From an uncultured Rhodospirillaceae bacterium (GTDB lineage: Bacteria; Pseudomonadota; Alphaproteobacteria; Reyranellales; Reyranellaceae): DNA of 64,000 nt. Positions 1-64,000 of this stretch are shown piece after piece. Position 1 is the stretch's first letter. Each line of letters starts with the position of its first letter. The stretch is taken from assembly GCA_945952105.1 (NCBI GenBank), contig CAMFGZ010000002.1, positions 1 through 64,000 of the forward strand, in the 5' to 3' direction. The translations under genes and the position numbers were made by a program. The notes under the pieces were generated by a model that was not told the origin of the DNA, ran no database searches, and saw nothing but the letters and a program-made list of their open reading frames with translations.

Positions 1-102
1 TGCGCTGCACCTTGCACAGCGTTCCGTTCTTTGCCAAGCCGGTTTTTCGCCGCGCAGGACATGGCGATTTAACTGCAGTGAAACGCGCGTCATACTTGGG
101 CC

Positions 103-1113
103 ATGCCCGCCTCCGCACGCCCCGCCCTCCTCACCGGTTTCCACTTCACCAAACCCACCCTGGCCGCCTTCTCCGAGCGCGGCGACATCGTGGGCCACAT
201 GGACAGTCCCACGCCGACCGTGGCCGACATCCCGCCCGGCACCGCTGACCGAGTGCAGGCGATCGTCAGCACGGGCAGTGTCGGCCTCTCCGACGCAATG
301 ATGGCCGCCCTGCCGCGGCTCTCGCTGTTCTGCTGCTATGGCACGGGCTACGAGAGGGTCGATCTCGAGGCCGCCCGCCGGCGCGGCATCATGGTAACGC
401 ACGGTGCCGACGCCAACGCGCCCGACGTGGCCGAGCTGGCTGTCGGAATCCTGCTCGCCTCGACCCGCCGCCTGGTGCGCGCCGACAAGATGATCAGGCG
501 CGGCGAGTGGAAACAGCGCATCCCCAACCGCTTCGGCGCCATCGCCGGCCTGACCGGCGGCAAGGTCGGCATCCTGGGCCTCGGCGCGATCGGCCTGGAG
601 TTCGCCAAGCGCATCAAGGGCTTCGGTGTCGAGATCGGCTACTGCAACCGCAACAGGCGCGGCGACGTCGGCTTCAAGTATTTCCCGGACGTGATGCAGC
701 TCGCGACCTGGTGCGACTACCTGATCGTCTGCCTGCGCTCGGACGCTTCCAACAGGCACATCATCAATGCCGACGTGCTGAAGGCGCTGGGTCCGCGCGG
801 GCACGTGGTCAACATCTCTCGCGGCTGGGCGGTCGACGAGAAGGCCGTGGCCGATGCGTTGCGCAACGACATCATCGAGGGTGCGGCACTCGACGTGTTC
901 GACGAGGAACCCTACACCGGCACCGAACTGCTCGAACTCGACAAGCTGGTGATGACGCCGCATTTCGGCGGAGGTACGGAGCACGCCCAGCGCCGCATGA
1001 CCGAACTGGTCTGCCGTAACCTCGACAGCCATTTCGCCGGCAGGCCGGTGGTCTCGCCGGTACCCGAGCTGCGCGACTGGGCCAATTCGCCCGATGCACC
1101 TCGCCCACGTTGA
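103..1113 (+). CDS. D-isomer-specific 2-hydroxyacid dehydrogenase
   Basis: Cytoplasmic NAD(P)-dependent reductase of 2-oxo acids or oxidase of D-2-hydroxy acids, in the glyoxylate/hydroxypyruvate reductase-like part of the family; the exact substrate cannot be read from sequence. The 336-residue product has a Rossmann motif ILGLGAIG at about residues 157-164. The catalytic trio is visible: Arg240 (in NISRGWAVD), Glu268/269 (in DVFDEEP) and His287 (in MTPHFGG). Length is normal for the family. The ATG start precedes a well-conserved N-terminal lobe. The stop overlaps the start of the following membrane-protein gene by one base, so the two are probably co-translated, although no functional link is obvious. 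Confidence 0.92.
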   Translation: MPASARPALLTGFHFTKPTLAAFSERGDIVGHMDSPTPTVADIPPGTADRVQAIVSTGSVGLSDAMMAALPRLSLFCCYGTGYERVDLEAARRRGIMVTHGADANAPDVAELAVGILLASTRRLVRADKMIRRGEWKQRIPNRFGAIAGLTGGKVGILGLGAIGLEFAKRIKGFGVEIGYCNRNRRGDVGFKYFPDVMQLATWCDYLIVCLRSDASNRHIINADVLKALGPRGHVVNISRGWAVDEKAVADALRNDIIEGAALDVFDEEPYTGTELLELDKLVMTPHFGGGTEHAQRRMTELVCRNLDSHFAGRPVVSPVPELRDWANSPDAPRPR

Positions 1114-2243
1114 TGCTTGGCGGGCAGACCGGGCGCAACGCCGACGGCAGGGAACTGGCCGCCAATGCCGGCCTGGCCATCGCGCTGCTCCTCGCGTTCC
1201 ATACGGGCTTCGGCATACCGATCCTGTGGGCAATAAACTACTATATCCCGAGCGCGTTCGACGGCTTTGGCCGGCGCAGCCTGATCGGGACGGCGCTCTA
1301 TCCGTTCGGCTCTCTCCGCTTCGAGTATCTTTTCGTGGCGGCGCTCCAGATGGCGGTACGCTACGCCTTTGTCGTCATACTCTTTTGGCGGGCATTGCAT
1401 TCGCCCCTGCCGGTGAAGCTCGTCGTGATCGCCTTCCTGATCGCACCGACCGGCGGTTATCTCTTCCACACCGTCGGCTATCCTGAGGACATCCTCTATC
1501 TCGCCCTGCTTGCGGCGATCAACGTGCCGGCCTTGCCTGCGCTCGCGATCATGGGCGCCACACTCTTCGTCCAGGAAATGGCCGCATTCACCGTCATACC
1601 GCTCTACATCGCCAGCCTCGTCCTGCGGAAGGAGCTGAGAACGACGTTCGTCCATGGCGCCGTGTTGCTTGCCGTCTTCGCGACGATCTATCTTTTTCTC
1701 CAGACCGTGTCGCCGGAGGCGATCGAGGCGCTTCTGGCGCGCATTCGAGCCGTTGCACGCTATCCCATCGATGAAAGCTACTACACGGTCTTCCGCAACG
1801 ATTTCGTCGGCGAGCGCATGCGCAACTACTATTCCCCGCCGGCGCGCTACCTGACGCGGGCGATCATGGTGGCAGCATCCGTGTCGGCGGTCGTTGCCGC
1901 GGGCATGTTCCGGCGCTCCGAAGGCCCCTTCAATCTCCTGAACGTCTGTTGTGTGTTTGGAGCGTGCCTTGCGCCCCTGCTGCTGGGATTCTTCGGATGG
2001 GACGTCTTTCGCTGGGTGTTTCTCTCCCTGCTCTCGAGCCTGCTCGTTCTGCTGTTCCTCGGAAGGCCCCCACCGACGCCAGCCATGGTGACGGTCGCGT
2101 GCCTGTTGACGGTCTTCGCGCTGGCCGGGCACCTCGAATACTTCGACGGTGCACGGCCGAGGCCAATCCTGCCCTACCCCCACCTCATCGACTTCTGGGG
2201 AACGGAGCTGCCGCAGATCATCCGCACGGCACTCTCACGATGA
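1113..2243 (+). CDS. polytopic membrane protein of unknown function
   Basis: I do not recognise this 376-residue protein. It has about eight to ten hydrophobic segments and a conserved-looking FDGFGRRSLIGT stretch after the first segment, a pattern I associate with uncharacterised integral membrane proteins of surface-polysaccharide type. The C-terminus is short and basic. The ATG overlaps the previous stop (TGATG); an in-frame TTG one codon upstream is possible. It is convergent with the SanA-like gene downstream. It could be a polymerase- or acyltransferase-like membrane enzyme, but no catalytic motif is visible. Confidence 0.75.
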   Translation: MLGGQTGRNADGRELAANAGLAIALLLAFHTGFGIPILWAINYYIPSAFDGFGRRSLIGTALYPFGSLRFEYLFVAALQMAVRYAFVVILFWRALHSPLPVKLVVIAFLIAPTGGYLFHTVGYPEDILYLALLAAINVPALPALAIMGATLFVQEMAAFTVIPLYIASLVLRKELRTTFVHGAVLLAVFATIYLFLQTVSPEAIEALLARIRAVARYPIDESYYTVFRNDFVGERMRNYYSPPARYLTRAIMVAASVSAVVAAGMFRRSEGPFNLLNVCCVFGACLAPLLLGFFGWDVFRWVFLSLLSSLLVLLFLGRPPPTPAMVTVACLLTVFALAGHLEYFDGARPRPILPYPHLIDFWGTELPQIIRTALSR

Positions 2244-2285
2244 GAACGCCAACGCCCGCTCCCGGGCACCTGTCGGAACCTGCCG

Positions 2286-2942
2286 CTAGTTTGGCGGATC
2301 CTTGCCGATGACGATCCGCGGGCCGGTGTATTTCGGCGGTGTGTCGAACCATACATCGAGATAGGCGCGCAAGGCCGAGGGGTAGCGCCGCAGTTCGGTG
2401 ATGATGCTGTAGGCGCGGGCCACATCCTGCGCCTCGAAGCCCCAGGCTTCGATCCCCTGTTCCCGGGCGAGGAAGATGGCACGTGAAAGATGGAACCGCT
2501 GGGACACGACGATCACGCGCGCCTGACCGAACACCTGCTCGATCCGCACCATAGAATCCCAGGTCCTGAAGCCCGCGAAATCACGGTAGATCGCCTCTGC
2601 CGGCACCCCACGCTCGATCAGGCCTGCACGCATTGCCGTCGGCTCGTCATAATCTGGGCGGCTGTTGTCGCCGCTTACCAGCAGGTACTTCACCTTTCCG
2701 GTCTTGAATAGCGCGGCGGCGGCGTCGAGTCGGTGAACAAAATAACGGTTCGGACCGCCCTCGGGGCCGATCGGCGCCGCGCCGAGCACCAACGCCACCG
2801 GCACGTCGGGCAGATTTGCCGGATCCGTCATGATGTAGCGAGTAGCCAGAGCCTCGAGACGGCGCTCAGCGGCCCATGACAAAAGCGATAGGGCAAGCGC
2901 CACCGCGCCGAGCGCCAGCACTCCATAGACCATTACTCGCAT
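2286..2942 (-). CDS. SanA/YdcF-like DUF218 protein
   Basis: Single-pass inner-membrane protein with a DUF218 domain facing the periplasm. Members such as E. coli SanA affect envelope integrity and vancomycin exclusion, but the biochemical activity is unknown. The 218-residue product has one N-terminal membrane helix (about residues 5-25), then the family core VALVLGAAP, a KYLLVSGDN strand, a D-E-P-T-A-M segment and VIVVSQRFHLSRA. Length fits the short SanA subgroup. Start chosen at the first ATG; a second ATG three codons in would also keep the helix. Confidence 0.85.
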   Translation of the reverse strand: MRVMVYGVLALGAVALALSLLSWAAERRLEALATRYIMTDPANLPDVPVALVLGAAPIGPEGGPNRYFVHRLDAAAALFKTGKVKYLLVSGDNSRPDYDEPTAMRAGLIERGVPAEAIYRDFAGFRTWDSMVRIEQVFGQARVIVVSQRFHLSRAIFLAREQGIEAWGFEAQDVARAYSIITELRRYPSALRAYLDVWFDTPPKYTGPRIVIGKDPPN

Positions 2943-3033
2943 GCCATCGCCCTAAACGCCCCCGCTTCGTAAGTAGGAGATGCCCGAGATTTGCTTCTAT
3001 CATGCTCAGGCAGACGGTGGCGCCGCCGATCAG

Positions 3034-3225
3034 CTAGTCGATCGCATCCGCAGTCTTGTCGAGCGGATAGGCAACGACATCACCCGCCACCGGGACGATC
3101 TTCGCCGTCGCGCTCGTCACGCGAACGGGGAATGCCGCCACACCGCAACCTGAAAGCGCCATTGCGACGCCCAACAGCAGCATAGCGCCTACAAGACGCC
3201 GGGGAGAGGCAAAGCGGGTCATCAT
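3034..3225 (-). CDS. small lipoprotein (DUF6726-like)
   Basis: A 63-residue product with a type II signal peptide: two initial Met codons, a basic FASPRR stretch, a hydrophobic core and the lipobox ALSGC at about residue 23-27. The mature part, GVAAFPVRVTSATAKIVPV then VVAYPLDKTADAID, resembles a family of tiny alphaproteobacterial lipoproteins (I believe DUF6726) with no known function. The open frame extends 26 codons further upstream without homology, so the start is placed at the ATG before the signal peptide. It lies just downstream of the epimerase gene on the same strand. Confidence 0.7.
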   Translation of the reverse strand: MMTRFASPRRLVGAMLLLGVAMALSGCGVAAFPVRVTSATAKIVPVAGDVVAYPLDKTADAID

Positions 3226-3260
3226 GAGGGAAAAACGCCAGCAAGCCCGAATAGTTGCTC

Positions 3261-4175
3261 CTATCGGAGCGCGTCCAGCACCTCGCGGAAACCCGTTCGG
3301 CACGTGAAGCCGAGCACCCTCGCGGCCTTGCCGGCGTCATAAACGCGGTCGACCGTGTCGAACATCGTCCAGCCGTGCTTTTCATAGAGCGCCGGATAGT
3401 CCGGAAAGAGCCTGCTGACGACCGACGGCGCATCGGCGATCAGCTCACGACAATCCTCGCGGCGGAAGGGCGTCATCGCCGATACGATGAAGGTGTCGAA
3501 GCCGATCTCCTTCGCCCTGGCCAGCGCCACGACATGCGCCTCGCCGGCATCCTCGACACTGAGGCGGCGGAACAGGAATTCGTTGGCCTTGGTGTTCTCG
3601 CCCGACTGGACGATGGCATGGGCCATGTCGTCCTCCTCGGGAAAGAAGCGCGAGGTGCGCAGCACGAGGACCGGCAGCCCGTGCAGGTGATTGAACAGGC
3701 GACACAGCTCCTCCGCCGCGAGCTTGGTGACGCCGTAGATGTTGCGCGGCCTGAGCGGCGCCATGGTCTCGTCGATCCACACCGCCTGCTTCGCTCCGCC
3801 CGCCTTCCCGTCACGGATTTCCTGCGAGATCATGAGCGAGGTCGTCGAGGTGAAGACGAAGCGGTCGACCGTCGAGCCCGTCGCCACCGCCTCTTCCAGC
3901 AGGTTCAGCGTGCCCTGCACGTTGACGGCGACGAATTCCGAATTGTCGTGAGTCTCGATATGCGGCTTGTGACGTGCCGCGGCATGAACGATTGCGGTAA
4001 TACCCTCGTCGCGGATCACCCGATGGATCAGCGCGCGATCGACGACGGAGCCCACGACGCTCGTCGTCGCGCCGGCCTCGGGATCGAGGCCCACGACCTT
4101 ATGCCCGTCGCGCACAAGCCTGGGCACCAGGGTCCGGCCGAGCCAGCCCGACGACCCGGTGACGAGGACGTTCAC
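3261..4175 (-). CDS. NAD-dependent epimerase/dehydratase
   Basis: Extended short-chain dehydrogenase, probably acting on a nucleotide sugar or related ketone. The 304-residue product begins VNVLVTGSSGWLG (dinucleotide motif GxxGxxG) and carries an active-site YGVTK (Tyr-x3-Lys). The GTG start overlaps the TGA of the upstream ABC1-kinase gene as GTGA, which indicates translational coupling. Over 100 codons of open frame upstream of this GTG are Arg/Pro-rich out-of-frame sequence inside the kinase gene and were excluded. Substrate not identifiable; not obviously GalE or RmlB. Confidence 0.88.
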   Translation of the reverse strand: MNVLVTGSSGWLGRTLVPRLVRDGHKVVGLDPEAGATTSVVGSVVDRALIHRVIRDEGITAIVHAAARHKPHIETHDNSEFVAVNVQGTLNLLEEAVATGSTVDRFVFTSTTSLMISQEIRDGKAGGAKQAVWIDETMAPLRPRNIYGVTKLAAEELCRLFNHLHGLPVLVLRTSRFFPEEDDMAHAIVQSGENTKANEFLFRRLSVEDAGEAHVVALARAKEIGFDTFIVSAMTPFRREDCRELIADAPSVVSRLFPDYPALYEKHGWTMFDTVDRVYDAGKAARVLGFTCRTGFREVLDALR

Positions 4176-5503
4176 GCGAGTCCGGCTTCTTTCAGCGCCA
4201 GCTCCTGCCGCTGCGTCAGCGCCTCGACATCGAAGCCATCGATCAAACCCTCGAAGAGCTGGTGCCAGTTGATGGAGGCACGGAGGTGGATGAATACCGA
4301 GCCTAGGCCGATCGCGGCGCGGTCCATGAACACGAACTCCCGCGGCGGCCGCACGCCGCCCATCTTGCGCAGCTCGCCGAAGACGTTCTGCGCCATCTCG
4401 CGGCCGTACCCTTCGGCCATGCCTTCCGTCAGGCGGCGCGGCCGGTCGTCCATCAGCGGGCCGTAGAGAAAGGCGGCCCAGCGGTTGAGGATGGCGACCA
4501 TTTCCTTGCTGAGGCCGCTGAACCCCCAATCCTCGTAGGCGGCGACGGCGCGTGCCTCGTCGTCGGTCATCAGCGCGCGGTAAAGTTCGATGGAGCCGCG
4601 CACGAAGCGCGGCGGAAAGATGCGAATGCAGCCGAAGTCCATCAGGTTGACCGAACCGTCGGGTCGCACCGAATAGTTGCCGAGATGCGGATCGCCGTGG
4701 ATGGCGCCGTAGAAATAGAACGGCACGTACCAGGCGCGAAACATCGCGATGGCCAGCGCATCGCGCTCCTCCTGCGGACGTGTCTTCCAGTTGAGCAGCG
4801 GCTCGCCGCTCAGCCAGTCCATGGTCAGCAGGCGTTCCGTCGAATGGGAGGCCACGACGCCGGGTACGTGCACCTGGGCTTCGTCCCGCAACATGTGACG
4901 GTAAAGGGCCGCATGCTTCGCCTCGCGGCGATAGTCGAGCTCCTCACGCAGCCGATTGGTGATCTCGGCATGGATCTCGTCGGTACGGATCGCCGGATCG
5001 AAGCGTTGACCGATGGCGAACACGACCTTGAGCTGGTTGAGGTCGGCTTCCAGCGCCGAGGACATGTCGGGATATTGCAGCTTCGCCGCCACTTCGCGCC
5101 CATCCAACAGCGACGCGCGGTGAACCTGCCCGAGCGACGCGGCAAACGATGCCTCCTTGTCGAAGCGTGCGAACCTGGCCTGCCAGTCGGGGCCGAGTTC
5201 CGAGGCCATGCGGCGGCGCACGAAGGCCCACCCCATGGCCGGCGCATTGGCCTGAAGTTGCGCCAGCTCGCGGGCATATTCAGGCGGCAGTGCATCGGGG
5301 ATGGTGGCGAGCAACTGCGCCGCCTTCATCAACGGGCCTTTCAACCCGCCCAGCGCCGCCTTCAGCTCGCCGGCATGCTTGTCGCGGTCGAGGCCGAATC
5401 CGAGATAGCGCTGCCCGGCCAGCTTGACGGCCAAACCGCCGACCGACGTGCCGACCCGCGCGTAGCGGCCGAGCCGCCCGCCGAAGGAATCGCCTTCGCT
5501 CAT
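4172..5503 (-). CDS. ABC1/AarF-family atypical kinase
   Basis: UbiB/ADCK-type protein-kinase-like ATPase, a family linked to ubiquinone biosynthesis and lipid handling at the inner membrane. The 443-residue product has the family KxGQ-like motif as KAAQLLATIPDALP (about residues 58-72), a QVHRASLLDGREVAAKLQYP nucleotide-binding region, and a catalytic loop IHGDPHLGNYSV followed by LMDFGCIR. The replacement of KxGQ by KAAQ is noteworthy. It has no C-terminal transmembrane pair, so it is closer to the soluble AarF-like members than to UbiB. Coupled by a 4-bp overlap to the epimerase. Confidence 0.9.
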   Translation of the reverse strand: MSEGDSFGGRLGRYARVGTSVGGLAVKLAGQRYLGFGLDRDKHAGELKAALGGLKGPLMKAAQLLATIPDALPPEYARELAQLQANAPAMGWAFVRRRMASELGPDWQARFARFDKEASFAASLGQVHRASLLDGREVAAKLQYPDMSSALEADLNQLKVVFAIGQRFDPAIRTDEIHAEITNRLREELDYRREAKHAALYRHMLRDEAQVHVPGVVASHSTERLLTMDWLSGEPLLNWKTRPQEERDALAIAMFRAWYVPFYFYGAIHGDPHLGNYSVRPDGSVNLMDFGCIRIFPPRFVRGSIELYRALMTDDEARAVAAYEDWGFSGLSKEMVAILNRWAAFLYGPLMDDRPRRLTEGMAEGYGREMAQNVFGELRKMGGVRPPREFVFMDRAAIGLGSVFIHLRASINWHQLFEGLIDGFDVEALTQRQELALKEAGLA

Positions 5504-5512
5504 GGGCTGCCG

Positions 5513-7282
5513 CTAAAGCTTCTCGAGTTCATCGATGAAGCCCGAGATCACGTCGAGGCCCTTGTCCCAGAAGGCCGGATCCGAGGCGTCGAGGCCGAAC
5601 GGCGCCAAAAGCTCCTTGTGCCGCTTCACGCCGCCCGAGCGCAGCATGTCGAGATACTTCTCCTGGAAGCCTTCGGGCTTCGCCTGATAGGCGGCGTACA
5701 GCGAGTTCACCAGGCAGTCGCCGAACGCATAGGCGTAGACGTAGAACGGCGAGTGGATGAAGTGGCCGATATACGACCAGTAATACTTGTACTCGTCGTC
5801 GAAGGTGAAGGCCGGGCCGAGGCTCTCCTTCTGCACCGCCATCCAGATCTCGCCGATCGCATCGGGGGTCAACTCGCCGTCGCGGCGTGCCATGTGGATG
5901 CGAGACTCGAAATCGTAGAACGCGATCTGGCGCACCACGGTGTTCAGCATGTCCTCGACCTTGCCGGCCAGCATCGCCTTGCGCGTGGCCTTGTCAGGCG
6001 CGGTCCTGAGCAGCGACTGGAAGGTCAGCATCTCGCCGAACACGGACGCGGTCTCCGCGAGGGTCAGCGGCGTGTCGGCCATCAATGGGCCCTGCTTGGC
6101 CGCCAGCACCTGATGCACGCCATGGCCCAGCTCGTGGGCCAGCGTCATCACGTCCCGCACCTTCCCCTGGTAGTTGAGCAGCAGATAAGGATGGGCCGAG
6201 GGCACGGTCGGATGCGCGAAGGCGCCCGGCGACTTGCCCGGCCTCGCCGGTGCGTCGATCCAGCCGGTGCCGAAGAATTTGCGGCCGACGTCGGCCAGTT
6301 CGGGCGAAAAGGCATGATAGGCGTCGAGCACGATCTTCTCGGCTTCGGGCCAGGGGATCGTGCGGTCGTCATGCTCGGGCAACGGCGCATTGCGATCCCA
6401 GTAGGGCATCGTCTCGACGCCGAACCACTTGGCCTTCAGCTTGTAGTAGCGGTGCGCGAGCTTCGGATAGGCTTTCTTGACCGATGCCGCGAGCGCATCG
6501 ACGACCTCGTCCTCGACCACGTTGGCGAGGTTACGGAACGATTGCGGACGTGCATATTTGCGCCACCGATCGTCGATCTCCTTGTCCTTGATCAGCGTGT
6601 TGGTGACGAGCGAGAAGACCGCGATATTGTCGCCCTGCACCTTGCCGAACGACTTGGCGGCTTCCTTGCGCACCGCAGCGTCCTTGTTCGACAGCTTGTC
6701 GAGGATCTGCGGCTCGCTCAGCATTTCGTTGCCGAACGGATAACGCAGGCGCGCGATCGTCTCATCGAACAGGCGTGACCAGGCGCTGCTGCCGACCACC
6801 GACTGGTCATGCTGGTACTTCTCCAGCTCGTCGGAGAGCTGGTGCGGCCGGAACAGGCGGGCGTCGCGCAGCCACGGCGCATACTTTGCGAGCTCCGGCG
6901 CCTCCAGCTTGCCGGCCAGATCGGCGTCCTCGATCTTGTTGACCTCGAGCCGGAAGAACAGGAGCTTCGAGCCGATGTCGTTCAGCTTCTCCGAGATGTC
7001 CTGCGCGAAGCGATTGCGCTCCGGATCCGACTGATCCTGCGCCGAATAGAGTTGGGCATAGGAGCCGATGCGCCCCAGCAGGTCGCTCATCGTCTCGAGG
7101 CGGGCGATCGCGCCGCCCAGCGCCTTGCCGTCCAGTCCCCCGATCCTGCCCTCGTAGTCCTTCGCAAAGGCCTCCGCTTCGGCCGCGGCGCGCTTCAGGT
7201 CGGCGCCCAGGTCCGTCCCTGTCGGGCTGGAATAGAGATCGGCCAGGTTCCAGGTCGGCAGGTCGCCCAACACAACGTTCAT
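5513..7282 (-). CDS. pepF: M3-family oligoendopeptidase F
   Basis: Cytoplasmic zinc metallopeptidase that degrades oligopeptides. The 589-residue length and architecture match PepF of family M3B: a helical N-terminal domain, then the zinc site LAHELGHGVHQ (HExGH) near residue 380, with the downstream zinc-ligand Glu region TLAETASVFGE. The tail HSPFYVYAYAFGDCLVNSLY is typical of the family. The ABC1-kinase gene follows 9 bp downstream on the same strand, suggesting one transcript. Confidence 0.93.
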   Translation of the reverse strand: MNVVLGDLPTWNLADLYSSPTGTDLGADLKRAAAEAEAFAKDYEGRIGGLDGKALGGAIARLETMSDLLGRIGSYAQLYSAQDQSDPERNRFAQDISEKLNDIGSKLLFFRLEVNKIEDADLAGKLEAPELAKYAPWLRDARLFRPHQLSDELEKYQHDQSVVGSSAWSRLFDETIARLRYPFGNEMLSEPQILDKLSNKDAAVRKEAAKSFGKVQGDNIAVFSLVTNTLIKDKEIDDRWRKYARPQSFRNLANVVEDEVVDALAASVKKAYPKLAHRYYKLKAKWFGVETMPYWDRNAPLPEHDDRTIPWPEAEKIVLDAYHAFSPELADVGRKFFGTGWIDAPARPGKSPGAFAHPTVPSAHPYLLLNYQGKVRDVMTLAHELGHGVHQVLAAKQGPLMADTPLTLAETASVFGEMLTFQSLLRTAPDKATRKAMLAGKVEDMLNTVVRQIAFYDFESRIHMARRDGELTPDAIGEIWMAVQKESLGPAFTFDDEYKYYWSYIGHFIHSPFYVYAYAFGDCLVNSLYAAYQAKPEGFQEKYLDMLRSGGVKRHKELLAPFGLDASDPAFWDKGLDVISGFIDELEKL

Positions 7283-7347
7283 CGACTAACTCCTTGCGTC
7301 GCCTTCCGATATGGGGCGCGCCCCGCGATGTTCCTAGGGGGACCGGC

Positions 7348-7872
7348 CTAGAGGGAGCGCCTGACCCGGCCCGCCCGATCTACCACGCTTCCCGGCTCGA
7401 CGGGCACCAGCTCGAAACCGTGCGCCCGATAGATGCGCTCATGCACCGCCTCGAAGCGCAGGGCGTCCTCCAGCCCGATCCGCCGCGCCGCCGTCGGCTC
7501 GACAAAGCCCATGAGCCGCACGAAGAAGACCCGGCGCTGGTAGAAGCCCGTCTCCTTCAGCTCCCCGATCTCCTCTTGCAGCAGGGCCGACGAAGGATGG
7601 CCGAGGAAGGCCGCCAGCGCCTCGGTGCAAAAGGCGGACCGGTCGTGGAACTGGATTTCACCCGGCGCCGCGAGCCGTCTCTGCCGCTGTAGAGCCACGA
7701 CACGGTCGATGAAGCCGTGATCGATCCACGGCTCGGCGATGCCCCTGGCCTGTTCGAGGGCGATGACATCGGTCGCCGCCTCCTCGACCACGCCGAACCC
7801 GTCGACCTCGAGCTGCCGCAGGAGCACTGTCTTTCCTGCGCCCGGCGCGCCGGTCAGGATGAAGCGGCGCAT
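7348..7872 (-). CDS. small AAA-type P-loop ATPase
   Basis: A 174-residue P-loop protein starting MRRFILTGAPGAGKT (Walker A at residues 8-15), followed by VVEEAATDVI. It belongs to a family of predicted ATPase/kinase-like proteins of about 180 residues with no settled function. The ATG overlaps the stop of the upstream sugar-nucleotide epimerase (ATGA), implying translational coupling. A start nine codons upstream is possible but lies inside the epimerase and lacks family similarity. Confidence 0.8.
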   Translation of the reverse strand: MRRFILTGAPGAGKTVLLRQLEVDGFGVVEEAATDVIALEQARGIAEPWIDHGFIDRVVALQRQRRLAAPGEIQFHDRSAFCTEALAAFLGHPSSALLQEEIGELKETGFYQRRVFFVRLMGFVEPTAARRIGLEDALRFEAVHERIYRAHGFELVPVEPGSVVDRAGRVRRSL

Positions 7873-8846
7873 CAGAGCCGGTTGTAGGCCTTGAACCACT
7901 CGACGAAGAGCGGGATGCCCCGGTCGACGGTCACTTTGGGCGACCAGCCGAGATCGCGCACCGTGCTTTCGATGTCGGCCGCGGTCTCCTGCATGTCGCC
8001 CGGCTCGCCAGGCTTCAGCTCGATGACGGCCTTCCGGCCCAGAGCCTTCTCGAACAGCGCGATGACGTCGACGATCTCCTCGCAGCGCGCGGCGGCGAGA
8101 TTGTAGAGGCGGTGCCCGGCCGCCTCCGGAGGTTTGTCGAGGGCGGCAAGCGTGCCCGAGACGATGTCGTCGACGTAGCTGAAATCCCGCCTGACCTTGC
8201 CGTGGTGGTAGAGGTCGATCGTGCGGCCCTCGTGGATCGCCCGCGCGAAGATATACGGAGACATGTCCGGGCGGCCCCAGGGACCGTAGACCGTGAAGTA
8301 ACGCAGCCCGGTCGCCTTGAGCCCGTACTGGTGGACGTAGGTCTCGGTCATCAGCTCGTCCGCCCGCTTGGTCGCGGCATAGAGCGACACCGGATGGTCC
8401 ACGGGATCGTCCACGGCGAACGGGATCTTGCGGTTTCCGCCATAGACCGACGAGGACGAGGCATAGACAAGGTGCCTCAATCGAGAGCCCAGCCGGCGCG
8501 CCAGTTCGAGCAGGACGACCTGCCCCATCAGGTTGGTCTGGATGTAGATGTAGGGATCGACCTTGGAGTGGCGGACACCCGGCTGAGCGGCCAGGTGCAC
8601 GATCCGGTCGATGTCGCCATGGCGGTCGGACAGGTCCTGCATCGCCGCGCGGTCGGAGACGTCGGCCTCGAGGAAGGTGAAGCCCGGCGTCTCGCGCAGC
8701 GGCTTCAGCCGGGCGAATTTGAGGACCGGATCGTAATAGTCGCTGAAATTGTCGACGCCGATCACCGTCTCGCCCCGCGCGAGCAGGGCGCGGGCGACAT
8801 GGGAGCCGATGAAGCCGGCAACACCGGTGACGAGGACTGAAGTCAT
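7872..8846 (-). CDS. UDP-glucuronate 4-epimerase-like NAD-dependent epimerase
   Basis: SDR enzyme likely interconverting UDP-glucuronate and UDP-galacturonate, supplying surface polysaccharide. The 324-residue product has VTGVAGFIGSHVA (GxxGxxG), VDNFSDYYDP, the catalytic Ser triplet region YASSSSVYG and YAATK. The NFSDYYDP and FTVYGPWGRPDM motifs are those of LspL/GalE-like UDP-GlcA epimerases. The paired ATPase gene starts inside its stop codon. It is transcribed divergently from the ferredoxin oxidoreductase gene. Confidence 0.9.
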   Translation of the reverse strand: MTSVLVTGVAGFIGSHVARALLARGETVIGVDNFSDYYDPVLKFARLKPLRETPGFTFLEADVSDRAAMQDLSDRHGDIDRIVHLAAQPGVRHSKVDPYIYIQTNLMGQVVLLELARRLGSRLRHLVYASSSSVYGGNRKIPFAVDDPVDHPVSLYAATKRADELMTETYVHQYGLKATGLRYFTVYGPWGRPDMSPYIFARAIHEGRTIDLYHHGKVRRDFSYVDDIVSGTLAALDKPPEAAGHRLYNLAAARCEEIVDVIALFEKALGRKAVIELKPGEPGDMQETAADIESTVRDLGWSPKVTVDRGIPLFVEWFKAYNRL

Positions 8847-8866
8847 GCGGGCGGACGCTTACAACA

Positions 8867-8892
8867 TTTCACCCAAGGGAGACACCGTGAAA
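8867..8892. promoter_or_regulatory. inverted repeat TTTCAC-N14-GTGAAA in a divergent promoter region
   Basis: In the roughly 175-bp gap between the UDP-sugar epimerase and the indolepyruvate oxidoreductase, a perfect 6-bp inverted repeat frames 14 bases. It lies 21-46 bases upstream of the epimerase start. Symmetric sites like this bind dimeric regulators, but no matching family can be named and chance occurrence is possible. Confidence 0.25.
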
Positions 8893-9020
8893 CGGCGACG
8901 CCACTTTGGCGGGCAGGGGCGGACGTAAAACGTCGTTTTTCGGCCGTCGCCTCGTTCCGCATTGCCTGTAGCGTGCAAACGTCGCTACCGTCCCCATATT
9001 GAAATGTCAGGGAGGTTGCC

Positions 9021-12000
9021 ATGCCCCTCGCGGTGACCCTGGACGACAAGTACATCCTCGAACGTGGACGCGTTTACCTGACCGGGACGCAGGCTCTGGT
9101 GCGCCTCCCGATGATGCAGCGCCAACGCGACCTCGCGGCCGGTCTGAATACCGGCGGCTACATCTCCGGTTATCGCGGCTCGCCGCTGGGCGGCTTCGAC
9201 CAAGCCCTGTGGCAGGCCAAGAAGTTCATCAAGAAGAGCCACATCGAGTTCCAGCCGGGCACCAACGAGGACCTGGCGGCCACCGCCCTGTGGGGCACCC
9301 AGCAGATCCATCTCTATCCCGGCGCGCGCTACGATGGCGTGTTCGGCATGTGGTACGGCAAGGGCCCGGGTGTCGACCGCTCGGGCGACGTCTTCAAGCA
9401 CGCCAACTATGCCGGCACCTCGAAGCATGGCGGCGTCGTGGCCCTGGCGGGCGACGACCATATGGCGAAGTCCTCGACCGTGGCGCACCAGAGCGAGCCC
9501 GCCTTCATGTCGGCCGGCATGCCGGTCATCCACCCGGCCGGCGTCCAGGAATATCTCGACTGGGGCCTCCACGCCTTCGCGATGTCGCGCTATTCGGGCC
9601 TGTGGGTCGCCTTCAAGGTGCTCAGCGAGACGGTCGACAGCTCGGCCTCCGTCTACATCGACCCGCACCGGGTCGAGATCCACACCCCCACCGATTTCGT
9701 CCTGCCGCCCGATGGCGTGCACATCCGCTGGCCCGACGATTGGTTGGGCCAGGAACGCCGCGTCGTCACGGTGAAGCAGCCCGCCGCGCTGGCCTACTGG
9801 CGCGCCAACCGGCTCGACCGGCTGATGCTGGGCCGCCCCGACGCCCGCTTCGGCATCGTGACCGTCGGCAAATCCTATCTCGACGTGCGCCAGGCGCTGG
9901 ACGAGCTGGGACTCAGCGACGAGGAGGCCGAGCGCCTCGGCCTCGCCATCTACAAGGTCGGCCTGGTATGGCCGCTGGAGACCGAGGGCGCCACCGCCTT
10001 TGCCGCGGGCAAGCGCGAAATCCTCGTCATCGAGGAGAAGCGCAACCTGATCGAGCAGCAGCTCAAGGACGCGCTGTTCAACGCCCCGGCCGACCGCCGC
10101 CCCGTCGTGGTCGGCAAGACCGACGAGCGCGGCCAGATGCTGCTCAAGACCGACGGCGAGCTGACGCCCTTCGAGATCGCCTCGGCGATCGTCGCGCGCT
10201 TCGGTCTCGAGTCCTTCAGCAGCCGCACGAAGGAGCGCTTCGAGGCGCTGAAGCGCCGCGCCGGCCGCCAGGTGCGCAACGAGGCCGGCCTCGCCCGCGT
10301 CCCCTATTTCTGCTCCGGCTGCCCGCACAACAGCTCGACCAAGGTGCCCGACGGCTCGATGGCGATGGCCGGCATCGGCTGCCATACGCTGGCCATCGGC
10401 ATGGAGCGCAACACCAAGACCTTCACCCACATGGGCGCCGAGGGCGCGCCGTGGGTCGGCGCCAGCCACTTCACCGACATGCCGCACGTCTTCCAGAACC
10501 TGGGCGACGGCACCTATTTCCATTCGGGCTATCTCGCGATCCGTCACGCGGTCGCGACCAACACCAACATCACCTACAAGATCCTCTACAACGACGCCGT
10601 CGCCATGACCGGCGGCCAGCCGCACGACGGCAACGTCCATCCCTGGACGATCAGCCAGCAGGTGTACGCCGAGGGCGTGCGCCGCATCGCGCTGGTGAGC
10701 GACGATCCCGACAAATATCCGGTCGGCACCGAATGGGCGCCGCATGTCAGCTTCCATCACCGCGACCAGCTCGACGAAGTGCAGCGCGAGTTGCGCGAGT
10801 ACAAGGGCGTGTCGGTCCTGATCTACGACCAGACCTGCGCCGCCGAGAAGCGCCGCCGCCGCAAGCGCGGCACCTTCCCCGATCCCAACAAGCGCGTCTT
10901 CATCAACGAGGCGGTGTGCGAGGGCTGCGGCGACTGTTCCGTGAAGTCGAACTGCCTCTCGGTTGTGCCGGTCGAGACCGAATTTGGCCGCAAGCGCGCC
11001 ATCGACCAGTCGTCCTGCAACAAGGACTTCTCCTGCCAGAACGGCTTCTGCCCCTCCTTCGTGAGTGTCGAGGGCGGATCGCTGAAGAAGGGCAAGGCCG
11101 TCGCCGCGAAGAAGGCCAACGCCGCCACGGCGCCCGAGCCCGAGATGCCGGCCGCGCCGGCCCTGCCGTCGGTCGAGGACAAGCCCTACGGCGTCCTCAT
11201 CACGGGCATCGGCGGCACCGGCGTCGTCACCATCGGCGCCATCATGGGCATGGCCGCCCATATCGAGGGCAAGGGCGCGACCGTGCTCGACCAGCTCGGC
11301 ATGGCGCAGAAGGGCGGCGCGGTGATCAGCCATGTCCGCATCGGCGCCAGCCCCGAGGCGCTGCACGCCGTGCGTCTGGCCGCCGGCGGCGCCAACGTGC
11401 TGCTGGGTTGCGACCTGGTCGTCAGCGCCAGCCCCAACGCGCTGGCGGCCCTGGAGCCCGGCGTCTCGCATGCCGTGGTCAACACGCACGAGACCATTAC
11501 CGGCGAGTTCACGCGCCATCCCGACCTCGCCTTCCCGGCCAACACGCTGAAGCTCTCGGTCGAGGCCGCGGCCGGCGCCGACGGGGTCGAGTTCCTCGAC
11601 GCCACCGGCATCGCCACGGCGCTGATGGGCGATTCGATCGCCACCAACATGTTCGTGCTGGGCTATGCCTACCAGAAGGGCCTGATCCCACTCGCCCACG
11701 ACTCGATCGAGCGCGCCATCGAGCTGAACGGCGCCGCCGTGCCGATGAACCTCGCCGCCTTCCGCTGGGGCCGCCGCGCCGCCCACGACCGCGCCGCCGT
11801 CGAGAAGCTGGTCGCGCCGAAGGAGACGAAGGCCAACGTGGTCGCCTTCACGCGCAGCCAGCCGAAGACGCTCGACGAGATCGTGGCCTCGCGCACCAGA
11901 CACCTGACCGCCTACCAGAACTCCGCCCTCGCCCAGCGCTACAAGGCGCTGGTCGACAAAGTCCGCGCCGCCGAGGCGAAGACCGGCCTCAAGGGCCTCG

Positions 12001-12521
12001 CCGAGGCCGTCGCGCTCTATTACGCGAAGCTCCTTTCCTACAAGGACGAGTACGAGGTCGCGCGCCTCTACAGCGAGGCCGCCTTCCAGGCAGGCCTCAA
12101 CAAGCAGTTCGAGGGCGACTACAAGCTGAAGTTCCACCTCGCCCCGCCGCTCTTCTCCAGCCGCGACCCGCAGACCGGCCAGCTCCTCAAGCAGGAATTC
12201 GGCGCCTGGATGCTTCCGGCCTTCCGGATGCTGGCCAAACTCAAGGGCCTGCGCGGCACCGCGTTCGACGTCTTCGGCTACACCGAGGAACGCAAGACCG
12301 AGCGCAAACTGATTGCCGATTACGAAACGCTGATCGCCGAACTGCTGGCCGGCCTTTCAGCCCAGAACCACGCGCTGGCGATCAAGCTCGCCTCGATCCC
12401 GGATGACATCCGCGGCTACGGCCACGTGAAGGACGCGCATCTGGAGAAGGCGAAGAAGAAAGAAGCCGACCTGCTCCACCAGTGGCGCAACCCGGAGGCG
12501 ATGAAGGCGGCTGCGGAGTGA
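9021..12521 (+). CDS. fused indolepyruvate:ferredoxin oxidoreductase
   Basis: Cytoplasmic ThDP- and FeS-dependent enzyme that oxidatively decarboxylates aryl (or branched-chain) 2-oxo acids to acyl-CoA with ferredoxin as acceptor. The 1166-residue chain fuses the IorA-like and IorB-like parts. The N-terminal pyrimidine-binding region is followed by a PP/Mg region (GIGCHTLAIGM, DGTYFHSG, ILYNDAVAMTGGQ). A cysteine cluster NEAVCEGCGDC/KSNC/SSCNKDFSCQNGFC comes next. The C-terminal gamma-type domain begins GVLITGIGGTGVVTIGA. This single-chain form is common in aerobic proteobacteria. RBS GGAGG sits just upstream of the ATG. The antisense strand is also open over most of its length, an artefact of high GC. 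Confidence 0.95.
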   Translation: MPLAVTLDDKYILERGRVYLTGTQALVRLPMMQRQRDLAAGLNTGGYISGYRGSPLGGFDQALWQAKKFIKKSHIEFQPGTNEDLAATALWGTQQIHLYPGARYDGVFGMWYGKGPGVDRSGDVFKHANYAGTSKHGGVVALAGDDHMAKSSTVAHQSEPAFMSAGMPVIHPAGVQEYLDWGLHAFAMSRYSGLWVAFKVLSETVDSSASVYIDPHRVEIHTPTDFVLPPDGVHIRWPDDWLGQERRVVTVKQPAALAYWRANRLDRLMLGRPDARFGIVTVGKSYLDVRQALDELGLSDEEAERLGLAIYKVGLVWPLETEGATAFAAGKREILVIEEKRNLIEQQLKDALFNAPADRRPVVVGKTDERGQMLLKTDGELTPFEIASAIVARFGLESFSSRTKERFEALKRRAGRQVRNEAGLARVPYFCSGCPHNSSTKVPDGSMAMAGIGCHTLAIGMERNTKTFTHMGAEGAPWVGASHFTDMPHVFQNLGDGTYFHSGYLAIRHAVATNTNITYKILYNDAVAMTGGQPHDGNVHPWTISQQVYAEGVRRIALVSDDPDKYPVGTEWAPHVSFHHRDQLDEVQRELREYKGVSVLIYDQTCAAEKRRRRKRGTFPDPNKRVFINEAVCEGCGDCSVKSNCLSVVPVETEFGRKRAIDQSSCNKDFSCQNGFCPSFVSVEGGSLKKGKAVAAKKANAATAPEPEMPAAPALPSVEDKPYGVLITGIGGTGVVTIGAIMGMAAHIEGKGATVLDQLGMAQKGGAVISHVRIGASPEALHAVRLAAGGANVLLGCDLVVSASPNALAALEPGVSHAVVNTHETITGEFTRHPDLAFPANTLKLSVEAAAGADGVEFLDATGIATALMGDSIATNMFVLGYAYQKGLIPLAHDSIERAIELNGAAVPMNLAAFRWGRRAAHDRAAVEKLVAPKETKANVVAFTRSQPKTLDEIVASRTRHLTAYQNSALAQRYKALVDKVRAAEAKTGLKGLAEAVALYYAKLLSYKDEYEVARLYSEAAFQAGLNKQFEGDYKLKFHLAPPLFSSRDPQTGQLLKQEFGAWMLPAFRMLAKLKGLRGTAFDVFGYTEERKTERKLIADYETLIAELLAGLSAQNHALAIKLASIPDDIRGYGHVKDAHLEKAKKKEADLLHQWRNPEAMKAAAE

Positions 12522-12566
12522 GGGGGAGTCCCACCACCACTATTGGCCATTGAGGGATAAGCAGAA

Positions 12567-13148
12567 GTGTCCACTGATTTCTTTTCGTTACTCGAAGAGA
12601 AAGACTTCGACTTTATCTCTCCGAAATTTCGACCTTTTCTTCGTCATGAACGCCCTCCAGCTTCATGGACGCAGACAACCGCATTTTATGCTTACGGATA
12701 CCGAAACGCTTTCGAGCAAATAGTCGTTTCTCTTATTCGACAGTGGCCAAACCGCGACTACTTGCTGATGCCTGCATTCAGCCTTGCTCGACATTCTGTC
12801 GAACTCCACCTTAAGGAGGTGATTGCTCGGTACAGTGAAGCGACCGGCGTTGACGCGGACACGTCGCGACGACACGACCTGCTGGGTCTGTGGAAGCTTG
12901 CCTACGCCGCTGTAGATTCTAGTGTCGGCATTTCCCCGGAAGACAGTTGGCCGATCTATTGCGGTCAACTTGTGAAGCACTTGCATGATGTCGACCCTAA
13001 CGGACAGAAGTTCCGCTACCCTCACGACAACAACGGCAAGGTCCACAAATATACCCGCGTCGAATTAGTCGATCTCGCGAAGGCGCACTGGCATATCACT
13101 AACTGGTGTGATGCGTGCACTGACACACTGGACGCGGGGCAGCCCTGA
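12567..13148 (+). CDS. HEPN-like protein of unknown function
   Basis: A 193-residue product with a GTG start. Its middle reads FSLARHSVELHLKEVI then RRHDLLGLW and, later, FRYP. This is the arrangement seen in HEPN-type helical domains, including a possible R-x5-H pair at Arg75/His81. HEPN proteins are often RNases or nucleotidyltransferase partners in toxin-antitoxin and defence settings, but this one is not assigned. Its base composition is visibly more AT-rich than its neighbours, and it sits tail-to-tail against a PIN toxin, so it was probably acquired horizontally. No partner MNT-domain gene is seen beside it. Confidence 0.65.
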   Translation: MSTDFFSLLEEKDFDFISPKFRPFLRHERPPASWTQTTAFYAYGYRNAFEQIVVSLIRQWPNRDYLLMPAFSLARHSVELHLKEVIARYSEATGVDADTSRRHDLLGLWKLAYAAVDSSVGISPEDSWPIYCGQLVKHLHDVDPNGQKFRYPHDNNGKVHKYTRVELVDLAKAHWHITNWCDACTDTLDAGQP

Positions 13149-13155
13149 CGGCCCG

Positions 13156-13593
13156 CTACATACGTGGGCCTGTACCGCGGATCATCGGAGACAACACCCG
13201 GATGTGCCCGACATGCGTCCCATGGTCGGCCGCCGCTTGGCCGAATCGGGCGTCGGCGGTGACGACATAGGTCCCCAAGCGTTTCGCGAGCGCCAGGTAG
13301 AGACAGTCGTAGACCGGGTGATTGAGTTGGAGGGCAAGGCGCATTGCCTCCGGAAGGTCCTGCTCCAGCGGGACGCTCGCGACCGGCGCTTTCGTGAGTT
13401 CGGTCAGGCGCTCCGCGGCCTCCGCCGACGTCAGTTCCCGGCGAACCGATCGGCGCCACAGAGCGTTCGCGGCCTCCAATAACCATAGCGAGGGCGCGGC
13501 CAGATCCATTTCCAGCAACTCTTCGGCGGCGTCGCTCCCTGGCTCGTCCAATACCCATTTCAACGCGATCGAGGCGTCAACGACGATCGTCAT
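13156..13593 (-). CDS. VapC/FitB-type PIN-domain toxin
   Basis: Predicted Mg-dependent ribonuclease toxin. The 145-residue product shows the PIN acidic residues in order: Asp6 in MTIVVDASIALKW, Glu near residue 40 (LLEAANALWR), Asp near 95 (YDCLYLALA) and Asp near 113 (VTADARF). The ATG overlaps the TGA of the upstream RHH antitoxin (ATGA), the standard coupled toxin-antitoxin order. Known members cleave tRNA or rRNA; the target here is unknown. Confidence 0.9.
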   Translation of the reverse strand: MTIVVDASIALKWVLDEPGSDAAEELLEMDLAAPSLWLLEAANALWRRSVRRELTSAEAAERLTELTKAPVASVPLEQDLPEAMRLALQLNHPVYDCLYLALAKRLGTYVVTADARFGQAAADHGTHVGHIRVLSPMIRGTGPRM

Positions 13594-13823
13594 CGCGAGT
13601 CGCGATCCTCGCGGATGAGATCGGCCGAATCGCCTTGGATCCGCCCGGCGGTCTGGGCGCGCAGGCGCCCTGCCCGCTTACGGAACTCGTTGCGGCCGCT
13701 CCTCAGAGCTTCTTCCAGAATCAGGCGATGCTCGGCCTCCGCGCTACGACCGTGGGCGGCAGCCCGTTCCTTGAGCGCCAGGACGAGGGCTTCGGGGATG
13801 TCGCGGACCAGGAGCTGTGCCAT
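13590..13823 (-). CDS. FitA/VapB-type ribbon-helix-helix antitoxin
   Basis: A 77-residue DNA-binding antitoxin. The N-terminal strand AQLLVRDIPEALVLALKERAAAHGRSAEAEHR is a FitA-like ribbon-helix-helix. The C-terminal part is the expected toxin-wrapping tail. It precedes and overlaps the PIN toxin by 4 bp. A duplicated 8-bp palindrome lies 8 bases upstream of its start, consistent with autorepression by the toxin-antitoxin complex. Confidence 0.88.
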   Translation of the reverse strand: MAQLLVRDIPEALVLALKERAAAHGRSAEAEHRLILEEALRSGRNEFRKRAGRLRAQTAGRIQGDSADLIREDRDSR

Positions 13824-13829
13824 ATCGCG

Positions 13830-13849
13830 ATGATATCACATGATATCAT
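13830..13849. promoter_or_regulatory. predicted toxin-antitoxin operator (duplicated TGATATCA palindrome)
   Basis: The 8-bp perfect palindrome TGATATCA occurs twice, separated by CA, so the copies are spaced 10 bp (one helical turn) apart; the whole 20-bp block is itself almost palindromic. It lies immediately upstream of the RHH antitoxin ATG, where RHH dimers bind cooperatively to repress their own operon. It also sits in the shared upstream region of the divergent monooxygenase gene. Confidence 0.75.
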
Positions 13850-13943
13850 TGAGGCAAAAGATTTCGGGAGAATACCAGCAAGCGGCTGGAGGCAATTGCG
13901 TCCGCTCAAATTCGCGTCATGCTTTCCCGCGGAGGAACGCACC

Positions 13944-15173
13944 ATGAAATTCGGCATCTTCTACGAGCTGCAATTGCCCCGCCCGTGGGCGCCCGGCGAC
14001 GAGCATCGGCTCTATCAGAACGCGCTCGACCAGGTCGAGCTGGCGGACCGGCTGGGCTACGACCATGCGTGGCAAGTCGAGCATCACTTCCTCGAAGAGT
14101 ATTCCCACTCGCCCTCCCCTGAGTCGTTCCTCGCCGCAGCGAGCCAGCGGACGAAAAACATTCGTCTGGGCCACGGCATCTTCCAGGTGACGACCAACCA
14201 TCCGACGCGCGTCGCCGAGCGCGTGGCCTGTCTCGACCTGCTGTCGAACGGGCGCTGCGAGTTCGGCATGGGCGAGAGCGCCTCGATCACCGAGCTCGAA
14301 CCGTTCGGCGTCGACATGGAGAACAAGCGCGAGGTCTTCGAGGAAGCGGTCCGCGCCATCATGCCGATGTTCAAGGACGGGCCCAGCGAGCACCAGGGCA
14401 AGGTCTGGAACATCCCGCTGCGCATGGTCGTGCCGAAGCCGCTGCAGAAGCCGCACCCGCCGCTCTGGGTCGCCTGCTCGCAGCTGCAGACGCTGACCAA
14501 GGCCGGCGAATGGGGCATGGGCGCGCTGGGCTTCCAGTTCGTCTCGGCCGATGCCGCACACGCCTGGGTGCACGCCTACTACAACGCCTTCGTAAAGCGG
14601 CAGAAGAAGCTCGCCGACTATAAGACCAACCCGAACATCGCGCTGGTCAGCTTCTTCATGTGCGCCAAGACCGACGAGGAGGCGCGCGAGCGGGCCGACG
14701 GCGACACGTTCTTCCAGTTCGCGCTGCGCTTCTACGGCCAGTCGGCCGACAGGCGCCGCCCGGCCGCGGGCACGGTCAACATGTGGGACGAGTACCAGAA
14801 GTGGAAGAAGGCCAATCCCGAGCAGCATGCCGCGGCGCTGCGCGGCGGCCTGATCGGCTCGCCCGACACGATCCGGCGCAAGCTGAAGAAGTTCCAGGCC
14901 TCGAACATCGACCAGGTCGTGCTGCTGAACCAAGCGGGCAAGAACCGCCACGAGGATATCTGCGAATCGCTGGAGCTGTTCGCCAAGGAAGTGATGCCCG
15001 AGTTCCAGGGTGCCCATCCGGAGCTGCTGAAGTGGAAGGAGCGCGTCCTCAATCGCGACATCGAGCTCGAGGAGATCGACACGACGGCCTTCACCGACCG
15101 CTACGGCGGCACGATGAAGGGCATCGCGCCCGGGACCCAGGCGGCCACACAGGGCGTGCGCGCGGCCGAGTAA
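13944..15173 (+). CDS. LLM-class flavin-dependent monooxygenase
   Basis: Bacterial luciferase-like FMN-dependent monooxygenase. The 409-residue product begins MKFGIFYELQLPRPW and has the luciferase-fold pattern AWQVEHHFLEEYSHSPSPESFLAAASQRT and LGHGIFQVTTNHPTRVAERVA. The longer open frame upstream runs through the toxin-antitoxin promoter and lacks similarity. The ATG with GGAGG eight bases ahead is therefore chosen. Substrate unknown; length is typical for the alkanal/alkanesulfonate-type subgroup. Confidence 0.9.
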   Translation: MKFGIFYELQLPRPWAPGDEHRLYQNALDQVELADRLGYDHAWQVEHHFLEEYSHSPSPESFLAAASQRTKNIRLGHGIFQVTTNHPTRVAERVACLDLLSNGRCEFGMGESASITELEPFGVDMENKREVFEEAVRAIMPMFKDGPSEHQGKVWNIPLRMVVPKPLQKPHPPLWVACSQLQTLTKAGEWGMGALGFQFVSADAAHAWVHAYYNAFVKRQKKLADYKTNPNIALVSFFMCAKTDEEARERADGDTFFQFALRFYGQSADRRRPAAGTVNMWDEYQKWKKANPEQHAAALRGGLIGSPDTIRRKLKKFQASNIDQVVLLNQAGKNRHEDICESLELFAKEVMPEFQGAHPELLKWKERVLNRDIELEEIDTTAFTDRYGGTMKGIAPGTQAATQGVRAAE

Positions 15174-15492
15174 GAGGCACCCTGCCCTCCCACGGCCCGC
15201 TAGGGAGCCGCCGTCGGCCATCTCGCGGGCTGCCTGATCATGGCAGCCGATCCGCTGGTGGCGTGCGTCCTCTCGGCATTCAAAATGGCTGGCTGGCATA
15301 CATAGTTGCGTCGGTGCTGCGCGAAGCGTGTGAGCTGGAAGCTGCGCCGGTCGCAGCATGGTCACAGACGATGGTGCAGAAGACCAATAGGTTCGGAATC
15401 GAACCCCCATCCCGCAAACCGCAGCGCGGATGCGGCCTGTTGATCTTGCCCATTGGACGCGAATCCGCGTCTAGTGACGTCAGGGGAAGACG
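15174..15492. other. 319-bp intergenic region, no gene found
   Basis: No convincing open frame. It contains a perfect GACGCG-AATC-CGCGTC hairpin (15456-15471) and, on the minus strand around 15370-15455, a stretch with a T-loop-like GTTCGATTCC and a five-pair anticodon-arm-like hairpin that does not fold into a full tRNA. Nothing else is recognisable. Confidence 0.5.
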
Positions 15493-15783
15493 ATGTCACG
15501 CAGTCTGGACGCTCCACTCAGCCCTAACGAAGAAGTGACCTTGCGCCGCGTCGCGCTCGGCATCTCTCCGATGAAGGAACTCGCACCGCGCGACCTCACG
15601 CGCCTGACATCGCTGTCCCTCGTAGAGATCGATGCCGGTGTTCCCCGCCTCACCGAAGTCGGCCGCCAGCGCTATCGGGCCTTGCCGCGCGCCGGCACCG
15701 CCAGCGACATCTCCTCCTACGAGGCGATGATTGCGGCGGTCGGCGAACGCCTGCGCCGGAACGCGGGCAAGACCTCGGACTGA
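15493..15783 (+). CDS. small hypothetical protein
   Basis: A 96-residue basic protein that I do not recognise. It starts at an ATG preceded by GGGGAAG. The central part (VTLRRVALGISPMKELAPRDLTRLTSL) and LTEVGRQRYRALPR look like a short winged-helix-like or helix-turn-helix fold, but no family can be assigned. It precedes the PRC-barrel gene by 93 bp on the same strand. Confidence 0.55.
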   Translation: MSRSLDAPLSPNEEVTLRRVALGISPMKELAPRDLTRLTSLSLVEIDAGVPRLTEVGRQRYRALPRAGTASDISSYEAMIAAVGERLRRNAGKTSD

Positions 15784-15876
15784 CAGTCGGCACGGCATCC
15801 TTTTCGCGATCCGCGGCAACTGGCCGGGCGAACCTCGCGTTCCTGAGGCACCCCCAACCATTGAACGGAGAGAGCG

Positions 15877-16239
15877 ATGACCGACCTGTCCATCACGCCA
15901 AGAAACCTGATCGCCGCCGAGCGGGTCAACGGCACCGACGTCTACAATCTCCAGGGCGACAAGCTCGGTACCGTCGCGGACATCATGATCGACAAGGTGA
16001 GTGGACGCGCGATCTACGCCGTGATGTCGTTCGGTGGCTTCCTCGGCATCGGCGAGAAGCACCATCCCCTGCCCTGGTCGACGCTGAAGTATGACGAACG
16101 CCAGGGCGGATATGTCGTGGCCCTCGACAAGAAGGTTCTGGAGGGCGCGCCGACCTTCGACGATTCGGACAACTTCAGTTGGACGCCGGACTACGGCCGC
16201 CAGGTGGACAAGTACTACAACGTCCCGAGCTACTGGTAA
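15877..16239 (+). CDS. PRC-barrel domain protein
   Basis: A 120-residue soluble protein with a PRC-barrel beta fold: LIAAERVNGTDVYNLQGDKLGTVADIMIDKVSGRAIYAVMSFGG, then a loop GIGEKHHPLPWSTLKY. Stand-alone PRC-barrel proteins are widespread in alphaproteobacteria, often stress-related or near envelope genes; the role is not established. RBS GGAGAG precedes the ATG. A strong intrinsic terminator follows immediately after the stop. Confidence 0.88.
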   Translation: MTDLSITPRNLIAAERVNGTDVYNLQGDKLGTVADIMIDKVSGRAIYAVMSFGGFLGIGEKHHPLPWSTLKYDERQGGYVVALDKKVLEGAPTFDDSDNFSWTPDYGRQVDKYYNVPSYW

Positions 16240-16256
16240 GCCGCCTCAACGGAAAG

Positions 16257-16296
16257 CCGGCCGCTGCCTCGCGACGGGGGCAGTCGGCCGGTTTTT
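16257..16296 (+). terminator. rho-independent terminator after the PRC-barrel gene
   Basis: A GC-rich stem of about 12 pairs (CCGGCCGCTGCC against GGCAGTCGGCCGG, one bulged base), a roughly 10-nt loop, and a TTTTT run. It sits 17 bp after the stop codon and touches the end of the convergent lipoprotein gene. Confidence 0.85.
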
Positions 16297-16724
16297 CATG
16301 GAGTGACCTTCTGGCAGCCGGCACCTTGCCAGCGATAGCCCTGAGCCAATCCTCCGACCATGGTCCATTCCACGATACATCCCTGACGCACCAGCGTCGG
16401 CGGCATGCCACCCAATGGAATCCAGAGACCTCCGCCCCATCCCCAGCCCCAACCGCCGAAGCGCTGATACATCGGCGGCATGCCGGGATCGATATAGGAC
16501 GTGTCCCACTTCCATTGCAGGATCCTGGTGCCGTCCTCGAGCTGGTAGGTGTTATCCGGGATACGGCCCATGCTGCCGAGCAAGCCCGCCTCGGAGGCGC
16601 CGGACATCGCGCGTAGCTGATTGTCGAACACCGCCTCCCGCTCCGCCCGCGTCTCGCATCCCGCGAGGATCGTCACCGCGAGAAGGGAGACTGCAAAGGC
16701 CGGGAAAATTCGAGCGAGCCGCAT
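16296..16724 (-). CDS. lipoprotein, unknown function
   Basis: A 142-residue predicted lipoprotein: MRLARIFPAFAVSLLAVTILAGC gives a clear lipobox (LAGC, Cys23). The mature part contains EAVFDNQLRAMSGASEAGLLGSMG and a Gly/Trp-rich stretch GGWGWGWGGGLW, and ends with two Cys that could pair. The start was moved to the ATG before the signal peptide, excluding 17 upstream codons. It is the last gene of the alaS-led minus-strand cluster. Confidence 0.75.
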   Translation of the reverse strand: MRLARIFPAFAVSLLAVTILAGCETRAEREAVFDNQLRAMSGASEAGLLGSMGRIPDNTYQLEDGTRILQWKWDTSYIDPGMPPMYQRFGGWGWGWGGGLWIPLGGMPPTLVRQGCIVEWTMVGGLAQGYRWQGAGCQKVTP

Positions 16725-16744
16725 GGCCGACCTCCGCTGCCGTT

Positions 16745-17029
16745 CTAGCGGATGGCGCCCAGCGCGATCTTGCACTCGGTCGTGAGCTGGTTCGTTCGCT
16801 GGTCGTTACACGGCTTCTGGCGTTCGACCAGAACCGCCGACCAGTAGAAGACGAACACGCCCAGGATCCAGGCGGTGATCGACCAGCTCATGGCACTGTC
16901 GAGCCGCCGATGGAACGCGGGTGTCGCGCGCGCCGGCGCGGCCACGGAAACGGCGGTTCGCACCGCCATCAGCGTCAACGGGAAGGTCGCCGCACCGCAG
17001 GCCAGATAGAGCAGGACGACCTTGAGCAC
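16745..17029 (-). CDS. small two-helix membrane protein
   Basis: A 94-residue protein with a GTG start, two predicted transmembrane helices (residues about 4-24 and 47-67) and a C-terminal Cys-containing tail. Not assignable to a family. It lies 7 bp after the preceding lipoprotein gene and 20 bp before the next, so all belong to one transcript with alaS. Confidence 0.6.
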   Translation of the reverse strand: MLKVVLLYLACGAATFPLTLMAVRTAVSVAAPARATPAFHRRLDSAMSWSITAWILGVFVFYWSAVLVERQKPCNDQRTNQLTTECKIALGAIR

Positions 17030-17036
17030 GGCGACG

Positions 17037-17381
17037 TCACCAGGTCAGCTTGGGCATGGGGATGGGCCCGTTCTGCTTGGGAGCCCAGCCGCGCGCTTCC
17101 ATGCAACTGGCCATGGAGCGCTCGAAGTTGAACTTGTAGCCCTGGTTGGCCATATCGCTGTAGAGGCCTTGCTGGCCGTAGCGCTCGCGCTCGGCCGCGA
17201 AGGTGGCGCGGCGCTCATCGTCGATGTTGCGCTCCTGTTGCGCCTGCGCCCGCACCTGGGTGCGGCACAGCGACTCGTCGCGGGTGAACTGGTCGGCCGT
17301 CGCGCCGTCCTTGCTGAAGTCCTTCGGCGCGCAGGCCGACATCGCCGCCGCGGCGATCACGAGGGCGATGGCCGCTTTCAT
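17037..17381 (-). CDS. small lipoprotein, unknown function
   Basis: A 114-residue predicted lipoprotein with lipobox MSAC (Cys17), a charged helical middle rich in Arg/Glu/Gln, and a C-terminal [11 protein letters not shown] motif. That motif recurs in small envelope proteins with one conserved Cys pair. Its ATG overlaps the alaS stop as ATGA, so it is translationally coupled to alaS. Confidence 0.72.
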
Positions 17382-20047
17382 CTGCCGCCCGCCAGCGCCA
17401 TCTCGATAGCCTTCAGCGCGTCCGGAGCCTTGGCCCCGTCGGGGCCACCGCCCTGGGCCATGTCGGGCCGGCCGCCGCCGCCCTTGCCGCCCAGCGCCGC
17501 GACGCCCGCCTTCACGAGTTCGACCGCGCTGAGGGTCTTTGCCAGATCGTCGGTGACGCCGACGACGGCAGAGGCCTTGCCGTCCTCGACGCCGATCAGC
17601 GCCACGACGCCGGAGCCCAGCTTCTTCTTGAACTCGTCGGCCATGCCCTTGAGGTCCTTGCCCGGCACGCCGTTCAGCACGCGGCCGATCAGCTTGACCC
17701 CGCCGACCTCGCGCACCTCGTCAGCCGCGGAGCCGCCACCCGAGCCGCCACCGGCCAGCGCCAGCGCCTTGCGCGCGTCGGACAGTTCGCGCTCGATCTT
17801 CTTCTGGCCGTCGATCAACGCCGCCAGGCGTGCCGGCAGGTCCTCCGGCCGCACCTTCAGGGCCGATGCCGCTTCGACCAGGAGATCGGCCTGATGGCGG
17901 ACATGAGCCTCGGCGGCATGACCGGCCAGCGCCTCGATGCGGCGGACGCCGGCCGCGACCGCGCCCTCGCCCACGATCTTGAACAAGCCGATGTCGCCGG
18001 TGCGGCGCGCATGCGTGCCGCCGCAGAGTTCGACCGAATACTTCTCGCCGCCGGGGACGTTGGCGTCGCCGCCCATGGAGAGCACACGCACCTCGTCGCC
18101 ATACTTCTCGCCGAACAGCGCCATGGCGCCGGCAGCGATCGCCTCGTCCGGGGTCATCAGGCGCGTCTCGACCGCCGAGTTGTGGCGGATGCGATCGTTC
18201 ACCTCGTCCTCGATCCTGCGCAACTCCTCCGCCGACACGGCCTTCGTGTGGCTGATGTCGAAGCGCAGCCGGTCGGGCGCGACCAGCGAGCCCTTCTGCG
18301 TGACGTGGTTGCCGAGATGGCGCCGCAGCGCCTCGTGCAGGAGATGTGTCGCGGAATGGTGCGCGCGGAGCTGGGCGCGGCGGATCGGGTCGATGGTCAT
18401 CACCAGATCGTCGCCGACCTTCAGTTCGCCCTTCACGAGCCTGGCGTGATGGGCGTGCAGGTCGCCGACCATCTTCTGGACGTCGGTGACCTCGGCCTCG
18501 TTGTTGCCGCTCACCAGCTTGCCCGCGTCGCCCTGCTGGCCGCCGGATTCGGCATAGAACGGCGTCTGGTTGGTCACGATCCAGCCGGTCTGACCGGCCT
18601 TCAGCGAGCCGACTTCCTTGCCGTCGAGCAGGATCGCCTTGATCTGCCCCTCGGCACGCTCGGTGTCGTAGCCCAGGAATTCGGTGGCGCCCGCCTTCTG
18701 GCGCACGTCGAACCAGATCGCCTGGTCGGCGGTCTCGCCCGAGCCCGACCACGCCGCACGCGCCTTGGCGCGCTGTTCTTCCATCGAGGTCTCGAAGCCC
18801 GCCGTGTCGACCTTGATGTCGCGCGCGCGCAGAACGTCCTGCGTCAGGTCGAGCGGGAAGCCGTAGGTGTCGTAGAGCTTGAACGCGACCTCGCCCTTCA
18901 AGGTACCGCCGGCGCCCAGGTCCTTCGTCTCGTCCTCGAGCAGCTTCAGGCCGGTGCCCAGCGTCTTCTTGAAGCGTGTCTCCTCGAGCTTCAGCGTCTC
19001 GGTGATCAGCGGCTGGGCGCGCGACAGTTCGGGATAGGCATCGCCCATCTCGTGCACCAGCGTCGGCACCAGCTTGAAGATCACCGGGTCCTGCGCGCCC
19101 AGGATGTGGGCGTGGCGCATGGCGCGGCGCATGATACGGCGCAGCACGTAGCCGCGGCCCTCGTTCGAGGGCAGTACGCCGTCGGCGATCAGGAACGAAG
19201 TCGCACGCAGATGATCGGCGATGACCTTGAGCGAGGCGCTCTGGGCGCCGTCGGGATCGACGTTGATCTCGTGCGCGGTCGCCTCGATCAGGGCGCGGAA
19301 CAGGTCGATGTCGTAGTTGTTGTGCTTGTGCTGCAGGACGGTCGCGAGACGCTCGAGGCCCATGCCCGTATCGATCGAGGGCTTGGGCAGCGCGACCCGC
19401 TCTTCCCTGGTCACCTGCTCGAACTGCATGAAGACCAGGTTCCAGATCTCGATGAACCGGTCGCCGTCCTGGTCGGGACTGCCCGGCGGGCCGCCCGGAA
19501 TGCCCTCGCCGTGATCGTAGAAGATCTCCGAGCAGGGGCCGCAGGGACCGGTGTCGCCCATCGCCCAGAAATTGTCCGAGGTCGGGATGCGGATGATCTT
19601 GTCGTCGGAGAGGCCCGCGATCTTCTTCCAGTGGCCGGCCGCCTCGTCGTCGGTGTGGAACACCGTGACCAGCAGCTTCTCCTTGGGCAGGCCGTAGTCC
19701 TTCGTCAGGAGGTTCCACGCCAGCTCGATCGCGTGTTCCTTGAAGTAGTCGCCGAAAGAGAAATTGCCGAGCATCTCGAAGAAGGTGTGATGGCGGGCCG
19801 TGTAGCCCACGTTCTCGAGATCGTTGTGCTTGCCGCCGGCGCGAACGCATTTCTGCGAGGTCGCCGCGCGCGAATAGGAGCGCGTCTCCAGCCCGGTGAA
19901 GACGTTCTTGAACTGGACCATGCCCGCGTTCGTGAACATCAGCGTCGGGTCGTTGCGAGGCACGAGGGGGCTCGACTCGACGACTTCGTGGCCGTTCTTG
20001 CGGAAGTACTCTAGGAAGGTACGACGGATTTCGCTGACGCTTTGCAT
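17378..20047 (-). CDS. alaS: alanyl-tRNA synthetase
   Basis: Class II aminoacyl-tRNA synthetase charging tRNA-Ala. The 889-residue product has an aminoacylation domain starting [26 protein letters not shown] with motif-2-like residues. The editing domain carries zinc ligands [12 protein letters not shown] and [15 protein letters not shown]-terminal DHHA1-type, Gly-rich domain ends [12 protein letters not shown]. Length and order are normal. It heads a cluster with three small envelope genes. Confidence 0.97.
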
Positions 20048-20103
20048 GCCGGCCTTGTAGCGTGCGCCAGCCCGCCAAGTCCAGAACAGGGAACCCAGGC
20101 TAA

Positions 20104-20799
20104 ATGGCCGCCGAGGCCCATTCTACCGCCACTCTTCGCCTCTCCGTGGGCGACCTCCGGATCGTTCATCCGATCACCGTACCGACCGGTCCGGTAGCCG
20201 CCGCGGACGTCGTCCCGGCGCTGCAGGGGCTGGTGAACGCCGTCGTCACGGCCGCGGAGGCCGGCAAGGCGATCTCCTGCCGCAAAGGGTGCGGCGCCTG
20301 CTGCCGCCAGCTCGTGCCGATCTCGCGCACGGAGGCTGAACGGCTGATGGTGACGGTGGCCAACCTGCCGGCCGAGCGGCGCGCCACGCTGGAGGCCCGC
20401 TTCGCCGCCGCCGAGGCCGCCCTTGCCGCCGCCGACCTGAAGGAGCGCAAGGGCCGGCCCGACCGGGAACTGTCGACCGGCTACTTCGCGCTCGGCATCC
20501 CCTGCCCGTTCCTGGAGGAGGAGAGCTGCTCCATCCACCCGGATCGCCCCCTGGTCTGCCGCGAATACCTCGTCACCTCGCCGGCCGAACTCTGCGCCGG
20601 GCCCGCGCAGGAAGGCGTGACCCCGGTCCCTGTGCCGAAGGTATCGCTGGCGGCGCGCGGCCTGCAGGACGAGCGTGAAGACTGGTTCCCGCTGGCGCTT
20701 CTGATGGATTGGGCGAAGACACGGCCCAAGGCCGGCGCACGGCGCACCGGGCCGGAGTGGATCCAGAAGTTTCTGAAGGGGATGTCGCGAAAGCCTTGA
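20104..20799 (+). CDS. YkgJ-type cysteine-cluster protein
   Basis: A 231-residue soluble protein with the YkgJ/CxxxCxxCC signature: [22 protein letters not shown] near residues 58-79, then [23 protein letters not shown]. These Cys clusters are thought to bind a metal (zinc or iron-sulfur); function is unknown. It diverges from alaS with about 57 bp between starts and converges on recA across a strong palindromic region. Confidence 0.85.
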
Positions 20800-20871
20800 G
20801 GGTGCTTCGCCGCCTCGTGTCTCTACTGAACCAGGCGGGCTCCCGCGCCTATGAAGGCGCTGCCGCCCGCA

Positions 20872-20943
20872 ACCGCCCATTTCTTTGCGCGCCTTGGCGC
20901 GCAAAGAAATGGGCGGTACCGCGCGTGGGATGCGGTACCGCCC
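20872..20943. repeat. two overlapping perfect inverted repeats between convergent genes
   Basis: The first element is a perfect 46-bp palindrome (20872-20917): 22-bp arms around a TT centre, with the arm core CATTTCTTTGCGCGCC. The second has 12-bp arms GGGCGGTACCGC/GCGGTACCGCCC around 9 bases (20911-20943). They share 20911-20917, so in RNA only one can fold fully at a time. They lie between the YkgJ stop and the recA stop; there is no T-run on either side. Confidence 0.85.
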
Positions 20944-20975
20944 GTAGGGACCCGGAGACAGGGGATCGGGGTTCC

Positions 20976-22046
<1,071 letters not shown>

Positions 22047-22180
22047 TGGCTCTCTCCTTCTTCCCATGCCCCTGTCAGGAGCGGCAATGCGGATAAGTCC
22101 GCAGCGGGTCGGAACGTCCGATGACGTCAATGTACCCATTTTGTTCCAATCGACAACGGAACAATTAACCCGCTGACGGA

Positions 22181-22209
22181 ATTAATGTTCTTGACACTCG
22201 TTCCATCAA
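22181..22209 (-). promoter_or_regulatory. candidate recA promoter
   Basis: On the minus strand, TTGATG (-35) and ATTAAT (-10) are separated by 17 bases, each matching four of six consensus positions. The -35 hexamer lies inside the LexA box, the expected geometry for SOS repression. Alternative hexamers exist in this AT-rich gap. Confidence 0.4.
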
Positions 22210-22214
22210 TGTTC
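22200..22214. promoter_or_regulatory. alphaproteobacterial LexA (SOS) box at recA
   Basis: GTTC-CATCAAT-GTTC matches exactly the GTTC-N7-GTTC operator known for LexA in alphaproteobacteria. A third GTTC lies nine bases to the left (22187-22190). The site is in the gap upstream of recA and predicts damage-inducible expression. Confidence 0.85.
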
Positions 22215-22245
22215 CCATCGGTGCCTGTGGATTGATCGGCCTGCC

Positions 22246-23217
22246 TCACAAGCCGCCAATCGCCCGCGCCGTGGCGATGTAGAGCGGAATACCGAGCAGC
22301 AGGTTGAAGGGGAAGGTCACGCCCAGCGACAGGGTCAGCGGGATCGCCGCATTGGCCTGCGGAAGGGCAAGCCGCATCGCCGCGGGCACGGCAATGTACG
22401 AGGCGGAGGCCGCGAGCGTCATGAAGACGGCGATGCCGCCGGCGGACAGGCCCAACCAAGGCGCCAGCAACGCCGCGCACGTGCCCCCGATCAGCGGCAT
22501 GACGACCGCAAACGCCGCCAGCCGCAGCGAGAGCAACCGCCGTTCGTCGCGCAAGCCCCGCCCGGCGACCAGCCCCATGTCGAGCAGGAACAGGCAGAGG
22601 AAACCGGGAAAGGCATCGACCAGGAATGGCTTGAGCAAGGCCTGCCCCCGGTCGCCCGTGAGAATGCCGATCAGGAACGACCCCAGCAGCATGACGACGG
22701 CGCCGTTCAGCAGGATTTCGCGGGCCAGTTCGCCTCCCCGCTCCCGCGCCTGCGAGCCCCGGGCCAGGAAGAGAGCGCTCAGGATCGCCGGTGTTTCCAT
22801 CGCCGCGGCGACGGCGATCATGTAGCCCTCGAAGGGGATGCGCAGTTGCCCCAGCGCACTGGTGACGGCAACGAGGGTGACGGCGGAAATCGAGCCATAG
22901 TGCGCCGCCACCGATGCCGCATCGGGAACCGAGAGTGGCGTGGCAAGGCGCAGCAGCCCATAGGCCAGGAACGGGATCGCGAACGATAGCAGCACGCCCG
23001 CCGCAAGCGAGGCTGCGAGTGTCACGGACAGGCCATGATGGGCGACTTCCACACCGCCGCGAAAGCCGATCGACATCATCAGATAGAGCGACAGCAGCTT
23101 CGCCACAGATCCTGGGATGGAGAGGTCCGACCGGGCGAGACTGAGGGCGGTGCCGAGGACGAAAAACAGCACCATTGGCGAGAGGATGTTCTGGCTTGCG
23201 AGATCGAAGAAGGACAT
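22246..23217 (-). CDS. SbtA-like sodium-dependent bicarbonate transporter family protein
   Basis: Polytopic inner-membrane protein of the SbtA/DUF897 superfamily; cyanobacterial SbtA takes up bicarbonate with sodium. The roughly 323-residue product starts MSFFDLASQNILSPMVLFFVLG. It has about ten hydrophobic segments in two inverted halves, with the SVAAHYGSISAVT and MALG-type SASYIAVPAAMR stretches that align with family repeats. A GTG start three codons upstream is possible. It diverges from a LysR-type regulator, a common arrangement for this family. Transport substrate in a heterotroph is uncertain. Confidence 0.85.
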   Translation of the reverse strand: MSFFDLASQNILSPMVLFFVLGTALSLARSDLSIPGSVAKLLSLYLMMSIGFRGGVEVAHHGLSVTLAASLAAGVLLSFAIPFLAYGLLRLATPLSVPDAASVAAHYGSISAVTLVAVTSALGQLRIPFEGYMIAVAAAMETPAILSALFLARGSQARERGGELAREILLNGAVVMLLGSFLIGILTGDRGQALLKPFLVDAFPGFLCLFLLDMGLVAGRGLRDERRLLSLRLAAFAVVMPLIGGTCAALLAPWLGLSAGGIAVFMTLAASASYIAVPAAMRLALPQANAAIPLTLSLGVTFPFNLLLGIPLYIATARAIGGL

Positions 23218-23239
23218 GGGGCACACCGGGAAATTCTGG

Positions 23240-23316
23240 TGGCCTCAACTAGGAGGTAGCTGCTTGATTTGGAAATTGATAATCCATTAATTATTATTCA
23301 CTGATTTTGATAAATC
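23240..23316. promoter_or_regulatory. AT-rich divergent promoter region with LysR-type symmetry
   Basis: The gap between the SbtA-like gene and the LysR gene is strikingly AT-rich for this genome. It contains ATAAT-N9-ATTAT dyad symmetry (within 23279-23299), compatible with the T-N11-A sites of LysR regulators. Exact hexamers cannot be fixed. Confidence 0.45.
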
Positions 23317-24189
23317 ATGACTCAGCCCCACAACCTCGACATCGACCTTCTCAGGGCATTCGTGACGGTTGCCGATCTCGGAAGCTTCACGCGCGCCGCC
23401 GAAATGCTGCTGCGTCGCCAGTCAACTCTCAGCCTCCAGATCAAGCGGCTGGAGGACGGGCTGGGCAAGCGTCTGCTTGATCGCGCGACACGGCACGTCC
23501 GGCTGACGGCGGAAGGCGACTCCCTCCTGCCGCACGCACGCCAGATGCTGGAGCTCAACGACCGGCTGGTGGCGAGCCTGACACAACCCGCGCTGGCAGG
23601 GACCGTGCGCCTGGGAACGCCGGAGGACTTTGCGACCAGCTACCTGCCTCAGGTGCTGGCCCGGTTCGCGCAGGCCTACCCTGCCGTACAGCTGGAAGTG
23701 ACGTGCGACCTCACGCTCACCCTCATCGAGCGCTTCCGCGAAGGTGCATTCGACCTGGTGCTGGTCAAGCGCGAGCCCGAACGTTCCAACCGGGGCGTCC
23801 GCGTCTGGCGCGAGCCGTTGGTGTGGGTGGCGGCGGGGCAGCTCGCGCTACCCGAGCAGAGCCCACTGCCCCTCGTCGTTTCGCCGCCGCCCTGCGTCTA
23901 CCGCAAGCGTGCCACCGACAGCCTCAACCGTGCCCGTCGTCGCTGGCGGGTGGCATACAGCTGTGCATCGCTTGCCGGCCAGCACGCCGCCGTAAAGGCC
24001 GGACTCGGGGTGACGGTGCTGCCCAAGGACATGGTGCCCTCCGGCCTCACCGTGGTCGAACGGCGTTCGATGCTCCCCGACCTGCACGACACGGAGATCG
24101 CCCTGCTCGCTGCGCGCGGCCTGGCCGCACCGGCCCGCCGGCTGCACGACCATATCGTGCGCTCGCTGGAAGAGGTCGGCCGGGCTTGA
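23317..24189 (+). CDS. LysR-family transcriptional regulator
   Basis: A 290-residue LTTR: N-terminal winged helix-turn-helix (DLLRAFVTVADLGSFTRAAEMLLRRQSTLSLQIKRLEDGLGKRLLDR) and a C-terminal effector domain of periplasmic-binding-protein fold. Divergent orientation suggests that it controls the adjacent SbtA-like transporter and itself; the inducer is unknown. It converges on the CoA-transferase gene. Confidence 0.92.
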   Translation: MTQPHNLDIDLLRAFVTVADLGSFTRAAEMLLRRQSTLSLQIKRLEDGLGKRLLDRATRHVRLTAEGDSLLPHARQMLELNDRLVASLTQPALAGTVRLGTPEDFATSYLPQVLARFAQAYPAVQLEVTCDLTLTLIERFREGAFDLVLVKREPERSNRGVRVWREPLVWVAAGQLALPEQSPLPLVVSPPPCVYRKRATDSLNRARRRWRVAYSCASLAGQHAAVKAGLGVTVLPKDMVPSGLTVVERRSMLPDLHDTEIALLAARGLAAPARRLHDHIVRSLEEVGRA

Positions 24190-24221
24190 CGCAGGCCCGG
24201 CGCCCGGCCCGATCGCGCCAG

Positions 24222-25412
24222 CTACTTCGGCCCCAGCAGCCCGGCCGTCTTCAGGCCGGCGATGCCCGCCGCATCGTAGCCGATTTCCGACAGCACCTCG
24301 TCATTGTGCTGGCCGATCTCGGGCGGGTTGGAGACGAGCGGCGGTCGCCAGCCCATCATCTGGAAGGGCAGCAGCGGCAACCGGGTCTGCACGCCGCCCG
24401 GCAGGGTCGTCGGCGCCAGCGAGCCGTTGGCCAGCAGGTGCGGATGGTCGAACAGGTCCTGCGGCCGCGCGACCGGGGCGAAGGAGATGTCGGCGTCGAG
24501 GCACATCTGCTCGAGCGCGTCCTTGGTGTAGGCCTTGAACACGCTGGCGACCTTCGGCACCAGCCACGGCCGCGCCTCGATGCGCAGGTTGTTGGTGGCG
24601 AGCTTCGGATCGGCCGCCAGTTCCGGCTGCTTGAAGAACTCGCAGAAGCGCTTCCACTGGCCGTCGCTGGTGATGCCGATGAAGACCTGCAGGTCGTCGG
24701 CGGTGTTGAAGATCTCGTAGACCGCCCAGGAACTCACGCGCTCGGGCATCGGCGGCGGCGCCGCGCCGTTGATCGCGGTGATGGCGAGGTGCTGGCCCAT
24801 CAGGAAGACGACCGATTCGAACAGCGCGCTCTCGACCAGGCCGCCCTTCCCCGTGCGGTCGCGCTGCTTCAGCGCCAGCACCGTGCCGAACGCGCCGAAC
24901 ATGCCGCCCACGATGTCGATCACCGAGGTGCCGGCGCGCAGCGGCCGGCCGCTGGGACCGGTCATGTAGGCGAGCCCGCCCATCATCTGGACGACCTCGT
25001 CGAGCGCCGGCCGCTTCTCGTAGGGCCCGGGCAGGAAGCCCTTCAGCGCACAATAGACAAGGCGCGGGTTGATCTTCTCGAGGTCCGCCGGGCCCAGCTT
25101 TCGCCTGGCCATCGAGCCCGGCGCGAAGTTCTCGATCAGAACGTCGGCCTTCTCGAGCAGCCTGACCAGCACCTTGCGGCCCTCGGGCGAATCTGCGTCG
25201 AGCGCCAGGCTCTTCTTGTTGCGGTTGAAGTAGCCGAAAAAGCCGGCGCCGAAGCCGCGCAGCTTGCGGGTGCGGTCGCCGTCGACCGGCTCGACCTTGA
25301 TCACCTCGGCACCGAGGTCGGCCAGGATCATGCCGCAGGACGGCCCCAGGATCGTGTGGGTGAGTTCGACGACGCGGACGCCCTTGAGAGGCGGTTCAAA
25401 AGATGAGGTCAT
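24222..25412 (-). CDS. CaiB/BaiF family III CoA-transferase
   Basis: Transfers CoA between carboxylic acids. The 396-residue product shows the family start GVRVVELTHTILGPSCGMILADLGAEVIKVEP, the FGAGFFGYFNRNKKSLALD segment, and KADVLIENFAPGSM. The catalytic Asp lies near residue 168 by alignment, in the region around DEVVQMMGGLAYMTG. Acyl substrate not identifiable. Confidence 0.92.
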   Translation of the reverse strand: MTSSFEPPLKGVRVVELTHTILGPSCGMILADLGAEVIKVEPVDGDRTRKLRGFGAGFFGYFNRNKKSLALDADSPEGRKVLVRLLEKADVLIENFAPGSMARRKLGPADLEKINPRLVYCALKGFLPGPYEKRPALDEVVQMMGGLAYMTGPSGRPLRAGTSVIDIVGGMFGAFGTVLALKQRDRTGKGGLVESALFESVVFLMGQHLAITAINGAAPPPMPERVSSWAVYEIFNTADDLQVFIGITSDGQWKRFCEFFKQPELAADPKLATNNLRIEARPWLVPKVASVFKAYTKDALEQMCLDADISFAPVARPQDLFDHPHLLANGSLAPTTLPGGVQTRLPLLPFQMMGWRPPLVSNPPEIGQHNDEVLSEIGYDAAGIAGLKTAGLLGPK

Positions 25413-25427
25413 ACCCCATCAGATACC

Positions 25428-26075
25428 TCACCCCGCGGGAGCGAGCCACGTATCGATATCCTTGGTGAACGGCAGGCCCGCCGCCTCGCCCAGCACCTGA
25501 TGGCCAACGCCGGCGCCGACCAAGAACGTCTCCTGATGCGGGACGCCGTTCGCCTTGAGCATGGTGCGGATCGCCCTGCCGTCATGGCCCCAGCCGATCG
25601 CCTCGACCTTGCCGTCGAAGGCGCGGTTGACGGTCGACAGGAACTGGGCGCGCTCCTCGTCGGTGAGGCCCGGCACGGCATCGATATCGCCCAGCAAAAA
25701 CAGCCGGCCGCCAAACTTCGCGACCAATGCAGCCACCGAATTACGAGCTTCGACGATGATCTCGCGGTTGGGCCCCCGGCGCACCCTAGCCGCCAGCGAC
25801 AGCGGTAGCACCGCTGCGCTCAGATTGGCGCCGGTGTTCATCAGCGACGCGGTCAGTTCCTTGTAGGTGATCCCCAGTCGCTCTGCCCGCCGCACGCGCA
25901 TTTTCGCGACTTCTGGACTCGGCGTCTTCCAGGCCTTGGCAGCGGCGCGACGCCACACCCAGGCGCCCCACGACATGTCGAAGGTCGGCCCGTTATTGTG
26001 CCCGATCCCGGGACGGCGTAGCAGGACCTCGACATTTGCGTGCCGGGTCGCAAGACGGTCGAAACGATCACCCAT
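25428..26075 (-). CDS. hypothetical protein with GHNNGP motif
   Basis: A 215-residue protein with no assignment. The N-terminus carries GIGHNNGP, a short motif found at the start of several unrelated alphaproteobacterial proteins. The C-terminal half (FGGRLFLLGDIDAVPGLTDEERAQFL...VGAGVGHQVLGEAAGLPFTKDIDTWL) reads as an alpha/beta fold. Codon use matches the neighbours. It is 15 bp upstream of the CoA-transferase on the same strand. Confidence 0.65.
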   Translation of the reverse strand: MGDRFDRLATRHANVEVLLRRPGIGHNNGPTFDMSWGAWVWRRAAAKAWKTPSPEVAKMRVRRAERLGITYKELTASLMNTGANLSAAVLPLSLAARVRRGPNREIIVEARNSVAALVAKFGGRLFLLGDIDAVPGLTDEERAQFLSTVNRAFDGKVEAIGWGHDGRAIRTMLKANGVPHQETFLVGAGVGHQVLGEAAGLPFTKDIDTWLAPAG

Positions 26076-26130
26076 TGCGCCTATTCTAGAGCAGTTCAGG
26101 CGCGGGTAAAACGCGCTATAGGGACACGAA

Positions 26131-26248
26131 TGACCTCATGCTGAGGAGCGAGCGCCGCAGGCGTCTCGAAGCATGGGAACGAGCACGTCGCTTGTTGCCC
26201 ACCCTTCGAGACGCAGCCCTTCCGGGCGGCTCCTAAGGGCGAGGTCCA
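26131..26248. repeat. dispersed imperfect palindromic repeat
   Basis: Outer arms TGACCTCATGCTGAGGAGC and the near-complement GCTCCTAAGGGCGAGGTCC enclose inner arms GCGTCTCGAAGCATGG and CCACCCTTCGAGACGC. This nested structure with CTGAGGAGC and CTTCGAGACGC words is one I recall as a high-copy intergenic repeat in many alphaproteobacterial genomes. It lies upstream of the tricarballylate dehydrogenase-like gene. Confidence 0.8.
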
Positions 26249-26268
26249 GGTCAGTTGAGGAGCAAGGC

Positions 26269-27759
26269 GTGGACGATTTTCAGGTCGATGTGTTGGTGGT
26301 TGGCGCCGGTAACGCGGCGGCGTGCGCGGCTCTCGCGGCGCGTGAGACGGGCGCCTCGGTCGCCATGCTGGAGGCGGCCCCGGAGGCCGAGCGCGGCGGC
26401 AACAGCACCTACACGGCCGGCGCCATGCGCGTGGTGTTCCATGGTGTCGACGACCTGGTCCAGCTCTACGACCTTACCGAGGACGAGAAGCGCGACGTCG
26501 ATTTCGGCAGCTACACCGCCGACGAGTATCTCGACGACATGGGCCGCGTGACCAACTACCGCTGCGACCCCGAGCTGACCGACATCCTGATCGGCCGCAG
26601 CTTCGAGACCATGAAGTGGATGCGCTCCAAGGGCGTGCGCTTCCAGCCTTCCTACGGCCGGCAGGCCTTCAAGGTGAACGGCAAATACAAGTTCTGGGGC
26701 GGCCTCGCCGTCGAGGCCTGGGGCGGCGGCCCGGGCCTCGTCGACCTCGAGCACAAGGCGGCGGTGAAGGCCGGCATTCCCATCCATTACGAGACGGCGG
26801 CGGTGTCGCTGATCGAGGAGGACGGCGTCGTCCGCGGCGTCATCGCCCGCCACAAGGGCCGCAAGGTCAGGATCGACGCCAAGGCGGTCGTGCTGGCCTG
26901 CGGCGGCTTCGAGAGCAACGCCGAGATGCGCACGCGCTATCTCGGGCCGACCTGGGATCTCGCCAAGGTGCGCGGCACCCGCTTCAACACCGGCGCCGGC
27001 ATCAACATGGCGCTGGCGATCGGCGCCAAGCCGCACGGCAACTGGTCGGGCGGCCATGCGGTCGGCTGGGACATGAACGCGCCGGAGTTCGGCGACCTCG
27101 ATGTCGGCGACAATTTCCAGAAGCACTCCTACCCGCTCGGCATCATGGTGAATGCCAACGGCCTGCGCTTCGTCGACGAGGGCGCGGACTTCCGCAACTA
27201 CACCTACGCGAAGTACGGCGCGGTGATCCTGTCGCAGCCGCAGCAATTTGCCTGGCAGATCTTCGATTCGAAGGTGCTCGACAAGCTGCGCGACGAGTAT
27301 CGCATCAAGCGCATGACCAAGGTCCGCGCCGACACGATCGAGGAACTGGCGACCAAGCTCGAGGGCGTGAACCAGGAGCAGTTCCTCAAGACGATCAAGG
27401 AATGGAACGCGGCGGTCATGACCGACGTAACCTTCAATCCGGCGATCAAGGACGGCCGCGGCACCCGCGGCCTCGCCGTGCCGAAGAGCAACTGGGCCAA
27501 CACGATCGACGAGGCGCCGTTCGAGGCCTACGCCGTGACCTGCGGCCTCACCTTCACCTTCGGCGGACTCAAGATCAGCAACGAGGGCGAGGTCGAGAAC
27601 ACCGACGGCCACCCGATCCCCGGCCTGTTCGCCGCGGGCGAACTGGTGGGCGGGCTGTTCTATCACAACTATCCCGGCGGCACGGGCCTCGTCTCGGGCG
27701 CCGTTCTGGGCAAGCTCGCGGGTGACGGCGCGGGCAAGTACGTGGCCGGCAAGAACTAG
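26269..27759 (+). CDS. TcuA-like FAD-dependent tricarballylate dehydrogenase
   Basis: Flavoprotein of the fumarate reductase/succinate dehydrogenase fold. TcuA oxidises tricarballylate to cis-aconitate. The 496-residue product has the FAD motif VLVVGAGNAAACAALAA at its N-terminus, RGGNSTYTAGAMR, and a C-terminal FAGGLKIS-like region (TFGGLKISNEGEV...PGLFAAGELVGGLFYHNYPGGTG). The GTG with GAGGAG six bases upstream is chosen over an upstream ATG that lies inside the repeat. The TctC-like receptor gene directly downstream supports a carboxylate-utilisation role. TcuB is not seen nearby, so the true substrate may differ. Confidence 0.85.
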   Translation: MDDFQVDVLVVGAGNAAACAALAARETGASVAMLEAAPEAERGGNSTYTAGAMRVVFHGVDDLVQLYDLTEDEKRDVDFGSYTADEYLDDMGRVTNYRCDPELTDILIGRSFETMKWMRSKGVRFQPSYGRQAFKVNGKYKFWGGLAVEAWGGGPGLVDLEHKAAVKAGIPIHYETAAVSLIEEDGVVRGVIARHKGRKVRIDAKAVVLACGGFESNAEMRTRYLGPTWDLAKVRGTRFNTGAGINMALAIGAKPHGNWSGGHAVGWDMNAPEFGDLDVGDNFQKHSYPLGIMVNANGLRFVDEGADFRNYTYAKYGAVILSQPQQFAWQIFDSKVLDKLRDEYRIKRMTKVRADTIEELATKLEGVNQEQFLKTIKEWNAAVMTDVTFNPAIKDGRGTRGLAVPKSNWANTIDEAPFEAYAVTCGLTFTFGGLKISNEGEVENTDGHPIPGLFAAGELVGGLFYHNYPGGTGLVSGAVLGKLAGDGAGKYVAGKN

Positions 27760-27859
27760 GTTGAACAAGTCGCAGCACACTTGCTGCGAAACCGGATTGG
27801 CTTCAAGGTCACGTCAGCTCGCGCGACGCGGATGAACCGCGCGCCCCAGGAGGAAGAAC

Positions 27860-28837
27860 ATGTTCCCAATCACCCGGCGTAGCGCCCTGACCCTCGGCGG
27901 CTCGGCCCTGTTGCTGCCCTCGGCCGTGCGCGCCCAGGCCAACTGGCCGGCCGGCCCGGTCACCTTCGTCGTCGGCTACGCCGCCGGCGGCAGCACCGAC
28001 ATCAACGCGCGCGAGCTGGCGCACGTCATGACGCCGGTCATCGGCCAGCAGATCATCATCGACAACAAGGGCGGCGCGGCCGGCTCGATCGGCCTGCGGG
28101 CGGTGGCCAACGCCAAGCCGGACGGCCAGACGCTGTTCGTCGCCGTCGGCACGAACGTGATCATCAATCCGCACGTCCAGAAGGGCATGATCGACACCCT
28201 CGCCGCCTTGGCGCCGATCTGCCAGATCACGGACTACCAGTACGTGCTGGTGGTGGGTAACTCGGTGCCGGTGAAGAACGCGGCCGAGCTGGTGGCGCTG
28301 GCCAAGAAGGATCCCGAGAAGCTCACCTATTCGTCGTCGGGCGTAGGCGGTAACAATCACCTGGCCGGTGCGCTGTTCGCGGACGCCGCCGGCGTCAAGC
28401 TGACCCACGTGCCCTACAAGGGCACCGGCCCCGCGGTGGCCGACGTCATCAGCGGCCAGATCACCATGAATTTCTCGTCGCTGCCGCCGGCGGTCTCCCA
28501 GGTCAAGGGCGGCAACCTCAAGGCGCTGGCAGTGACCGGCAGCAAGCGCGTCAGCTCCATGCCAGACGTTCCGACCCTGAAGGAACAGGGGATCGACGTC
28601 GTCGTCACCAGTTGGCAGGGCCTGTTCGCCCCGGCCAAGACCCCGCCCGACATCCTCGACAAGATCGAGAAGGCGGCCAAGGAAGGGATGAAGAACCCGA
28701 AGTATGAAGAGGCCCTCGCCCGCGACGGTCTGGAGATGCCGCCGAACCGCACGCGTGCCGAGTTCGCCAAGTTCGTTGCCGACGAGCACGCCTTCTGGGG
28801 CACCACACTGAAGAAGCTTAACATCCAGATGGAATAG
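27860..28837 (+). CDS. Bug/TctC-family tripartite carboxylate transporter receptor
   Basis: Periplasmic solute-binding protein. The 325-residue product has a Tat-like leader ITRRSALTLGGSALLLPSAVRAQA and the family signature PVTFVVGYAAGGSTDINARELA, GAAGSIGLRAVANAKPDG and LTHVPYKGTGPAVADVISGQ. It is preceded by GGAGGAAG. TctA/TctB membrane subunits are absent here, as is common for orphan Bug receptors. Probably binds a di- or tricarboxylate given the neighbouring TcuA-like enzyme. Confidence 0.92.
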   Translation: MFPITRRSALTLGGSALLLPSAVRAQANWPAGPVTFVVGYAAGGSTDINARELAHVMTPVIGQQIIIDNKGGAAGSIGLRAVANAKPDGQTLFVAVGTNVIINPHVQKGMIDTLAALAPICQITDYQYVLVVGNSVPVKNAAELVALAKKDPEKLTYSSSGVGGNNHLAGALFADAAGVKLTHVPYKGTGPAVADVISGQITMNFSSLPPAVSQVKGGNLKALAVTGSKRVSSMPDVPTLKEQGIDVVVTSWQGLFAPAKTPPDILDKIEKAAKEGMKNPKYEEALARDGLEMPPNRTRAEFAKFVADEHAFWGTTLKKLNIQME

Positions 28838-28839
28838 CA

Positions 28840-28914
28840 CTGGGGGCGCGTGGCCCCGGTCGCGCGTCGCTCCTCAGCCGGCGAAGACGCGTCCCTGGCG
28901 TGGACGCACCCCCA
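28840..28914. repeat. degenerate copy of the CTGGGGG palindromic repeat
   Basis: Arms beginning CTGGGGGCGCGTGGCCCC and ending ACGCACCCCCAG form an imperfect hairpin. The right arm, reverse-complemented, matches the perfect repeat beside serC over most of its length (CTGGGGG, then CCAC, CCAG and CGCG in register). It occupies the gap between the receptor gene and the selenoprotein operon and may act as a bidirectional terminator. Confidence 0.6.
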
Positions 28915-28943
28915 GCCCATGAGTGCGCAGCCGAAGAAGCCCC

Positions 28944-29801
28944 CTATCCGGGCGTCTTGGACTGGGCCTGTCTCCGGCGTCTCTCCTCGCCCAGCGTCTT
29001 CAGGCGCTCTGCTTCTTCCGGCGTGACGCGACCGTAGCGCGGCCGCCAGTCGTCGTCGGACGGCCAGGCGACACCGGAACGTTGCGTGGTGCGCGGCGCG
29101 GTTGCCCTGCCGAGCAGATCGAGCGCCTGGCCGGCGATCGACCGTTGCAGGTCGCGCCGCCACGGTGGGCCACACGGATTGCCCAGCGGGAAATCCGTGA
29201 ACAGGAAACGCGGCACGCCGCAATATTCGACGATGTCGAGCGCGGAACCGACGATCACGGTCGGCATTCCGTTGGTTTCGAGATGGCGGGCGACCAAACT
29301 CACGGTTTGGTGGCAGACGGGTCAAAGGGGACTGAGCAAGGCTGCGTCGGCACCGTCGGCACGCAGCCTTTCGAGGACCTGCGGCGCGTCGATCTCCATC
29401 GTCTTGCGCTGGCTGTACTCGGTCGGCACGCCGTGAAAGCGCGCGGCCAGGCCGCCGACCATGCCTTCCGCTACTCGCTCCTGCACAGCCTCGATCGGCA
29501 GGAAGCTGGCCCGATCGTCGGTGTGGGTCGATTCCTTGTCCCAGGCGACGTTTGCGGTGAACAGCGTCACCGGCGCAGGCTCGACGTCGCCCGACCAGAC
29601 TTGCCGTTGGCCGGAGGCGTCGCGATTGCCGAGGTCCGGCGGACTCGCCGTCGTCACCAGCCCGATCCTCATCTGCGACAGCGGCAGGGCGAGGCGCGCG
29701 AACGGCACCTCGTTGAAACGCGCCCAGACATAGTCCGACGGGTAGCCGAGGGCGCGATAGTAGGCCCTGGTGCGATCCATGTAGCGAACGGCTTCGGACA
29801 T
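28944..29801 (-). CDS. probable selenoprotein: glycine/sarcosine/betaine/D-proline reductase B-like (in-frame TGA = Sec160)
   Basis: A 285-residue protein if the in-frame TGA (29322-29324) is read as selenocysteine. The N-terminal part (MSEAVRYMDRTRAYYRALGYP, RFHGVPTEYSQRKTME, RADGADAALLSPL) and the C-terminal part (PVCHQTVSLVARHLE, VGSALDIVEYCGVPRFLF, DFPLGNPCGPPW) belong to one GrdB/PrdB-like protein in one frame. The TGA falls at the first position of the redox motif, giving U-P-V-C (160-163), where Cys-containing relatives, as I recall them, have C-P-V-C. Classical GrdB also uses UxxC. A SECIS-like hairpin follows. The ATG is preceded by GGGAGAG, 35 bp after the AhpD-like selenoprotein gene. 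Reaction unknown; redox or reductive cleavage chemistry is inferred. Confidence 0.88.
29293..29311 (-). promoter_or_regulatory. SECIS-like hairpin, GrdB-like selenoprotein
   Basis: In the mRNA, ten nucleotides after the UGA, a perfect 7-bp stem ACCAAAC/GUUUGGU closes a five-base loop CGUGA; two more pairs follow below a single C-C mismatch. Spacing (loop G at +19 after UGA), stem length and a G at loop position two fit the bacterial SECIS model. Confidence 0.8.
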
Positions 29802-29836
29802 CGGTCTCTCCCGGCAGCTTCTTGATTGCCGCCAGT

Positions 29837-30391
29837 CTAGCCGCGTTTCGGCACCATGCAGAAGCCCTGTGCCTCGATGCCGAGCGCGGGATTGAACTTG
29901 GAGCGGAAGTTTTCCATCGCTATGGCCGCAGTCAGCTCGACGATCTGTGCCTCGGTATAATGCTGCTTGAGCCGGTCCACGAGCGCGTCGTCGACCTTGC
30001 GGTCGGTGTAGGTGATGCGCTCGGCGTATTCGAGGGCCAGCCGTTCGGGTTCGCTGAAGAGCGCGCTGTCGCGCCACGTCGTGACTTCCGCCAGCTTCTC
30101 CATCCCGCCGTCCGTCGTCTCCAGCACACGGCTGGAATTGATATCAATTCAAAACGGGCAGCCATTGATCGTCGCGACCCGCACGTAGAGAAGCGCTGGA
30201 AGGCCCTTGGGCAGAAGGCCCGACTGCTCGATCGACTGGCCGAGCATGCCGGCGGCGCGCAGAATCGGCGGACAGTGCGCCATCACCTTGGTCGGATTGA
30301 GCAGGCCGCCGAACATCTCGCGCTGCTTGTCGAACACGGCCTTCAGGACGGGATCGCCACCGTCTTCCTCGATCTCGCTGACACGCGCCAT
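29837..30391 (-). CDS. probable selenoprotein: AhpD/carboxymuconolactone decarboxylase-like (in-frame TGA = Sec81)
   Basis: A 184-residue protein if the in-frame TGA (30149-30151) is read as selenocysteine. The sequence before it ends RVATINGCPF and the one after continues IDINSSRVLE, so the AhpD-type CxxC redox centre becomes C78-P-F-U81. The rest (LALEYAERITYTDRKVDDAL, IVELTAAIAMENFRSKFN, AQGFC) is ordinary for this family of thiol oxidoreductase-like proteins. TGA is used as a normal stop elsewhere here, so no code change is involved. AhpD-like CxxU selenoproteins are known from environmental genomes. First gene of a two-gene unit; its start is the ATG after GTGAGGTG. Likely a thiol/disulfide or peroxide-linked redox protein. 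Confidence 0.9.
30120..30136 (-). promoter_or_regulatory. SECIS-like hairpin, AhpD-like selenoprotein
   Basis: In the mRNA, twelve nucleotides after the UGA, a perfect 6-bp stem UCCAGC/GCUGGA closes a five-base loop CGUGU. The loop and closing pair (C-CGUG-N-G) match the hairpin in the next gene, and the loop G is at +20 after UGA. The 12-base linker is itself a palindrome, ATTGATATCAAT. Confidence 0.8.
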
Positions 30392-30449
30392 GGAGCACCT
30401 CACCGCTTCCGGGAGATGGACGTTAGCGCCGCTCTCCGCGACACCGCGA

Positions 30450-30469
30450 CGGACATCTTCTCATGTCCG
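30450..30469. promoter_or_regulatory. inverted repeat upstream of the selenoprotein operon
   Basis: CGGACAT-N6-ATGTCCG, a perfect 7-bp dyad 59-78 bases upstream of the AhpD-like ATG and downstream of the membrane-protein stop. No T-run follows on either strand, so an operator is more likely than a terminator. The cognate regulator is unknown. Confidence 0.4.
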
Positions 30470-30498
30470 GATGAGATCGCCGAAGGCACGCCACGTGA

Positions 30499-30924
30499 TC
30501 ATGGACGATCTGGCCGGACGAGCAGCCAGAAGACCATCGAAGAGGCCAATGCGCAGCACAGCACGAACGGTAGCAGGAAGGCGAGATTGGCCAGCAGGTT
30601 CAGCCAGGCCAAACTTTCCGGATCGCCATCGAAGCCGGCAGCCAGGCCACCGAACAGTGCCAGGAAGACGAAGCCCAGTGCAAGACCAGCCAGGCCATAG
30701 GCGCGCCAGCCGTTCCACTGCCTGCGGCGCATGACGAGAAAGACCGGCAGGCCAACGAGCAATGCGAAGGGATAGGAAATGTAACCGGCGAAAGCGGCAT
30801 AACCCAGCGTCTGCGAATCGCCGCCGGCGGCGAGGATGACGACGGCGAGGATCAGCGCCGGAATCATCGGCGCCACCAGAAAGCCCGCCACGGTGCGATA
30901 CGCCCTGCTGCGCGCGGACGGCAT
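30499..30924 (-). CDS. small polytopic membrane protein
   Basis: A 141-residue protein with four predicted transmembrane helices and a basic N-terminus (MPSARSRAYRT). No family is recognised. The ATG with GGAGAG just upstream is preferred over a TTG six codons earlier. It lies between serA and the selenoprotein pair on the same strand, separated from the latter by 107 bp that carry an inverted repeat. Confidence 0.65.
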   Translation of the reverse strand: MPSARSRAYRTVAGFLVAPMIPALILAVVILAAGGDSQTLGYAAFAGYISYPFALLVGLPVFLVMRRRQWNGWRAYGLAGLALGFVFLALFGGLAAGFDGDPESLAWLNLLANLAFLLPFVLCCALASSMVFWLLVRPDRP

Positions 30925-31008
30925 CCAACTCTCCAAAATCAAGGCCGGACCGAACTCATGCCCGGTCCGGCCTCATCCTGATCCCGGACGCTCGCGAAAT
31001 CGAGCGCG

Positions 31009-32592
31009 CTAGAAGCCCAGGGCCTTGGCCTGCATGACGCCCTCGATACCGCCGATCTTGCCCATCAGTTCGTTGGAGATCGGCTGGTCGACCTGGACCA
31101 GGGCGATCGCCGACCCGCCCGGCTTGTCGCGACCGAGGTGGAATGTGGCGATATTCACCTTGCCCTCGCCCAGCAGCGTACCCAGGCGGCCGATGAAGCC
31201 CGGCTTGTCGTCGTTGGTGATGTAGAGCATGTGCGGCGCGAACTCGGCGTCGATCTCGATGCCCTTGATCTCGACGATGCGCGGATGCTTGCCGCCGAAC
31301 AGCGTGCCCGTGACCGAGCGCGTGTACTTCTCGGTCGTGACCGAGAGGCGGATCATCGAATTGTAGTCGGTCTCGCGCTCGTGCTTGACCTCGGCCACCT
31401 CGACACCGCGCTCGCGGGCGATGACCGGCGCGTTGACCATGTTCACCGACGTGAGCTGCGGGCGCAGGACGCCCATCAGCGCCACCTGGGTCAGCGGCTT
31501 GACGTTGAGCTTCGCCACCTGGCCCTCGAATTCGATCGAGACGGCCTTGATGTCCGTGTCGGTCAGCTGGCCCGCGAAGGAGCCAAGCTTCTCGGCGAGG
31601 TCGAGGAACGGCGCCAGCTTCGGCGCGTCCTCGGCCGAGACGTTCGGCATGTTGAGCGAGTTGGTGACGGCGCCCGTCAGCAGGTAGTCGGCCATCTGCT
31701 CGGCGACCTGCAGCGCCACGTTCTCCTGCGCCTCGACCGTCGAGGCGCCGAGATGCGGTGTGCAGACGAGGTTCGGTGCGCCGAACAGCACGTTGGTCTT
31801 TGCCGGCTCCTCGACGAACACGTCGAAGCCCGCGCCCGCGATATGGCCCGAGACCAGCAGGTCGCGAACGGCCAGCTCGTCGACCAGGCCGCCGCGCGCG
31901 CAGTTGACGATGCGCACGCCCTTCTTGGTCTTCATCAGGTTGGCGCGCGACAGGATGTTCTTGGTCTGCTCGGTGAGCGGCGTGTGCACCGTGATGAAGT
32001 CGGCACGCGCCAACACCTGCTCCAACGTCGCCTTCTCGACGCCGAGCTCGGCGGCGCGCTGGTCGCTCAGGAACGGGTCGTAGGCCACAACGCGCATCTT
32101 GAGACCGATGGCGCGCTCCGCGACGATCGAGCCGATGTTGCCGCATCCGATCAGGCCCAGCGTCTTGAAGCTGAGCTCGGTGCCCATGAACTTGTTCTTC
32201 TCCCACTTGCCGGCTTGCGTGCTGGCATTGGCCTCCGGCACCTGACGGGCGACGGCGAACATCAGCGCGATTGCGTGCTCGGCGGTGGTGATGGCATTGC
32301 CGAACGGCGTGTTCATCACGACGACGCCGTGCGAAGTGGCGGCCTTGATGTCGACATTGTCGACGCCGATACCGGCGCGGCCCACCACCTTGAGCTTTTT
32401 GGCAACCGCTAGGACCTCGGCCGTGACCTTGGTGGCCGAGCGGATCGCAAGGCCTTCGTAGTTACCGATGATCTCGCGCAGCTCGGCCGGCTTCAGGCCC
32501 GGCTTGAAATCGACGTCGCAGCCGCGCTCCGAGAAAATCTCGACGGCACGCGGAGACAGCTCATCGGAAATGAGAACTTTTGGCTTGGCCAT
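31009..32592 (-). CDS. serA: D-3-phosphoglycerate dehydrogenase
   Basis: First committed step of serine biosynthesis: 3-phosphoglycerate to 3-phosphohydroxypyruvate with NAD. The 527-residue long form has a substrate/Rossmann core (LGLIGCGNIGSIVAERA, NCARGGLVDE, ATL...CTPHLGAST), an intervening ASB domain, and a C-terminal ACT domain (ITNDDKPGFIGRLGTLLG) for serine feedback. The start is the ATG before AKPKVLISDELS. It lies 100 bp downstream of serC; a long inverted repeat fills the gap. Confidence 0.96.
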   Translation of the reverse strand: MAKPKVLISDELSPRAVEIFSERGCDVDFKPGLKPAELREIIGNYEGLAIRSATKVTAEVLAVAKKLKVVGRAGIGVDNVDIKAATSHGVVVMNTPFGNAITTAEHAIALMFAVARQVPEANASTQAGKWEKNKFMGTELSFKTLGLIGCGNIGSIVAERAIGLKMRVVAYDPFLSDQRAAELGVEKATLEQVLARADFITVHTPLTEQTKNILSRANLMKTKKGVRIVNCARGGLVDELAVRDLLVSGHIAGAGFDVFVEEPAKTNVLFGAPNLVCTPHLGASTVEAQENVALQVAEQMADYLLTGAVTNSLNMPNVSAEDAPKLAPFLDLAEKLGSFAGQLTDTDIKAVSIEFEGQVAKLNVKPLTQVALMGVLRPQLTSVNMVNAPVIARERGVEVAEVKHERETDYNSMIRLSVTTEKYTRSVTGTLFGGKHPRIVEIKGIEIDAEFAPHMLYITNDDKPGFIGRLGTLLGEGKVNIATFHLGRDKPGGSAIALVQVDQPISNELMGKIGGIEGVMQAKALGF

Positions 32593-32612
32593 GGGATGAC
32601 TCCAAATTCTTT

Positions 32613-32693
32613 GCTGGGGGCGCGCCACTCCAGTGGCGCGTCATGCAGTGCTGCAGCAGGAAGATCGCGCCACTGGAGTGGCGCGCCCCCAGC
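32613..32693. repeat. perfect 28-bp inverted repeat with nested palindromes between serC and serA
   Basis: Two perfectly complementary 28-bp arms (32613-32640 and 32666-32693) flank 25 bases. Each arm starts CTGGGGGCGCG from the outside and itself contains the palindrome GCGCCACT-CC-AGTGGCGC, so cruciforms can form at two levels. The element abuts the serC stop codon. Related, degraded copies occur at 28840-28914 and 33885-33900. Confidence 0.95.
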
Positions 32694-33856
32694 TACGAGA
32701 ACTCGCGCTCGATCTCGGCGTAGGCCCAGTCGAGCCACGGCAGCAGCGCTTCGAGATCGGCCTTCTCGACCGTCGCGCCGCACCAGATGCGCAGGCCGGG
32801 AGGGGCGTCGCGATACGAACCGACGTCGTAGCCCGCCTTCTCGGTCTCGAGCAGGTCGCCCATCTTCTTCGCTGCCGCGGCCTGCTTGTCGGCGGGCAGC
32901 GCGGTGAACCAGGGCGCCTTGATTACGAGGCAGACCGAAGTGTTGGAGCGGATTGCCTTGTCGGCTGCCAGGAAGGCAGCCCAAGGGCGGGACTCGACGA
33001 ACTGCTCGAGCACACCGAGATTGCCCTCGGAACGCGCCATCAGGCCTTTGAGACCTCCGACACCCTCGCCCCACTTCAGGCCGTCGATCGCGTCCTCGAT
33101 GCAGAGCAGCGAAGGCGTGTTGATGGTGTCGCCCTTGAAGATGGCCTCCGAGAACTTGCCGCCTGAGGTCAGGCGGAAGATCTTCGGCATCGGCCAAGCC
33201 GGCGTGTAGCTTTCGAGCCGCTGGATGGCGCGCGGCGAGAGGACGAGCATGCCGTGCGCGCCCTCGCCGCCCATGACCTTTTGCCAGGACCAGGTGACGA
33301 CATCGAGCTTCGCCCATGGCAGGTCCATCGCGAACACGGCCGAGGTCGCGTCGCAGATCGCGAGGCCCTCACGATCATCGGTGATCCAGTCGCCGTTCGG
33401 GACCTTCACGCCCGAGGTCGTGCCGTTCCAGGTGAAGACGACGTCGTGCGTCCAGTCGACCGCCTTGAGGTCGGCGATCTGGCCGTAGGGCGCCTTGAGC
33501 GTGCGGGTGTCCTTGAGCTTGAGCTGCTTCACCACGTCGGTGACCCAGCCCTCGCCGAAGCTTTCCCAGGTCAGCATGTCGACCGGGCGGGCGCCGAGCA
33601 GCGACCACAGCGCCATCTCAACGGCGCCGGTATCGGACGCCGGAACGATGGCGATGCGATGGTCGGCGGGAATACCGAGGATCGCGCGCGTGCGATCGAC
33701 CGCTTCGACAATCTTCTTCTTGCCAAGCTTGGAGCGATGGGACCGCCCGACGGCGGCATCTTTGAGAACTTCCGGTGTCCAACCCGGACGCTTGGCGCAG
33801 GGGCCCGAGGAAAAATCGGGACGCGCAGGACGCAGAGACGGCTTCGTCATTGTCAT
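32693..33856 (-). CDS. serC: phosphoserine aminotransferase
   Basis: PLP-dependent transaminase converting 3-phosphohydroxypyruvate to phosphoserine. The 387-residue product is of the alphaproteobacterial/archaeal-like SerC type: [42 protein letters not shown], and the PLP-lysine region [22 protein letters not shown]. It precedes serA on the same strand, giving a serine-biosynthesis operon interrupted by a palindromic repeat. Confidence 0.95.
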
Positions 33857-33884
33857 TCTCCCTTACAGAAGAAATGCACTCCGG

Positions 33885-33900
33885 TGGGGGAGCGTGGCCC
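33885..33900. repeat. fragment of the CTGGGGG palindromic repeat
   Basis: TGGGGGAGCGTGGCCC differs at one base from the left arm of the degenerate copy at 28841-28856. It lies in the 103-bp gap between the GT-C-like gene and serC. Only half an element is recognisable. Confidence 0.45.
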
Positions 33901-33959
33901 GCGGCCGATATACGGGCCGACGGGTTCGGCGTCAATGTGGAGAGATTGTCGCGCCCTAC

Positions 33960-35612
33960 TCAACGCCGCTGCAGTTCGAAGTAAGTGCCGGCGACCGGAT
34001 CCTTGAACGCCTCCGTCGCGCGAAAGTCGTCGTGAAGCATGCGGTAGATGGCTTCCGTGCGCCCCGCCGCGGCAACGGTGCCGAGATAGCCGGCCAGAAC
34101 TTCCGGCGTCCACGTCCACAGATCGGAGACGATCACGCGATAGCCACGATCGAGCGCGAGGTCGATGTCGCGCTTGATCGCCGCGGCATGCTCGGCCGCC
34201 GTCCAGCCGGGATGGCGGATCGCGCCGGCATTGATCGCGATCCATTTGAACTTTGGGTCGGCAGACGGCGCCGGCGGGATCGCGACGCGATTGTCCCAAT
34301 CCCAGGTGCGGCTCCACAATGCGTACTGCCAGGTCGTGATCGGCTCGTAGCCGAAATAGACGAAGACACTGGAGTCCGGCGGGAAACGCTTCTCGAGCGC
34401 CGCCGTCGCCGCGAGCCAGCGCGTATCGTCGCCGCGCCATTTGGCGAGTGCCGAGACATTCCAGGCGAAAGGCGCGAACGACAGGAGTGCAAGGACGAGA
34501 ACAACGCCCCGCCGCGACGACAGCAACGCCGCCAGCAGCAGCGCCCAGACCACGGCGAGCCACGGCATGACGTTGATCTGCATTTGCGGATCCTGCGGCT
34601 GCGAATAGAAGTTCAGGACCTGCCCTGCCCCCAGCGTGCCGAGGAAGATGACGGCAACCGCGCGCAGCCGAGGCTCGTCGCGCCGCGACCAAAGCAGCAG
34701 GACGCAGGCGCCGAAGATCGCGACCTGGAGGAGAACCGAAATCGCCAGCGGCCCCGCCGCGTCTTTCGCCGACCGCGGATCGACGAAGCCGCCAAGCAGC
34801 AGCAGGTAATTGCCGACGCCCGACAGCATCATCCAGGCCTTGTCCCAGGTGACACCCGCCCAGCCGGTGGCCACGCCCTTGCCGGTCCAGAGAATGTCGT
34901 GCAGCCCGATGGCGCCGTTATGGCCTTCCCAGAGTAACTGGACGATGCCCGACACGGCCAGGATCGAGGCCAGCAGCACGAGTACGTGGCCGATGCGCTT
35001 CTTCAGCGGCTCCGGCGCGACCAGCAGCGCCAGGACGAACGCCGGCAAGGCCGGGAACAGCAGCCGCCATTCGATCAGCCAGCCCAGCGTGAAGACCGCG
35101 CCGACGGTCGCGATGCGCTGCCAGGTCGGCCGGTCGAACCAGAGACCGGCCAGCGCCATCGAGGCGAGGACGAAGACGTAGCCCGGCATGATGTCCTCGC
35201 TGATGACCGAGAGCAGCAGGACGAAGCCGCATCCAAAATGGAACACCGAGGTGAGAGCCGCTACGCGCGCGCTGCCGGTCAGGCGGTGGGCAAAGGCATA
35301 GACGATGACCGTGCCGATACTCGCCCAGAAGGCGTTGAGATAGGCGAATTGTTTCCACGGCACACCGCGCAGGACGCCGAGTGCATCGAGCAGGCGCGCA
35401 CTCACGCCATACAGCGGAAAGAAAAGGTAGTTCGATTGATCGAGGCGCGCGGTCGACGGCGAGGCAATCCAGGGCTCGGCCTGGATGCTCTTGTACATGC
35501 CGTTGGCACTGATGATGTGGACGTTCTGCAGCCACCCGATCAGGCCGCACAGGACCAGCAGGGACAGCGCGAAGGCAAGCAGAAGCTGCCAGGCTGGCGC
35601 CGTCCTCGTCAC
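33960..35612 (-). CDS. GT-C-like polytopic membrane protein (paralogue 1)
   Basis: A 550-residue protein with about eleven transmembrane helices and a C-terminal soluble domain (PKFKWIAINAGAIRHPGWTAAEH...GYRVIVSDLW). After the first helix a periplasmic loop contains LDQSNYLFFPLYG; later come EDIMPGY, LIEWRLLFPALPA and FYSQPQDPQMQINVMPW. The topology resembles GT-C glycosyltransferases that use polyprenyl-phosphate sugars, but no Pfam name comes to mind. Its GTG start overlaps the cupin stop by one base. With the upstream GtrB-like glycosyltransferase it may glycosylate a surface molecule. A clear paralogue lies at 61415-63082. Confidence 0.8.
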   Translation of the reverse strand: MTRTAPAWQLLLAFALSLLVLCGLIGWLQNVHIISANGMYKSIQAEPWIASPSTARLDQSNYLFFPLYGVSARLLDALGVLRGVPWKQFAYLNAFWASIGTVIVYAFAHRLTGSARVAALTSVFHFGCGFVLLLSVISEDIMPGYVFVLASMALAGLWFDRPTWQRIATVGAVFTLGWLIEWRLLFPALPAFVLALLVAPEPLKKRIGHVLVLLASILAVSGIVQLLWEGHNGAIGLHDILWTGKGVATGWAGVTWDKAWMMLSGVGNYLLLLGGFVDPRSAKDAAGPLAISVLLQVAIFGACVLLLWSRRDEPRLRAVAVIFLGTLGAGQVLNFYSQPQDPQMQINVMPWLAVVWALLLAALLSSRRGVVLVLALLSFAPFAWNVSALAKWRGDDTRWLAATAALEKRFPPDSSVFVYFGYEPITTWQYALWSRTWDWDNRVAIPPAPSADPKFKWIAINAGAIRHPGWTAAEHAAAIKRDIDLALDRGYRVIVSDLWTWTPEVLAGYLGTVAAAGRTEAIYRMLHDDFRATEAFKDPVAGTYFELQRR

Positions 35613-35878
35613 TAGTGCTTGCGGCCGACCAGGGTCACGACGCCTTCGGGGCCGAACGTCTCGGTGTGCGGACAGCCGCGCGCCATGGTGAAAATCTCGC
35701 CGGGGCGGAAGGTCTGCGTCCTGCCCTCCCAGCCGAGCGTGATCGCGCCCTCGATCACCATCGCCTTCACGTCGTAGGGATGACTGTGCTCGGCATTGTG
35801 CTTCGGTCCCTGGGTATTGCCGGTCGCGATCTCGTAGCCGTCTTGCTTCAGCTCAGCTTCGAAAGCCTGTCGGTCCAT
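35612..35878 (-). CDS. small cupin-domain protein
   Basis: An 88-residue single-domain cupin: HSHPYDVKAMVIEGAITLGWEGRTQTFRPGEIFTMARGCPHTETFGPEG, with cupin-motif His residues (HSH...and PHTE) that could bind a metal. Substrate not known. Start placed at the ATG before DRQAFEAEL. Located in the surface-polymer operon between the methyltransferase and the GT-C-like gene. Confidence 0.85.
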   Translation of the reverse strand: MDRQAFEAELKQDGYEIATGNTQGPKHNAEHSHPYDVKAMVIEGAITLGWEGRTQTFRPGEIFTMARGCPHTETFGPEGVVTLVGRKH

Positions 35879-35888
35879 CCATCCCTCC

Positions 35889-36632
35889 TCAGGCCGCTTT
35901 GCGGGCCGCGACGGCATATTGCGCCCCCAACGGCAGCCATGTCAGCAGGCGATCGACGCCCCTCAGGGCAGCCATCCCGGGCGGCATGAACATGAGGTAG
36001 TCGGTGTCGAGTTCGTAGCGCGCGGTATCGAGCAGCCCATGCCGCACCTCGTTGGCGTCGAGCAGGATCGCGTTGCGGTCGATCGGCGTGTTGGCGATCA
36101 CGTGACGCACGAGCGGGTTGCGCGGATTATGCTCGAAGACATAGAGCCGACCGCCCGGCTTCAGGACCCGGCCCAGTTCGGCATAGACCGCAGGCCTGTC
36201 CGCGATCGGCACGTGATGCAGCACGGCGCTGATCATGGCGATGTCGAACTGCCCATCGGCGAAGGGCGTGCTGGCTCCTTGCTGCGGCGCCAGCTGCGGC
36301 GGCGCGCCCAGTTCCCGCGGCCAGCGCTTCTCGACCTGGCGCAACATGCCCGTCGAGATGTCGCAGCCGGTGAAGGAGCCCTTCGCGCCATGCCCGATCA
36401 GCACGCGCATCAGGCTGCCGACACCGCAGCCATAGTCGAGGATCGACAATCCGCCGGTGTGCAGGCCGGGCTCCCGGCGCAGCAGCCAGCGCGCCTTCAC
36501 GGCGATGAACTGGTCGGGGGAGCTGCCCAGCATCCGCTTGATCGGATTGTCGAGGCCGCCCTGGTACTCTGCGGCGTAGTCGTCGAACTCGGCCGGCTCG
36601 CCCGACCAGGATTGCGGATCGGGCGTACTCAC
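35889..36632 (-). CDS. class I SAM-dependent methyltransferase
   Basis: A 247-residue methyltransferase with motif I ILDYGCGVGSLMRVLIG (about residues 66-82), an acidic residue in FTGCDIST, and IAMISAVLHHVPIADRPAVYAELGRVLKPGGRLYVFEHNP. The GTG start overlaps the stop of the glycosyltransferase gene (GTGA), so both are coupled. The frame is open far upstream, but only as a shadow of that gene. Probable substrate: a lipid-linked sugar or other envelope intermediate. Confidence 0.88.
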   Translation of the reverse strand: MSTPDPQSWSGEPAEFDDYAAEYQGGLDNPIKRMLGSSPDQFIAVKARWLLRREPGLHTGGLSILDYGCGVGSLMRVLIGHGAKGSFTGCDISTGMLRQVEKRWPRELGAPPQLAPQQGASTPFADGQFDIAMISAVLHHVPIADRPAVYAELGRVLKPGGRLYVFEHNPRNPLVRHVIANTPIDRNAILLDANEVRHGLLDTARYELDTDYLMFMPPGMAALRGVDRLLTWLPLGAQYAVAARKAA

Positions 36633-37573
36633 TTCTGACCGCCGACGATGTCGCGGATCATGAACAGCGGCCGCCCCTTGCTCTGGTCGTAGAGCCGGCC
36701 GAGATAGGCACCGATCACACCCAGCATCAGGAACTGCATGCCGCCCAGCAGCCCGACCGCGGCCATCAGCGACGTCCAGCCGGGCATCGTGTGACCGTTC
36801 AGCCAGCCGACGATCGAGTAGAGGAAAAAGCAGAAGCCCAGCCCCGCCATGACCCAGCCGATGGTCATCGACATCATCAGCGGCACGACGGAGAACGATG
36901 TGATGGCGTCGGCTGCGAAGCGGATCATCTTGGCCAGCGGATACTTGCTCTCGCCGGCCACGCGCGCGTGACGGTCGTAGAGCAGCGCCACCTGCCGGCC
37001 GCCAATCCAGGCCACCATGCCGCGAATGAAGCGGTGACGCTCCGGCATCGCGAGAAGCAGATCGAGCACGCGCCGCGTCATCAGCCGGAAATCTCCGGCA
37101 TCGGGAGGGATCTCCACGTCGGTCAGGCGGCCGATCAGGCGATAGAAGGCCGCAGCGGTGACGCGCTTGAACAGACTCTCGCCGTCGCGCTGGCGGCGCT
37201 GCCCGTAGACCACGTCGGCGCCCTCGTCGATCAGCTTCATCATGTCGACGAGCAATTCGGGTGGATCCTGCAGGTCGGCGTCGATGATCATGATGCGCTC
37301 GCCGCGGCAGACCGAGAGGCCGGCGGTAAGGGCAAGCTGGTGGCCGTGGTTGCGCATCAGACGCACTGCAACCACGCGAGGATCGTGCGCGGCAGCCTCG
37401 GCCATGACATCCCAGGTGCGATCGCGCGAGCCGTCGTCGACCAGCACGACCTCGCTCGCGCCGCCGATTCCGTCGAGAACCGCGCAGACACGGCGCAGAA
37501 ACTCGGGCAAGGCGTCCTGCTCGTTGTAGCAGGGCGCCACGATGGAGATGGCCGGACGTGGGACTGAAGTCAT
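36629..37573 (-). CDS. GtrB-like family 2 glycosyltransferase
   Basis: Membrane-anchored GT2 enzyme that loads a sugar onto undecaprenyl phosphate. The 314-residue product has ISIVAPCYNEQDALPEFLRRV, a DDGSRD motif, IDADLQDPPELLVDMM (DxD-like), and QRRQRDGES. It ends with two C-terminal transmembrane helices (TIGWVMAGLGFCFFLYSI and TSLMAAVGLLGGMQFLMLGVIGAYLGRLY), the GtrB/DPM1-like layout. It heads the four-gene operon with methyltransferase, cupin and GT-C-like protein, and diverges from hisZ. Confidence 0.92.
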   Translation of the reverse strand: MTSVPRPAISIVAPCYNEQDALPEFLRRVCAVLDGIGGASEVVLVDDGSRDRTWDVMAEAAAHDPRVVAVRLMRNHGHQLALTAGLSVCRGERIMIIDADLQDPPELLVDMMKLIDEGADVVYGQRRQRDGESLFKRVTAAAFYRLIGRLTDVEIPPDAGDFRLMTRRVLDLLLAMPERHRFIRGMVAWIGGRQVALLYDRHARVAGESKYPLAKMIRFAADAITSFSVVPLMMSMTIGWVMAGLGFCFFLYSIVGWLNGHTMPGWTSLMAAVGLLGGMQFLMLGVIGAYLGRLYDQSKGRPLFMIRDIVGGQK

Positions 37574-37675
37574 GCGGGCGAGCAATAACCCATGCGGACC
37601 GGGAAAACGAGCCACCCGGCGCCGGCCACCGTCCCGCCTCCCCATTGGCGGCGCAATGGGCTATCAAGCGCCACC

Positions 37676-38839
37676 ATGAGTTCAAACGACAACGACCACC
37701 GAGGCCTCCTGCCCGCGGGCCTCGCCGACCTGCTGCCCCCCGATGCCGCCCGGGAAGCACGCGCCATCGATGTGGCCATCGAGCGATTCGCCGCCTTTGG
37801 CTATGAACGGGTGAAGCCGCCACTCGTCGAATTCGAGGAATCGCTGCTGGGCGGCCCCGGCGCGGCTCTGTCGCAGCAGACCTTCCGCCTCATGGATCCG
37901 GTGTCTCAGCGCATGATGGGCGTGCGGCCGGACATGACGGTCCAGGTCGCCCGCATCGCCGTCACCCGCCTGAAGCACGAGCCGCGGCCCCTGCGCCTAT
38001 CCTACGGCGGCAACGTGATCCGCGTCCGCGGCAGCGCCCTGAAGCCCGAGCGCCAGTTCGCCCAGGTGGGGACCGAGCTGATCGGCGTCGACAGCGCCGA
38101 GGCGGATGCCGAGGCCGTCCTGCTTGCGGTCGATACGCTGCGCGCTATCGGCGTGTCGGATCTGTCGGTCGACCTCAACCTGCCGACGCTTGTCGCCGCG
38201 GTTGCGAACGGCGTGAACCAGCCGGAAGAGGCCATGAGTCGCCTGCGCCGGGCGCTGGATCGCAAGGACGAAGGCGGCATCGCCAAGGCCGGCGTCGACA
38301 AGAAGTCGGCCGATCTTTTCGCCGGCCTCCTGCGCGCCGCCGGCCCCGCCGACAAGGGTCTCGCGCAACTCGCCCGGCTCAAGCTGCCGGAAGCCGCCGC
38401 CGCCGAGGCGGCCCGCCTCGCCGAGGTCGTGAACTTGGTTGCCGCCGCGGAGGAAGACCTGCCGCTCACCATCGATCCCGTCGAGTATCGTGGGCTGGAA
38501 TATCAGACCGGCGTGTCCTTCTCGGTTTTCGCGCTCAAGGGCCGCGAGGAACTCGCGCGCGGTGGCCGGTACTCGGCCGGCTATCCGGAAGATGGTGTCA
38601 GCGAATCGGCGACCGGTTTCACCGTCTACATGGACGCGGTTCTGGCCGCGTCCGAGGCGCCGCCCGAGCGGCCGCGCCTCTATGTCGGCCTCGGAACCCC
38701 ATGGGCCGCTTGCGCGCCGTGGCAGGCCAAAGGCTATGCCGTCGTGCGCGCTGTCGTCGCAGCCACCGAGCCGCGCGCCGAAGCAAAACGCCTGCGGTGC
38801 AGCCATGCGCTGATAGACGGCGAGGCCGTCCCCCTCTGA
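37676..38839 (+). CDS. hisZ: ATP phosphoribosyltransferase regulatory subunit
   Basis: HisRS-like paralogue that forms the octameric ATP-PRT with short HisG. The 387-residue product has the class II fold start GLLPAGLADLLPPDAAREARAID, YERVKPPLVEFEESL, and RMMGVRPDMTVQVARIA. It lacks HisRS catalytic signatures. Followed by purA, an arrangement usual in alphaproteobacteria; hisG is not in the window. Confidence 0.92.
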   Translation: MSSNDNDHRGLLPAGLADLLPPDAAREARAIDVAIERFAAFGYERVKPPLVEFEESLLGGPGAALSQQTFRLMDPVSQRMMGVRPDMTVQVARIAVTRLKHEPRPLRLSYGGNVIRVRGSALKPERQFAQVGTELIGVDSAEADAEAVLLAVDTLRAIGVSDLSVDLNLPTLVAAVANGVNQPEEAMSRLRRALDRKDEGGIAKAGVDKKSADLFAGLLRAAGPADKGLAQLARLKLPEAAAAEAARLAEVVNLVAAAEEDLPLTIDPVEYRGLEYQTGVSFSVFALKGREELARGGRYSAGYPEDGVSESATGFTVYMDAVLAASEAPPERPRLYVGLGTPWAACAPWQAKGYAVVRAVVAATEPRAEAKRLRCSHALIDGEAVPL

Positions 38840-38887
38840 GGACGCATTTCGCCTCGCTCCCGGCGGGGGGAAGTGCTATCCGACATC

Positions 38888-38922
38888 ACGCCTCTCCGGA
38901 ACCGGCCCCGGGGAGGCGTTTT
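38888..38922 (+). terminator. terminator/attenuator-like hairpin between hisZ and purA
   Basis: A 12-pair stem ACGCCTCTCCGG/CCGGGGAGGCGT (one G-T pair) with an eight-base loop, followed by TTTT. It lies 35 bases before the purA ATG, so it could end the hisZ transcript or control readthrough into purA. Confidence 0.7.
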
Positions 38923-38956
38923 CGTGTGTGAAGGGAACCGGCCGAAGGAAATAGAA

Positions 38957-40249
38957 ATGGCCAACGTGGCAGTGATCGGCGCCCAGTGGGGCGACGAAGG
39001 CAAAGGCAAGATCGTCGATTGGCTGAGCGAGCGCGCCGAGGTCGTGGTGCGCTTTCAGGGCGGTCACAATGCCGGCCATACGCTGGTCATCGGCAACCAG
39101 ACCTACAAGCTGGCGCTGCTGCCGTCGGGCGTCGTGCGCGAGGGCAAGCTTTCGATCATCGGCAACGGCGTCGTTATCGATCCGTGGCATTTCCTCGAAG
39201 AGGTGCGGAAGGTCAATGAGCAGGGCCTGTCGGTGACGCCGGCCAGCCTCAAGATCGCCAACCATGCCGTGCTCATCCTGCCGCTGCACCGCGACCTCGA
39301 CGGCTGGCGCGAGGATGCGCCGGGTGTCATCCGGGTCGGCACGACGCGCCGCGGCATCGGCCCTGCCTACGAGGACAAGGTCGGCCGTCGCGCCATCCGC
39401 GTCGGCGATCTTGCCGAGCCCGACATGCTGCCGCTCAAGGTCAACACCTTGCTGGCGCATCACAATGCGCTGCGCCAGGGCCTCGGCCAGCCGCAGATCG
39501 ATCCCGCAAAGCTGACCGCAGAGCTGCTGGAACTGGCCCCCAGGCTCCTGCCCTTCGCGGAAGATGTCTGGGAACGGCTCGACGGGCTGCGCGCCGCCGG
39601 CAAGCGCATCCTGTTCGAGGGTGCGCAGGCGACCATGCTCGACATCGACCATGGCACCTATCCCTACGTCACCTCGTCCAACACCGTGGCGGCGCAGGCG
39701 ATGATCGGCAGCGGCATGGGCAACGGCGCGGTCGGCTACGTGCTGGGCATCGCCAAGGCCTATACGACGCGTGTCGGCGACGGCCCTTTCCCCACCGAGC
39801 TGACCGACGAGATCGGCCAGGGGCTCGGCGATCGCGGCAAGGAGTTCGGAACGAACACCGGCCGCCGCCGCCGCTGCGGCTGGTTCGACGCGGTGATGGT
39901 GCGGCAGGCCGTGAAGCTGAACGGCATCGACGGCATCGCGCTGACCAAGCTCGACGTGCTCGACGGAGAGAAGGTCATCAAGGTCTGCGTCGGCTACGAG
40001 CTGGACGGCAAGCGCATCGAGCGCTTCCCCTTCACCATGGGCGCGCAGGCCAAGCTGAAGCCAATCTGGGAAGAGTTCGAGGGCTGGAGCGAAAGCACCC
40101 AGGGCGCGCGGTCCTTCGCAGAACTGCCGGCGACCTGCATCAAGTACGTGCGGCGGGTCGAGGAACTGGTCGGCTGCCCGGTGGCGCTGCTCAGCACCAG
40201 CCCGCAGCGCGAGGACACGATCCTCATGACCGATCCGTTCCGCGACTGA
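38957..40249 (+). CDS. purA: adenylosuccinate synthetase
   Basis: GTP-dependent conversion of IMP and aspartate to adenylosuccinate in AMP synthesis. The 430-residue product begins [23 protein letters not shown] (P-loop-like GDEGKGK), continues with [25 protein letters not shown] and [23 protein letters not shown], and has [12 protein letters not shown] near the C-terminus. AAGGAA lies close to the ATG. An upstream in-frame start exists but lacks similarity. Confidence 0.97.
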
Positions 40250-40251
40250 TC

Positions 40252-40512
40252 GTGGAACAGATCAACGAGCTTCTGGCACGGGCCAACCTCGGCACATGGG
40301 ACAGCTGGAGCATGCAATACCGCGTGCTCGCGGTGGTCATCGCCCTGCTCGTCGCCTACTGGGCGCTGCAGGTGCTTCTACCGGTCGTGCTGCGCGTGCT
40401 GCGGCCGTTCATCTTCCTGGCGATCATTCTCTTCGCGGTCTGGGCCCTCTTCCCCGCCGAGGTCTGCTCGCTCGACATCCTGTCCAAGATCCCGAAGCTC
40501 TGCGCGCGGTGA
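40252..40512 (+). CDS. small membrane protein
   Basis: An 86-residue protein with a GTG start two bases after the purA stop. It has two hydrophobic segments (RVLAVVIALLVAYWALQVLL and PFIFLAIILFAVWALF) and a short Cys-containing tail. No family assigned. Co-transcription with purA is likely from spacing alone. Confidence 0.6.
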   Translation: MEQINELLARANLGTWDSWSMQYRVLAVVIALLVAYWALQVLLPVVLRVLRPFIFLAIILFAVWALFPAEVCSLDILSKIPKLCAR

Positions 40513-40520
40513 GGAATCGT

Positions 40521-40614
40521 CACCCCCTTCAAACGGGGTGGTGCCGGCGTCTTCGCGAGCGGAGGGGCATAGCCCCGCCGCACCGCATGCCCCCTCCCCA
40601 TCTGAATGGGGAGG
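40521..40614. repeat. cluster of hairpins between convergent genes
   Basis: Three hairpins lie in the gap: CACCCC/GGGGTG (40521-40540), GGGGC-ATA-GCCCC (40564-40576), and a perfect 9-bp stem CCTCCCCAT-CTGA-ATGGGGAGG (40593-40614). They probably terminate transcription from both sides. The C-rich composition suggests a degenerate dispersed repeat. Confidence 0.65.
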
Positions 40615-40627
40615 CGTTCGGAAAGCG

Positions 40628-42241
40628 CTATTTCAGGCTGACCGTCGTCATGTCGACGAACCAGGACTGGGCCGGCTGAAAGCCCTGCACGTTCTTGCTG
40701 AACGCGCGGGGGTTCAGGTCGTGCACGATGTAGAGCCAGGGCGGGTTGTCGACCAGGCGCTCATGCGCCTTCTTGAAGTTCTCCAGGATGACCGCTTCGT
40801 CGGTCGCCTCGGCGAGCGTGGTGAGCGCCGCCTCGAACTTGTCGTCCTTCCACTGCTGGAAGTTCGAGCCGGTCGGCGAGGAGTTCGCCGCCGCGAAGTA
40901 GCGGAACATCATGCCGACGTCGCTCGACGGAGAGCTGACGTTCAGACCCATCGCACCGTTCAGCGCCGGGGCGTCCGGCAGCGCGCGGCTTGCGTTCAGC
41001 AGCACCTGCCACTCGACCGCATCGACCTGCACTTCGACGCCACAGGCCTGCTTCAGGTTCTCCTGCAGCGCCTCGTTCATCGGCAGCGGCAGCATCTGGC
41101 CCGAACCCGAGGTCGAGATCATGACCTTGAAGGACAGCGGCTTCTGCGGCGTGAAGCCCGCTTCGGCCAGCAGCTTCTTGCCCTTCGCAGGATCGAATGT
41201 GTAACGGTTCTCGGGGTTGCCGAAAGCGGCGTCGGTCGGCTTCAGCCAGCCGACCGACGGTTCGGCCGTACCATTCAGCATCGAGACGATGGCGTTGCGG
41301 TCGATGCAGTAATTCAGCGCCTGGCGCACGCGGACGTCGGCCAGCGGGCTGTTCTTGGCGGCCATGTTGTAGAACCAGGGCCAGACGTGGGGATAGGAGT
41401 TGGTCGAGATCACGTAGCCAGCCTGCTTCAGCGAGGGGATGCCGTCCGGCGGCGGAACCTCGATCCAGTCGACACGGCCCGAGCGCAGGGCGGCGAGGCG
41501 CGTATTGGCCTCAGGGATTGGCATCAGCAGGACCGCATCGACCTTGGCCTTGTGGCTTGGATCCCAGTAGTCGTCGTTGCGGCCCAGCGTGACCGACTGG
41601 CGTGGCACGACCTTCGTGATCTTGAAGGGACCCGTTCCGGCACCGCCGACGGCGCCGACCTTGCCCCAATCCTTGCCGAGCTTCTCCCATTGCGTCGGCG
41701 ACGAGGTGAGCATGTAGGGCACCATCCACGGGAAGTAGGAAGCGACCTGCGTGGTGGTCAGTGCCACCGTGTAGTCGTCGATCTTCTTCCACGAGGCGAG
41801 GATCGGCACGCGCGAACGCATGATGCCGGTGGCCGGTGCCTCGAATTGCGGGCTGTCCTTGTTGAAGATTCGATCGAGGTTCCAGATCACCGCATCGGCA
41901 TTGAAGTCGGTGCCGTCATGGAATTTCACACCTTTCCGGAGGTTGAAGATCCATGTCTTCTTGTCGTCCGGTGCCTGCTTCCAGCTCTCGGCAAGGCCAG
42001 GCCGCAGCGTGGCAAGCTTGTCCGACTTGGAGAGGTCGAACAGGATCAGCCCCTCGAAGATGGGGAAGCCCAGGAAGCGCATGCCTTCGAAGCCGTTGTT
42101 CGGCATGCCCGTCGTGGTCGGAATGTCCGACGCCGTCATGGCGATGCGGAGTGTCTTCTCCTGCGCCTGCGCGGCGGAGGCCAGCGGGACCAAGGACGCG
42201 GCGGCCAATGCCACGGCGAGACGGAATCGGCGAAGGCTCAT
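40628..42241 (-). CDS. ABC transporter substrate-binding protein, family 5 (peptide/nickel type)
   Basis: Periplasmic receptor for peptide- or glutathione-like ligands. The 537-residue product has a Sec signal peptide (LRRFRLAVALAAASLVPLASAAQAQ), then KTLRIAMTASDIPTTTG and the family patterns LRPGLAESWKQAPDDKKTWIFNLRKGVKFHDGTDFNADAVIWNLDR and VRQALNYCIDRNAIV. No permease or ATPase gene is adjacent, so it is an orphan receptor here. Start fixed at MSLRRF. Confidence 0.93.
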   Translation of the reverse strand: MSLRRFRLAVALAAASLVPLASAAQAQEKTLRIAMTASDIPTTTGMPNNGFEGMRFLGFPIFEGLILFDLSKSDKLATLRPGLAESWKQAPDDKKTWIFNLRKGVKFHDGTDFNADAVIWNLDRIFNKDSPQFEAPATGIMRSRVPILASWKKIDDYTVALTTTQVASYFPWMVPYMLTSSPTQWEKLGKDWGKVGAVGGAGTGPFKITKVVPRQSVTLGRNDDYWDPSHKAKVDAVLLMPIPEANTRLAALRSGRVDWIEVPPPDGIPSLKQAGYVISTNSYPHVWPWFYNMAAKNSPLADVRVRQALNYCIDRNAIVSMLNGTAEPSVGWLKPTDAAFGNPENRYTFDPAKGKKLLAEAGFTPQKPLSFKVMISTSGSGQMLPLPMNEALQENLKQACGVEVQVDAVEWQVLLNASRALPDAPALNGAMGLNVSSPSSDVGMMFRYFAAANSSPTGSNFQQWKDDKFEAALTTLAEATDEAVILENFKKAHERLVDNPPWLYIVHDLNPRAFSKNVQGFQPAQSWFVDMTTVSLK

Positions 42242-42282
42242 ACATGTGCTCCTGAAGTCTGCTCCCCAGGGCCGACATGCAA

Positions 42283-43143
42283 TCAGTGGGCCATCAGTTC
42301 CTCGAAGCGCTTGAGATAGTCTCGCGCATGCGCCTTGTAGTCGGCACCGGCAATCCTGAGATGGGCGTCGGAAACCATGGCCCACATGGCCTCGCGCAGG
42401 GCGCTGGCGGCCTTCATCGCCCGGAAGGAACTCCGAAACTCGTCCGGTACCCTGCCCTCGAAATAGGCATCGAGAAGCGCCTCGTCCTCGGCCTCTGCGA
42501 AGGCGCCGTTGGCCGAGAGATTGGCGAGGTCGAACATCGCCGTTCCGAAGCCGCCATATTCCCAGTCGATCAGCCAGAGGCGCTTGCCGTCGTCCAGCAC
42601 GTTGCCCGGCAGCAGGTCGTGATGTCCGAAGATAATGGGCAGGGGGACCTGCGCGGCTTCCAGCTTCCGGTTCGCCTCCAGGTAGCGCGGGACATCGCCC
42701 GCGAACGGGCTGCCCGACGACGCGAGCGTGCGCCCGTAATCGCGGATCACGTGAAAGACCGAGAAGAAGTTCGGTGGACCCGCGAGATGCTGGCCCACCT
42801 CGCGATGGCACATCCGCAGCAGCGGCGCGAGACGATGGATGTTTGCGCGCAGATCCGCTTCGGTAAACGTCCGCCCCTCGACCAGGCGCATCACCAGAAT
42901 ACCGGGCTCGGTGTGGATCACTTCCGGCGACAGACCGGCCGCATGCGCGGCGATCGAGGCGGCACGCTCGCGATCGCGGAAGACATGATGGACGGGAATG
43001 TCGTCGCCACAGCGCACGACGAATTTTTCGCCGGCATCCCCGACCACATAGGAAAGATTGGTGAGCCCGCCGGTCAGTGGCGCCATCGTCACCGGACCGC
43101 GCCAGCAGGCCAGCGTCGCGATCCTGCGTTCGAGGTCAGTCAT
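42283..43143 (-). CDS. aminoglycoside/choline kinase-like phosphotransferase
   Basis: Small-molecule kinase fold. The 286-residue product has PLTGGLTNLSYVVGDAGEKFVVRCG (nucleotide loop), the catalytic loop FGHHDLLPGNVLDDG and the metal motif LIDWEYGGFGTAMFDLANL, closest to choline/ethanolamine-kinase-like and APH-type proteins. Substrate unknown. Just upstream of (and co-directional with) the ABC receptor, and divergent from the ThDP enzyme gene. Confidence 0.88.
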   Translation of the reverse strand: MTDLERRIATLACWRGPVTMAPLTGGLTNLSYVVGDAGEKFVVRCGDDIPVHHVFRDRERAASIAAHAAGLSPEVIHTEPGILVMRLVEGRTFTEADLRANIHRLAPLLRMCHREVGQHLAGPPNFFSVFHVIRDYGRTLASSGSPFAGDVPRYLEANRKLEAAQVPLPIIFGHHDLLPGNVLDDGKRLWLIDWEYGGFGTAMFDLANLSANGAFAEAEDEALLDAYFEGRVPDEFRSSFRAMKAASALREAMWAMVSDAHLRIAGADYKAHARDYLKRFEELMAH

Positions 43144-43244
43144 GGGCTTTTCGCATCGCGGCGTGGTCTTCCAACCGTCATGCACTCGATCATTTCACGC
43201 GCCACGGCGGCACGCTACCCTCGCCCGCCCAACGGAGGAAGCAA

Positions 43245-44918
43245 ATGCCCGACGCACACGTCACCAATACCATCACCGGCCGCGACGCCTTTCTGCGCGT
43301 GCTGAAGGACGAAGGCGTCACCAAGATGTTCGGCAATCCCGGCACGACCGAACTGCCGATCATGCACGCCCTCTCCTCGGCGCCGGAGATGGGCTACGTG
43401 CTCGCCCTCCAGGAAGCGGTCGTGATCGCCATGGCCGACGGCTATGCCCGGGCCTCGGGCAAGCTGGTGTCGTGCAATGTCCACGTGGCCCCCGGCCTCG
43501 GCAACGCCATCGGCTCGATCTACACGTCGATGATGTCGGGGACGCCTATGATCGTGACGGCCGGCCAGCAGGAACAGGGTCACGGGCTGACGGAACCCCT
43601 GCTCTACGCACCGCTGGTGCCCATCGCTCAGCCCGTCGTGAAATGGGCCACCGAAGTCAGCCGCATCGAGGACCTGCCGCGCATCCTGCGCCGTGCCGCC
43701 AAGGTCGCCCTGACCGCGCCGACCGGCCCGGTCTTCATCTCCCTGCCGGGCGACATCCTGAACAACGAAGCCGCCATCGAGATGGGCGACGTGACCCGGG
43801 TCGACACGGCCGTGCGCCCCAGCGATGCCGCCCTCGAGCAGCTCGCCAAGCGCCTTCTTTCGGCGAAGAAGCCAGTCATCCTGGCAGGCCATGAGATTGC
43901 GACCTCCGACGCCTTCGCCGAAGCGGCAGAACTTGCCGAAACGCTGGGCGCGCCGGTGTTGCAACAGACCGTCGCCTGGGGCGCGCATTTCCCGTCCGAG
44001 CATCCCGCCTATCTCGGCGCGCTGAACCGCGACCAGAAGTACGTCCGCCGCGTCCTTTCCGACTACGACCTGATGCTTTGCGTCGGCGCCGACGTGCTCA
44101 AGATGTCGGTGTGGAGCGAGACCGAGCCGCTGCCCGAGACGACGAAGGTGGCGATGATCGGCCTGCGCGACTGGGAGATGGGCAAGAACTTCCCGGCCGA
44201 GATCGCGTTGCGCGCCGACGTGAAGGAGACGCTGAAGGCGCTGATCCCGATCCTGAAGAAGCTGGGCGGCAAGGCGCTCGCCGAACAGGCCAAGGCGTCG
44301 CTGGCGGAAATCTCGACGCGCAACTGGAGCGCCCAGCGTGCCCAGAAGGCGGCCAGGGTCGCGACGCCCACGACCAGCCCGCTGCCGGCGGAATGGGTGA
44401 TGATGCGCCTCAGCGACAAGCTGCCGAAGGACGCCATCGTCGTCGAGGAAGGACTCACCAGCACGGCCACGCTGCCGAGCTATTTCGCTTTCCGCGACAG
44501 GAACAGCTTCTTCGGCAACGTGAGCGGCGGTATCGGCTGGGGCATCGCCGCGGCCGTCGGCGTGCAGATCGCCGAGCCCAGGCGCCGCGTCGTGGCGGTG
44601 ATCGGCGACGGCAGCGCCATGTACTCGATCTCGGCGCTGTGGAGCGCGGCCAACCAGAAACTGCCGGTGATCTTCCTGATCACCAACAACGAGGGCTACC
44701 AGATCCTCAAGAACCGGCTGAAGCTCTTCCACGGCAATGACACGCCGATCGGCATGGACTTCAACGACCCGCCGATGAACATCGCCAAGATTGCGGAAGG
44801 CTTCGGCCTCCCCGCCGAGCGGGTCGACACGGCGGAGGGCTTCGACGCCGCCCTCGACCGGGCTCTCGCCCGCACCGACGGCCCGACGCTGATCGAGGCG
44901 ATGGTCAAGAAGGGCTAG
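43245..44918 (+). CDS. ThDP-dependent decarboxylase/lyase-like enzyme (benzoylformate decarboxylase-like)
   Basis: A 557-residue thiamine-diphosphate enzyme with the catalytic Glu motif FGNPGTTELPIMHAL (pyrimidine domain), a central NAD/FAD-like domain, and the PP motif VIGDGSAMYSISALWSAANQKLPVIFLITNNEGY. The layout resembles benzoylformate decarboxylase and acetolactate-synthase-like proteins; the substrate is not determined. ATG has GGAGG seven bases ahead. The hydrolase gene begins only 7 bp after its stop. Confidence 0.9.
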   Translation: MPDAHVTNTITGRDAFLRVLKDEGVTKMFGNPGTTELPIMHALSSAPEMGYVLALQEAVVIAMADGYARASGKLVSCNVHVAPGLGNAIGSIYTSMMSGTPMIVTAGQQEQGHGLTEPLLYAPLVPIAQPVVKWATEVSRIEDLPRILRRAAKVALTAPTGPVFISLPGDILNNEAAIEMGDVTRVDTAVRPSDAALEQLAKRLLSAKKPVILAGHEIATSDAFAEAAELAETLGAPVLQQTVAWGAHFPSEHPAYLGALNRDQKYVRRVLSDYDLMLCVGADVLKMSVWSETEPLPETTKVAMIGLRDWEMGKNFPAEIALRADVKETLKALIPILKKLGGKALAEQAKASLAEISTRNWSAQRAQKAARVATPTTSPLPAEWVMMRLSDKLPKDAIVVEEGLTSTATLPSYFAFRDRNSFFGNVSGGIGWGIAAAVGVQIAEPRRRVVAVIGDGSAMYSISALWSAANQKLPVIFLITNNEGYQILKNRLKLFHGNDTPIGMDFNDPPMNIAKIAEGFGLPAERVDTAEGFDAALDRALARTDGPTLIEAMVKKG

Positions 44919-44925
44919 CGAGGAG

Positions 44926-45822
44926 ATGCCGATGTCGGCCGTAAGGCATTCCTTCGTCGAGACGCGGGGCTTTCCCACCCATGTGGCCGAAACCGGCCGC
45001 GGCGTGCCGCTGCTCCTGCTGCATGGCTGGCCAGAATTCTGGGCGACCTGGGAGCCGATGTTCGAGCGCCTGGCCGACCGTTTCCGACTTATCGCCCCCG
45101 ATTTTCGCGGCTTCGGCGAAAGCGGCAATCCGACGTCGGGTCCGTCCGACCAGGCCGGCCCCGACGTGCTGGCGGACGATATCGTGGCCCTGCTCGATCG
45201 CCTCGGCATCGCCAGGGCAGGCTTCGTCGGCCACGATGTCGGCGCCTACGTGATGCAGCGGCTGGCGATCCGGCATCCCGACCGGGTGGCCGGGCTGTTC
45301 TTCTTCAACTGCGGCACCCACGGCGTAGGCGCGCGCTGGCGGGCGCCGGAGCAGATCAACGAGATCTGGTACCAGACCTTCCACCAGATGCCGTTCGCGC
45401 CCGGCATCGTTGGCGCCTCGCGCGAGTCGTGCCGCGCCTACTTCCGGCATTTCCTGACCCACTGGTGCCATCGCAAGGACGCGTTCGACGCCGTGCTTGA
45501 ACGCTGGGTCGACAACTTCATGCGCCCCGGCAATCTCCAGGGCGGCTTCAACTGGTACATATCGCAGAATGCCGGCCGTCTGGCCGTGATGGCGGGCACC
45601 GCGCCCAAACCGCCCGTCATCACCCAGCCGACACGCGTCCTGTGGGGCCGGCACGATCCGGTGCTGAAGTCGTCGTGGATCGATGTCGTGGGCGACTACT
45701 TCCAAAACGTAGAGGCCGGCATCGCGGAGGACGCCGGCCACTTCGTCCACTATGAGACGCCCGATCTCGCCGCGGCGGAGATCGGGACGTTCTTCGAGCG
45801 GATCGGCTACCGCGCCGCCTGA
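44926..45822 (+). CDS. alpha/beta hydrolase, epoxide hydrolase/dehalogenase-like
   Basis: A 298-residue alpha/beta-fold enzyme with the oxyanion motif LLHGWPEFW, an Asp nucleophile in GHDVGAYV (rather than Ser), an acid in GRHDPVL, and a catalytic His in EDAGHFVHYE. The Asp nucleophile points to epoxide hydrolase or haloacetate-dehalogenase chemistry. Likely one unit with the ThDP enzyme. Its 3' end overlaps the convergent rpoH gene by 16 bp. Confidence 0.9.
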   Translation: MPMSAVRHSFVETRGFPTHVAETGRGVPLLLLHGWPEFWATWEPMFERLADRFRLIAPDFRGFGESGNPTSGPSDQAGPDVLADDIVALLDRLGIARAGFVGHDVGAYVMQRLAIRHPDRVAGLFFFNCGTHGVGARWRAPEQINEIWYQTFHQMPFAPGIVGASRESCRAYFRHFLTHWCHRKDAFDAVLERWVDNFMRPGNLQGGFNWYISQNAGRLAVMAGTAPKPPVITQPTRVLWGRHDPVLKSSWIDVVGDYFQNVEAGIAEDAGHFVHYETPDLAAAEIGTFFERIGYRAA

Positions 45823-46724
45823 AGGGCCGGCCGGGTCGCCGCCTCCACGACCATGTTCTTCATGGCTTTCTGCAGCTTGTCGAAGGCGCGCACCTCGATC
45901 TGGCGCACGCGCTCGCGGCTGATGCCGTACTTGGCCGACAGATCCTCAAGCGTCTTAGGCTCGTCGACCAGGCGGCGCTCCACGATGATGTGACGCTCGC
46001 GGTCGGTGAGCTGCTTCAACGCCGCCGCCAGCATGCCCTTTCGCTGGCCCAACTCCTGGCTCTCGCCGAGGCGCGCCTCCTGGTTGGGCGCATCGTCGAC
46101 CAGCCAGTCCTGCCATTCCATGTCGCCCTCGGCCTTCACCGGGGCGTTGAGCGACGAGTCGGGCGCGGCGAGGCGGCGGTTCATGTTCACCACCTCCTCC
46201 TCGGGCACGCCGAGGCGGGTCGCGATCTTCGTGACCTGCTCGGGCGTCAGGTCGCCCTCCTCGATGGCCTGCATCTGGCCCTTGAGCTTGCGCAGGTTGA
46301 AGAACAACTTCTTCTGCGCCGCCGTGGTGCCCATCTTCACGAGCGACCAGCTGTGCAGGATGTATTCCTGGATCGAGGCGCGGATCCACCACATGGCATA
46401 GGTGGCCAGGCGGAAGCCGCGATCCGGGTCGAACCGCTTCACGGCCTGCATCATTCCGACATTGCCCTCGGAAATGAGCTCGGCGACCGGCAGGCCGTAG
46501 CCGCGATAGCCCATGGCAATCTTGGCGACGAGGCGCAGATGGCTGGTGACGAGCCGGTGGGCGGCTTTCGAATCACCATGCTCGCGCCAGCGCTTGGCCA
46601 GCATGAATTCTTCCTGGGGCTCCAGCAGGGGAAACTTCCGGATGTCCGACAGGTAACGGCTGAGATTGCCCTCCGGCGTCAGGGATGACGGCAGGGAGGG
46701 AAGGTTTGCGGTTGCTGTACTCAT
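45807..46724 (-). CDS. rpoH: RNA polymerase sigma-32 factor
   Basis: Heat-shock sigma factor. The 305-residue product has region 2 (RLVTSHLRLVAKIAMGYRGYGLPVAELISEGNVGMMQAVKRFDP, RLATYAMWWIRASIQEYIL), the RpoH box QKKLFFNLRKLKGQ, and region 4 (TLEDLSAKYGISRERVRQIEVRAFDKLQKAM). Start placed at MSTATANLP, excluding 17 upstream codons. A CIRCE element lies in its leader, suggesting HrcA repression in addition to post-transcriptional control. Confidence 0.97.
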   Translation of the reverse strand: MSTATANLPSLPSSLTPEGNLSRYLSDIRKFPLLEPQEEFMLAKRWREHGDSKAAHRLVTSHLRLVAKIAMGYRGYGLPVAELISEGNVGMMQAVKRFDPDRGFRLATYAMWWIRASIQEYILHSWSLVKMGTTAAQKKLFFNLRKLKGQMQAIEEGDLTPEQVTKIATRLGVPEEEVVNMNRRLAAPDSSLNAPVKAEGDMEWQDWLVDDAPNQEARLGESQELGQRKGMLAAALKQLTDRERHIIVERRLVDEPKTLEDLSAKYGISRERVRQIEVRAFDKLQKAMKNMVVEAATRPALQAAR

Positions 46725-46768
46725 GGCTACTCCCCCTTTCGTACGCGGGATGGCCGGTGAACGAGCAT

Positions 46769-46795
46769 TTAGCACTCTCGTCCCCCGACTGCTAA
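46769..46795. promoter_or_regulatory. CIRCE element (HrcA operator) in front of rpoH
   Basis: TTAGCACTC-N9-GACTGCTAA matches the CIRCE consensus TTAGCACTC-N9-GAGTGCTAA in 17 of 18 positions. It ends 44 bases before the rpoH ATG and directly follows the candidate -10, the position expected for HrcA repression. Confidence 0.88.
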
Positions 46796-46816
46796 ATCCG
46801 ACTGTAGAAGTCGGAT
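46796..46816. promoter_or_regulatory. inverted repeat ATCCGAC-N7-GTCGGAT at the rpoH promoter
   Basis: A perfect 7-bp dyad abutting the CIRCE element and covering the candidate rpoH -10. It could be a second operator or a leader hairpin; no regulator can be named. Confidence 0.5.
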
Positions 46817-46830
46817 AGGCCCCGGGTCAA
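46801..46830 (-). promoter_or_regulatory. candidate rpoH promoter
   Basis: Minus-strand TTGACC (-35) and TACAGT (-10) with an 18-base spacer. The placement upstream of CIRCE is what makes it plausible. Confidence 0.4.
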
Positions 46831-46866
46831 TATAAATCCCAGTAATCCCCTCGGGTATTGGGGACA

Positions 46867-47838
46867 TTACTTAACGCCGTTCAGCGTTCCCAACAACTTC
46901 AGAAAGTCCTGAGGCAATTCTGTGGCAAACCGCATGTCCTTCCCTGTCATCGGGTGTTGGAAAGCGAGCACAGATGCGTGAAGTGCCTGCCTTGGGAACG
47001 CTTTCAACGCCTCCGGTCCACTGCCGTTGCGGGTCTTGCGGCCGTAGACGGGGTCTCCGACCACCGGGCAGCCGATATGGGCCATGTGGACTCGGACCTG
47101 ATGGGTCCGGCCGGTTCCGAGCTTGGCACCGACCAGGCTGGCAACCGGGGCAATCGCCGGGCCGAAACGCTTTTCCAGCCAGTATTCGGTGAACGCCGCG
47201 CGCCCGCCGCTCTTGCGCACGGCCATGCGCTTGCGGTCGACCGGATGCCGGCCCAGTGCGGCTTCGACCGTCCCGCGCTCGGGCCGGGGTGCCCCCCAGA
47301 CCAGCGTCTTGTAGATCCGCTCGAGGTCGTGGGCGGCGAACAGCTTGGACAGGGCGTGGTGGGTGGCGTCGTTCTTGGCCACGACCATGACCCCGGACGT
47401 GTCCTTGTCGAGCCGGTGCACGATGCCCGGCCGCCTCACTCCGCCGATGCCCGAAAGACTGTCGCCGCAATGGGCCAGCAGGGCATTGACCAGCGTCCTG
47501 TCGGGATTGCCCGGCGCCGGATGGACCACCATCCCGGCCGGCTTGTTCAGGACCAGCAGGTCGGCATCCTCGAACAGGATCTCCAGCGCCAGGTCCTGGG
47601 CCTGCGGGGTCGCCGGTTCGGGCTCCGGAATGTCGACGGTGAAGACATCGCCCGTTTTGACCTTGCGGGACGGCTCTTCTATCGTCGGGCCTCCCGCCAG
47701 CGCTACGCAGCGGCCCTCGATCAACGCCTTCACGCGGCTGCGCGTCAGGGCAGGCAAGGCAACAGCCAGCGCGCGGTCCAGCCGTTCGCCGGCGGCGCTC
47801 TCGTCGAAGGTCACGGTGTGGCGACCGGCGTCGCTCAT
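46867..47838 (-). CDS. rluD: 23S rRNA pseudouridine synthase RluD-type
   Basis: Pseudouridine synthase of the RluA family, by length and S4 domain most like RluD (23S rRNA helix 69). The 323-residue product has an N-terminal S4 domain (ERLDRALAVALPALTRSRVKALIEG), the catalytic motif GIVHRLDKDTSGVMVVAKN, and LGTGRTHQVRVHMAHIGCPVVGDPVYG. It lies upstream of rpoH on the same strand and starts back-to-back with a small membrane gene. Confidence 0.93.
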   Translation of the reverse strand: MSDAGRHTVTFDESAAGERLDRALAVALPALTRSRVKALIEGRCVALAGGPTIEEPSRKVKTGDVFTVDIPEPEPATPQAQDLALEILFEDADLLVLNKPAGMVVHPAPGNPDRTLVNALLAHCGDSLSGIGGVRRPGIVHRLDKDTSGVMVVAKNDATHHALSKLFAAHDLERIYKTLVWGAPRPERGTVEAALGRHPVDRKRMAVRKSGGRAAFTEYWLEKRFGPAIAPVASLVGAKLGTGRTHQVRVHMAHIGCPVVGDPVYGRKTRNGSGPEALKAFPRQALHASVLAFQHPMTGKDMRFATELPQDFLKLLGTLNGVK

Positions 47839-47847
47839 GGAGTTTTC

Positions 47848-48189
47848 TTGGCGTCCCCTGCTCAGGCCTCCGCACCGCTCTGGCTGAAGGTGCTCGTGAT
47901 CGGAATGGGCCTGCTGATCGTAGTGGGCTTCGTCGTTGCCGTTGCCGAAATCGCCCGGCGCATCTCTACGCCCAACGCCGCCTATTCGCCAGCATCGGCC
48001 GGCACCGGCGGTTTCGCCGAACGCATATCCCTGCCGTCCGGTGCCCGCGTGGTGTCGATGAACGCCGTCGGGGACCGTCTGGTGGTGCATGTCGAGTCCC
48101 AGGGCGGCCCCTCCGCCGCTTATGTCGTCGACCCGCGCAACGGCGCGCTGCTCGGCAAGATCGAGTTTCCGCCGGGAGCCAGCCGCTAA
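47848..48189 (+). CDS. small single-pass membrane protein (DUF6476-like)
   Basis: A 113-residue protein with one N-terminal transmembrane helix (LWLKVLVIGMGLLIVVGFVVAVAEIARR) and a beta-rich C-terminal domain (ERISLPSGARVVSMNAVGDRLVVHVES...GALLGKIEF). It resembles small proteins often found beside rluD in alphaproteobacteria (I believe DUF6476). No in-frame ATG exists near the 5' end; a TTG start is assumed, 9 bp from the divergent rluD ATG. A GTG 14 codons later would truncate the helix. Confidence 0.65.
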   Translation: MASPAQASAPLWLKVLVIGMGLLIVVGFVVAVAEIARRISTPNAAYSPASAGTGGFAERISLPSGARVVSMNAVGDRLVVHVESQGGPSAAYVVDPRNGALLGKIEFPPGASR

Positions 48190-48233
48190 GGCAATCCGGA
48201 CCCGGGCGCCATCCAGCATCACAAGGACAAGGA

Positions 48234-49280
48234 ATGAATTTCCGCAGCGACAACGAAGTCGGCGCCCATCCCGGCATCCTCGAGGCCGTGACGAAAGCCT
48301 TCTCGGGCGGCAGCACGGCGCCGTCCTATGGCGCCGACGACTGGACGCACCGGGTGGAGCGCCGCCTGCGCGACATCTTCGGGAAGCCGGACCTCGTGGC
48401 CTTCCCGGTGGCGACCGGCACGGCCGCCAATTCGCTGGCCTTGTCCTGCTGCACTCCGCCGTGGGGCTCGATCTACTGCCATGCCGAGGCGCACATCGTC
48501 GTCGACGAGGCCAATGCGCCGGAATTTTTCGCCTCGGGTGCCAAGCTCAGCACGATTCCCGGCCCGGCCGGCAAGATCGACCAGAAGAAACTGGCCGAGG
48601 CACTGGCCCAGCCGGTCTACGGTGTCGTCCACCATCCGCAGCCGGCGGCCGTCAGCGTCACCCAGGCCACCGAATGCGGCACGGTCTACGATCCGGATGA
48701 ACTGGCCTCGATCGCCACGACGGCGCATCGCCACGGCCTGAAGTTGCACATGGACGGCGCGCGCTTCGCCAATGCCCTTGCCTATGTCGGCTGTTCGGCG
48801 GCCGAGCTTTCGTGGATGGCCGGCGTCGACGTGCTGAGCCTCGGCGCCACCAAGAACGGCGCGCTGGCGGCCGAGGCCGTCGTCTTCTTCGACCCCGACC
48901 TCGCCCGCGAGTTCGAGTTCCGTCGCAAGCGGGCCGGGCACCTTTTCTCCAAGATGCGATTCCTCTCCGCCCAACTCGAGGCCTACCTGACGGACGGGCT
49001 ATGGCTCGACAACGCCAATCATGCCAACACAATGGCGCGGCGCCTCGTGGCCGGCCTCACGACACTGAAGGGGACGCAGCTCCTCTACCCGGTCGACGCG
49101 AACGAGATTTTCGTCATCCTGCCGCCGCGCATGCATGATGCGCTTCAGGCTGCGGGGGCGCAGTATCATCCCTGGCCGTCGGACCGGCCGGGCGAGCGGG
49201 CCTACCGCCTCGTCACGGCCTTCGACACAGAGCAAGCCACCGTCGACCGGTTCCTGAGCATCGCCAAGAAAGCAGCGTGA
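48234..49280 (+). CDS. low-specificity L-threonine aldolase
   Basis: PLP enzyme cleaving L-(allo-)threonine to glycine and acetaldehyde. The 348-residue product has FRSDNEVGAHPGILEA, YGADDWTHRVERRLRDIFG, HMDGARFANAL (PLP-ring Asp and Arg), and the Schiff-base Lys in SLGATKNGAL. AAGGA precedes the ATG. The molybdoenzyme gene begins 7 bp after its stop. Confidence 0.92.
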   Translation: MNFRSDNEVGAHPGILEAVTKAFSGGSTAPSYGADDWTHRVERRLRDIFGKPDLVAFPVATGTAANSLALSCCTPPWGSIYCHAEAHIVVDEANAPEFFASGAKLSTIPGPAGKIDQKKLAEALAQPVYGVVHHPQPAAVSVTQATECGTVYDPDELASIATTAHRHGLKLHMDGARFANALAYVGCSAAELSWMAGVDVLSLGATKNGALAAEAVVFFDPDLAREFEFRRKRAGHLFSKMRFLSAQLEAYLTDGLWLDNANHANTMARRLVAGLTTLKGTQLLYPVDANEIFVILPPRMHDALQAAGAQYHPWPSDRPGERAYRLVTAFDTEQATVDRFLSIAKKAA

Positions 49281-49287
49281 GTGTTCC

Positions 49288-51585
49288 ATGACCCATCAGC
49301 GCACCCTGACCGCCGCCCACTGGGGCGTCTACGAAGTCGAATACGACGACAAGGGCCAGGCGACGAAGCTGCACCCCTTCTCCAAGGATCCCGATCCCTC
49401 GCCGATCGGCCTGCACATGCTGTCCGACGAGGTCGCGCGGATGCGCGTGCGCCGGCCCTCCTTCCGCAAGAGCTGGCTGGAGAAGGGGCCCGGCGCGAAC
49501 AGCGACAAGCGCGGACAGGAACCCTTCGTCGAAGTGCCCTGGGACGAGGCCCTCGACATGGTCTCCGCCGAGCTGAAGCGTGTGAAGGACGCGCACACCA
49601 ACCGCGCGATCTTTGGCGGCTCCTACGGCTGGTCGAGCGCCGGCCGCTTCCATCATGCGCAGAGCCAGGTCCATCGCTTCCTGAACGCGCTGGGTGGCTA
49701 TGTTCGCCACCAGGATTCCTACAGCCTGGGCGCGGCCCGCGTGCTGATGCCTCACATCCTGGCCAGCATGGAAGACCTGATGGCCATGCACACCACGTGG
49801 GAAGTGCTGGCCGATCATTGCAAGCTGTTCGTGACCTTCGGCGGCGCGCCGCACAAGAATGCACAGATCAGCGCCGGTGGCGCGATGGTGCATCGCCTCA
49901 AGGACGGGCTTTACGGCATGCGCGCCAAGGGAGTGCGCTTCATCAACATCACGCCGACCGCCGAGGATCTGGACACCGGCGGCGACATCGAATGGTTGGC
50001 GATCAAGCCGAACACCGACGCCGCCATGATCCTGGCGCTCTGCCACGTGCTCTACACCGAGAAGCTCTACGACCGGGCGTTCCTCGACCGCTGCACCGTC
50101 GGCTTCGACAGGTTCGCGCCCTCGCTCGCCGACAAGACGCCGGAATGGGCGGAGAAGATCACCGGCATCTCCGCCGTGCGCATCCGCGCGCTGGCGCGCG
50201 AGATGGCCGCGACCCGCACCACGGTGAACATCAACTGGTCGCTGCAGCGCTCGCATCACGGCGAGCAGCCCTTCTGGGCGCTGGTGACGCTGGCCTGCAT
50301 GCTGGGCCAGATCGGTCTGCCGGGCGGCGGCTTCGGCGCGAGCTACGGCCCGACGAACGGTATGGGCAGCAATGCGCCGCTGCTTGCGGGCCCGACGCTG
50401 TCGCAGGGCACGAATGCAGTCTCGGACTTCATCCCGGTCGCGCGGTTCACCGACATGCTGCTCAATCCCGGCGGCAAGGTCTCGTACAACGGGAAGGAGA
50501 TCACCTACCCGGACATCAAGCTGATCTACTGGGCGGGCGGCAATCCGTTCCATCACCACCAGGACCTCAACCGCCTGCGGATGGCCTGGGCCAAGCCCGA
50601 GACGATCATCTTCAACGAGCAGTTCTGGACGCCGGCCGCAAAGATGGCCGACATCGTGCTGCCCGCGACCACCGGCCTCGAACGCGACGACATCGGCTAC
50701 GCACGGCGCGAACCCTTCCTGATCGCCATGAAGAAGGCGCGCGAGCCGATCGGCGAGGCACGCGACGACTACTGGATCTTCTCGGAGATCACCCGGCGTC
50801 TCGGCGCGGATGGGGTCTACACCGAAGGCCGGGATGCGATGCAATGGCTGGCCCACATGCACGAGGAAGGTCGCCAGAAGTCGGCAAGGATGGGCGTGAC
50901 CCTCCCCTCGTTCGAGGAATTCTGGGAAGCCGGCATTGCCAAGGTCCCGGGCGAGAACAACGAGCCGGTGATGCTCGAGAAGTTCCGCGCCGATCCAGCC
51001 GCGCATCCGCTCAAGACGCCCTCGGGCAAGATCGAAATCTTCTCCGAGAAGATCGCGTCGTTCGGCTACGACGACTGCCCCGGACACGCGGTCTGGATGG
51101 AGCCGATCGAGTGGCTGGGCTCCAAGACGGCCGAGCGCTATCCGTTGCACATGCTGTCGGACCAGCCGACCGACAAGCTGCACAGCCAACTCGACCATAG
51201 CCCGCACGCCAAGGCCACCAAGGTGAAGGGCCGCCAGCCGGTCACGATGCATCCGGAAGACGCCGCCGCGCGCGGCATTGCCGATGGCGACCTGCTGCGC
51301 GTCTTCAACGACCGCGGTGCCTGTCTCGCCTCGGCGCGGCTCTCGGATCGCATCCGCCGCGGCGTCGTACGGCTTTCCACCGGCGCGTGGTTCGATCCGC
51401 AAGACTCCGGCTCCAATACGCCGCTGGAGAAGCACGGCAATCCGAACGCGCTGACACTTGACATCGGCTCCTCGAAGCTCAGCCAGGGATGCATCGCGCA
51501 GACCTGCCTGGTCGAGATCGAGCGCTTCGATGGACCCGCCCCGCCCGTGACGGCGCATCAGCTTCCGGCCTTCTCCGTACGCTGA
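49288..51585 (+). CDS. BisC/TorA-like molybdopterin oxidoreductase
   Basis: Cytoplasmic Mo-bisMGD reductase of the DMSO reductase family with a Ser Mo ligand, in the segment GGSYGWSSAGRFHHAQSQVHRFLN. No Tat leader and no N-terminal FeS Cys motif, so it is BisC-like rather than TorA- or formate-dehydrogenase-like; biotin or methionine sulfoxide reduction is plausible. The 765-residue length fits. WAGGNPFHHHQDLNRL, LPATTGLERDDIGYA and the C-terminal GAWFDPQDSG motifs are typical cofactor-binding stretches. Confidence 0.92.
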   Translation: MTHQRTLTAAHWGVYEVEYDDKGQATKLHPFSKDPDPSPIGLHMLSDEVARMRVRRPSFRKSWLEKGPGANSDKRGQEPFVEVPWDEALDMVSAELKRVKDAHTNRAIFGGSYGWSSAGRFHHAQSQVHRFLNALGGYVRHQDSYSLGAARVLMPHILASMEDLMAMHTTWEVLADHCKLFVTFGGAPHKNAQISAGGAMVHRLKDGLYGMRAKGVRFINITPTAEDLDTGGDIEWLAIKPNTDAAMILALCHVLYTEKLYDRAFLDRCTVGFDRFAPSLADKTPEWAEKITGISAVRIRALAREMAATRTTVNINWSLQRSHHGEQPFWALVTLACMLGQIGLPGGGFGASYGPTNGMGSNAPLLAGPTLSQGTNAVSDFIPVARFTDMLLNPGGKVSYNGKEITYPDIKLIYWAGGNPFHHHQDLNRLRMAWAKPETIIFNEQFWTPAAKMADIVLPATTGLERDDIGYARREPFLIAMKKAREPIGEARDDYWIFSEITRRLGADGVYTEGRDAMQWLAHMHEEGRQKSARMGVTLPSFEEFWEAGIAKVPGENNEPVMLEKFRADPAAHPLKTPSGKIEIFSEKIASFGYDDCPGHAVWMEPIEWLGSKTAERYPLHMLSDQPTDKLHSQLDHSPHAKATKVKGRQPVTMHPEDAAARGIADGDLLRVFNDRGACLASARLSDRIRRGVVRLSTGAWFDPQDSGSNTPLEKHGNPNALTLDIGSSKLSQGCIAQTCLVEIERFDGPAPPVTAHQLPAFSVR

Positions 51586-51617
51586 CGCCATCATGCCTTC
51601 CAGGCGTCGCTTGGGCA

Positions 51618-51660
51618 TTGACAACGCACGCGCTTTATCTGCAAATGCGAGTGACTTGCA
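51618..51660 (+). promoter_or_regulatory. hemP promoter region with Fur-like palindrome
   Basis: A consensus -35 TTGACA at 51618-51623 is followed by a TGCAA-N11-TTGCA palindrome at 51640-51660 covering the expected -10. This pattern resembles iron-regulator (Fur-type) sites of alphaproteobacteria. The -10 itself is not clear. Confidence 0.45.
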
Positions 51661-51680
51661 ACAAATCCAGCGAGGCGAAG

Positions 51681-51863
51681 ATGGAACCGATGATGACGCT
51701 GCATTCAACCGGTGAAGCATCCCGGGCGAAGCCGGAGCGCGATGCGTCGAGCATTGACAGCAACCAGCTCATGGCCGGGCGCCGCGAACTCATCATCCGC
51801 CACGGCGCCAGCACCTACCGTCTGCGCGTAACGGCTTCCGAGAAGCTGATCCTCACCAAATAG
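51681..51863 (+). CDS. hemP: hemin uptake protein HemP
   Basis: A 60-residue HemP-family protein: IDSNQLMAGRRELIIRHGASTYRLRVTASEKLILTK matches the whole conserved domain, ending in the usual LILTK. HemP proteins regulate or assist heme uptake under iron limitation. No heme receptor is adjacent, so it is an orphan copy. ATG chosen after GAGGCGAAG; two more ATGs lie three and four codons in. Frame is open upstream, but only as a shadow of the molybdoenzyme. Confidence 0.85.
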   Translation: MEPMMTLHSTGEASRAKPERDASSIDSNQLMAGRRELIIRHGASTYRLRVTASEKLILTK

Positions 51864-52043
51864 ACTCCTTCCCGGCGATTGAACCCGGGAACCTGACAAG
51901 CCACCGCGTGCCGGCTGATGCGCCGGCGCGCCCCGGGTGATCGAGTCGCGGTTCTATTCGCGGCCTCACGCGAACATCCCCACCTCCCAAAGAGGTCGTT
52001 CGGCTGCGATAATGGGCCGGCGCCGGCGGCTGTGAGACACAGT

Positions 52044-52057
52044 CCCGTCGAAACGGG
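52044..52057 (+). other. small hairpin upstream of the FAD-subunit gene
   Basis: CCCGT-CGAA-ACGGG, a perfect 5-bp stem with a tetraloop, ends 17 bases before the ATG. The rest of the 211-bp gap after hemP shows no gene. It might influence translation of the hydroxylase operon; no known riboswitch is recognised. Confidence 0.35.
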
Positions 52058-52074
52058 GGGATGACGCCAAAAGC

Positions 52075-52890
52075 ATGAATCTCGATACCATCACGGAGGT
52101 GAGACGGCCGGCGTCGCTCGACGATGTCGGTCCCTGGCGGCCCAACTACGCCTGGCTGGCCGGTGGCACCTGGCTCTTCTCGGAACCCCAGATAACGACC
52201 GACACGCTGATCGACCTGGACGCGTTAGGCTGGCCTTCCCTCAGTGCGACGACCGAGGGACTCGAGATCGCCGCGACGTGCCGCGTGGCCGATCTGCACG
52301 CTTTCAAGGGACCGGCCCATTGGCAGGCCGTTCCCCTCTTCCGAGACTGCATCGACGCGTTCCTGATGTCCTTCAAGATCTGGAACGCTGCCACGATCGG
52401 CGGCAACATCGTCATGTCGCTGCCGGCCGGCGCGATGATCTCCCTGACCGCGGCGCTCGACGGTGTCTGCACGCTGTGGCCACGCGACGGCGCGCCCCGG
52501 CAAGTCCCGGTCGTCGAATTCGTGACCGGCAACCACAGCAACGTTCTGCAGCCGGGCGAACTGCTCCGTTCGATCCATCTGCCCTCTGCTGCGCTCGGCA
52601 AGCGCTACGCGATGCGCCAGTCGTCGCTCACTCGGCTGGGGCGCTCTGCCGCGCTGATCGTGGGCACCGTCGACGGCGACGGGCGGAACTTCCTGCTGAC
52701 CGTCACCGCCGCGACGCCGCGGCCCATCCAACTGCGCTTCGACAAGACGCCGACGACGGCGGAGCTGCGCCAGGCGATCGACGAACGGCTGCCATCCGAG
52801 GGGTACTTCCAGGACGTCCACGGATCGGCCGCCTACAAGCAGCACATCACCTATTACCTTGCCGAACAGATCCGCGCGGAGCTCGCATGA
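52075..52890 (+). CDS. molybdenum hydroxylase FAD-binding (medium) subunit
   Basis: CoxM/XdhB-like subunit that carries electrons from the Mo/FeS subunit to FAD. The 271-residue product has YAWLAGGTWLFSEP (first FAD loop), IWNAATIGGNIVMSLPAGAM (second FAD loop) and a shortened C-terminal domain. Its TGA overlaps the ATG of the fused Mo subunit (ATGA). Together they form a two-gene xanthine-oxidase-family enzyme of unknown substrate. Confidence 0.92.
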   Translation: MNLDTITEVRRPASLDDVGPWRPNYAWLAGGTWLFSEPQITTDTLIDLDALGWPSLSATTEGLEIAATCRVADLHAFKGPAHWQAVPLFRDCIDAFLMSFKIWNAATIGGNIVMSLPAGAMISLTAALDGVCTLWPRDGAPRQVPVVEFVTGNHSNVLQPGELLRSIHLPSAALGKRYAMRQSSLTRLGRSAALIVGTVDGDGRNFLLTVTAATPRPIQLRFDKTPTTAELRQAIDERLPSEGYFQDVHGSAAYKQHITYYLAEQIRAELA

Positions 52891-55589
52891 GCCGGTACGA
52901 AGTGAACGGCCACCTTTATGCGGCCGAACCACGGCCCGGCCAGTGCCTGCGCACCTTCCTGCGCGACCTTGAGATTTTCGGTGTCAAGAAGGGTTGCGAC
53001 GCCGGAGACTGTGGCGCCTGCACGGTGTGGATCGAGGGCAAGCCGTTCCATTCCTGTCTCGTGCCCGCCTTCCGTGCCGCGGGACGCAGGGTGACCACCA
53101 TCGAGGGTCTCTCCGGCGATGACGGGCTGCATCCGGTGCAAAAGGCCTTCCACGATGCGCAGGCCTTTCAGTGCGGCTTCTGCGCCGCCGGGATGATCAT
53201 GACGACGGCGTCCCTCAGCAGCGATCAGAAGCGCGATCTGCCGCACGCGCTGAAGGGCAATCTCTGCCGCTGCACCGGCTACCGCTCGATCGCCGACGCG
53301 CTGAACGGGAAGTCCAACATCGAAGCCGACGTCGCAGGCAAGGCCTGCGGCGCCAGTCTTCCCAACCCCTTCACCGACGACATCCTGACCGGGAAGGCCC
53401 GGTACACGATGGACGTCGCGATGGACGGCATGCTGCACCTCAAGGTCCTGCGGTCGCCGCATGCCCATGCGCGCATCGTCGCGATCGACAGGACGACGGC
53501 GCTGGCCGTGCCCGGCGTGGTGACGGTCTACACCTGGCAGGACGTGCCGCGACGCCTCTACAGCACGGCGCTGCACGAGGATCACCTCGTCGATCCCGAC
53601 GACACCTACATGCTCGACAATGTCGTGCGTTTCGTAGGCCAACGTGTTGCCGCCGTGGTTGCCGAGAGCGAAGGGGCGGCGGAAGCCGGCTGCCGCGCGC
53701 TGCGCGTCGAGTACGAGATGCTGCCGGCCGTCTTCGACCCGGTGGCCGCCATGGAACCGGGCGCGCCGATCCTGCACAACAAGGATATCCTGACGGACGA
53801 CGGCAATGTCTTTTGCGACCTGCATGGCGAGATCGGCGATGTCGCGAAAGGCTTCGGAGAGGCCGACGCGATCCACGAGATGACCTATTCGACGTCGCGC
53901 GTGCAGCACGTCCATCTCGAAACCCACGGTTCGATCGCCTGGCAGGGCGAGGACCGGCGCTGGCATGTGCGCACCAGCTCGCAAGGCCCCTTCGCCGCCC
54001 AGAAGAAGCTCTGCTACCTGATGGGGCTCAAGACCCGCGACCTGCACGTCTTCACCGAGCGCGTCGGCGGCGGCTTCGGCGGCAAGCAGGAGATGATCTC
54101 GGAGGACCTCGTCCTGTTCGCCGCGATGAAACTCGGGCGGCCCGTGAAATGGGAGTGGACGCGCGAGGACGAATTCGTCGGCGGCACCACGCGGCACCAG
54201 ATGACGACGCACGTCAAGATCGGCGCCCGCAAGGACGGCACGCTGACGGCCATGGACGTGCGCGTCGTGTCCAACACCGGCGCCTATGGCAACCACGGCA
54301 GCGAGACCCTGGCCGCCGCGATGGGAAGCCCGATCGCGGCCTATCGCTGCGAGAACAAGAAAGGTGCCGGTTACGCCGTCTACACCAACATGGTGCCGGG
54401 CGGCGGGTTTCGCGGCTACGGCGCCTCGCAGACGACCTTCGCCATCGAGTGCGCCATCGACGAGCTGGCGCGCATCCTCGCGATCGATCCGATCGAGATG
54501 CGCCGCAGGAACATCGTGCGCCCGGGTGACAACATCGAATCGATCTGGCGGGAGCCCAGCGACGCGAGCTTCGGCAGCTACGGCATCGCCGAATGCCTCG
54601 ACATCGTCGAGCGCGAGCTGGCCCGGGGCAACGGCGTTCGCAAGCCCGAGGGAGAAGACTGGGCCGAGGGCACCGGGGTGGCGCTCGCGATGCTCGAATG
54701 CGGCCCGCCCACCGAGCACCGCTCCGGCGCGGAGATGCGGCTCCTGGCAGACAGCACTTATCACCTGGCCGTCGGCTCGTCCGAGATGGGCAACGGCATC
54801 ACCACCGCGCACAAGCAGATGGCCGCGTCCGTCCTGGGCGTCCGCGCCGGCGACATCGCCATCATCAACGCCGACACCGACCGCACGCCCTACGATACCG
54901 GCACCTTCGCCAGCACCGGCACGGTCGTCGCCGGGAAGGCGGTCCACCTCGCGGCCCAGGCTATGCGCGAGGATATCGTCGCCTTTGCGTCGCGCCATAC
55001 CGGGATCGATCCCGAACACTGCCGGCTGGGCGGCGACGCGGTCGTCTGCGGCACGAGGCGGGTCCCGCTCGGCGAGCTTCATGCTGCCGGCGCCCGGATC
55101 GACCATCGCTTCGCGGTCAGTCGAAAGGCCTATCTCTCGCCCCGCACCATCGCCTTCAACGTCCAGGGTGTCCGGCTCGCCGTCCATCGCGTCACCGGCG
55201 AAATCCGGGTCCTGCACAGCACACATGCCGCCGACATCGGCCGGCCGATCAACCCCATGCAGTGCCGCGGCCAGCTCGATGGCGCCGTCGCCATGGGATA
55301 CGGCTGGGCGCTGACGGAGAACATGGTCCACGACGATGGCCGCATGGTGAATCCGCAACTGCGCAACTACCGCATCCCTGCCTACGCCGACATGCCTCAT
55401 ACCGACATCTTCTTCGCCGACACGGTCGATGCGATCGGGCCGCTCGGCGCCAAGTCCCAGGGCGAATGCGGCATCAACCCGGTCGCGCCGGCCGTGGCCA
55501 ACGCGCTCGCGAACGCCACCGGCATCCGCTTCGCCCATCTGCCGTTCACGCCGGACCGGATCTTCGCCAAGCTCGCGGAAAAGCCGTGA
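52887..55589 (+). CDS. molybdenum hydroxylase, fused [2Fe-2S] and molybdopterin subunits
   Basis: A 900-residue fusion. Residues 1-140 are the CoxS-type domain with plant-type Cys (C37, C42, C45, C57) and the second cluster (C96, C99, C127, C129). Residues from about 150 onward are the CoxL/XdhA-type Mo domain with GGGFGGKQE, GGGFRGYGASQ and the catalytic-Glu region KSQGECGINP. The usual CODH active-site Cys motif is absent, favouring an aromatic or N-heterocycle hydroxylase. It couples to the FAD subunit upstream and to the ABM protein downstream (GTGA), a three-gene operon. Confidence 0.93.
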   Translation: MSRYEVNGHLYAAEPRPGQCLRTFLRDLEIFGVKKGCDAGDCGACTVWIEGKPFHSCLVPAFRAAGRRVTTIEGLSGDDGLHPVQKAFHDAQAFQCGFCAAGMIMTTASLSSDQKRDLPHALKGNLCRCTGYRSIADALNGKSNIEADVAGKACGASLPNPFTDDILTGKARYTMDVAMDGMLHLKVLRSPHAHARIVAIDRTTALAVPGVVTVYTWQDVPRRLYSTALHEDHLVDPDDTYMLDNVVRFVGQRVAAVVAESEGAAEAGCRALRVEYEMLPAVFDPVAAMEPGAPILHNKDILTDDGNVFCDLHGEIGDVAKGFGEADAIHEMTYSTSRVQHVHLETHGSIAWQGEDRRWHVRTSSQGPFAAQKKLCYLMGLKTRDLHVFTERVGGGFGGKQEMISEDLVLFAAMKLGRPVKWEWTREDEFVGGTTRHQMTTHVKIGARKDGTLTAMDVRVVSNTGAYGNHGSETLAAAMGSPIAAYRCENKKGAGYAVYTNMVPGGGFRGYGASQTTFAIECAIDELARILAIDPIEMRRRNIVRPGDNIESIWREPSDASFGSYGIAECLDIVERELARGNGVRKPEGEDWAEGTGVALAMLECGPPTEHRSGAEMRLLADSTYHLAVGSSEMGNGITTAHKQMAASVLGVRAGDIAIINADTDRTPYDTGTFASTGTVVAGKAVHLAAQAMREDIVAFASRHTGIDPEHCRLGGDAVVCGTRRVPLGELHAAGARIDHRFAVSRKAYLSPRTIAFNVQGVRLAVHRVTGEIRVLHSTHAADIGRPINPMQCRGQLDGAVAMGYGWALTENMVHDDGRMVNPQLRNYRIPAYADMPHTDIFFADTVDAIGPLGAKSQGECGINPVAPAVANALANATGIRFAHLPFTPDRIFAKLAEKP

Positions 55590-56551
55590 GGACCGGCGCG
55601 ACCGGCCCCTCGCGCAGCGTCAGTATCGTGACGCAGACCTGCGTACGCCCCGAGCGTGCCGAGGATTTCGCGCGCTGGCAGGGCGAGACGAGCAGCCTGA
55701 TCCAGGGCTTCCCCGGCTTCATCGAACAGCGGCTGCTGCCGCCGGCGCCGCCGCTTCAGGTCGACTGGGTGATCCTGCAGCGCTTTGCCAGCCTCGCCGA
55801 CGCCCAACGCTGGCTGGGCTCGCCGGAGCGGCAGAAGCGCATCGCGGGAGCGGCCCCCATGCTGGTCGGCCGCGACGACGTCCACATCGTCCAGGACGAG
55901 GCCAGCGGCATCAAGCCGGCGCCGGTCTCGGCAATCATCTCCACCCGGGTAAAGCCTGGCCAGGAAGCTGCGTATCGGGCCTGGGAACACAAGATCGCCG
56001 CCGCGCAGTCCAAGGCGCCCGGCCTGCAGGGCTACCGCTTCGAGCCGCCCGTGCCGGGCGTCCAGGAGGACTTCGTCGCCATCCTGCGGTTCGACACCGA
56101 GGCCAACCTGCAGGCGTGGCTCGACTCGCCGGTCCGCAAGGCGCTCGTCGCGGAAGCCGCCCCCCTCACCGAGGAATTCCATTCCCGCATAGCAAGCTCC
56201 GGGTTCGAGCAATGGTTCAGGGACAGTGACGCGGCCGGCGCCCCGCTGCCGGCCTGGAAGATGAACATGCTCGTCCTGCTGATGCTCTATCCGGTGGTCA
56301 TGGTGTTCGGGTTCTTCGTCGGCACGCCCGTGTTCGACCGGATGTTCCACATACCCTTCGCCGTGTCGCTGTTCATGGGCAACGTGGTGAGCGTCGTGCT
56401 CACCGGCTTCCTGGTCCCATGGATCGCCGGCCATTTCCGATGGTGGCTGCAGCCCGCGCCGGGCCGGGAACGGCGCATCGGCTTTCAGGGCGCCGCGCTC
56501 CTCCTGGTAGGCTATGCCGTTATGGTCCTGCTCTTCCTGCATTTCTTCTAG
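55586..56551 (+). CDS. double ABM-domain membrane protein
   Basis: A 321-residue protein with two antibiotic-biosynthesis-monooxygenase (ferredoxin-like) repeats, about residues 12-95 and 112-200 (VSIVTQTCVRPERAEDFARWQ; VSAIISTRVKPGQEAAYRAWE), and three C-terminal transmembrane helices. The GTG start overlaps the Mo-subunit stop, so it is translationally coupled. ABM-TM fusions occur in alphaproteobacteria but have no assigned function. Confidence 0.85.
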   Translation: MRTGATGPSRSVSIVTQTCVRPERAEDFARWQGETSSLIQGFPGFIEQRLLPPAPPLQVDWVILQRFASLADAQRWLGSPERQKRIAGAAPMLVGRDDVHIVQDEASGIKPAPVSAIISTRVKPGQEAAYRAWEHKIAAAQSKAPGLQGYRFEPPVPGVQEDFVAILRFDTEANLQAWLDSPVRKALVAEAAPLTEEFHSRIASSGFEQWFRDSDAAGAPLPAWKMNMLVLLMLYPVVMVFGFFVGTPVFDRMFHIPFAVSLFMGNVVSVVLTGFLVPWIAGHFRWWLQPAPGRERRIGFQGAALLLVGYAVMVLLFLHFF

Positions 56552-56619
56552 ACCTCGGCGGCGCCAGCAGGCGTCCCGGCTCTGGGCTATGGTCGGGGCA
56601 ACAAGAGAGGAAACGCAGA

Positions 56620-57624
56620 ATGCCGGAACCCCAGCGCCTCGACACGACGCGGCTACAGAAGATCGCCCAGGCCTATTGGGAGAGCGCCGCGCTGATGGCC
56701 GCGGTCGAACTCGACATCTTCACCGCGATTGCCCACGGCCACGACACCATCCCCGGCGTGGCGAAGGCCGTCGGGATTTCCGACCGCAACGCCGAACGGC
56801 TGCTGACCGTGCTGGCCGCCATGACGCTGCTGTCGCGCGAGGGCGAGCGCTTCGCCAATGCCGCCGACGTGCAGCGCTTCCTGGTGAAGGACGGCGAACG
56901 CTATGCCGGGCCGTGGATCCTGTTCACCAAGCCACGCTGGAAGGCCTTCGGCGAACTCTCGGAGCGACTGCGCGACCCGCAGGAGAACAGGCTCGGCGCC
57001 TACGTGAACTTCACCGTCGAGGATGCGCGGCGCTACCACGCCGCGACCTATTCGATCGGCATGGGCGCCGCCCGCCTGTTCAGCCGCAGCGTCGATCTCT
57101 CGGGCCGCAAGCGGATGCTCGATCTCGGCGGCGGCTCCGGTGCCTACAGTATCGTCGCGACCAGAACATTTCCCGGCCTCGAGGCAATCGTGCTCGATCT
57201 CCCACCGGTCACGGTCGTGGCCGACGAGTACATCGTCGCCAACGGGGCGGCCGGGCGTGTCAGCACGCTCCCGGGAGACTTCACCGAGACGGAGTTTCCG
57301 CAGGGCGTCGACGTCGTCGTCATGGCAAGCAACCTGCCGCAATACGAGCCCGCCCTGATCGGTCAGGTCGTGGCCAAGGCTTTCGAGGCCCTCGTGCCCG
57401 GCGGCGAAATGCACCTGATCGGCGAGACCCTGCACGACGACAGGAACGGCCCGCTCTCGGCCGCCTTGTGGGGACTGAACGAGGCGATCCAGAACAGCAC
57501 GGGCCGCGCCCACACCGAGTCGGAGGTGAAGGGCTACCTGCAGGGAGCGGGATTCGTGGACGTGATCGTCCATCCCTTCGTGCCCGGCGTCCTTTCACGG
57601 ATCACCGGACGCAAACCCGGTTGA
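56620..57624 (+). CDS. family 2 O-methyltransferase-like SAM enzyme
   Basis: A 334-residue protein with an N-terminal winged-helix dimerisation domain (AYWESAALMAAVELDIFTAIAHG...VAKAVGISDRNAERLLTVLAAMTLLSREG) and a C-terminal SAM domain starting MLDLGGGSGAYSIVA. Similar proteins methylate small aromatic or polyketide-like compounds; the target is unknown. ATG preceded by GAGAGG. Confidence 0.88.
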   Translation: MPEPQRLDTTRLQKIAQAYWESAALMAAVELDIFTAIAHGHDTIPGVAKAVGISDRNAERLLTVLAAMTLLSREGERFANAADVQRFLVKDGERYAGPWILFTKPRWKAFGELSERLRDPQENRLGAYVNFTVEDARRYHAATYSIGMGAARLFSRSVDLSGRKRMLDLGGGSGAYSIVATRTFPGLEAIVLDLPPVTVVADEYIVANGAAGRVSTLPGDFTETEFPQGVDVVVMASNLPQYEPALIGQVVAKAFEALVPGGEMHLIGETLHDDRNGPLSAALWGLNEAIQNSTGRAHTESEVKGYLQGAGFVDVIVHPFVPGVLSRITGRKPG

Positions 57625-57692
57625 GGTGCGCGCCGTCTTGCGCCTGTCCTGAACGGCCGCCACAGTTGGCCTCCCCAGCAAGGGATAAATCC

Positions 57693-58526
57693 ATGACCAA
57701 GCGCCTCATGGCCGACCAGGTCGCGCGCTATCGCCGCGACGGCTTCCACTTCCCTGTTCGCGTGCTGTCGACCGAAGAAGCCCGCGCCTGTCGCAACCGG
57801 CTCGAGGACCACGAGCGCGCGACGGGTGGCCCCATTGCCGGCAACATGCGCCACAAGGTGCATCTCCTGTTCACCTGGGCCAACGCACTCGCCCGTCACC
57901 CCTCCATCCTCGACGCGGTCGAGGACGTCATCGGCCCGGACATCCTCTGCTGGAGCAGCACCTTCTTCATCAAGGAGGCGCGCTCGCCCTCCTTCGTGTC
58001 GTGGCATCAGGACGCGACCTACTGGGGCCTCAGCACCGACGAGGTGATCACCGCCTGGGTGGCGTTCGCCGACGCTCCCGTCGAGAGCGGCGCCATGAAG
58101 TTCTGGCCGGGCAGCCACCTCAGCAGGCAGCTCGAGCATCGCGACACGTTCGACGAGAACAATCTGCTGAGCCGCGGCCAGGAGATCGCCGTCGACGTGC
58201 CCGAGGGTGCCGGCGTCGACGTGCCGCTGCGCGCCGGCGAGATGTCGCTGCACCATGTGCTGCTGGCGCATGCGTCGGGCCCGAATACGACGGACGACCG
58301 CCGCATCGGGCTGGCACTGCGCTACATCCCGCCCCATGTCCGCCAGATGAAGGTGCGCGACTCGGCGACCCTGGTCCGCGGCCGAGATCCCCATGGAAAT
58401 TTCGACGCCGAGCCCGCCCCCAAGGCCGATCTCGACGCGGCGGCGCTCGCCACCCATCGCGAGGCCGTCGAACGATCGGCCAAGGCACTTTATTCGGGCA
58501 CGGGCCGCACGACGTTCAGGTCCTAG
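57693..58526 (+). CDS. phytanoyl-CoA dioxygenase (PhyH)-family protein
   Basis: Fe(II)/2-oxoglutarate oxygenase fold. The 277-residue product has the HxD iron motif in SWHQDATYWGLS, SGAMKFWPGSH, the distal His in LLAHASGPN, and the 2-OG Arg in DDRRIGLALRYIPP. Substrate unknown; PhyH members hydroxylate lipids, ectoine and diverse natural products. Same direction as the methyltransferase. Confidence 0.9.
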   Translation: MTKRLMADQVARYRRDGFHFPVRVLSTEEARACRNRLEDHERATGGPIAGNMRHKVHLLFTWANALARHPSILDAVEDVIGPDILCWSSTFFIKEARSPSFVSWHQDATYWGLSTDEVITAWVAFADAPVESGAMKFWPGSHLSRQLEHRDTFDENNLLSRGQEIAVDVPEGAGVDVPLRAGEMSLHHVLLAHASGPNTTDDRRIGLALRYIPPHVRQMKVRDSATLVRGRDPHGNFDAEPAPKADLDAAALATHREAVERSAKALYSGTGRTTFRS

Positions 58527-58543
58527 AGAGACAGGGGCGGATC

Positions 58544-59014
58544 TTGTATTTGGGAAGACCGGGCCGCCGCTTTTTCATGGGAGGAGCCGTCCTTGCCACC
58601 GTCAACGCCACGCGGGCGTTGGCGCAGGCTCCGACGGCACAGGCTTTCGTCGAAAGCATCTACCGGCCCTACCTCGGCAAGGGCTTCCAGGGACAGGCCT
58701 ATGAACAGACGGCCCGCTTCTTCGCGCCTGCGCTGGCCCAGGCGATGGACCGAGACTTTCGCGACGCCAGGCGTCGGAACGAGCCGCCGACCCTGAACGG
58801 CGATCCGTTCGTCGACGCCCAGGATTGGGAGATCACGAAACTGACGATCGACGCCACGACGAACGGCGACACGGGCACGGGGTGGGTATCGTTCCAGAAC
58901 TTCGGCGAAACCAAGCGGATCGTCCTGGAACTCGTGCGAACCCCGTCGGGCTGGCGCATCGCCGAGATCAAGGCCTCCGGCGGCTCGCTGAAGGCGCTCT
59001 ACAAACTCAAGTAG
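58544..59014 (+). CDS. Tat-exported DUF3828-like protein
   Basis: A 156-residue protein with a Tat-like leader (GRRFFMGGAVLATVNATRALAQA) and a small alpha+beta domain (FVESIYRPYLGKGFQG...WVSFQNFGETKRIVLELVRTPSGWRIAEI) that I match to DUF3828. The TTG start keeps the twin Arg; an ATG inside the leader would lose it. Function unknown. Confidence 0.65.
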   Translation: MYLGRPGRRFFMGGAVLATVNATRALAQAPTAQAFVESIYRPYLGKGFQGQAYEQTARFFAPALAQAMDRDFRDARRRNEPPTLNGDPFVDAQDWEITKLTIDATTNGDTGTGWVSFQNFGETKRIVLELVRTPSGWRIAEIKASGGSLKALYKLK

Positions 59015-59017
59015 AGG

Positions 59018-59821
59018 TCAGTGGCGCCAGCTCGTGTCGATCTTGTCGAGCTTCCGCACCAGCGCCGCGAATTCGAGGTCGCCGATGCCGACGGCGGACT
59101 CCATTTCGGAAAACCGGTCCATGTCGGCGCCGGACTTGGCGGCCAGATTGTCGCCCATGACGTTGAGCGTTCCCGCGGCGGCGGCATCGAGCTGGATCTG
59201 GCAGGCGCGCTCCAGCCGGTAGAGGCGCAGGAAGGCTTCCGGCACCGAGCGGCCCGTCGTCAGCAGGCCGTGATTGCGCAGCATCATCGCCTGGTTGTCG
59301 CCGAGATTCTTCAGCAGCCGCTCGCGCTCGTCGAGGTCGAGGCTGGGGCCTTCATAGTCGTGGTACGCAAGCTTGCCGTGGAACGCCGTCGAGACCATCG
59401 ACACCGGCAGCAGCCCGTCCTTCAGCGCGCAGACAGCCATGCCGGCCCGCGTATGGGTGTGCATGACGACCTTGTGGCGGTCGGCATGAGCCATGTGCAC
59501 GGCAGAGTGGATGACGAAGCCGGCATAGTTCACGGGATGCGGGCTCGGCTCGACGATTTGGCCGTCGAGGTCGATCTTCACCAGGTTCGAGGCCGTCACC
59601 TCATCGTAGTTGAGCCCGTAGGGATTGATCAGGAAGTGAGGCGCCTCGCCCGGCACGCGCGCCGTGAGATGACCATAGATGAGCTCGGTCCAGCCGAAAT
59701 GGTCGACCAGTCGGTAGGCCGCCGCGAGCTGTCGGCGCAGCACCCATTCGCCGTCGGCGGGCGGCAGCGAGTTCACGTCGATGCCGGTGAGCGGCAGTTC
59801 CGAAGCGAGCGGCATGTCCAT
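59018..59821 (-). CDS. class II aldolase/adducin-family protein
   Basis: A 267-residue Zn-dependent class II aldolase-fold protein with the metal His pair HTHTRAGMAV and the third His in MLRNHGLLTTG. Family members are fuculose-phosphate-type aldolases or decarboxylases; substrate unknown. The ATG (MDM) has GGAGG seven bases ahead. Convergent with the DUF3828-like gene, leaving only 3 bp between stops. Confidence 0.9.
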   Translation of the reverse strand: MDMPLASELPLTGIDVNSLPPADGEWVLRRQLAAAYRLVDHFGWTELIYGHLTARVPGEAPHFLINPYGLNYDEVTASNLVKIDLDGQIVEPSPHPVNYAGFVIHSAVHMAHADRHKVVMHTHTRAGMAVCALKDGLLPVSMVSTAFHGKLAYHDYEGPSLDLDERERLLKNLGDNQAMMLRNHGLLTTGRSVPEAFLRLYRLERACQIQLDAAAAGTLNVMGDNLAAKSGADMDRFSEMESAVGIGDLEFAALVRKLDKIDTSWRH

Positions 59822-59850
59822 GGACGTTCCTCCAGCGATTTTGGCCCAGC

Positions 59851-61074
59851 CTATCGGGCGTATTCCTCGGCCGCGATGGCGAAATTGATGTTTTGGGCGT
59901 CGCGGATCATGAAGGTCGTGATCCCGATCAGATTGCCCTGCGCATCGAACAGGCCGCCGCCCGAAGACCCGCGCGAGATCGGCGCGGAGGTCTGCAGCAG
60001 GCGCTCGCCGTCCTTCACCCGCTTGGAGGAAATGATGCCTTCGGCGAGGGTCAGCTCCAGTCCGCGCGGCGTGCCGATGGTGAACACACGCTCGCCCACC
60101 TTGACGTCGGCGTAGGGACGGACGCGCACCCAGTTGGGCAGCGGCTGCGCCGTCGCGGCGATCCGCAGCACGCACCGGTCGGCGTTCGCGTTCGCCGAAA
60201 CGACCGCTGCGGGGAAGCGCACGCCCTCCCGCTCCAGCGTCACCGTCGTGGCGCTCTCGACGACGTGGCAATTGGTGAGCAGGTCGCGCTCGCCGACGGC
60301 AATGGCGGACCCGAGCGACTTCTCCGCCTTCACGATGTAGACCGCGCCGCTCGCCTTTTCGAACACCTCATGCGGCTTGAGCTCGGTGCCCTCGCCGAGA
60401 ATCAGCCGGATCATGTTGGTCTTGCCCGAACGGTCCGCGACGTTGGGCGCGCTCGGCGGCCGTGGCTGGGGCGGCGATGCGGAGGCCTGGGGCGGCATGA
60501 GCGGCGGGGCGGGCGCGGCCGGTGCCGGTGGAGCCGGAGGCGACGTCCCGGCCGAGGTCGACGTGCCGGGGGGCGTCCCGGAGCCACCGCCATAGCGCGC
60601 GGTGCAGTTCAGGACTTCGGAGAGAGCCGCATAGGTCCCGTCCAGATTGAAGGCATAGGTATTGCCCATGGCGCGCACGGTCATCCGGTTGCCCCGGCGC
60701 ATCACGTCGAACAGTTCTTCCTTCGCCGGCAGTTCGGCGAGCGCGAGGTTCTCCGTCGCCGCGACGGCCTTCAGGGGGAAAGGCCCCGCATTGTCGACCA
60801 GCAGGGTGAGGTCGACACTCTGCCCCTTGGTGAAGCGCCAGGATTCGTGGGTCCATCCGACGCGCCAGCTCTGGTCGCCCGAGACCGAGAAAAGCATCCG
60901 GATGCCGCTCTTGTAGGGCGCGGAGATCGCACAATGGGAAAACTTGCCGGCCCGGTCATGGGCGCTGAGCGACCACCCACCGATCGTCGCCCGAGACCCC
61001 GCAATCAGATCGGCCCTCGCGGGAGTCTGCGAAAGGCAGACGGCGACCAGGGCGATGGCTAGGGCGCGCTTCAT
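59851..61074 (-). CDS. secreted trypsin-like serine protease
   Basis: A 407-residue exported protein: Sec signal MKRALAIALVAVCLSQTPARA, an N-terminal beta-rich domain (about 25-170), a Pro/Ala-rich linker (SPPAPPAPAAPAPPLMPP), then a trypsin-like domain with His in LTNCHVVESA, Asp in NADRCVLRI and Ser in ISRGSSGGGLFD. An ATG six codons upstream is an alternative start. HtrA-like fold without a PDZ. Target unknown. Confidence 0.88.
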   Translation of the reverse strand: MKRALAIALVAVCLSQTPARADLIAGSRATIGGWSLSAHDRAGKFSHCAISAPYKSGIRMLFSVSGDQSWRVGWTHESWRFTKGQSVDLTLLVDNAGPFPLKAVAATENLALAELPAKEELFDVMRRGNRMTVRAMGNTYAFNLDGTYAALSEVLNCTARYGGGSGTPPGTSTSAGTSPPAPPAPAAPAPPLMPPQASASPPQPRPPSAPNVADRSGKTNMIRLILGEGTELKPHEVFEKASGAVYIVKAEKSLGSAIAVGERDLLTNCHVVESATTVTLEREGVRFPAAVVSANANADRCVLRIAATAQPLPNWVRVRPYADVKVGERVFTIGTPRGLELTLAEGIISSKRVKDGERLLQTSAPISRGSSGGGLFDAQGNLIGITTFMIRDAQNINFAIAAEEYAR

Positions 61075-61219
61075 ACGCAATTCCGTTTGCATGACGGCTG
61101 TTTCGAGTCTCTCGAAGTCTGCCACAGACGCGAAAAGAGTCGAGCCGCATGAGCCCGCCTCGCACCGGCGGCGTTTCCCGCGTTCATTCTTGCGTGGATT
61201 GCGGCTGAAATGAGTGGGG

Positions 61220-61248
61220 TTGCGCTGGAGCGGCCATTCGACTATCAA
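61220..61248 (+). promoter_or_regulatory. candidate tRNA-Glu promoter
   Basis: TTGCGC (-35) and TATCAA (-10) with a 17-base spacer, 17 bases upstream of the mature tRNA. Matches are modest (three and four of six). Confidence 0.3.
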
Positions 61249-61265
61249 CCCGGCTTCTGGCCTCC

Positions 61266-61341
61266 GCTCCCTTCGTCTAGAGGCCTAGGACGTGGCCCTC
61301 TCAAGGCTAAAACACGGGTTCGAATCCCGTAGGGAGCGCCA
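61266..61341 (+). tRNA. tRNA-Glu (anticodon CTC)
   Basis: A complete cloverleaf of 76 nt including encoded CCA: acceptor GCTCCCT/AGGGAGC, D arm GTCTAGAGGCCTAGGAC, anticodon loop CTCTCAA (anticodon CTC) and T arm ACGGG-TTCGAAT-CCCGT. The TTCGTCTAGAGG start region is typical of bacterial tRNA-Glu. No integrase or repeated 3' end nearby, so it is not visibly an integration site. Confidence 0.96.
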
Positions 61342-61414
61342 GCCGGCCGCCTGACCGTCTTTGGCGGCAAGTGTCGATCGGCTGTCGGATTTGGCTCTTT
61401 CCGATTTCCCTCCA

Positions 61415-63082
61415 GTGAGCGAAGAGCGGCCGAAAGGTCGCCGAACCGACGTTGCCCTGCTGGTGATCGGCAGCAGCGCGGTTCTGATCGCCATCATCCT
61501 GTGGTTCGACAATGCGCAGGGCGGGCTGACGGGCAACGGTGTCTTCAAGAGCCTCGAACTGAAGCCGTGGGTGGTCGATCCGGCGAACGCGCCGCTCTAC
61601 GCCTCGAACTATCTCTTCTATCCCTTCTACGGCGCGCTCTGCCGCCTGCTCGACCTGCTGGGCGTCTTCGCGGGCGATCCGCGTCGGCAACTCACGATCC
61701 TGAACGCGCTGAGCGCCAGCCTGTCGGTGGGCGTCGCCTACCTGCTGGCCCGGGCGATTACCGGCAACCGCGTCGTCGCGCTGCTGACCGGAGTCTTTCA
61801 CCTGGCAACCAGCCACGTGATGTTCCTCGCGATCGTCAACGAGGACATCATGCCGAGCTACACGGTGATGTTCGCGGCGATGGCGCTGGGCGCGGTGTGG
61901 CTCGCGCGTCCGACGGCCCTGCGCGTGGTCGCCGTGTCGGTCCTCTTCTCGATCGGGTGGCTGTTCGAATGGCGGCTGATGTTCCCCACCCTGCCCGCGA
62001 TGCTGGCCGCTCTCTGGCTGTGCGAGCGCCGCTGGTCCCTGCGCTTCGCCTGGATTGCGCTGTTCCTCGTCGCGCTGGTCGCGACCGCGACGCTGGTAGC
62101 GCTGGCCTGGCAGGGACATGAAGGCGCCGTCGGGCCGTTCGACCTCATCTGGACGGGCAAAGCGGTGCGCTCGGTCTGGGCAGGCTTCACCTGGCCCAAG
62201 GTCGGCTATCTTTGGGACGGCATCGTGGCCTACCTGCTGGGCACCGGCGTCACGACCTTCGACGCCCTGCCCGGCTGGGACATCTGGCGCTTCGCGACGA
62301 CCTTGTGGCTGATCGTCATGGCCTGGGGCGCGGGCTCGATCCTGTGGCGCGCCCGGGACGACGGACGGGCACGCGCCCTCGTCGCGATCTTCGGCGTCAC
62401 CTTCCTCGCCGGCGAGGTCTTCAACCTCTACTCCCAGCCGCAGGATCCGCAGATGCAGATCAACGTCATGGCCTGGGTCACACCCGCCTGGGCCCTAACC
62501 CTGCTGGCGGTGCGGCGGCGCTGGCCTGCCCGCGGTCTCCCCGCGATGGCCGGCCTCACCGTGGCCCTGTTCGCCTACAATGTCTGGAGCATCGCGCCCT
62601 TGCGGGGCCTCGACAGCAAGTGGCGCCAGGCCATCGAGCGGCTGGAGCAGCAGGGCGATCCATCCCGCACCGTTTTCCTGCTGCACGACTTCGACTGGAC
62701 GATGGTCTACGCGTCGCTGCACTGGGGGACGGCGGAGCCTGGCGTCGCGGAGCTTGGGCCGGCGCCGCAAGCTCGTCCCAAATTCAAGTGGATCGGCTTT
62801 ACCGGCACCGTGTTGCGCCATCCCGACTGGAGCACCGAGCAGCATGTCGAGGCGCTGCGACGACAGATCGATCGCGCGTTGGAGCTCGGCTACGAGGTGA
62901 TGGTCGTGCGCCTCTGGGACATTCCCGAGGCTCAATTGCTGACGGAGACCGGCATGGTGGCCCATCCCGCCCGGCTCGGTGCGCTGCAACGCATGCTTCG
63001 CACCGACTATGTCGCGACGCCGGCCTCCGTCGATCCGGTCGCCGGGTCCATCTACCGGCTGCACCGCGCCGCCGGTCGCTGA
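61415..63082 (+). CDS. GT-C-like polytopic membrane protein (paralogue 2)
   Basis: A 555-residue protein of about eleven helices, paralogous along its whole length to the protein encoded at 33960-35612: shared ASNYLFYPFYG, EDIMPSY, LFEWRLMFPTLPA, NLYSQPQDPQMQINVM, PKFKWIGFTGTVLRHPDW and LGYEVMVVRLW. A GTG start is chosen to match the paralogue's length; a TTG 18 codons upstream is possible. It stands alone, without the GtrB-like partner, just after tRNA-Glu. Confidence 0.78.
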   Translation: MSEERPKGRRTDVALLVIGSSAVLIAIILWFDNAQGGLTGNGVFKSLELKPWVVDPANAPLYASNYLFYPFYGALCRLLDLLGVFAGDPRRQLTILNALSASLSVGVAYLLARAITGNRVVALLTGVFHLATSHVMFLAIVNEDIMPSYTVMFAAMALGAVWLARPTALRVVAVSVLFSIGWLFEWRLMFPTLPAMLAALWLCERRWSLRFAWIALFLVALVATATLVALAWQGHEGAVGPFDLIWTGKAVRSVWAGFTWPKVGYLWDGIVAYLLGTGVTTFDALPGWDIWRFATTLWLIVMAWGAGSILWRARDDGRARALVAIFGVTFLAGEVFNLYSQPQDPQMQINVMAWVTPAWALTLLAVRRRWPARGLPAMAGLTVALFAYNVWSIAPLRGLDSKWRQAIERLEQQGDPSRTVFLLHDFDWTMVYASLHWGTAEPGVAELGPAPQARPKFKWIGFTGTVLRHPDWSTEQHVEALRRQIDRALELGYEVMVVRLWDIPEAQLLTETGMVAHPARLGALQRMLRTDYVATPASVDPVAGSIYRLHRAAGR

Positions 63083-63086
63083 CGGA

Positions 63087-64000
63087 CTACATCGTGGCCT
63101 GCTGGATGCGCCGCTCGTCGAGCCCGACCGAGCGCGCGGTCTCGACGATCGCCGCCCATGTATCGTCCGGCAGCGGCACGCCCTCGGCGAGACGCTTGGC
63201 GCGCGTGCGAACTTCCTGCTCGCCCGGCACCAGGATCTCGACGCCGGGCGTGGCCGGCTTGGAGCCCTTCACGAAGCCCACATACTTGGCGATGTCGGTC
63301 GGGAAAAAGCCCTCGGCGTCGAACACCTTGGGATCGACGTAGAAGGACAACATGCCGTTGGCGAAACGCCCGCGCTTGGGATCGGTCGCCCCGGTGCCCG
63401 AGAGCGAGCCGCCCAGGATCTCGCACATGAAGGCGAGGCCCGAGCCCTTGTGGTCGCCGAAGGCGCGGATGGCGCCGGTGCCCTTGCTATGATCGCGCGG
63501 ACCCGTCGGCGTATAGTCGCCGTAGAGCAGGTGCGGGTCGGCGCTGGGCTTGCCGTCCGGACCGATCAGAGCCCCCTCGGGAAGCTTCTTGCCGCCTTGG
63601 CTCGTCACCAGCACCTTGCCTTCGGCCACGATCGAGGTGGCGAAGTCGAGGACCAGCGGATCCTCGCCCGGCCGCGGGACGCCCACGCAATAGGGCGCCG
63701 TCGAGAAACGGCGCTCGACTCCACCGAACGGCGCCACCAGCACGCTGCCCGAGGCGTTGACGAAATGGACCGAAACGAGACCCGCCTCGGCCGCCATTTC
63801 CGCCCAGTCGCCGACCCGGCCGACATGGCCCGCGTTGCGCAGGGTCACGGCCGAGAGGCCGTTCTTCAGGCACTTGTCGATGCCGATCTGCACGGCCTGC
63901 GGCGTCACCGTCTGGCCGAAGCCGTACTTGCCGTCGACGACGGCGATCACCGGCGTGTCGACCAGCACGTCGACCTTCACATCGGCAATGACGGTGCCGC
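63087..64000 (-). CDS. Ldh-family (malate/L-sulfolactate-type) dehydrogenase, 5' end beyond the window
   Basis: NAD(P)-dependent oxidoreductase of the LDH2/MDH2 family. The visible roughly 300 residues include LRNAGHVGRVGDWAEMAAEAG (catalytic His region), VNASGSVLVAPFGG, LDFATSIVAEGKV, and the C-terminal FGDHKGSGLAFMCEILGGSLSG. The N-terminal part lies past the right edge, so start and length are unknown. Substrate could be malate, lactate, sulfolactate or ureidoglycolate. Confidence 0.88.
   Translation of the reverse strand, partial: GTVIADVKVDVLVDTPVIAVVDGKYGFGQTVTPQAVQIGIDKCLKNGLSAVTLRNAGHVGRVGDWAEMAAEAGLVSVHFVNASGSVLVAPFGGVERRFSTAPYCVGVPRPGEDPLVLDFATSIVAEGKVLVTSQGGKKLPEGALIGPDGKPSADPHLLYGDYTPTGPRDHSKGTGAIRAFGDHKGSGLAFMCEILGGSLSGTGATDPKRGRFANGMLSFYVDPKVFDAEGFFPTDIAKYVGFVKGSKPATPGVEILVPGEQEVRTRAKRLAEGVPLPDDTWAAIVETARSVGLDERRIQQATM

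Follow-up and report, generated by a model that had tools for sequence, protein, structure and literature searches.

Two predicted selenoprotein genes lie side by side on the minus strand of the window (the whole 64,000-nucleotide stretch of DNA analysed here, from an uncultured Reyranellaceae bacterium), which raises the question of whether their products form one redox system or act as separate enzymes. The genome searched comprises 5.46 Mb in 77 contigs and is nearest to Reyranella by its matches. The features of the locus are as follows.

27860-28837, plus strand: flanking TctC receptor gene, convergent with the pair
28944-29801, minus strand: PrdB/GrdB-like gene, predicted selenoprotein of 285 residues
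29293-29311, minus strand: SECIS-type hairpin of the PrdB-like gene (stem ACCAAAC, loop CGUGA)
29322-29324, minus strand: in-frame UGA of the PrdB-like gene, codon 160, predicted selenocysteine (Sec), context U160-P-V-C163
29802-29836, minus strand: gap of 35 bp from the AhpD-like stop to the PrdB-like gene
29837-30391, minus strand: AhpD-like gene (AhpD fold, CMD, COG2128-like), predicted selenoprotein of 184 residues
30119-30137, minus strand: SECIS-type hairpin of the AhpD-like gene (stem UUCCAGC, loop CGUGU)
30149-30151, minus strand: in-frame UGA of the AhpD-like gene, codon 81, predicted Sec, context C78-P-F-U81
30499-30942, minus strand: flanking ORF upstream of the AhpD-like gene, no Pfam match
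31009-32628, minus strand: flanking serA (D-3-phosphoglycerate dehydrogenase), upstream of the AhpD-like gene

The first-pass annotation had described two Sec genes 35 bp apart, one encoding a CxxU and the other a UxxC protein, and the layout bears this out: both genes are on the minus strand with positions 29802-29836 between them, each has exactly one in-frame UGA, and the motifs are C78-P-F-U81 and U160-P-V-C163. Inside the gap, GGGAGA precedes the PrdB-like ATG and is presumably a ribosome-binding-like stretch. Judged from this arrangement, the two genes are probably co-transcribed as one transcription unit. Farther along the window, a serC leader RNA (RF00517, 46.3 bits) lies at 33852-33904, before serC.

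Prediction of selenocysteine at both UGA codons

Both UGAs are predicted to be read as selenocysteine. The genome encodes a tRNA-Sec (71.5 bits, cut-off 47), which ARAGORN names at the same place, together with SelA (563 bits, cut-off 268), SelB (467 bits, cut-off 242), and SelD (301 bits, cut-off 125). In the tRNA-Sec family search, the positive control scored above the cut-off in 5 of 14 genomes; a second candidate in the window's genome reached 48.3 bits (cut-off 47), and we relied on the 71.5-bit place. The genome also carries a formate dehydrogenase operon (L192, G000 C3) with an in-frame TGA in the alpha subunit gene, followed by fdhE, selA, and selB; a tRNA-Sec lies further on from these genes at the same locus.

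Homology continues behind each UGA, and homologues carry Cys at its place. For the PrdB-like protein this was the case in 120 of 120 database homologues among the matches listed, a set in which Sec forms are under-represented by construction because it consists of full-length predicted proteins. Among the 120 database products listed as matches to the AhpD-like protein, 115 (P0127-P0242 minus P0199) start at or after residue 82, behind the UGA, so the Sec form of this protein is evidently often misannotated; P0123 is a full-length Cys form. Some AhpD-like database entries have Trp, Gly, Ser, or Leu where Sec is predicted; these are presumably of uncertain translation and were not used as Cys forms. 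Within Reyranellaceae, 68 genomes supply 69 full-length AhpD-like rows, each with exactly one TGA; in a 69th genome the copy is cut. Behind the UGA, third codon positions hold 243 of 384 substitutions in the PrdB-like gene (against 6 genomes) and 279 of 356 in the AhpD-like gene (against 9 genomes), the comparison being restricted to matches of equal length (6 of 29 and 9 of 50, respectively). Substitutions look protein-coding both before and behind each UGA.

SECIS-type hairpins and their covariation

A hairpin with a loop G lies just behind each UGA, that of the AhpD-like gene being the weaker one by energy alone. Both hairpins have seven pairs and a closing C-G, the loops are CGUGA (PrdB-like) and CGUGU (AhpD-like), and the loop G is at +19 in the PrdB-like and +20 in the AhpD-like gene, confirming the shared architecture that had been noticed earlier. 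The CGUG is read in different frames (C-GTG-A versus CGT-GT), and therefore reflects no shared codon constraint. It is common to both hairpins but not special to the pair: the loop also occurs in a PrdB-like gene on contig C50 of the same genome and in PrdB-like genes elsewhere. The FdhA UGA of the window's genome has no CGUG loop.

The stems are preserved among orthologues. In the AhpD-like stem, 268 of 301 cells are paired (43 distinct sequences) and four pairs show changes on both sides; in the PrdB-like stem all 126 cells are paired (18 distinct sequences) and one pair shows a double change from A-U to G-C. Slid controls pair at 28-53% (AhpD-like) and 14-38% (PrdB-like). When the 50 nt starting at the UGA are folded for minimum energy, the stem appears in 27 of 30 PrdB-like but in only 21 of 51 AhpD-like sequences; the AhpD-like gene in the window itself takes another fold, without the stem. 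The case for the AhpD-like hairpin is one of covariation. Four genomes of other genera (G002, G004, G071, G074) have a possible AhpD-like hairpin shifted by a base, which is the minimum-energy fold in three of them.

A related PrdB-like group offers a comparison between Sec and Cys copies. We sampled seven of its many UGA copies, all of which have a perfect stem and a CGTGA loop, and took all six full copies without TGA. In these six Cys copies, one of them from the window's own genome, the CGTGA loop is replaced by other loops and 4-5 of the 7 stem positions are paired; one copy (L215) encodes the same residues across the hairpin region. Of all the observations, this contrast indicates most clearly that the hairpin functions in decoding the UGA, and the Cys copies without hairpin are a natural control for SECIS recognition.

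A protein closer to the PrdB than to the GrdB models

The UxxC protein had been called GrdB-like, and a weak GrdB match is indeed present. It matches the PrdB model TIGR04483 at 70.1 bits (cut-off 300), with residues 34-231 aligned to 20-219 of 238, and the GrdB models at 20.9-30.3 bits in the C-terminal part of GrdB; given these scores we prefer the name PrdB-like. The cut-offs of both families lie above the protein's scores, including those of TIGR01917 (20.9 of 602 bits) and TIGR01918 (25.5 of 65 bits), and no Pfam family, GRDB included, matched at E 0.001. The only curated cut-off reached by either protein of the pair is that of CMD, discussed below. In the predicted structure (pLDDT 95.3), U160 follows a strand (153-157) and precedes a helix (161-176); structure searches found no solved relative. 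Across 48 PrdB-like rows, position 160 (Cys in read-through rows), P161, and R198 are invariant, C163 is kept in 46, and H164 in 47. Neither GrdA nor PrdA had a match in the genome, and the control genomes were also without match for either. To our knowledge, the hosts of these genes are not bacteria known for Stickland fermentation.

The window's genome has two more PrdB-like genes. One (G000 C24:4486-5298; L018, L193) is a Cys form; most Reyranellaceae copies of its group carry TGA, and six full TGA-free copies have no hairpin. The other (G000 C50:13354-13956; L019, L194) has about 30% identity, an in-frame TGA, and a hairpin with a CGTGG loop. Tandem PrdB-like genes with a TGA in each occur at L195, L196, and L197 (G026 C62, G033 C199, G060 C114) and at L045, and may form a two-subunit enzyme. 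ORFs of one cluster adjoin Cys-type PrdB-like genes at L018, L049, L051, L052, L055, and L058, the one at L018 belonging to CoA-transferase family III. In another Reyranellaceae genus, ORFs of one cluster lie about 26 bp upstream of PrdB-like genes (L152, L154, L155, L033), and the one at L155 belongs to the nitroreductase family.

An AhpD-like protein without the relay Glu and His

The AhpD-like protein passes the CMD family PF02627 (28.5 bits, cut-off 23). Its best family match, over nearly the full length, is the YciW-related (seleno)protein family NF053654, at 138.7 bits and below the cut-off of 310; it is also below the cut-offs of TIGR01926 and TIGR00778. Relatives with solved structures are PDB 2ijc and 2o4d, and the debrominase Bmp8 (PDB 6ohi) is a relative over residues 13-173 (E 1.4e-8). 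As given in the relevant part of PMC3141380, mycobacterial AhpD works with Glu118, Cys130, His132, Cys133, and His137. In all 51 AhpD-like orthologues Ala or Pro stands at the Glu position and Asn at that of the last His; all 20 Cys homologues have neither the relay Glu nor the relay His. Both sets keep D83 and C178 without exception. The proton-relay Glu and His of an AhpD peroxidase were thus not found in this protein, and AhpD-type peroxidase action is unlikely because they are missing. We infer that the protein may be a thiol/selenol exchanger with three residues (C78, U81, and C178). Reductive dehalogenation, suggested by analogy with Bmp8 and with a fluoroacetate operon treated in a section of PMC10838667, is a lead. 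Outside Reyranellaceae, L160 (G130 C3) holds an AhpD-like orthologue with TGA at 73% identity, perhaps acquired by transfer.

The two genes adjoin in part of one genus

We found an AhpD-like gene in 69 of 75 Reyranellaceae genomes and some PrdB-like gene in 74 of 75. The two adjoin in 13 of the 69 genomes bearing the AhpD-like gene, which is mostly without this neighbour; the count includes AhpD-like genes near contig ends whose neighbour cannot be judged. Coordinates place the genes together in twelve of these genomes, and in the remaining one (G047) the pair was recognised from a fragment where a contig ends. Measured from match coordinates, the shortest gap within pairs is about 5 bp (G039) and the longest about 38 bp, and both UGAs are readable in 11 of the 13 pairs, all 11 of which are Sec/Sec. 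Starting from the PrdB-like gene, 9 of 79 named loci (which overlap in part with the genomes of the family survey) have an AhpD-like neighbour, all with at least about 80% identity to the window's PrdB-like protein; at the other 70 no AhpD-like neighbour was found within up to 10 kb, or less at contig ends. At 18 of 18 further loci with close PrdB-like orthologues, also from Reyranellaceae, the gene lies elsewhere, in several contexts, and its neighbour is not AhpD-like. Both neighbouring ORFs are opposite in only five of these 18 loci, and several have a co-directional ORF no more than 50 bp away.

In many Reyranella loci serA lies upstream of the AhpD-like gene, and in many loci without a PrdB-like gene there it is followed by tctC; many genomes still have both flanking genes, with either nothing or other ORFs in the space between the AhpD-like gene and tctC. 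The PrdB-like gene stands behind the AhpD-like gene in part of Reyranella only. At larger scale, AhpD-like relatives had a match in 16 of 385 class genomes and 12 of 398 phylum genomes (own genome included). No PrdB-like gene was found within about 1.5 kb of 20 loci with Cys homologues, L160, or L188-L191, and likewise none near the relative at L161. Scans of neighbouring ORFs, which came from a simple purpose-made ORF caller, revealed no common partner at E 1e-6 either beside PrdB-like genes (115 of 126 listed ORFs scanned, the 11 left out being mostly short; top family 6 of 115) or beside AhpD relatives (71 of 87 ORFs scanned, the 16 left out being mostly short).

The first-pass annotation had read the locus as a relay from the AhpD-like to the GrdB-like protein, possibly a new pathway, and had named in advance the observation that would count against it, namely that the families are rarely neighbours elsewhere. 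This is what we found (70 of 79 loci without the pair, 18 of 18 orthologues elsewhere), and on this sequence comparison the relay or pathway reading is weakened. Its two-selenoprotein operon holds as one likely transcription unit that recurs in 13 of 69 genomes but fails as an operon conserved across lineages, given those 13 genomes and the 9 of 79 loci. Because pairing was seen in part of one genus only, the enzymes likely work separately, with no fixed relay.

History of the pair

The two gene trees differ in how they group the paired copies. The PrdB-like tree, built from 30 Reyranellaceae copies and 14 others, unites the 12 adjacent copies in a single clade with support of 95/95. In the AhpD-like tree, the neighbours of the PrdB-like genes are not one clade, a forced grouping is rejected (AU p 0.0002), and at least two changes are needed. 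A PrdB-like clade beside scattered AhpD-like neighbours implies that the PrdB lineage kept or regained an AhpD-like neighbour, which independence of the two enzymes does not predict; no other finding speaks as strongly for a functional link between them. Two histories would account for the trees: an old pairing with several later separations, or arrival of the PrdB-like gene at this one site repeatedly or by transfer.

Explanations of the pair

With moderate confidence, we favour two predicted selenoproteins encoded in a lineage-specific two-gene unit, with enzymes that work independently. The PrdB-like selenolate U160, which lies where a helix begins behind a strand, would attack an electrophilic small molecule in the manner of the GrdB/PrdB family; C163 would then resolve the product, and the general thiol system of the cell would reset it. 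The AhpD-like protein would act as a thiol/selenol oxidoreductase through C78, U81, and C178 and not as an AhpD-type peroxidase, given its missing relay Glu and His. If the two genes share a transcript, they would be expressed together and in dependence on selenium, without electrons passing directly between the proteins. We infer the chemistry of both proteins from family resemblance.

If instead the AhpD-like CxxU protein reduced the PrdB-like UxxC enzyme, the two would make up one two-selenoprotein reductase system. The short co-directional gap, the Sec/Sec state of all 11 readable pairs, and the single clade of AhpD-adjacent PrdB-like copies with neighbours that form none would all fit such an arrangement; the invariant third Cys could pass electrons, and AhpD itself is described as an adaptor for AhpC in a part of PMC3141380. 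Yet the pair occurs in only 13 of the 69 Reyranellaceae genomes that carry an AhpD-like gene, the AhpD-like gene persists without a PrdB-like gene, and PrdB-like genes occur in several other contexts, so that we regard this arrangement as quite unlikely. An equally doubtful elaboration would be a non-clostridial relay from an AhpD-fold CxxU protein with a third Cys, released from peroxidase function, to a PrdB-family UxxC enzyme, with a distinct PrdB clade having co-evolved with it and keeping its place behind the AhpD-like gene across differing AhpD-like lineages. Chance placing is unlikely too: an often-moving PrdB-like gene would have come to rest downstream of the AhpD-like gene, at a site that tolerates it, with no functional meaning, as the empty site or unrelated ORFs in sister genomes might suggest, but the short-gap pair recurs in 13 Reyranella genomes, the distant G039 included. 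A reading of the UGAs as genuine stop codons or lesions of pseudogenes, with hairpins that arose by chance, is barely credible; the AhpD-like stem in the window is missing from the minimum-energy fold, but against this stand the conserved TGA, the coding-like substitution downstream, the covarying hairpins, the Cys homologues, and the full Sec machinery.

Comparison with known systems

Both kinds of selenoprotein have long been listed. The pertinent parts of two marine metagenome surveys (2005 and 2008; PMC1088965, PMC2398784) give 42 Sargasso Sea and 235 GOS sequences for PrdB-type UxxC proteins and 27 and 299, respectively, for COG2128 AhpD-like CxxU proteins, which places both among the commonest marine-metagenome selenoproteins in these sources; both are also tabulated in sections of two reviews (PMC9312934, PMC13188914). 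In the portions of these sources cited here, no function is given for either kind beyond clostridial amino-acid reduction. The neighbouring selenoprotein pairs named in the cited parts of PMC1088965 and PMC2398784 are Prx/SelW-like, Prx/Prx-like, and Prx-like/AhpD-like, and a PrdB/AhpD pair is not among them; nor was it found in the literature among the matches listed, in the parts available, and an earlier publication is possible. A Reyranella lineage with both genes on one likely transcript is a small system for testing their joint action.

Like PrdB (TIGR04483) and GrdB (TIGR01917/01918), the PrdB-like protein has a UxxC site, and its likeness covers nearly the whole length of PrdB and the C-terminal part of GrdB, whereas its scores are far below the curated cut-offs. 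The AhpD-like protein shares with AhpD/PA0269-type peroxidases its place in the CMD/AhpD family by sequence and the CxxC/U site; it differs in Asn85, Asp83, the third invariant Cys178, and Sec in place of the second Cys. Bmp8 is likewise a sequence relative with a CxxC site, but a weaker match than the PA0269 type. The PrdB-type UxxC and AhpD-like CxxU proteins of the marine metagenomes are the same two kinds, with the same Sec motifs, as those found here; in the cited parts of PMC1088965 and PMC2398784 they appear as separate families, whereas here they are encoded by adjacent genes.
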